This document shows, one piece after another, positions 1 through 36,274 of a stretch of 36,274 nucleotides of DNA. Numbering within the stretch: the stretch's first letter is position 1; each line of letters starts with the position of its first letter. Source of the DNA: Sulfurimonas sp. GTDB lineage: Bacteria; Campylobacterota; Campylobacteria; Campylobacterales; Sulfurimonadaceae. The position numbers and the translations under genes are program-made. The stretch lies in the NCBI GenBank assembly GCA_027056465.1, contig JALUKS010000199.1:12071-48344 (forward strand). The letters are read 5' to 3'. The notes beneath the pieces are model-generated. The model saw nothing but the letters and a program-made list of their open reading frames with translations. It had not been told where the DNA came from and did not search any database.

Positions 1-47
1 ATATAATATTCTGTATTATCAATTTTTATCTTTTGTAACTTACTCAT
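1..47 (-). CDS. 5' end of a CDS running off the left edge (MSKLQKIKIDNTEYY...); possibly a partner of the adjacent methyltransferase
   Basis: On the minus strand, 3 nt after the methyltransferase stop, an ATG (47..45) preceded by GGAGAG about 8 nt upstream opens a 15-codon frame with no stop to the window edge. Confidence 0.5.
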   Translation of the reverse strand, partial: MSKLQKIKIDNTEYY

Positions 48-50
48 TTA

Positions 51-1346
51 CTACTCTCCAAACTTACTAATATCCATCTGTTTTAAAATGGCTATTAAAA
101 CATCCACAACAATACTATTGCCTGCTTGCCTATACATTTGAGTATCACTAACAACTTGCTTAAAACCATCTCCAAAACCCATCAATCTCAAACATTCAGT
201 TGGTGTTAGCTTTCTAATCCTACCTTTGTTGTGAGTAACATAATTATCAACTCCAGCTCTGTGCATTTTATGCATTGATTGTAGCAGAGGTCTTGCTACT
301 TTTAAATCTGTTTCAGTTGAAGTTTTAAAATTTTTTGTTCCACCAGCCAATACATAAGTTTTTATTTTTTCAGAAAGATAATATTTTTCTTCTACTTCTT
401 TGATGTCAAAAACAAATTCATTAAATTCTTGTTTACTTTTTTGTTCATATATAAAATCCCCATGCCAATTAAATTGTTGATTTGCTTTTTGACAAAGAGC
501 TATATCTCCATTAATTTGCGTGTATCTTTTTTTTCTATTTTTTGAACTTGTTACAAATTTTACACCTTTTTCTTTGAGATAATACTTACTATCTATATAA
601 TCTTCTAAAAAATCTTGCATAGTGTGTTGTAATTCTATTGGTTCAGGAAAATCAAAATTTATTGAATGGTCTAAAAAACCGACAACAAATATCCTTTCTC
701 TATGTTGTGCCATACCGTAGTTTTTTGCATTTAAAATTTTATGTGAATATTTATAGCCAAGCTCATCAAATGTCGCAAGAATTGTTTCAAAGGTATTACC
801 CTTGTCGTGATTTGTAAGTCCTTTAACATTTTCATAGATAAAAACTTTTGGTTGACTCTCTTTAACTACCCTCGCAAATTCATAAAATAGTGTTCCTCTT
901 GTATCGGCAAATCCTTTTCTTTTCCCAATCATAGAGAAAGATTGGCAAGGACTTCCACCAACAAGTAAGTCAATCTTGTTTTTATATTTGTTACCATCAA
1001 TGTTAATAACATCACTATACCAATTTTCTTCTGCTATATTATAGTTTGCAAAATAGCTTTGTTTTACAAACTTATCATTATCACTTGCAAAAATTATTTT
1101 AGTGGGTAATTTTAATCTTTTTAAAGCAAACTCAACTGCTCCTATTCCTGAAAACATTGTTGCAAGCCTTATCTTTGCATTTGGATTAGATAATTTTTTT
1201 TTATTCCACATAGTCTTTGAAAAATCTAATTTTTGCTCTATATTCAAGTGAAGGTAATTTGAATTTATTTCTAAAACTGCATTTGTTTGTTCATTGGGAA
1301 GTTGCTTGAATTCTAAATCTCTATTTATTATATTATTATGTAACAC
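51..1346 (-). CDS. DNA (cytosine-5-)-methyltransferase
   Basis: C5-MTase motifs: ATMFSGIGAVEFAL (I), GGSPCQSFS (IV), ENVKGL (VI), QHRERIFVVGF (VIII), RKLTPTECLRLMGFGDGF (IX), YRQAGNSIVVDVL (X). Confidence 0.95.
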   Translation of the reverse strand: MLHNNIINRDLEFKQLPNEQTNAVLEINSNYLHLNIEQKLDFSKTMWNKKKLSNPNAKIRLATMFSGIGAVEFALKRLKLPTKIIFASDNDKFVKQSYFANYNIAEENWYSDVINIDGNKYKNKIDLLVGGSPCQSFSMIGKRKGFADTRGTLFYEFARVVKESQPKVFIYENVKGLTNHDKGNTFETILATFDELGYKYSHKILNAKNYGMAQHRERIFVVGFLDHSINFDFPEPIELQHTMQDFLEDYIDSKYYLKEKGVKFVTSSKNRKKRYTQINGDIALCQKANQQFNWHGDFIYEQKSKQEFNEFVFDIKEVEEKYYLSEKIKTYVLAGGTKNFKTSTETDLKVARPLLQSMHKMHRAGVDNYVTHNKGRIRKLTPTECLRLMGFGDGFKQVVSDTQMYRQAGNSIVVDVLIAILKQMDISKFGE

Positions 1347-1546
1347 TTTAGTAACCTCTTCTTGTATATTATTTTTGCATTATACAGTTTATATAATTTA
1401 AGTATGGAAAAAATGGCAAATTGACATATTTTTCTTTTCTAAAATAATATTTGCATTATTTAACTAATTATATATTACCAACAATCAATAAACATTTAGT
1501 ATAGTATGGTTATAATTATTATAATTTTTAAGAAGGTAAGATATAT

Positions 1547-2542
1547 ATGTCAACAGTTACATCACCATATCCAGATAATTTTAATGAGTTAAAAGCAGAG
1601 GTACGTGCTGCTGGTCTTTTAGAGAGAGTTCCTATTCGTGGGAGTATTGAAATGATACTTACGCTTTTAAGTATGGCTCTTGTCTATTACATAGTTGTTC
1701 ATTGGAACTCACTTCCTACTCACTCATTATGGGCATCTGTAGGACTTGGCTTTTTTATGACTATCATTTTCACCCGTGCAGTTTTTATCTCTCATGATAT
1801 TCTACATACTCAGTACTTTAAAAACAAGTCACTCTCTTTTAAACTCTCCTACCCATTTGCAGCATTTATACTATCCAATAGCTCTTCATGGTGGGATTTT
1901 AAACACAATACAAATCATCATACTTGGTGTAATGTTCCCGAGAAAGATGAAGATATATTAGCGATGGATGGTGCATTTGCTCCAAATTATACAGGAAATA
2001 AGGCATGGCTAAGAGCTACTAAATATCTTGTCTTTTGGGGTGCGATGTTTTTTATGTATCCAGCATTTATAGCACAATCTTACAACTTCGCTATTAAACG
2101 CAAGAAGTGGGGAGAGTTAGGGCTTATGCTTATGCACTGGCCTTTAGTTTGGGGTCCTATCTTCTACTTTTTACCATTTGAGAGTGCTATAGTTGTTTAC
2201 TTAACACTTAATTTTGTTCTCTCTCCATGGTTGGCGTTTGGGTTTATTACAAATCATCTAGGGTGTGAGGTGTTTGAAAAAGAGGTTGGCGAGAAGCTCT
2301 CTTGGATGGAGTTACAGATGAGAACATCACGTTCACTCAAAGGTGGGGCATTTATTCACTGGTTCTATGGTGGGCTCAACACTCAAGTAGAGCATCACCT
2401 CTTTCCAAAAGCACCGCGTTTTAATCTTCTCAAAATACAAGAGATGACAAGAGCATTTGCTAAAAAACATGGAATGAAGTACTTTGAGACTACACCTATT
2501 GAGGCGTATGTTCAGATAAATGATGTTTTGAAGAAGTATTAA
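1547..2542 (+). CDS. fatty acid desaturase family protein
   Basis: Histidine boxes SHDILH, HNTNHH and QVEHHLFP; several hydrophobic segments. Confidence 0.9.
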   Translation: MSTVTSPYPDNFNELKAEVRAAGLLERVPIRGSIEMILTLLSMALVYYIVVHWNSLPTHSLWASVGLGFFMTIIFTRAVFISHDILHTQYFKNKSLSFKLSYPFAAFILSNSSSWWDFKHNTNHHTWCNVPEKDEDILAMDGAFAPNYTGNKAWLRATKYLVFWGAMFFMYPAFIAQSYNFAIKRKKWGELGLMLMHWPLVWGPIFYFLPFESAIVVYLTLNFVLSPWLAFGFITNHLGCEVFEKEVGEKLSWMELQMRTSRSLKGGAFIHWFYGGLNTQVEHHLFPKAPRFNLLKIQEMTRAFAKKHGMKYFETTPIEAYVQINDVLKKY

Positions 2543-2554
2543 AAGTTATTTTAT

Positions 2555-2574
2555 CTACCGACTCAAGTCGGTAG
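2555..2574. terminator. hairpin between convergent desaturase genes
   Basis: Perfect 8-bp stem ctaccgac-tcaa-gtcggtag between two converging genes; no strong U-tract. Confidence 0.45.
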
Positions 2575-2590
2575 AAGTAGGTCTCAATAG

Positions 2591-3763
2591 TTAGATACCA
2601 TCTACACGAAGTACTTTCGTTTTTCCAACCATAAGATCAATAGTCATACCAATTCTTTTAAATACGGACTCTTGTCTATACTCTAAGTTATGCTTTTTAC
2701 AAATCTCTTTGATGATAGGTTGCATCCTCTGTTGCCCACTATGTGGCATCTCTGGAAAAATATGATGTTCTATTTGGTAGTTTAAGAAACCGTGTAAGAA
2801 GTCTATAAAATCACTTCCAGTATTATAGTTCACACTTCCCATAATTTGGCGCAAGTAGTACTCACCTTGATTTTTATGTGGTGTTGAGAACTGGTAAATA
2901 TCCTCAGCAGAGTGGTTTGGTACGATGACTAAAAATGAGTGTAGATTTGCATATATCTCAGCAATCAGAACAAATATAAGCGCAGACCCAACAGCACTCA
3001 TACCACCTAATGGGTAAAATAGAAATGGGATAACTACAAATTGAGTTACTCCATAAGGGAGGATGTACTGTAGCCATAACTCTTTACCATTTTTAGTAAA
3101 AGGGCTAAGCTCATACTCTGAAGATGGTTTTTGCTTGTTCTTAATACGCTCTTTATTTGCTAAAATACGCAGTGTATTTGGTGCATAGTAAGCGAGTTTC
3201 CAGATCATAGCGAAGATATATATGAAAGCAACTTTCGACCACATAGGGATTTTTGCTTCATGCAACCAAACCATATTTTTTTCAACATTATCAGGATCAT
3301 CATCTTCTCCTAAATGGTAGTGGTGCATAATGTTATGTTCAAAAGCCCAAGCATCAGGTTTAATCCAGTCTAACCAATCAATCCATCTTCTGTTTCCAGC
3401 CGCAAACCCTTTCTTTGTATATCTAAAAGGGATATTTGGCACTTTATCGTAATCACCGTGTAAAATAGGGTGTGTAACATTTGCCCATCTTGCAACATTT
3501 CCAATGCCTATTGCAACTGAACCTAGTAATCCAAGCTCCCAAAAAAGAACCGATGAAAAATCTGCCATCGCATTATCTAGAAAAATGACTAGAACAAGTA
3601 AAGCAAAACCACCAAAGGTAAAGTACCTTCCCCATCTCTCCATCTTTAAAAGATGGTCAAAATCCTCCTGTGTTCTTCCCGTTATAGTCTCTTTTATCGC
3701 ATCTATATCTTTTTGAAGCTGAGCTTGATCTATATCTTTATAATCAGCATATTGATGTGCCAT
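2591..3763 (-). CDS. fatty acid desaturase family protein
   Basis: HNIMHH and QIEHHIFP histidine boxes; start at MAHQYADY preferred over the longer ORF (3796) because GGAGAAG precedes it. Confidence 0.88.
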   Translation of the reverse strand: MAHQYADYKDIDQAQLQKDIDAIKETITGRTQEDFDHLLKMERWGRYFTFGGFALLVLVIFLDNAMADFSSVLFWELGLLGSVAIGIGNVARWANVTHPILHGDYDKVPNIPFRYTKKGFAAGNRRWIDWLDWIKPDAWAFEHNIMHHYHLGEDDDPDNVEKNMVWLHEAKIPMWSKVAFIYIFAMIWKLAYYAPNTLRILANKERIKNKQKPSSEYELSPFTKNGKELWLQYILPYGVTQFVVIPFLFYPLGGMSAVGSALIFVLIAEIYANLHSFLVIVPNHSAEDIYQFSTPHKNQGEYYLRQIMGSVNYNTGSDFIDFLHGFLNYQIEHHIFPEMPHSGQQRMQPIIKEICKKHNLEYRQESVFKRIGMTIDLMVGKTKVLRVDGI

Positions 3764-3900
3764 ATCTTCTCCTTTTCTTATATTTAATATAAGCAATTAT
3801 ATAGAAGAAAGCTTAAAATAAGTGCGTATTGAGAGTGAGTTAATAGAATATAAATCTCTATTTAGCTAAAATAGCATTAATTATAATATATGGAGATTTT

Positions 3901-4821
3901 ATGGACGCTGCCAAGTATATCTGGATGAATGGAAAATTTGTGAATTGGAATGATGCAAAGGTGCATGTGCTTTCTCATACTATTCATTATGGAAATGGTG
4001 TTATTGAGGGTACAAAAGCCTATAAGACAGAAAAAGGTTATGCAATCTTTCGCTTAAATGATCACACAAAGAGACTTTTTGAATCTGCGAAGATGACACT
4101 CTTAAATATCCCTTTCACTGTTGATGAGCTCAATGCAGCTCAGATAGAGCTAGTAAAGAAAAATGAGTTTACTGGGGATAATGTTTACATTCGCCCTTTC
4201 GCTTTTATCGGTTATGGTGTTATGGGAATTTATCACAAAAATGCTCCTATTGAGACATCTATCGCTGCATGGGAGTGGGGTGCTTACCTCGGCGAAGAGG
4301 GAATGAGAAAAGGGATTAAACTGAAAATTGTCTCTATGACTCGCCCTGCAAACACTTCAAATATGGGAAAAGCAAAAGCAACAGCAAACTACCTAAACTC
4401 TCAAATGGCGAAGTATGAAGCTATAGATTGTGGTTATGATGAAGCACTTTTACTTGATGATCAAGGCTATGTTGCAGAAGCTAGTGGTGCATCATTTTTT
4501 ATGGTAAAAGATGGCGAACTTATTACACCTCCTAGCGATAATGCCCTTGCTTCTATCACTCAAAAAATGGTTATAGAGATGGCTACGGATATGGGCTATA
4601 CAGTGAGCCGTCGTCGTATCACTCGTGAAGAGGTTTATGTGGCTGATGAGGCATTTTTAACTGGAACTGCTGCTGAGATTACACCTGTTGCTAACATTGA
4701 TGCAAGAGATATTGGCTGTGGTAGTCGTGGTGAAATTACTGAAAAGATACAGAGTGGATACTTTGATATCGTATTTGGTAGAGATAAAAAGTATGAGCAT
4801 TATCTTACTTATATAGACTAA
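3901..4821 (+). CDS. ilvE: branched-chain amino acid aminotransferase
   Basis: Class IV aminotransferase features: HYGNGVIEGTKAY, MGKAKATANYLNSQMAK, GYDEALLLDDQGYVAEASGASFFMVKDGELITPP. Confidence 0.93.
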   Translation: MDAAKYIWMNGKFVNWNDAKVHVLSHTIHYGNGVIEGTKAYKTEKGYAIFRLNDHTKRLFESAKMTLLNIPFTVDELNAAQIELVKKNEFTGDNVYIRPFAFIGYGVMGIYHKNAPIETSIAAWEWGAYLGEEGMRKGIKLKIVSMTRPANTSNMGKAKATANYLNSQMAKYEAIDCGYDEALLLDDQGYVAEASGASFFMVKDGELITPPSDNALASITQKMVIEMATDMGYTVSRRRITREEVYVADEAFLTGTAAEITPVANIDARDIGCGSRGEITEKIQSGYFDIVFGRDKKYEHYLTYID

Positions 4822-4824
4822 TTA

Positions 4825-4946
4825 GGGAGTACTTTAGCTACACTTTTTTGGTGAGGCTAAAGCCACATATCCATATATACTACTTTTAATGCTATCCATC
4901 TGGGAGTACTGCTTTAGCTGTACCTCTTAGAGAGGCCAAGAGCAGA
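4825..4946 (+). repeat. two degenerate copies of a hairpin-containing repeat (gggagtac[tgc]tttagct...)
   Basis: gggagtactttagct at 4825 and gggagtactgctttagct at 4902; each is followed by a partly inverted match (ctttagc/gctaaag in copy 1, cctct/agagg in copy 2). Confidence 0.5.
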
Positions 4947-4984
4947 CATTTATAAAGACAAAAACAACAAAGGAAAAATAACAA

Positions 4985-6073
4985 ATGGCATCAGATATGA
5001 ATGATTATTTTAACAAAAAGAAGAGCGAAGGTGGAGCGAAAAAATCTACTGGTGGCTCAGGTGGTGGAGGTCCAAAAGGACCTCAAATGCCAGAAATGCC
5101 AAATCTAAATTTTGGTGGAGGAAAAGCAGCACTCTCTTACCTTATAATAGCAGTAATTGTACTCCTTATACTCGCAAAACCTTTTACAGTTATTCAAGAG
5201 GGTGAACGTGGAATTTTAAGTACAAATGGTAGATATCAAGATCAACCACTTTTACCAGGGCTACACTTTATCATTCCTGTGATTCAAAAAGTCTATGTAG
5301 TAGATACAAAAGTACGTATCATAAACTATGCAGCACACATTGAAGCGACTAACCGTACGTCGGGAATTGTAACAAAAAGAGCAGTAACAGTTCTTGATAA
5401 ACGCGGACTTCCCGTAAGTATTGAATTGACAGTGCAGTATAGGCTCAATGCAAAGTTTGCAGCAAAAACTATCTCGAATTGGGGCTTTAGTTGGGAAAAT
5501 AAGATTATTAATCCTGTTGTTCGTGATGTAGTTCGTAATGTTGTTGGAAAGTATGATGCAGAACTTCTTCCAATGAAACGCGATATTATTGCTACTGAGA
5601 TTGAAGAGGGACTTCGTAAAAATATTGCAAGTCTGAAAAACTCTCCAGCAATTCTACAGTCTGTACAACTCCGTGACATCATCTTGCCACAAAAAGTAAA
5701 AGACCAGATAGAGCGTGTACAGATAGCAAAACAAGAGGTACAAAAAGCACAACAAGACGTACAGCGTGCAAAACAAGAGGCACTTAAAAAAGCTGCTCAA
5801 GCACAAGGTGTCGCGCAACAAGCACGTATTGAAGCTAAGGGTCATGCAGATGCTATTACAATTCAAGCAGATGCGCAAGCTAAAGCAAACCTCTTAATCT
5901 CTAAATCTTTAACGCCTAAGCTTTTACAGTTAGAGCAGATAAAAGTACAAGGGAAATTTAATGACGCTCTTCGTGTAAACAAAGATGCTAAAATCTTCTT
6001 AACTCCTGGTGGTTCAACACCAAATATCTGGGTAGATACAAAAGATGCACAAAAAAGAACGACGGCTAAATAG
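4985..6073 (+). CDS. SPFH/prohibitin-family (HflC-like) membrane protein
   Basis: Gly-rich N-terminus, one TM helix, VIQEGERGILSTNGRYQDQPLLPGLHFIIPVIQKVYVVDTKV, then a coiled-coil Lys/Gln/Ala-rich segment. Confidence 0.88.
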   Translation: MASDMNDYFNKKKSEGGAKKSTGGSGGGGPKGPQMPEMPNLNFGGGKAALSYLIIAVIVLLILAKPFTVIQEGERGILSTNGRYQDQPLLPGLHFIIPVIQKVYVVDTKVRIINYAAHIEATNRTSGIVTKRAVTVLDKRGLPVSIELTVQYRLNAKFAAKTISNWGFSWENKIINPVVRDVVRNVVGKYDAELLPMKRDIIATEIEEGLRKNIASLKNSPAILQSVQLRDIILPQKVKDQIERVQIAKQEVQKAQQDVQRAKQEALKKAAQAQGVAQQARIEAKGHADAITIQADAQAKANLLISKSLTPKLLQLEQIKVQGKFNDALRVNKDAKIFLTPGGSTPNIWVDTKDAQKRTTAK

Positions 6074-6756
6074 TGATGCAAAAAACATTAAATAGAGTCG
6101 ATTGGGAGAAGTCAGAACTTCTTCCTGTAATAGTTCAAGAAGTTGGCACAAATGAAGTGCTTATGATGGCATATATGAACCGTGAAGCATTAGAACTTTC
6201 ACTTAGCACAAAAATTGCACACTACTTTTCGCGTTCGAGACAGCGTATCTGGAAAAAGGGAGAGTCGAGTGGTCATACTCAGACTATCCACTCTTTTAAC
6301 ATTGATTGTGATAATGATACACTGCTTATAAAAGTGACGCAAAAGGGTGTAGCTTGCCATACTGGTCGTAAGTCTTGTTTCTTTACAGAGCTAGAGTCAG
6401 GCGAGATAAATTCTGAAGTAGAAGTCGATACTTCCGTTGCTTATGGCGTTATAGATACACTCTATCATACCATCCAAGAGCGAAAAAACGCAGACCCTGA
6501 GACTTCATGGACAGCGAAACTTCTCTCTAAAGGTGACAACACTATCCTTAAAAAAGTGGTTGAAGAAGCTGGTGAGTACTGTTTCGCTCACAAAGATAAT
6601 GATGAGCCAGAGATGATCTATGAGGCAGCAGACTTAACATACCATATGTTGGTGGCGTTAGCCTCTAAAAATATCTCTCCTGATCGTATCAAACAGGAGC
6701 TTGCTCGTAGATTTGACATGAGTGGTATCGCTGAGAAAAACGCAAGAGAGAAGTAG
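6073..6756 (+). CDS. hisIE: bifunctional phosphoribosyl-AMP cyclohydrolase / phosphoribosyl-ATP pyrophosphatase
   Basis: HisI-like SRQRIWKKGESSGHTQ and ACHTGRKSCFF, then HisE-like KLLSKGDNTILKKVVEEAGE; GTG 6073 or ATG 6076 start. Confidence 0.93.
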   Translation: MMQKTLNRVDWEKSELLPVIVQEVGTNEVLMMAYMNREALELSLSTKIAHYFSRSRQRIWKKGESSGHTQTIHSFNIDCDNDTLLIKVTQKGVACHTGRKSCFFTELESGEINSEVEVDTSVAYGVIDTLYHTIQERKNADPETSWTAKLLSKGDNTILKKVVEEAGEYCFAHKDNDEPEMIYEAADLTYHMLVALASKNISPDRIKQELARRFDMSGIAEKNAREK

Positions 6757-7269
6757 TTGAAAGAAAAAATCACTGCATTTATTGATGGGCTTATTCCTTA
6801 TGACTATGCTCTCTTTGGTGCTGTTTTTTTACTTTTTATCCTATTTATCATTATAGCTCTTATGCTTCGCCGTAAAGTTATTTTTTCTCTTTTTTTTATA
6901 CTTCTCGCATTTACTACACTTTTAGCAGGACCAACTCTTGGATATATCAAACTCCATGAGTATCTCTTCAAAAATAGTTTAACATTAACTTCTCAAAAAC
7001 GCTTACACTTTAGTGAGGCTGTTATAGTTTATGGAACACTTACAAATGAATCTAAGAGCTACTTTAAAGAGTGTAGAATAACTGCTAATGCTTATGCTGT
7101 TACTTCAAATAAGTATAAAAATTATCTAAAAAAATTAAAACCATTTCAAAAGATGTCGATAGTTGAGAAAGGTATAGCAGTATCGGAGAGTCGAAATTTC
7201 AAGATTATTGTAGAACCTTTTACATATAGCAGAGATTATAATATCTCTTTAGGAGCAGACTGTAAATGA
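6757..7269 (+). CDS. DUF2393-like membrane protein
   Basis: TTG start directly after the hisIE stop; two N-terminal TM segments; resembles the following ORF. Confidence 0.6.
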   Translation: MKEKITAFIDGLIPYDYALFGAVFLLFILFIIIALMLRRKVIFSLFFILLAFTTLLAGPTLGYIKLHEYLFKNSLTLTSQKRLHFSEAVIVYGTLTNESKSYFKECRITANAYAVTSNKYKNYLKKLKPFQKMSIVEKGIAVSESRNFKIIVEPFTYSRDYNISLGADCK

Positions 7270-7811
7270 CAGCATTTAACTACTGGCACTTCATTACTTT
7301 CGGTGTAATTTTTCTTATGTTTATCACTGGTACTCTCAATGCATTGAAACAAAAAGAAAAAAAAATAAAAGTTGGAATGTTTATCTCAGTACTTGTAATA
7401 ACTTCTTTGTTAGCAGTTTTTTCTGTACTTGTTGTAGATAAATACACAAAAAAAGTATCCCTTTATAAGCTAAAAAATAGAAGACTTCTAAGTACTGAAC
7501 AAATCATATACTCAGGTGTAGTAAAAAATAAGGGTAATCATCTCATAGGAAAAGTGACATTTCAGATAAAACTAGTAAACAGAGGGCATTTGGCAGGAAA
7601 TGTTAGGGCTGGTAGTTTTTATAAAAGTAGTGGGTTTTTTGATTTTTTTTCACATGGACTTAATATGAGAACACAACCACAATCTATTACAAAAGAGTTT
7701 GTAGTAGCAAAGAATCTTAAGCCCGGTGTTTCTCAAGCTTTTAGAGTCTACTTCAAATACCCACCATATTTCAGAGGCACTTCTCAGTTTACAAAGGTAT
7801 GGGGACACTAA
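7266..7811 (+). CDS. DUF2393-like membrane protein (second tandem copy)
   Basis: 4-nt overlap with the previous ORF; same architecture (two TM helices plus a beta-rich domain). Confidence 0.6.
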   Translation: MTAFNYWHFITFGVIFLMFITGTLNALKQKEKKIKVGMFISVLVITSLLAVFSVLVVDKYTKKVSLYKLKNRRLLSTEQIIYSGVVKNKGNHLIGKVTFQIKLVNRGHLAGNVRAGSFYKSSGFFDFFSHGLNMRTQPQSITKEFVVAKNLKPGVSQAFRVYFKYPPYFRGTSQFTKVWGH

Positions 7812-7833
7812 GCAGAACTCTATAGAAATTCTC

Positions 7834-8793
7834 TTAGTACTTTAAGCCAACTTTTTTCAAAGCTTTGTTGATGTTTCTTATCTGCATATTTTTATCTCTA
7901 CACCACTGAGGTGCTAGGAGTGCATCATCATCCAAACCAGCAGTTATACGTTGGACATGGATATGTTTAGGTTTCATCTCTAAGGACTTTACAAGTACTT
8001 CCAAGTAACTCTCTTCACTTATGGGTATAAACTCACCACGCATAAACTCATTTGCTAATGCTGTACGTTTGACTACATAGAGAGGATGGTACTTCACAGA
8101 GTCAATTCCCCACTCATATGCAGCACGAGAGGTCGCAAGCATCATCTCTTGAGTCTCATCATAGAGACCAAAGATAAGATGTCCACAGACATTGACTCCC
8201 GCTTTTTTTGACTTTATGATCCACTCTTTGACATTGGCACTATCATGACCACGGTTAATCTTTTCTAACGTCTCATCGTACACAGACTGTATACCAAACT
8301 CAAGCCAAATCTCTGACTCTTTTGCAAGCTCTGCTAGATACTCTAAAGTCTCTTCAGTAATACTATCTGAACGTGTACCGATGCTAAGTCCTACTACATT
8401 AGGAAAGGAGAGTGCTTTTTCATAAAGAGCTTTGAGTGTTGCAAAGGGTGCATAGGTATTTGTAAAAGATTGAAAATAGACTATAAATTTCTCAGCTCCA
8501 TACTCTTTAGCTTGGCGTTTAGAGATAGCCTCAAACTGCTGTTCAAGCTGGAGAAGTTGTTTCTCTAAAAAAGGGTTCTCTTCTGAGTCGAGATTTAAGT
8601 GAAAACCTTTTAGCTCTTTTATCTCGTCAGTACTGGCAGAAAAAGAGTCATTTTCACAAAAGGTACAACCACCTTTTGCGACTGTTCCATCTATATTTGG
8701 GCAGGTAAAGCCAGAGATATTTATGCCAACTTTATAGACCTTGCACCCAAACTTCTCTTTGAGGTAACCACCGTATGTGTATATCTGTTCCAT
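7834..8793 (-). CDS. TIGR01212-type radical SAM protein
   Basis: CPNIDGTVAKGGCTFCEN cysteine motif; VYFQSFTNTYAPFATLKALYEKAL and LEFGIQSVYDETLEKINRGHD segments. Confidence 0.87.
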   Translation of the reverse strand: MEQIYTYGGYLKEKFGCKVYKVGINISGFTCPNIDGTVAKGGCTFCENDSFSASTDEIKELKGFHLNLDSEENPFLEKQLLQLEQQFEAISKRQAKEYGAEKFIVYFQSFTNTYAPFATLKALYEKALSFPNVVGLSIGTRSDSITEETLEYLAELAKESEIWLEFGIQSVYDETLEKINRGHDSANVKEWIIKSKKAGVNVCGHLIFGLYDETQEMMLATSRAAYEWGIDSVKYHPLYVVKRTALANEFMRGEFIPISEESYLEVLVKSLEMKPKHIHVQRITAGLDDDALLAPQWCRDKNMQIRNINKALKKVGLKY

Positions 8794-10157
8794 TAAACGA
8801 TATACTTACCTGTAAAACAAGCAGTACAGTATTTATCTTCATCTGCTGTAGATTTTACACTTCTAAGGAGTGCAGCCTCATCTAAGTAAGCAAGTGAATC
8901 AGCTTCGATATAGTCACAAATCTCTTGATTAGACATCTTAGACGCGATAAGACTCTCTTTGTCTGGTGTATCTACACCATAAAAACATGGGTCAGTTGTA
9001 GGAGGAGAAGAGACACGCATATGTACTTCGCTAGCTCCTGCCTCTTTGAGCATACGGATGATACGGCGAGAAGTAGTTCCACGAACGATAGAGTCATCTA
9101 CGACGATAACTTTTTTGCCTTTAATAATGTCCGTCATAGGAGAGAGTTTCATCTTCACTTTGAGGTCACGCATCTCTTGTGTCGGCTCGATGAAAGTACG
9201 TCCGATGTAGTGGTTTCTCATAATCCCCATCTCATAAGGAATGCCACTCTCTTGTGCATACCCAATAGCAGCAGGAACACCACCATCAGGAACAGGGATA
9301 ACCATATCTGCTTCTATAGGATTGATTTTAGCAAGCTCTTTTCCCATATCTTTTCGCGTTTGATAGACAGACTGCCCAAATACATTGGAATCAGGTCGTG
9401 CAAAGTAAACATACTCAAAGATACAGTGCTTAGGAGTAACAGACTCTAAAACTTGCATACTGATAGGCTCTTTTCCCTCTTCAAATATAAGAAGTTCCCC
9501 TGGTTTCACATCACGAATAAAAGTAGCACCCACAAGATCAAATGCACAAGTCTCACTCGCAACGATATAACCACCATTAGGAAGTTTTCCAAGACTTAAA
9601 GGGCGAAAACCAAATCTATCTCGCATAGCAAACATCTTTGAACGGCTTAAAAATACTAAAGAAAAAGCACCCTCAATTCTCTGAACTGCATCGATAATTC
9701 TCTCTAAAAGTTTATCTTTAGAACTTTTAGCGATAAGGTGAATAAGATTTTCAGTATCCATAAATGTCTGAAAAATCGCACCTTTTTCAATGAGCTTGTT
9801 ACGGACTTCATCAGCGTTTGTGAGATTACCATTGTGAACAATAGCCATCTCACCGAGGTCATAACGAGCAAACACTGGTTGTGCATCGAGAATAGAGTCA
9901 TCCCCAGCAGTTGAGTAACGAGTATGCCCAACAGCAGAAGAGCCACTCAATGTAGAGAGTTTCTTTTCATTAAACACTCTCATAACTAAACCACGATCTT
10001 TAATAGTATGCAGTTTCTTTCCATCAGAAGAGCTAATTCCAGCAGCTTCTTGACCACGGTGTTGTAGTGCATGGAGAGAGAAGTAAGCTAATTTAGAAGC
10101 CTCTTCGTGACCAAATATCCCAACAACAGCACACTTTTCATTTATATCTTCGCGCAA
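8793..10157 (-). CDS. purF: amidophosphoribosyltransferase
   Basis: Short propeptide then CAVVGIFGH nucleophile; LHALQHRGQEAAGI, GHTRYSTAG, VVDDSIVRGTTSRRIIRMLKEAGA PRTase motif. Confidence 0.97.
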   Translation of the reverse strand: MREDINEKCAVVGIFGHEEASKLAYFSLHALQHRGQEAAGISSSDGKKLHTIKDRGLVMRVFNEKKLSTLSGSSAVGHTRYSTAGDDSILDAQPVFARYDLGEMAIVHNGNLTNADEVRNKLIEKGAIFQTFMDTENLIHLIAKSSKDKLLERIIDAVQRIEGAFSLVFLSRSKMFAMRDRFGFRPLSLGKLPNGGYIVASETCAFDLVGATFIRDVKPGELLIFEEGKEPISMQVLESVTPKHCIFEYVYFARPDSNVFGQSVYQTRKDMGKELAKINPIEADMVIPVPDGGVPAAIGYAQESGIPYEMGIMRNHYIGRTFIEPTQEMRDLKVKMKLSPMTDIIKGKKVIVVDDSIVRGTTSRRIIRMLKEAGASEVHMRVSSPPTTDPCFYGVDTPDKESLIASKMSNQEICDYIEADSLAYLDEAALLRSVKSTADEDKYCTACFTGKYIV

Positions 10158-10282
10158 ATCATATCCTTAGAGTTAATGTGCAATTATACTCTAAATTTCT
10201 ATAAATAAAATGAAAGAGTATAAAAATATAGTGGAACATTATTTGCTTTAAATCTAAAAAAATATCTCGAAAAGGGTAATGA

Positions 10283-11083
10283 ATGGATATAGTTCTTCGT
10301 AATAATCTTATTTTAATTACAACTGGATTTGAGACTTTAAATACGGACTGGATGAAAAAATTTTTAAATCATCACTCAAGAGGTATGCTTTTCTTGCCCA
10401 AAGCAGTACTTGTCTTCCGTAATGAAACACTCCGAGAGGTTCGAGAAGAGTTTTTATACCAACTCAGTGAACACCATGCAAAAATACATGATTTTAATCA
10501 TAAATTTTTTCTGCGTTCTATGCTAAAATTTGGTACACAGCCTATAAAGATAGAACTAAGTAAACTAGAAGAGCCAGAAATTGTTCAGGTAAATCTCTAT
10601 GCTTATGATAAAGATACTGTACTCATATCACTAAAAAGTCCAAACTCTTGGGTTCTTAACTATATGCGTTCACAACTTGAAGTCTATGTGGAACGCGGTA
10701 CAGATGCTTCTTTAGTCATAGATGTTTCAGATATGAAAGCAAAGTCAAGGTTAGAGAGAGCCTTGAACAAACGCCATATCCTGCACTATGAGATTCAATA
10801 TACCTACGATAACCACTTTATGTCTAAGCTTTACAGTGACTTTGCAAACTTTAGTTTTGGAGATTTATGTAAACAAGAGACAGATGATAACATAATGTTC
10901 TATACAGTTTTAGAGTGTCCAATAGGTGCAAGCCAAGATGCTCTGAAACGCTCTTACAAAAAACTTACTAAAGTTTACCATCCAGATAAAATTATCCACG
11001 AAGTACCTCATATGGTTGCACACTATACTCAGAAATTTCAACTCCTTCAAGAGGCATATACTGCACTCAAAGTAGTAAGCTAA
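10283..11083 (+). CDS. DnaJ-domain protein with C-terminal J-domain
   Basis: C-terminal MFYTVLECPIGASQDALKRSYKKLTKVYHPDKIIHE...FQLLQEAYTAL with the HPD motif. Confidence 0.85.
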   Translation: MDIVLRNNLILITTGFETLNTDWMKKFLNHHSRGMLFLPKAVLVFRNETLREVREEFLYQLSEHHAKIHDFNHKFFLRSMLKFGTQPIKIELSKLEEPEIVQVNLYAYDKDTVLISLKSPNSWVLNYMRSQLEVYVERGTDASLVIDVSDMKAKSRLERALNKRHILHYEIQYTYDNHFMSKLYSDFANFSFGDLCKQETDDNIMFYTVLECPIGASQDALKRSYKKLTKVYHPDKIIHEVPHMVAHYTQKFQLLQEAYTALKVVS

Positions 11084-11087
11084 CTCT

Positions 11088-12038
11088 TTAGTTGATGAAG
11101 TTTTCAATAAGCTCTTCTTTAGAGCTATTTTTGAGTAATGCCTCAAAATCATCAGCACTATAAAGTGCTAGTGATGCACCTTGCATCTGCTCAAGCTCTT
11201 TAGAAAAACCACGTTTTGAGAAAAAGACAATCTGAGTCGGCTCTATCTTTAGCTTTTCACACTTTTCTACAAGCTTATGTAACTCTTTTTTATTAATCTT
11301 GTGATTTTTCCATTTACATTCGCCTATATAGATTTTTTCAGTATCGGTTATTGTAAGTATATCTATCTCTAAATTTGCATCCCAGTAACTTCCTGAACTT
11401 ATAATTTGTGAGTCTCGAAGATTGTAGTTGAGGAGAAGTTCACTAAGCTCTTCAAAGATGAGACTGACATAACTATGTTTGAGTTCTTCTATCCTTTCAA
11501 AGAGTGGTGCATAGTTTTTTGCTTGAATGTTTTTTATCTGAGGGGCTATAAAGTAGAACCAAAAACGGACAAAGGGATGAGTAAAGAGTACTTTATGCGA
11601 TATGCGATGTCTCGCATCTCTTCGTTTAAGCTTCGCGTTTGGATTTTTTGCTCGAGGGTCTTGCTCTCTTGAGTACTCTAGTTGAATAACTCCTTTTGCT
11701 TGTAAAAAATTAAGAGCTCCCCCTCCATTACCATTGTTTAATCCTGCACGCTTAAATGCAGAGAAAATTCTTCTATCACCTACTGCTAATGCTTGAAGAA
11801 GACGCCTATTCTCCCCAGAGTTATCTGTAAGTTCTTGAATATTTGTATATAAAATATCGAAATTCTCTAAGATAAGTTTTTCAATGAGTTCTGATATTGG
11901 TCTGCTAGTATCTACATCCCAACCAAGCCCACCAAAAATACTAAAGTATGATATTTGTCTCTCCATATCATCAGGATAGTTGCGAAAATAAAAAGAGCGA
12001 AACTGCTCAAGAAGTTTAGAGTTTTTCATAAGGAGCAT
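11088..12038 (-). CDS. DUF234-like protein with predicted PD-(D/E)XK-type nuclease core, no ATPase domain
   Basis: C-terminal LEIDILTITDTEKIYIGECKWK matches the D-x(n)-E-x-K pattern; N-terminal half resembles the C-terminal part of archaeal-type ATPases. Confidence 0.65.
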   Translation of the reverse strand: MLLMKNSKLLEQFRSFYFRNYPDDMERQISYFSIFGGLGWDVDTSRPISELIEKLILENFDILYTNIQELTDNSGENRRLLQALAVGDRRIFSAFKRAGLNNGNGGGALNFLQAKGVIQLEYSREQDPRAKNPNAKLKRRDARHRISHKVLFTHPFVRFWFYFIAPQIKNIQAKNYAPLFERIEELKHSYVSLIFEELSELLLNYNLRDSQIISSGSYWDANLEIDILTITDTEKIYIGECKWKNHKINKKELHKLVEKCEKLKIEPTQIVFFSKRGFSKELEQMQGASLALYSADDFEALLKNSSKEELIENFIN

Positions 12039-12064
12039 TGTAGCATATTATCTTCAATGTGACA

Positions 12065-13348
12065 CTACATCTCACTTGCCCACTTCACTGCATCAATACC
12101 ATACTTTTCACGAAGTTCTTGTGTCTTTTCTGTTAGTAAACGCATCTCTTGATCCTCAGCAAAGCCGATGAGTGAAAGCTCTTTTTTAGAGTCTCTAGTA
12201 AAACTAGAACAGTTAATGCTAAGTCGTATGACTTGTAAACGCCGTTGTGTATCGGCTGCAAGAAAGAGTTCTTGGCACAGTGCATTGAATTTCTGTTCTG
12301 TAAAAACTTCAGCAAGAGAGATGTTTTTGTGGCTAGATTGATTGAGCTCATAAGATATACTGAGATGAAATAGAGTAGGAATAACATCAAGTTTTAGGAT
12401 AGCAAACGCGAGATGTCGAGCAAGAACACGTACTCTGCGTTTGAGTTCTACTCTATCAAAAAGAGGGTCAAAAGTTCGACTAATGCCTATAGATTTTCTT
12501 CTATGCGTCGTAACGATGGGGGCATCACTCTCTCCATTGACACGGCGATAAAGATCTTTGGCATAAGGACCCCAAGACTCTACGGTTCCACGGCGTTTAC
12601 GAAGATCACCAAGCGTAAAGATTTGAACACCATGAAGTCGTGTTCGCATACTTTTTCCAATACCTGCAAAACTTTCTACTTTTATGGAGTCAACAAAGGC
12701 ATCAAAGTTGTACTTATCTATAATCTTACAACCAAAAGGTTTGGCATAAGTGGTAGCCAGTTTTGCGATATATCTTGTGGGTGCTGCACCTATAGAGACT
12801 GGAAGTTTGAGTTTAGCTTTTATCTCATGGCGAAGAGTATCCATAAATGCAGGGAGAGACTCCTCACTAACCCAACCACTTAAATCCCCATAAAATTCAT
12901 CAATACTTGCCTGTTCTACTAAAGGAATCCTTTCACATAAAAACTCATGAAGTTGGTGTGAGAGTTCTTGATAAAGTGACATGTTTGGTGCTTTTATAAT
13001 GAGATGAGGACAGAGTTGCAGAGCCTCTCGAATAGTCATTGCAGTTTTTATCCCAAAACTTCGTGCCTCATAACTAGAAGTCGTAAGTATCCCTCGTATC
13101 TTACCATCTGCATCTTTAAAGCCATCAATATCATCTTTTGCCTCATAAGCCTTATAAAAAGTAGGTACAAAACTTCCAGAGTTTTCAAAGTTGACAGTTT
13201 GGTTCTTTGCACTAGCATCAAATATCTTCGTATCACTTCTCCCTCCTATTGCCACTGGCAGGTGTTCAAGTGATGGTTCTTTGATGCGAGCAGCACTTAC
13301 AAAAAAGCAATCAATATCAATGTGAATTTTCAATCTATCTACTCCCAT
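12065..13348 (-). CDS. dinB: Y-family DNA polymerase (DinB/pol IV type)
   Basis: IHIDIDCFFVSA, TSSYEARSFGIKTAM, EQASIDEFYGDLSG, SIGAAPTRYIAKLAT, FAGIGKSMRTRL; contains an unusual insertion near residues 36-80. Confidence 0.92.
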   Translation of the reverse strand: MGVDRLKIHIDIDCFFVSAARIKEPSLEHLPVAIGGRSDTKIFDASAKNQTVNFENSGSFVPTFYKAYEAKDDIDGFKDADGKIRGILTTSSYEARSFGIKTAMTIREALQLCPHLIIKAPNMSLYQELSHQLHEFLCERIPLVEQASIDEFYGDLSGWVSEESLPAFMDTLRHEIKAKLKLPVSIGAAPTRYIAKLATTYAKPFGCKIIDKYNFDAFVDSIKVESFAGIGKSMRTRLHGVQIFTLGDLRKRRGTVESWGPYAKDLYRRVNGESDAPIVTTHRRKSIGISRTFDPLFDRVELKRRVRVLARHLAFAILKLDVIPTLFHLSISYELNQSSHKNISLAEVFTEQKFNALCQELFLAADTQRRLQVIRLSINCSSFTRDSKKELSLIGFAEDQEMRLLTEKTQELREKYGIDAVKWASEM

Positions 13349-13412
13349 AACTAAAATGCCATTGTAGTATAAAAAATGATAATGAGAATATTATATGGCA
13401 GAGTGACATATT

Positions 13413-14321
13413 TTAGAGGAATTTCAAGAGATAGACCCCTAAAAAGATAACGATTAAAAAAAGAAGAGAGGATATAAATACAAAGGCTGTTACAACTTTT
13501 GGGGTACACTCATAGAGTGAAGCAAGGTTTACATTTGCAACAGCTAGAGGCATAAGAAGTTCTATGAAAAGTATGCCTTTTATCATAGGCTCTAGTGTAA
13601 CAAAGCTAAGAACACCAAAGGTAATAGCTGGTAAGAAAATAAATTTAGAGCTTATGACCCAAAGAAGAAGTTTTTTATTAAGAGTTTTTATCTCTGTTCC
13701 ATAGAGATAGATACCAAATAAAAAGAGCTGCATGGTCATAGAAGCATAGGCTCCCATCATAAGCATATTCATAATAGATGAGTGGATAGGGACTCGGTAA
13801 AGACTAAGCAATATTGCGATGATAGCCGCCCAAAGGATAGGAAGTTTAAAAATATTTCGCAGTGAAGAGCGAGTATCGTAACTCCCACGAGAGTAGAAGA
13901 AAACGCCAATAGTGTATACAACAAAAACATTCACAAGGTTTATAATAGTAGTGTAGGGAATAGACTCCTCACCAAAAATAGCGATATTTATAGGAATACC
14001 AAGGTTACCAGTATTGCCTATAATAGAAGCTACCATAGCGATAGAGTACTCTTTTTTGTTCTCAAAAAGGTATTTTGCTACAAAGGCAGAGAGACAAAGT
14101 AAGAGCAATACTATAAGAAGGTAGAGAGAGGGTGCAAAGAAAAGAGAAGTATCTATAGGTCGCAGCAGTAAACCCCAAAAAGTAAGAAAGACTTGAAGGA
14201 AATAGACATTGATAAGTGTGATAGTTTTGTCATCTATCTGCTCTTTGAAGACTCTTTTAGCTATGTAACCCATCACTATGAAAAGATAAATACTTAATAT
14301 GCTGATTATAATTGAATTCAT
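13413..14321 (-). CDS. AEC family transporter (auxin efflux carrier-like permease)
   Basis: About 8-10 hydrophobic segments; IGNTGNLGIPINIAIFGEES motif. Confidence 0.82.
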   Translation of the reverse strand: MNSIIISILSIYLFIVMGYIAKRVFKEQIDDKTITLINVYFLQVFLTFWGLLLRPIDTSLFFAPSLYLLIVLLLLCLSAFVAKYLFENKKEYSIAMVASIIGNTGNLGIPINIAIFGEESIPYTTIINLVNVFVVYTIGVFFYSRGSYDTRSSLRNIFKLPILWAAIIAILLSLYRVPIHSSIMNMLMMGAYASMTMQLFLFGIYLYGTEIKTLNKKLLLWVISSKFIFLPAITFGVLSFVTLEPMIKGILFIELLMPLAVANVNLASLYECTPKVVTAFVFISSLLFLIVIFLGVYLLKFL

Positions 14322-14345
14322 AGTGTAATTTTACTATAATAATGT

Positions 14346-14666
14346 ATGCAAACAATAGAAAATATAAATAAAACGATAAAAGAAAATCAAGCAGTGATGG
14401 TTTACTTCTCTGCTCCGACATGCAGTGTCTGCCATGCCCTTAAACCAAAACTTCTCCAAGAGTTAGAGAAAAACTTTCATGAATTCAAGGTAGAGAGTGT
14501 TGATATATCAGTAGATGAGGATATAGCTCCACACTTTAGTGTTTATGCCATTCCTACAGTACTTATCTTTTTGGCTGGACAGGAGTTTGTTCGTAAGTCT
14601 CGCCATATGTCCGTAAATGAAGTTATAGAAGAGATACGACGTCCTTATGAGATTATGATTTCATAA
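14346..14666 (+). CDS. thioredoxin-like protein (CSVC active site)
   Basis: VMVYFSAPTCSVCHALKPKL and cis-Pro AIPTVLIF. Confidence 0.88.
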   Translation: MQTIENINKTIKENQAVMVYFSAPTCSVCHALKPKLLQELEKNFHEFKVESVDISVDEDIAPHFSVYAIPTVLIFLAGQEFVRKSRHMSVNEVIEEIRRPYEIMIS

Positions 14667-15405
14667 ACGCGACAAGTGAAGCTGTTACTGCAACATTAAG
14701 AGACTCAACACCTCTTTGCATTGGTATAGATATGGAGTCATTACAAAGTTCTTCTACCTCTGGACTTACCCCATCGCTCTCATTTCCTAAAACAAATATA
14801 CTTTTTTGAGTTGTGCTTACATTATATACATTATTTTTAGCATGAGAGGAGAGGGAATAAATCTTTGTCTCTTCAAGGGTTGGTAAGATATCTTCAAGTG
14901 CATTGCAGAAGTAAATAGGAAGTTTGAAAAGTGTCCCTGCACTTGCTTTTATCACTAAAGGAGAGATTTTGGCAGAGTTTTTTTTAGGGAGGATGATACC
15001 ATCTACATTTCCAGCAGCACAGCTTCTTATAATCATACCAAGGTTTTGTGGATTTTGGATGCCATCTAGTGCTATGAGTCGAAACGCCGACATACTCTGA
15101 ATCTCTTTTGCATTTTTATAGCTTTTTGCCATAATGTCTATAGCTACACCTTGATCTTGCTTAGCATTTTTACTAATGCGAGAGAGAGAATTTTTCTCAT
15201 GATATGTTATCTCTACTTTACGACTTTTAGCTAGAGAGAGTATACTCTTGATCGCTCCATCTGTTTTATTTGAAGATGCCATGTGGAGTTTATGTACCTC
15301 TACATTTTCATCTTGCAATACCTCTATGACAACATTACGCCCATAAAGTGTGATTATTTTTTCAAAAAATGCTTTTTTGTCTTTGTACTCTTGTGAATCT
15401 TGCAT
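14653..15405 (-). CDS. SpoU/TrmH-family RNA 2'-O-ribose methyltransferase
   Basis: ALDGIQNPQNLGMIIRSCAAGNVDGIILP, FVLGNESDGVSPEVEELCNDSISIPMQRGVESLNVAVTASL SPOUT motifs. Confidence 0.92.
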   Translation of the reverse strand: MQDSQEYKDKKAFFEKIITLYGRNVVIEVLQDENVEVHKLHMASSNKTDGAIKSILSLAKSRKVEITYHEKNSLSRISKNAKQDQGVAIDIMAKSYKNAKEIQSMSAFRLIALDGIQNPQNLGMIIRSCAAGNVDGIILPKKNSAKISPLVIKASAGTLFKLPIYFCNALEDILPTLEETKIYSLSSHAKNNVYNVSTTQKSIFVLGNESDGVSPEVEELCNDSISIPMQRGVESLNVAVTASLVAFMKS

Positions 15406-15421
15406 ATATCTAACCTTTATA

Positions 15422-16150
15422 TTAATTAATTATTTCGTAAACTATTTCAGTTTTATTTTTTATTTTTTTTATCTCTAGAACCTTTAAACCCTCTATCTCA
15501 AGAGCCATAAACTCTTTTATAGAACTTATCTGATGTTTTGCCACTTCACGAAGTACTATACCTCTGTAAGCTTTTGCCCAATGGCTTACTGTTTTTCCAT
15601 TTTTTAAAAACTTGAGAGTTGTATAGGGAGTTGATAGTTTGTAAAACTTCTCATAGTATCCAGCACGTAGATCTAGTATCTCATCATTTCCTAGAAAAAG
15701 ATCGAGTTGGTAGGAGAAACGCTCTTTATAAAATTTCTCAGGTACTATCTCTCCAATTTTGTTTCCCTGTTTGACTTTATAAATAGGGATGAGGTCACCA
15801 CCAAGCAGAGGACCATATAAATTTGAAAAAATGAGACTGTTTTTTTTCAAATACTCTTGAGCTACATTTTCTAGCTCTTGATACTTTAAATAATCATAAG
15901 CAACACCCTGATAGCGTGCAATAGCTGGTAAAAGAGGAGCATCAAAGATATTTTCTATATAAGCTTCACAGTCACTAAACTTTTTCATACCAAAGAGAGC
16001 TTTAATAGCCTCTTCATCTTTTGAATCGAGTATCTTTTGATAGGATGCAAGAATTTCATCTCTTGCATTTGTAGCACCAAAGAGTGAGAGCTTTGATTTT
16101 ATTCCACCGAGATTTTTACCTTCAGAGGGAGAAAAGAGTATTTTTAACAT
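15422..16150 (-). CDS. yaaA: YaaA family peroxide stress protein (DUF328)
   Basis: LFSPSEGKN N-terminus; RYQGVAYDYLKYQEL; FSNLYGPLLGGDLIPIYKVKQGNKIG; VSHWAKAYRGIVLREVAKH. Confidence 0.82.
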   Translation of the reverse strand: MLKILFSPSEGKNLGGIKSKLSLFGATNARDEILASYQKILDSKDEEAIKALFGMKKFSDCEAYIENIFDAPLLPAIARYQGVAYDYLKYQELENVAQEYLKKNSLIFSNLYGPLLGGDLIPIYKVKQGNKIGEIVPEKFYKERFSYQLDLFLGNDEILDLRAGYYEKFYKLSTPYTTLKFLKNGKTVSHWAKAYRGIVLREVAKHQISSIKEFMALEIEGLKVLEIKKIKNKTEIVYEIIN

Positions 16151-16240
16151 AAAGTGAAGATCCTTGTTGTGATAGTAAAAAATATTTTGTGCAATTATAG
16201 CGACTAAATGTTATAATACATCTAATACAATGGAGAAGTT

Positions 16241-18160
16241 ATGAATAGAGATATAAAAAGTTTAACGGCGAATGAGATACTAGATTATGTGTTTACCTAT
16301 TTGACAGAAGTCTCTTCTCTCACAGACTATGATGAGATACTAGTCGTTCTCGCAAAAATGGGACGCTCGCTTACAAGTGCAGATAGATGTAGTATCTGGG
16401 TGGTTTCAGAGGATAAAAAAACTCTCTGGACAAAGGTAGCTCAAGGAGTAGGTCGCTTAGAAATACCTGTAGAATCAGGAATAGTAGGTGCAGCAATTAA
16501 GAATGGACAACGTGAAATTATTTCTGATGCCTATCTTGATGAGCGTTTTAATAAAGAGGTAGATTCTCAAACTGGCTATCGAACAAAAAGCATGATGGTT
16601 ATTCCTATGTATGATTATAGTGAAAATATAGTAGGTGCTTTTCAAGTAGTAAATCATCATGGAGAACATAATGAGTTTGAAGAAAGAGATTTAGAGCGTC
16701 TTACATTGGCTAGTACTTATGCAGCTGAAACACTTGTCTCTGCAAAACTAGCTATAGAAATAACAGAGACACAAAAAGAGGTAGTCTTTACAATGGGTTC
16801 TATTGCTGAGAGTAGATCAAAAGAGACAGGAAATCATGTCAAACGTGTTGCCGAGTACTCAAAGATTTTAGCACTAGCCTATGGACTTGATGAAGAGGAA
16901 TCAGAACTTCTTAAACAAGCAAGTCCAATGCATGATATAGGTAAAGTAGCAATTTCAGATAGTATTTTAAATAAACCTGGTCGTTTTGATGAGAATGAGC
17001 GTTTTATTATGAACACTCATGCTGAACTTGGATATAAGATGATAAAAGACTCTAATCGTCCACTCCTAAAAGCAGCTTCTATTGTAGCTTACGAGCATCA
17101 TGAAAAATGGAATGGTACAGGATATCCACGGAAGCTAAAAGGCAAAGAAATCCATATCTATGGTCGTATTACAGCTTTAGCAGATGTTTTTGATGCATTG
17201 GGAAGTGATAGGGTATATAAAAAGGCTTGGAGTAATGAAAGAATTTTTTCTTTGTTACATGAAGAGAGAGGAGAACATTTTGATCCACATCTCGTAGATA
17301 TCTTTTTTGAGAATTTAGAAAAAATAGAAGCGGTCCGTGATAGTTTTAATGATAGATATGAGGACCAAACAGCTCTTAGTGAACAAAAAGAGATAAAAAT
17401 CCTAGGGGCTTATGGTACAAAATCAAAAGGCTATGGAACAAGTGCTTTCTATGTGAATAAAAAAAATGTAATTGATGCAGGCAATCTACTTGAACCGCTT
17501 AATATAGAAAGTATAGATATAGAAAATATCTGGATGACACATTCACATCTTGACCATATTATAGATATTGCATATATATTAGATAACTATTTCAACTTAC
17601 GTAAAAAATCTCTTAACATTATAGGATTACCTGAAACCATACAAGCTATAAAGGAGAATTTTTTAAATAATACAATATGGCCAGACTTTAGTGTTATACC
17701 ATTAACACTCTCAGATGAAATGGCTGTAACATATACAGAGATAGAAATAGATAAAGAGTATAGTATAGGAAAGCAGGAGACAATCAAGGCATTTTATACA
17801 GATCATACGGTTGCAAGTTGTGGTTATGTCTATACAAAAGAGAATAAGAGTGTTCTTATAACAGCGGATACCTATTCACTTGATAATGCAATAAATGAGA
17901 TAAATAGTAATGATAAAATATCTAGTGTAGTAATAGAATGTTCTTTTCCTAGTGAGTTTGAAAATTTAGCAATAACTTCTAAACATCTGACACCAAAAAT
18001 ATTGTTTAAGATGTTAGAAGATGTCAAAAGAGAGGGTGTGCAACTTTATATCAATCATATTAAACCATCTTACTTTAAAAGAATCAGTGATGAGATAGAG
18101 GAATATAGGGGAAAATGGGAGCCAAAAATACTAAAAGATGGAAATTTCATATATTTTTAG
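16241..18160 (+). CDS. GAF-HD-GYP-class II cyclic-nucleotide phosphodiesterase (PDEase_II/metallo-beta-lactamase fold) fusion
   Basis: GAF-like N-terminus (ADRCSIWVVSEDKKTLWTKVA); HD-GYP motifs MHDIGKVAI, HHEKWNGTGYP, RITALADVFDALGSDRVYKKAW; C-terminal GTSAFYVNKKNVIDAG, MTHSHLDHI, LITADTYS, VVIECSFP, KHLTPK. Confidence 0.88.
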   Translation: MNRDIKSLTANEILDYVFTYLTEVSSLTDYDEILVVLAKMGRSLTSADRCSIWVVSEDKKTLWTKVAQGVGRLEIPVESGIVGAAIKNGQREIISDAYLDERFNKEVDSQTGYRTKSMMVIPMYDYSENIVGAFQVVNHHGEHNEFEERDLERLTLASTYAAETLVSAKLAIEITETQKEVVFTMGSIAESRSKETGNHVKRVAEYSKILALAYGLDEEESELLKQASPMHDIGKVAISDSILNKPGRFDENERFIMNTHAELGYKMIKDSNRPLLKAASIVAYEHHEKWNGTGYPRKLKGKEIHIYGRITALADVFDALGSDRVYKKAWSNERIFSLLHEERGEHFDPHLVDIFFENLEKIEAVRDSFNDRYEDQTALSEQKEIKILGAYGTKSKGYGTSAFYVNKKNVIDAGNLLEPLNIESIDIENIWMTHSHLDHIIDIAYILDNYFNLRKKSLNIIGLPETIQAIKENFLNNTIWPDFSVIPLTLSDEMAVTYTEIEIDKEYSIGKQETIKAFYTDHTVASCGYVYTKENKSVLITADTYSLDNAINEINSNDKISSVVIECSFPSEFENLAITSKHLTPKILFKMLEDVKREGVQLYINHIKPSYFKRISDEIEEYRGKWEPKILKDGNFIYF

Positions 18161-18168
18161 CAAAAACC

Positions 18169-18197
18169 TTGACATTAAAAACGAAAAGGACTATAAT
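18169..18197 (+). promoter_or_regulatory. consensus sigma70-type promoter for the tRNA cluster
   Basis: TTGACA (18169-18174), 17-nt spacer, TATAAT (18192-18197), 17 nt before tRNA-Thr. Confidence 0.8.
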
Positions 18198-18214
18198 TCT
18201 GACTCAATTTCGAT

Positions 18215-18291
18215 GCCGACATAGCTCAGTTGGCTAGAGCAGCTGATTTGTAATCAGCAGGCCCGGGGTTCAAATCCTCGTGTCGGCACCA
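18215..18291 (+). tRNA. tRNA-Thr(TGT)
   Basis: Acceptor gccgaca/tgtcggc, anticodon loop tttgtaa, T-arm ggggttcaaatcctc, encoded CCA. Confidence 0.97.
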
Positions 18292-18356
18292 TTGAAATTT
18301 GAATATTAGAAACAGTGTTAGACCAGAAAAGATATAAGTTTACTTATATAATTTGT

Positions 18357-18441
18357 GGTGAGATAGTCAAGTGGCCAACGACGGCGGACTGTAAATCCGC
18401 TCCCTACGGGTTCAGAGGTTCGACTCCTCTTCTCACCACCA
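18357..18441 (+). tRNA. tRNA-Tyr(GTA)
   Basis: Acceptor ggtgaga/tctcacc, anticodon gta, long class II variable arm, encoded CCA. Confidence 0.97.
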
Positions 18442-18450
18442 TCGTTTAAT

Positions 18451-18526
<76 letters not shown>

Positions 18527-18649
18527 TAAACACAAAACTTCTGGAAGCTGAAGTACAATTTTTTGCACTTACTTCATAAAACTATATGAATATTTACTTG
18601 TATAGTTATCTAATCACAAAAAACTAATAGTATTAATAAAAAAAGAGTT

Positions 18650-18791
18650 ATTCAATTATTGCTTGATGTAGTCTTGATGCTGTCGTGGCTCAGGGGTAGA
18701 GCACTTGCTTGGTAAGTAAGAGGCCGTGGGTTCAAATCCCACCGTCAGCACCATAATGTAGAAATTATATATATTTAAGCAATAATTGAAT
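18650..18791. repeat. perfect 15-bp inverted repeat bracketing tRNA-Thr(GGT)
   Basis: attcaattattgctt (18650-18664) and aagcaataattgaat (18777-18791) are exact reverse complements. Confidence 0.85.
18679..18753 (+). tRNA. tRNA-Thr(GGT)
   Basis: Acceptor gctgtcg/cgtcagc (T-T mismatch at 5:68), anticodon loop ttggtaa, T-arm gtgggttcaaatcccac, encoded CCA. Confidence 0.95.
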
Positions 18792-18801
18792 GATTTTTGG
18801 A

Positions 18802-18807
18802 TATAAT
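18802..18807 (+). promoter_or_regulatory. putative -10 box of tuf promoter
   Basis: TATAAT preceded by a T-rich tract, about 36 nt before the tuf start. Confidence 0.55.
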
Positions 18808-18842
18808 TCCAATTCAATTCACAAACTAAGTAGGAGAACACA

Positions 18843-20045
18843 ATGGCAAAAGAAAAATTTGAACGTGGTACGAAACCCCACGTAAACATCGGTACAATTG
18901 GACACGTTGACCACGGTAAAACAACACTAACAGCTGCAATTACAGCAGTATTAGCAGTAACTAATGGTGCTGCACTTATGGATTACGATCAGATCGATAA
19001 TGCTCCAGAAGAAAGAGAACGTGGTATCACGATCGCTACTTCACATGTTGAGTACGAAACTGACAAACGTCACTATGCACACGTTGACTGTCCAGGTCAC
19101 GCGGATTATGTTAAGAACATGATTACTGGTGCTGCTCAAATGGATGGTGCTATTCTTGTTGTTTCTGCAGCGGATGGCCCAATGCCACAAACTCGTGAGC
19201 ATATCCTTCTTTCTAAGCAAGTTGGTGTTCCTTACATCGTTGTTTTCATGAACAAAGAAGATATGGTTGATGATGAAGAGTTAATGGAACTAGTAGAGAT
19301 GGAAATTCGTGAACTTCTTGACATGTACGACTTCCCAGGTGATGACACTCCAATTACTGCGGGTTCTGCACTTAAAGCTCTTGAAGAAGCAAAAACTGGT
19401 ACTCTTGCTGAGTGGTCAGATAAAATTATTGCTCTTATGGCTACTGTTGATGCATGGATTCCTGATCCAGTTCGTGAAACTGATAAAGATTTCTTAATGC
19501 CTATTGAAGATGTTTTCTCAATCTCTGGTCGTGGTACAGTTGTTACTGGTAAAATCGATCGTGGTACTATCAAAGTTGGTGAAGAAGTAGAAATCGTTGG
19601 TATCACTGATACTATGAAAACTACTGTAACTGGTGTTGAAATGTTCCGTAAAGAGATGGAAGAAGGTATTGCTGGAGATAACTGTGGTATTTTAATCCGT
19701 GGTATAGCTAAAGAAGAAGTTCAACGTGGACAAGTTCTTTGTAAGCCAGGTACTATTAACCCACACACAACATTTACTGCAGAAATTTATGTTCTAAGTA
19801 AAGATGAGGGTGGTCGTCATACTCCATTCTTCTCAAACTACCGTCCTCAGTTCTACGTACGTACAACTGATGTTACTGGTGCTATTACATTACCAGAAGG
19901 TACTGAGATGGTTATGCCAGGTGATAACGTAAGTATTACTGCTGAGTTAATTCACCCAATTGCAATGGAAGTTGGTACTAACTTCGCTATCCGTGAGGGT
20001 GGTAGAACTGTTGGTGCTGGTGTTGTTGCATCAATTGTTAAATAA
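18843..20045 (+). CDS. tuf: elongation factor Tu
   Basis: [72 protein letters not shown]. Confidence 0.99.
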
Positions 20046-20067
20046 TTCGCACTAGCGAATTATTTAA
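20038..20067 (+). promoter_or_regulatory. 13-bp perfect hairpin overlapping the tuf stop codon
   Basis: ttaaataattcgc-acta-gcgaattatttaa; the tuf TAA lies inside the 5' arm. Confidence 0.7.
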
Positions 20068-20088
20068 TCCTTTAAAGGTAAATATAAC

Positions 20089-20241
20089 ATGAGAGAAGCA
20101 GTTCACTTAGGTTGTGAGAAATGTACTAGACGTAATTATCACACAACAAAAAATAAAAAGACTCATACAGAGAAATTTTCAGTACGTAAGTATTGTAAAT
20201 GGTGTCGTGAGCACACAACTCATAAAGAGATGAAGTTATAA
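20089..20241 (+). CDS. rpmG: 50S ribosomal protein L33
   Basis: 50-aa ORF MREAVHLGCEKCTRRNYHTTKNKKTHTEKFSVRKYCKWCREHTTHKEMKL; absent from the supplied ORF track, probably because it is short. Confidence 0.96.
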   Translation: MREAVHLGCEKCTRRNYHTTKNKKTHTEKFSVRKYCKWCREHTTHKEMKL

Positions 20242-20268
20242 TAACTTTTTCTTTTTAGAGAATTTGAA

Positions 20269-20291
20269 CCAAGAATTTTTCTTGGTTTTTT
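20269..20291 (+). terminator. terminator-like hairpin between rpmG and tRNA-Trp
   Basis: ccaagaa-ttt-ttcttgg followed by tttttt. Confidence 0.65.
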
Positions 20292-20293
20292 AT

Positions 20294-20369
20294 AGGCGTA
20301 TAGCTCCAATGGTAGAGCACCGGATTCCAAATCCGGGTGTTGCGGGTTCGAGTCCCCCTACGCCTGCCA
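20294..20369 (+). tRNA. tRNA-Trp(CCA)
   Basis: Acceptor aggcgta/tacgcct, anticodon loop ttccaaa, encoded CCA. Confidence 0.97.
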
Positions 20370-20442
20370 CTATTTATTATTAGTTAAACTTTAGAGTTTC
20401 ACTTATAATAGATATTATTGAAATTTAGAATGGAAAATGATT

Positions 20443-20622
20443 ATGAACTTAAGTAAACATATTAGACAAGCAAAAAGCGAACTAGATAAGGTAATCTTTC
20501 CAACAGGTGGGCAAGTAAAACAAGCATATATATCTGTAATTATAGTAGTGAGTGTTATTGCTGCATTTTTGGCATTAGTAGATTTATTGATGTCATCAAT
20601 TATGAAAACAATAGTAGGATAG
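20443..20622 (+). CDS. secE: preprotein translocase subunit SecE
   Basis: MNLSKHIRQAKSELDKVIFPTGGQVKQAYISVIIVVSVIAAFLALVDLLMSSI between tRNA-Trp and nusG. Confidence 0.93.
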   Translation: MNLSKHIRQAKSELDKVIFPTGGQVKQAYISVIIVVSVIAAFLALVDLLMSSIMKTIVG

Positions 20623-20630
20623 GAAAGAAA

Positions 20631-21158
20631 ATGGCACAACAATGGTACTCAATTCAAACTTATGGTAATGATAGACAAGTAAGGGATGCAATATTTAATA
20701 TGATTGAGGAGATGAGTCTTCAAGAATTTATTACAGAAGTTATCGTTCCTACGGAAGATGTTATCGAAGTAAAAGACGGAAAGAAAAAAATAAGTGAGCG
20801 TTCACTCTACTCTGGATATGTTTTTGCAAAATTAGAATTAAATACAGAGATTCAACACCTTATTCAGTCAGTGCCAAAGGTATCTGGTTTTATTGGCGAA
20901 GGTAATATTCCTACTCCACTAAGTGAACATGATATTAATGTTATTCTTGATCGTGTGAACAATCGTGCTGCTCCAAAACCAAAAGTATTTTTTGATAATG
21001 GTGAAACAGTTCGTATTATTGATGGACCATTTGCAAACTTTACAGCAACTGTAGATGAATATGACCTAGAGCATGGAACACTTAAGCTCAATGTCTTGAT
21101 ATTTGGCCGTGCGACTCCTGTTGATATCTCTTACACACAAGTAGAGAAAATCATCTAA
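20631..21158 (+). CDS. nusG: transcription termination/antitermination protein NusG
   Basis: [15 protein letters not shown] start; [38 protein letters not shown] domain. Confidence 0.97.
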
Positions 21159-21163
21159 TATAC

Positions 21164-21218
21164 TTTGACTGTGTTAAGTTTAGGTTTTTATAAGAGACTT
21201 AAGCTTAACACAGTTAAG
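21164..21218 (+). promoter_or_regulatory. 25-bp intergenic hairpin between nusG and rplK
   Basis: tttgactgtgttaagtttaggtttt-tataa-gagacttaagcttaacacagttaag; 25 contiguous pairs including several G-U. Confidence 0.75.
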
Positions 21219-21246
21219 CGAATAAAATAAACACAAAGGAAATATC

Positions 21247-21672
21247 ATGGCAAAAAAAGTTATGGATTATATCAAGCTACACATTGACGCTGGTAAAGCA
21301 AACCCTGCTCCACCAGTTGGACCAGCATTAGGACAACGTGGTGTTAACATCATGGAATTCACTAAAGCATTCAATGAAAAAACTAAAGACAAAATGGGCT
21401 TTAAAGTTCCAGTTGTAATTACTGTTTATACTGATAGAAGTTTCTCTTTTATCACTAAGCAACCACCGGCATCTGCTCTTCTTATGAAGGCTGCCAACCT
21501 TAAGAAAGGTACGGATAATCCACTTAAAAATAAAGTTGGAAAAATTACTCGTGCACAACTTATGGAAGTTGTTGATGCAAAAATTGCTGACTTAAATACA
21601 GATGACAAAGATATGGCAGCGAATACTCTAGCGGGTACTGCACGTTCAATGGGTATCGAAATAGTAGAGTAG
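21247..21672 (+). CDS. rplK: 50S ribosomal protein L11
   Basis: [34 protein letters not shown]. Confidence 0.99.
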
Positions 21673-21744
21673 GTTTTATCTATTCAATCACCAACCACAG
21701 TGATTTAAAATATTTGTGGCAGAATTTAGATGGAGAATTTGACA

Positions 21745-22437
21745 ATGAGCAAAAGATATAAACAATTAGTAGAAAAGATAGATGCTAGCAAAGCTTACAG
21801 TGTAACTGAAGCTGCTGCAACTGTAAAAGATTTAACAAGTGCAAAATTTGACGAAACTGTTGAAATTGCTATGAACTTAAATGTAGATCCTCGTCATGCT
21901 GACCAAATGGTTCGTGGTGCACTTGTACTTCCACATGGTACTGGTAAGACTGTTCGTGTTGCAGTATTTGCAAAGGGTGTTAAAGCTGATGAAGCTAAAG
22001 CTGCTGGTGCTGACATTGTTGGTACTGATGATTTAGTTGCTGACATTAAAGCTGGAATTTTTAACTTTGATGTAGTTGTTGCTGCACCAGACTGTATGGG
22101 TCTTGTTGGACAAATTGGTCGTATTCTAGGGCCAAAAGGTCTTATGCCTAACCCTAAAACAGGAACTGTAACTCCAGATGTTGCAACTGCTGTTAAGAAT
22201 GTTAAAGGCGGGCAAGTAAACTTCCGTGTTGACAAAAAAGGTAATATCCATGCAGGTATTGGTAAAGCAAGTTTTGCTGCAGAGCAAATAGCTGAAAATC
22301 TTACCTCTTTCCTTGCTGCTATAAATAAGCAAAAACCAGCTTCTGCAAAAGGTCGTTATATCAAGAATGCTGCTCTTAGTTTAACTATGAGTCCAGCTGT
22401 TAAACTTGATTTAGTAGAACTAGCAGATATCAAGTAG
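21745..22437 (+). CDS. rplA: 50S ribosomal protein L1
   Basis: [20 protein letters not shown] start preceded by [23 protein letters not shown]. Confidence 0.98.
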
Positions 22438-22450
22438 AAATACTTAAGCA

Positions 22451-22632
22451 TAAACGCCATCTGGCGTTTAAGTCTTTATTTTGAGATATTAGTATCTTAA
22501 ACTAAAGATTTTCATTTTGAAAATCTGAATTTACTTGGACTAAAGATAGTTGGGGGTATTTACCGTGTTGGTAATGAGCTTAATCGAGCCTTTCTCGCCC
22601 CTCTTGAAGTTATGTCTGGAAAGGAGAATTAT
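22451..22632 (+). promoter_or_regulatory. rplJ leader region with hairpins (probable L10-type leader)
   Basis: Stems taaacgcc-atct-ggcgttta (22451-22470) and agattttca-ttt-tgaaaatct (22506-22526) in a roughly 195-nt gap between rplA and rplJ. Confidence 0.5.
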
Positions 22633-23115
22633 ATGTTAAAGTCAAAAAAAGCTGAAGTTATTGCTGAATTAACATCTGCGTTTGAAAATACAACTGCTGT
22701 AGTTATATGTGACTACAAAGGGTTAACTGTTGACAAACTTGAAATGTTAAGAAAAGCTGCTAAAGCAAAAGACACAAGTGTTCAGGTTGTAAAGAATACT
22801 TTAGCTACAATCGCATTAAACAATGCTGGTATGAGTGGTATTGAAATCAAAGATACAAATATTTTTATTTGGTCTGATGATGTTATCTCTGCTGCAAAAA
22901 TTTCTGCAGATTTCGCTAAAGATAATGAGCAATTTGTTATTAAAGCTGGTTACTTAGATAAAGAAGCTGCTGATATAGCTAAAATTGAAGCATTTGCTAA
23001 ACTTCCTGGTCGTGAAGAACTTCTCGGTATGCTTGCTGCTACTTGGATGGCTCCAATCACGAATATGGCTGTTGGAATCGATGCTCTTAGAAAGAAATTA
23101 GAAGAAGAAGCTTAG
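22633..23115 (+). CDS. rplJ: 50S ribosomal protein L10
   Basis: MLKSKKAEVIAELTSAFENTTAVVICDYKGLTVDKLEMLRKAAKA; start preceded by GGAAAGGAG. Confidence 0.97.
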   Translation: MLKSKKAEVIAELTSAFENTTAVVICDYKGLTVDKLEMLRKAAKAKDTSVQVVKNTLATIALNNAGMSGIEIKDTNIFIWSDDVISAAKISADFAKDNEQFVIKAGYLDKEAADIAKIEAFAKLPGREELLGMLAATWMAPITNMAVGIDALRKKLEEEA

Positions 23116-23175
23116 TCTTCACTTCTAAATAGTGCAAAGCACTTTAAAAATATATAATAAAATAAAGGAGTTACC

Positions 23176-23544
23176 ATGGCTGTAACTAAAGAAGATGTAT
23201 TAGAATTTATTTCAGGACTTTCTGTTCTTGAGCTTTCAGAGCTTGTTAAAGAATTTGAAGAAAAATTTCAAGTTTCTGCACAACCTGTTGCTGTTGCTGG
23301 TGGAGCTGTTGCTGGTGAAGCTGCTGCTGAACAAACTGAATTTGATGTAGTACTTACTGATGTTGGTGCTAAGAAAATTGCTGTTATTAAAGCTGTTCGT
23401 GCCCTTACTGGACTTGGACTAAAAGAAGCAAAAGAGGCTTGTGAAGGTCTTCCATCTACAATCAAAGAAGCTGTAGATAAAGATGCTGCTGAAGAAGCAA
23501 AAGCTGCTTTAGAAGAAGCTGGTGCAGTAGTAGAAGTTAAATAA
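23176..23544 (+). CDS. rplL: 50S ribosomal protein L7/L12
   Basis: C-terminal [56 protein letters not shown]. Confidence 0.99.
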
Positions 23545-23564
23545 TAATTTTTCTTAGCACTATT

Positions 23565-23635
23565 GAAGAGTCCTTGTGACTCTTCGCCTTTGGGCGCTTT
23601 TGCGAAGAGATTTCAGTCTCTTAGTAAAAGTGCCC
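23565..23635 (+). promoter_or_regulatory. rplL-rpoB intergenic structure with mutually exclusive stems
   Basis: Stems gaagagtc/gactcttc, ctcttcgc/gcgaagag, aagaga/tctctt and gggcgctttt/aaaagtgccc, sharing arms. Confidence 0.65.
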
Positions 23636-23745
23636 TTATGTCGTTTATAAGCACTGTAAGAATTCGAGTCAATTGTATGGCTCAAAATCTATTTAGAGAC
23701 GTCTAAATATGATACGCTTAATCCCAATATTAAGCCCCTAATTAA

Positions 23746-32428
<8,683 letters not shown>

Positions 32429-32446
32429 ACCTTCTCTTTTTCTTTT

Positions 32447-32468
32447 TATACGAGCATCCGCTCGTATA
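32447..32468 (+). terminator. putative terminator after rpoC
   Basis: tatacgagc-atcc-gctcgtata, then acctccctttttt. Confidence 0.65.
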
Positions 32469-32548
32469 ACCTCCCTTTTTTATTCAAAAATTAATTCAGA
32501 CTTAAAATAAAGCAAACTTTAATTACAATTTATGTATTATTCTGTGTC

Positions 32549-32577
32549 TATAATACTCTAAGAATTTTAGAGTATTA
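32549..32577 (+). promoter_or_regulatory. putative rpsL -10 box overlapping an 11-bp inverted repeat
   Basis: TATAAT 32549-32554; taatactctaa-gaatt-ttagagtatta 32551-32577. Confidence 0.5.
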
Positions 32578-32609
32578 AATTCTACTGGAAAACTATATAA
32601 AGGAATTGT

Positions 32610-32984
32610 ATGCCTACAATCAATCAATTGATTCGTTCAGAGCGTAAACGTGTGATTAAGAAATCAAAATCACCTGCGCTTGTTTCATGTCCACAGCGTC
32701 GTGGTGTATGTACTCGTGTTTACACAACTACACCAAAAAAACCTAACTCGGCTTTAAGAAAAGTTGCTAAAGTTAGATTAACATCTGGTTTTGAGGTTAT
32801 CTCATATATCGGTGGTGAGGGTCACAACCTTCAAGAGCACTCTATCGTACTTGTACGTGGTGGTCGTATCAAAGATTTACCTGGTGTGAAGTATCATATC
32901 GTTCGTGGTGCACTTGATACTGCTGGTGTTGCTAACCGTACTGTTGCTCGTTCTAAATATGGAACAAAAAAGCCAAAAAAATAG
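32610..32984 (+). CDS. rpsL: 30S ribosomal protein S12
   Basis: [56 protein letters not shown]. Confidence 0.99.
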
Positions 32985-33069
32985 TCTAAGACTGTTTTTT
33001 AATTAAAAGATTCAATAGCTACAGGATTAACTTTTAGTAGTTAATTTTGAGTAAATTTGAAAAAATTGA

Positions 33070-33555
<486 letters not shown>

Positions 33556-33566
33556 TTCTTTAAACC

Positions 33567-33590
33567 GTAAAGAGACATCTGTCTCTTTGC
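33567..33590 (+). promoter_or_regulatory. 10-bp hairpin between rpsG and fusA
   Basis: gtaaagagac-atct-gtctctttgc (one G-U). Confidence 0.6.
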
Positions 33591-33606
33591 AACCCTATGC
33601 GACATC

Positions 33607-33648
33607 AGCTCTTTTGTAAGTAAATGAAACTTTATTTATAAAAGAGCT
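33607..33648 (+). promoter_or_regulatory. 18-bp hairpin upstream of fusA
   Basis: agctcttttgtaagtaaa-tgaaac-tttatttataaaagagct, 18 contiguous pairs with two G-U. Confidence 0.7.
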
Positions 33649-33681
33649 TATCTCTCAACTTAACTAACAAGGTACATAACT

Positions 33682-35772
33682 ATGGCAAGAAGTCACAAAT
33701 TAAATGACGTAAGAAATATCGGTATTGCTGCACACATTGATGCAGGTAAAACTACAACTACAGAAAGAATCCTTTTCTACACTGGTGTTGAGCACAAAAT
33801 AGGTGAGGTTCATGATGGTGCTGCTACTATGGACTGGATGGAACAAGAGCAAGAGCGTGGTATTACTATTACTTCTGCTGCAACTACTTGTGAGTGGGCT
33901 GGAAAGCAGATTAATATCATAGATACTCCGGGACACGTTGACTTTACTATTGAAGTTGAGCGTTCTATGCGTGTTCTTGATGGTGCCGTTTCAGTATTCT
34001 GTGCAGTTGGTGGTGTTCAGCCTCAGTCTGAAACAGTTTGGAGACAACGTAACCGTTATAAAGTTCCTTCTATTGTTTTTGTGAACAAGATGGATAGAAC
34101 TGGTGCAGATTTCTACGAAGTTGAGCGTCAAATTAAAGAGCGTCTTAAGGGTAATCCAATGCCTATTCAACTTCCTATCGGTGCAGAAGCTGAGTTTGAA
34201 GGTGTTGTTGATTTAGTTACTATGAAAGAGATCGTTTGGGATGCTGATGCTGAAATGGGTTCTAACTACCATGTGCAAGATATCCGTGCTGATCTTCAAG
34301 AGATAGCTGAAGAGTACAAAGAGAAAATGCTTGAGACTTTAGCTGAAGTTGAAGGTAATGATGACTTTGCTGAGAAATTCTTAGATGGTGAAGAGATTCC
34401 TGAAGAAGAAGTAGTAGCTGCTATTAAAGCTGCAACTCTTGGTATGGCTGTTGTTCCAATGACTCCAGGTACTGCATTTAAAAACAAAGGTGTTCAGACT
34501 CTACTTGATGCTGTTGTTGCTTACCTTCCATCTCCTATTGAATCAGAAGCAATCATGGGTACACTTATGGATGATGAAGAAGTTGAAGTAGCTGTTCCAT
34601 CAACTGATGATGGTGATTTTGCTGCACTTGCATTTAAAATCATGACTGACCCATTTGTTGGTGTTCTTACTTTTATCCGTGTTTACCGTGGTTCATTAGA
34701 CTCAGGTTCTTTTGTTCATAACTCTACTAAAGATAAGAAAGAGAGAATTGGTCGTATCGTGAAGATGCATGCTATCAAACGTGAAGAAGTGAAAACTATT
34801 TATGCAGGTGAAATCGGTGCAGTTGTTGGTCTTAAAGCTACAACTACTGGTGATACTTTATGTACAGGTGAAGAGAAAGTTGTTCTTGAAAGAATGGATT
34901 TCCCAGAACCAGTTATCTCTGTTGCTGTTGAGCCAAAAACTAAAGCTGACCAAGAAAAAATGGGTATTGCCTTAAGCAAACTTGCTGCTGAAGATCCATC
35001 TTTCCGTGTAAATACTGATGAAGAGACTGGTCAAACTATTATCGCTGGTATGGGTGAGTTACACCTTGAAATCCTTGTTGACCGTATGAAACGTGAGTTC
35101 TCTGTTGAAGCTGAAGTTGGTGCACCACAGGTTTCTTACCGTGAGTCTATCAAAGATGAAGTACAACAAGAGTACAAGTATGCGAAACAATCAGGTGGTC
35201 GTGGTCAGTTTGGTCATGTTTACCTTACAGTTAAGCCAGGTGAAAAAGATACAGGTTATGTATTTACAAATGCTATTAAAGGTGGAGCTGTTCCTAAAGA
35301 ATTTATTCCAGCTGTTAAGAAAGGTTGTGAAGAAGCTATGCAAACAGGTGTTCTTGCTGGATACCCAATGGAAGATATCGATGTAACTCTTTATGATGGT
35401 TCTTACCATGATGTCGATTCAAATGAAATGGCGTTTAAACTTGCTGCATCAATGGGATTCAAAGCTGCTTGTCGTATTGCTAAACCAGCAATCTTAGAGC
35501 CAATGATGAAAGTTGAAGTTGAAACTCCAGAAGAGAATATGGGTGATGTTATCGGTGACCTTAACCGTCGTCGTGGTCAAGTTAATGCTATGGGCGATCG
35601 TGCTGGTAGTAAAATCGTTGATGCATTTGTTCCATTATCTGAAATGTTCGGTTACTCAACTGATCTTCGTTCAGCTACTCAAGGACGTGCAACTTACTCT
35701 ATGGAATTTGATCACTATGCTGAAGTTCCTAAAGCAGTATCTGAAGAGATTCAGAAAAAACGCAACGGGTAG
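33682..35772 (+). CDS. fusA: elongation factor G
   Basis: [65 protein letters not shown]. Confidence 0.99.
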
Positions 35773-35803
35773 TTTTAGTAATTCACTAAAAAATCCCAAC
35801 TTC

Positions 35804-35832
35804 TTACTCCCTTTGGGAGTAATTTCTTCTTA
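35804..35832 (+). terminator. terminator after fusA
   Basis: ttactccc-ttt-gggagtaa followed by tttcttctt. Confidence 0.75.
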
Positions 35833-35879
35833 AAACCTCTTAAATATTGCTATAATAATAAAAAATAATTAGGTCAATA

Positions 35880-36274
35880 ATGAATAAAATATTTATAATA
35901 TCAATCTTGATAACTTTACTCAATGCAGCAAATCCAAAGCCATATGCAGTACTTGGGGATACAATATATAATAATGTGAGTAAAATAAAAAGACTTAAAG
36001 AACTTTCAGCATATAAACTCTATGATGATGATATAAATAAGTATCTGTTAGATGTAGTGAATGCCAAGGCAATAGGTTATCAAGTAGAAAATAATCCAAC
36101 AAAAAAAATGAGTTATCTCACAACACTACGTAAGCTTTCTAAAAAGAATGATTATTACATGAGAAGTATAGATACTATATACAAATCTACTCTTCAGCAG
36201 AATGATTTCAAACTCTTTTCTGAGATAATTAATGGTCATTTTATTGATACAAATGCACATAAACAAGAAATAAT
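35880..36274 (+). CDS. hypothetical secreted/periplasmic protein, truncated at window end
   Basis: Open frame MNKIFIISILITLLNAANPKPYAVLGDTIYNNVSKIKRLKELSAYKLYDDDINKYLLDVVNAKAIGYQ... with signal-peptide-like N-terminus and no stop to the edge; absent from the ORF track. Confidence 0.75.
   Translation, partial: MNKIFIISILITLLNAANPKPYAVLGDTIYNNVSKIKRLKELSAYKLYDDDINKYLLDVVNAKAIGYQVENNPTKKMSYLTTLRKLSKKNDYYMRSIDTIYKSTLQQNDFKLFSEIINGHFIDTNAHKQEI

Follow-up and report, generated by a model that had tools for sequence, protein, structure and literature searches.

A conserved Sulfurimonas protein that unites GAF, HD-GYP and class II phosphodiesterase domains and may connect cAMP with c-di-GMP

Introduction

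Can one bacterial protein hold hydrolases for two different second messengers, and what would such an arrangement accomplish? The question is raised by a gene in a 36,274-nucleotide stretch of DNA (the window) from a Sulfurimonas-like member of the Campylobacterota, whose nearest relatives are Sulfurimonas MAGs (90-91% identity) and whose assembly of 1.77 Mb is 89% complete. An earlier note on this DNA had proposed that a 639-residue open reading frame combines GAF, HD-GYP and class II phosphodiesterase (PDE) modules, and that its product either couples two messengers or runs c-di-GMP to pGpG and on to further breakdown. As a rule, cAMP and c-di-GMP signalling are connected by transcription factors or by binding proteins that they have in common. 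A single protein with hydrolases for the two would join them physically and directly.

The gene and its domains

The frame begins with an ATG at 16241 and runs with zero internal stops to a stop codon at 18158-18160 (Table 1). It is not a chance frame, since about 29 other loci, nearly all of them from Sulfurimonas, carry the identical fused architecture, and dN/dS across the three domains is 0.04-0.08 when the window gene is compared with its two nearest relatives. The 639-residue product is a real, conserved and repeatedly assembled two-PDE protein. The proposed modules are borne out by Pfam, by alignment to the solved structure 4mcw and by motifs. Matches that each exceed the curated Pfam cut-off occur for GAF (PF01590, residues 29-163, 2e-13), HD_5 (PF13487, residues 187-351, 1.9e-32) and PDEase_II (PF02112, residues 394-596, 2e-13; score 50.7 bits, cut-off 23.7). 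The motifs that the note quoted are present in the translation, both those of the HD-GYP domain (HDIGK at residue 231, HHEKW at 286) and those of the PDE type (HSHLDH at 434, ADTYS at 542, ECSFP at 566 and KHLTP at 581), and its estimate of residue 386 for the start of the PDE domain is within a few residues of ours. Linker residues 373-381 have pLDDT values below 50 in a model of the full-length protein, and the pTM of 0.47 for this model leaves the mutual arrangement of the domains open.

Table 1. Positions of the gene, its predicted domains and nearby signals in the window
Feature	Position	Strand	Evidence
TATAAT, possible -10 box of a promoter for this gene	16212..16217	+	by sequence; not picked by two-hexamer scan
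GGAG, probable ribosome-binding site	16232..16235	+	by sequence
Gene for 639-residue GAF / HD-GYP / class II PDE protein	16241..18160	+	open frame, Pfam, conserved in relatives
GAF domain, cyclic-nucleotide-GAF type (residues 15-170)	16283..16750	+	Pfam, PDB matches
HD-GYP domain (residues 172-371)	16754..17353	+	Pfam, alignment to 4mcw
Linker (residues 372-383)	17354..17389	+	low model confidence
Class II PDE domain, metallo-beta-lactamase fold (residues 384-639)	17390..18157	+	Pfam, profile, model, Foldseek
HSHLDH metal-binding motif (residues 434-439)	17540..17557	+	conservation in 91 homologues

The gene is flanked by a divergent yaaA across a gap of 90 bp and, on its other side, by a tRNA-tuf-nusG block. 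The TATAAT within this gap is only a suggestion for the -10 box of the fused gene. A perfect TTGACA-17-TATAAT match to a sigma-70 promoter (18169-18197) lies just 3' of the stop codon and before the tRNA block, and presumably serves the tRNAs. Elsewhere in the window are a C-5 cytosine DNA methyltransferase gene (51-1346, minus strand) and two genes facing each other that look desaturase-like by eye only (1547-2542, plus strand; 2591-3796, minus strand).

The GAF and HD-GYP half

Over its whole length, the segment of residues 16-371 can be aligned to the GAF-HD-GYP protein of structure 4mcw (3.4e-97), and 150 of 356 columns (42%) are identical. We take this structure to be PmGH of Persephonella marina, for which 4mdz and 4me4 are presumably further structures. 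The residues that we take to be its metal ligands have the same counterparts in the alignment (E195, H199, H231, D232, H260, H286, H287 and D315), and the HD..GK and HH...GYP motifs are both present. The genome that contains the window encodes 24 GGDEF domains, and c-di-GMP is therefore very likely made in this organism.

The GAF domain on its own matches 17 distinct PDB sequences, namely 4mcw and 16 that are labelled nucleotide cyclases or cyclic-nucleotide phosphodiesterases, among them the CyaB1-type 1ykd, PDE2A, PDE5, PDE6 and PDE10. Its NKFDE motif is partial: it keeps N138, F147 and D151 and has His at the K position and Leu at the E position. These matches suggest that the GAF ligand is likely a cyclic nucleotide.

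Identity of the C-terminal domain

By Pfam, profile-versus-PDB comparison and Foldseek, the C-terminal domain is assigned to the class II cyclic-nucleotide PDEs; the note had allowed for a non-PDE metallo-beta-lactamase family such as RNase Z, and these methods favour the PDE. When a profile of 18 homologues is searched against all PDB chains, yeast PDE1 is the top match (7e-14) and the best RNase Z scores 1.8e-5. AlphaFold2 models this domain with high confidence (pLDDT 96, pTM 0.92), and Foldseek places the model in a group that contains YhfI, RNase Z, PDE1 and Apyc1, with the query TM-score for PDE1 (0.80) the highest among the matches listed. The metal site is complete (H434, H436, D438, H439, H522, D543, H582 and H606). 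In a set of 91 homologous domains, some rows of which are near or exact copies, H434, H436, H439, H522 and H582 are kept in all 91, D543 and H606 in 90, and D438 in 88, with Glu in the remaining three.

Two other identities were considered and rejected. The RNase Z equivalog model gives 51.1 bits against a cut-off of 292.95, and the PDB profile result given above also argues against this enzyme. RNase Z has a flexible arm that separates its motif III His from the bridging Asp; with H522 and D543 only 21 residues apart, there is no room for such an arm. All five tRNAs of the window have an encoded CCA, which was also counted against an RNase Z role. For an anti-phage, Apyc1-like function, PADLOC matches are limited to weak Cas3-HD hits on the HD domain; the gene context is housekeeping, and there is no plasmid match.

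Relatives and the neighbouring cyclase

We annotated by script 105 PDE-domain loci from Campylobacterota genomes, chosen among the top matches and with an eye to variety; the fractions therefore describe this sample and not the phylum. The PDE domain is fused to HD-GYP in 73 of them, with the PDE first in 43 and the HD-GYP first, as in the window, in 30, and both motif blocks are kept in 72 of the 73 fusions. A separate HD-GYP gene occurs nearby on the same strand in 18 of the 105 loci, and 14 have a PDE domain without any HD-GYP nearby. In L131, L132, L133, L148 and L149 the split form is a row of three consecutive genes, for cyclase, GAF-HD-GYP and PDE.

A class III cyclase gene lies within 3.5 kb of the PDE domain in 65 of the 105 loci and is of the CHASE2 type where checked. 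In many Sulfurimonas it is the gene directly upstream of the fused gene; at L009 and L152 this upstream gene encodes a class III cyclase with CHASE2, and the cluster also has a FecR gene on the upstream side. In 58 of 58 cyclase domains (copies included), the two aspartates for metal, the Asn and Arg of the transition state and a Lys/Thr pair are present. Such a Lys/Thr pair is typical of class IIIb adenylate cyclases, and the nearest solved relatives of the neighbouring cyclase are adenylate cyclases.

The PDE domain and class III cyclase co-occur strongly across 397 Campylobacterota genomes: 74 have both and 302 neither, with the domain alone in 18 and the cyclase alone in 3. We rest this association on its spread over genera, with domain and cyclase within 6 kb of each other in 23 of 32, because a Fisher p-value ignores shared ancestry. 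Not every member of the PDE family needs cAMP, since 18 of the 92 PDE-bearing Campylobacterota genomes, as well as a Pseudomonadota branch with the gene in a trp operon, are without the cyclase.

Several loci depart from these arrangements. In five Sulfurimonas loci (L138-L140, L142 and L143) the PDE domain stands alone at the same locus and its HD-GYP and cyclase neighbours are lost, the opposite of the loss in the lineage of the window. A tandem second PDE paralogue in which HxHxEH replaces HxHxDH occurs in L027 (9070-9837), L160 (5941-6714) and L166 (6540-7319), the last with two more ligand positions changed, and is possibly a regulatory or decaying copy. L134 has a broken copy (8011-10057) with the cyclase split over two frames, L141 a shortened HD-GYP with a shortened PDE (5033-6946), and L053 a GAF-HD-GYP gene whose start is out of frame (5001-6123).

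Origin of the fusions and spread beyond the Campylobacterota

In a tree of the PDE domain, the HD-first fusions fall in one group (support 100/100) that also contains split and solitary forms, and the PDE-first fusions lie outside it. The main PDE-first group occupies a very long, strongly supported branch in the HD-GYP tree and carries an insertion of about 110 residues in this domain, and the HD-GYP of one further PDE-first protein (L162) is close to Paenibacillus-type proteins. Because the HD-first, PDE-first and L162 proteins have different positions in the trees, at least two separate fusions in opposite orders are indicated, and probably more than two, with the exact number made unsafe by long branches. 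In L152-L156, L159, L164 and L168 the insertion separates the HDIGK part of the domain from the GYP part, and the same variant is found as a separate gene beside cyclase and PDE in the Pseudomonadota loci L237 and L244.

No PDE domain was found in 250 Bacillota genomes. It is present in 76 of 399 Pseudomonadota genomes, where it is unfused as judged by frame length; a lone long frame (G872, 647 residues) was rejected as a fusion, as the ORF has 339 residues and no HD-GYP. The L237 cluster of this phylum comprises FHA, cyclase, PDE, cNMP-binding, T2SSE (PilB-like) and GAF-HD-GYP genes. Another Pseudomonadota branch has an operon of trpF, trpB-like, trpA, PDE, accD-like and Mur-ligase-type (folC-like) genes and no cyclase. 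At L235 (3982-9560) the stand-alone PDE relative sits between trpA and the accD-like gene, with no cyclase, and the gene order appears similar by length in L238, L239, L240, L247, L248, L250 and L251, domains having been checked in L235 only.

The lineage of the window

The neighbouring cyclase has been lost at the locus of the window lineage. No class III cyclase and no CHASE2 domain was found in the 89% complete genome of the window, and the L002 and L007 genomes yielded no cyclase; the genome of the close relative L001 has one elsewhere. Among the genes of the window, L001 and L002, dN/dS for the PDE domain is 0.06-0.08, a rough estimate at dS values of 0.6 to 1.1, and these ratios indicate that the domain is under constraint in this clade that is about as strict as that on the GAF. 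The case for a role in cAMP turnover is thus strongest at the level of the family and weaker for the strain of the window, where the cAMP half may serve another source.

Proposed function and alternatives

We consider it reasonably probable that this protein is a dual-messenger PDE, with c-di-GMP as the substrate of the HD-GYP domain, cAMP as that of the class II PDE domain and probable gating of the protein by cAMP at the GAF. It is predicted to be cytoplasmic. In the ancestral cluster, cAMP would come from a CHASE2 adenylate cyclase in the membrane that takes its input from a FecR envelope protein; the GAF most likely binds cAMP and would set the activity of the HD-GYP domain, so that the fused protein would read cAMP, lower c-di-GMP and then destroy the cAMP to reset the switch. 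The sequences themselves show which domains are present, that the active sites are intact and the gene conserved, that relatives have an adjacent cyclase gene, that domain and cyclase occur together and that fusion happened more than once; both activities, the roles of cAMP as PDE substrate and GAF ligand, and the direction of regulation are inferred. The L237 cluster, with cyclase, PDE, cNMP-binding and GAF-HD-GYP genes, also speaks for this reading. Against it stand the cyclase not found in the genomes of the window, L002 and L007, the PDE-bearing genomes and trp-operon branch without one, the partial NKFDE motif and the open domain arrangement of the full-length model. With the neighbouring cyclase lost, the lineage of the window would need an alternative cAMP source or another substrate: its cAMP half could serve a cyclase missing from the assembly, cAMP from outside or a different phosphodiester.

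The stronger form of this proposal, a hard-wired converter in which GAF-bound cAMP switches c-di-GMP hydrolysis, the attached PDE erases the cAMP and the two have been fused at least twice, is possible and somewhat doubtful. If it is true, then direct enzymatic coupling of two messengers is a selected feature of Campylobacterota signalling. The similar fusions in both orders and the usual cyclase neighbour suggest a physical link of two signalling systems, and such two-hydrolase fusions are common within their family in one phylum and have formed repeatedly. The predicted logic leads from an envelope signal through cAMP and c-di-GMP to biofilm or motility, in sulfur oxidisers that are abundant and whose signalling has received little study.

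Of the two functions raised by the note, the coupling of two messengers gains support from the cyclase beside homologues, the co-occurrence and the separate fusions in both orders, and the serial breakdown of c-di-GMP finds none. Serial action, with the HD-GYP domain opening c-di-GMP and the metallo-beta-lactamase-fold domain breaking down the pGpG that results, would suit two domains in one chain and an organism that very likely makes c-di-GMP. We judge this scheme very improbable, because the conserved partner gene encodes a nucleotide cyclase, some PDE domains have no HD-GYP in their vicinity and one branch belongs to a trp operon, and the best match of the domain is the cAMP enzyme PDE1; moreover, several HD-GYP enzymes take c-di-GMP all the way to GMP themselves. 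A substrate other than cAMP (2',3'-cNMP, cCMP/cUMP, another phosphodiester or an RNA end), with the cyclase link only ancestral, is an unlikely alternative that nevertheless accommodates the RNase Z, PhnP, YhfI and Apyc1 members of the fold group, the genomes with the PDE only (that of the window included) and the Pseudomonadota trp-operon branch. The profile preference for yeast PDE1, the co-occurrence with cyclase and the low score of the RNase Z equivalog model speak for cAMP instead.

The PDE half could also be a leftover in this strain, in which only the GAF-HD-GYP half still signals after departure of the cyclase. This would account for the lack of cyclase and CHASE2 in the genome of the window, for a clade without the neighbouring upstream cyclase and for the absence of cyclase from the L002 and L007 genomes. 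It is quite unlikely, however, given the constraint on the PDE domain, the other Sulfurimonas that keep the PDE and lose the HD-GYP, the cyclase elsewhere in the L001 genome and an assembly that is only 89% complete. Among these readings we favour the coupling of cAMP with c-di-GMP.

Comparison with known systems

The main text of an mBio study of 2022 (PMC9239204) describes Campylobacterota adenylate cyclases as all carrying CHASE2 and as mostly clustering with a cAMP phosphodiesterase, a FecR protein and a TPR protein; it mentions no link of the clustered phosphodiesterase to HD-GYP. In many relatives the homologous PDE loci lie in this cluster, and a cyclase or FecR gene is present in many of them, whereas the locus of the window is without cyclase, FecR and TPR genes. 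The CHASE2 cyclase/FecR/PDE cluster has thus already been published, and narrow word searches of open-licence papers found no description of the HD-GYP fusion, which we tentatively regard as undescribed before.

YhfI, RNase Z and Apyc1 have the same fold as the C-terminal domain (Foldseek E of about 1e-9 to 1e-15), but its sequence profile favours PDE1 and its gene context is one of signalling, in contrast to the phage defence or tRNA processing of that group. Yeast PDE1 (4ojv, 4ojx) shares a GLPxT...FN..IWPD stretch and HxHLDH with the domain; unlike the window protein, it is a stand-alone enzyme of 369 residues, with 18% identity in the structural alignment. PmGH (4mcw) has the same GAF and HD-GYP domains with the same metal ligands, and the window protein differs from it in the class II PDE domain at its C terminus.
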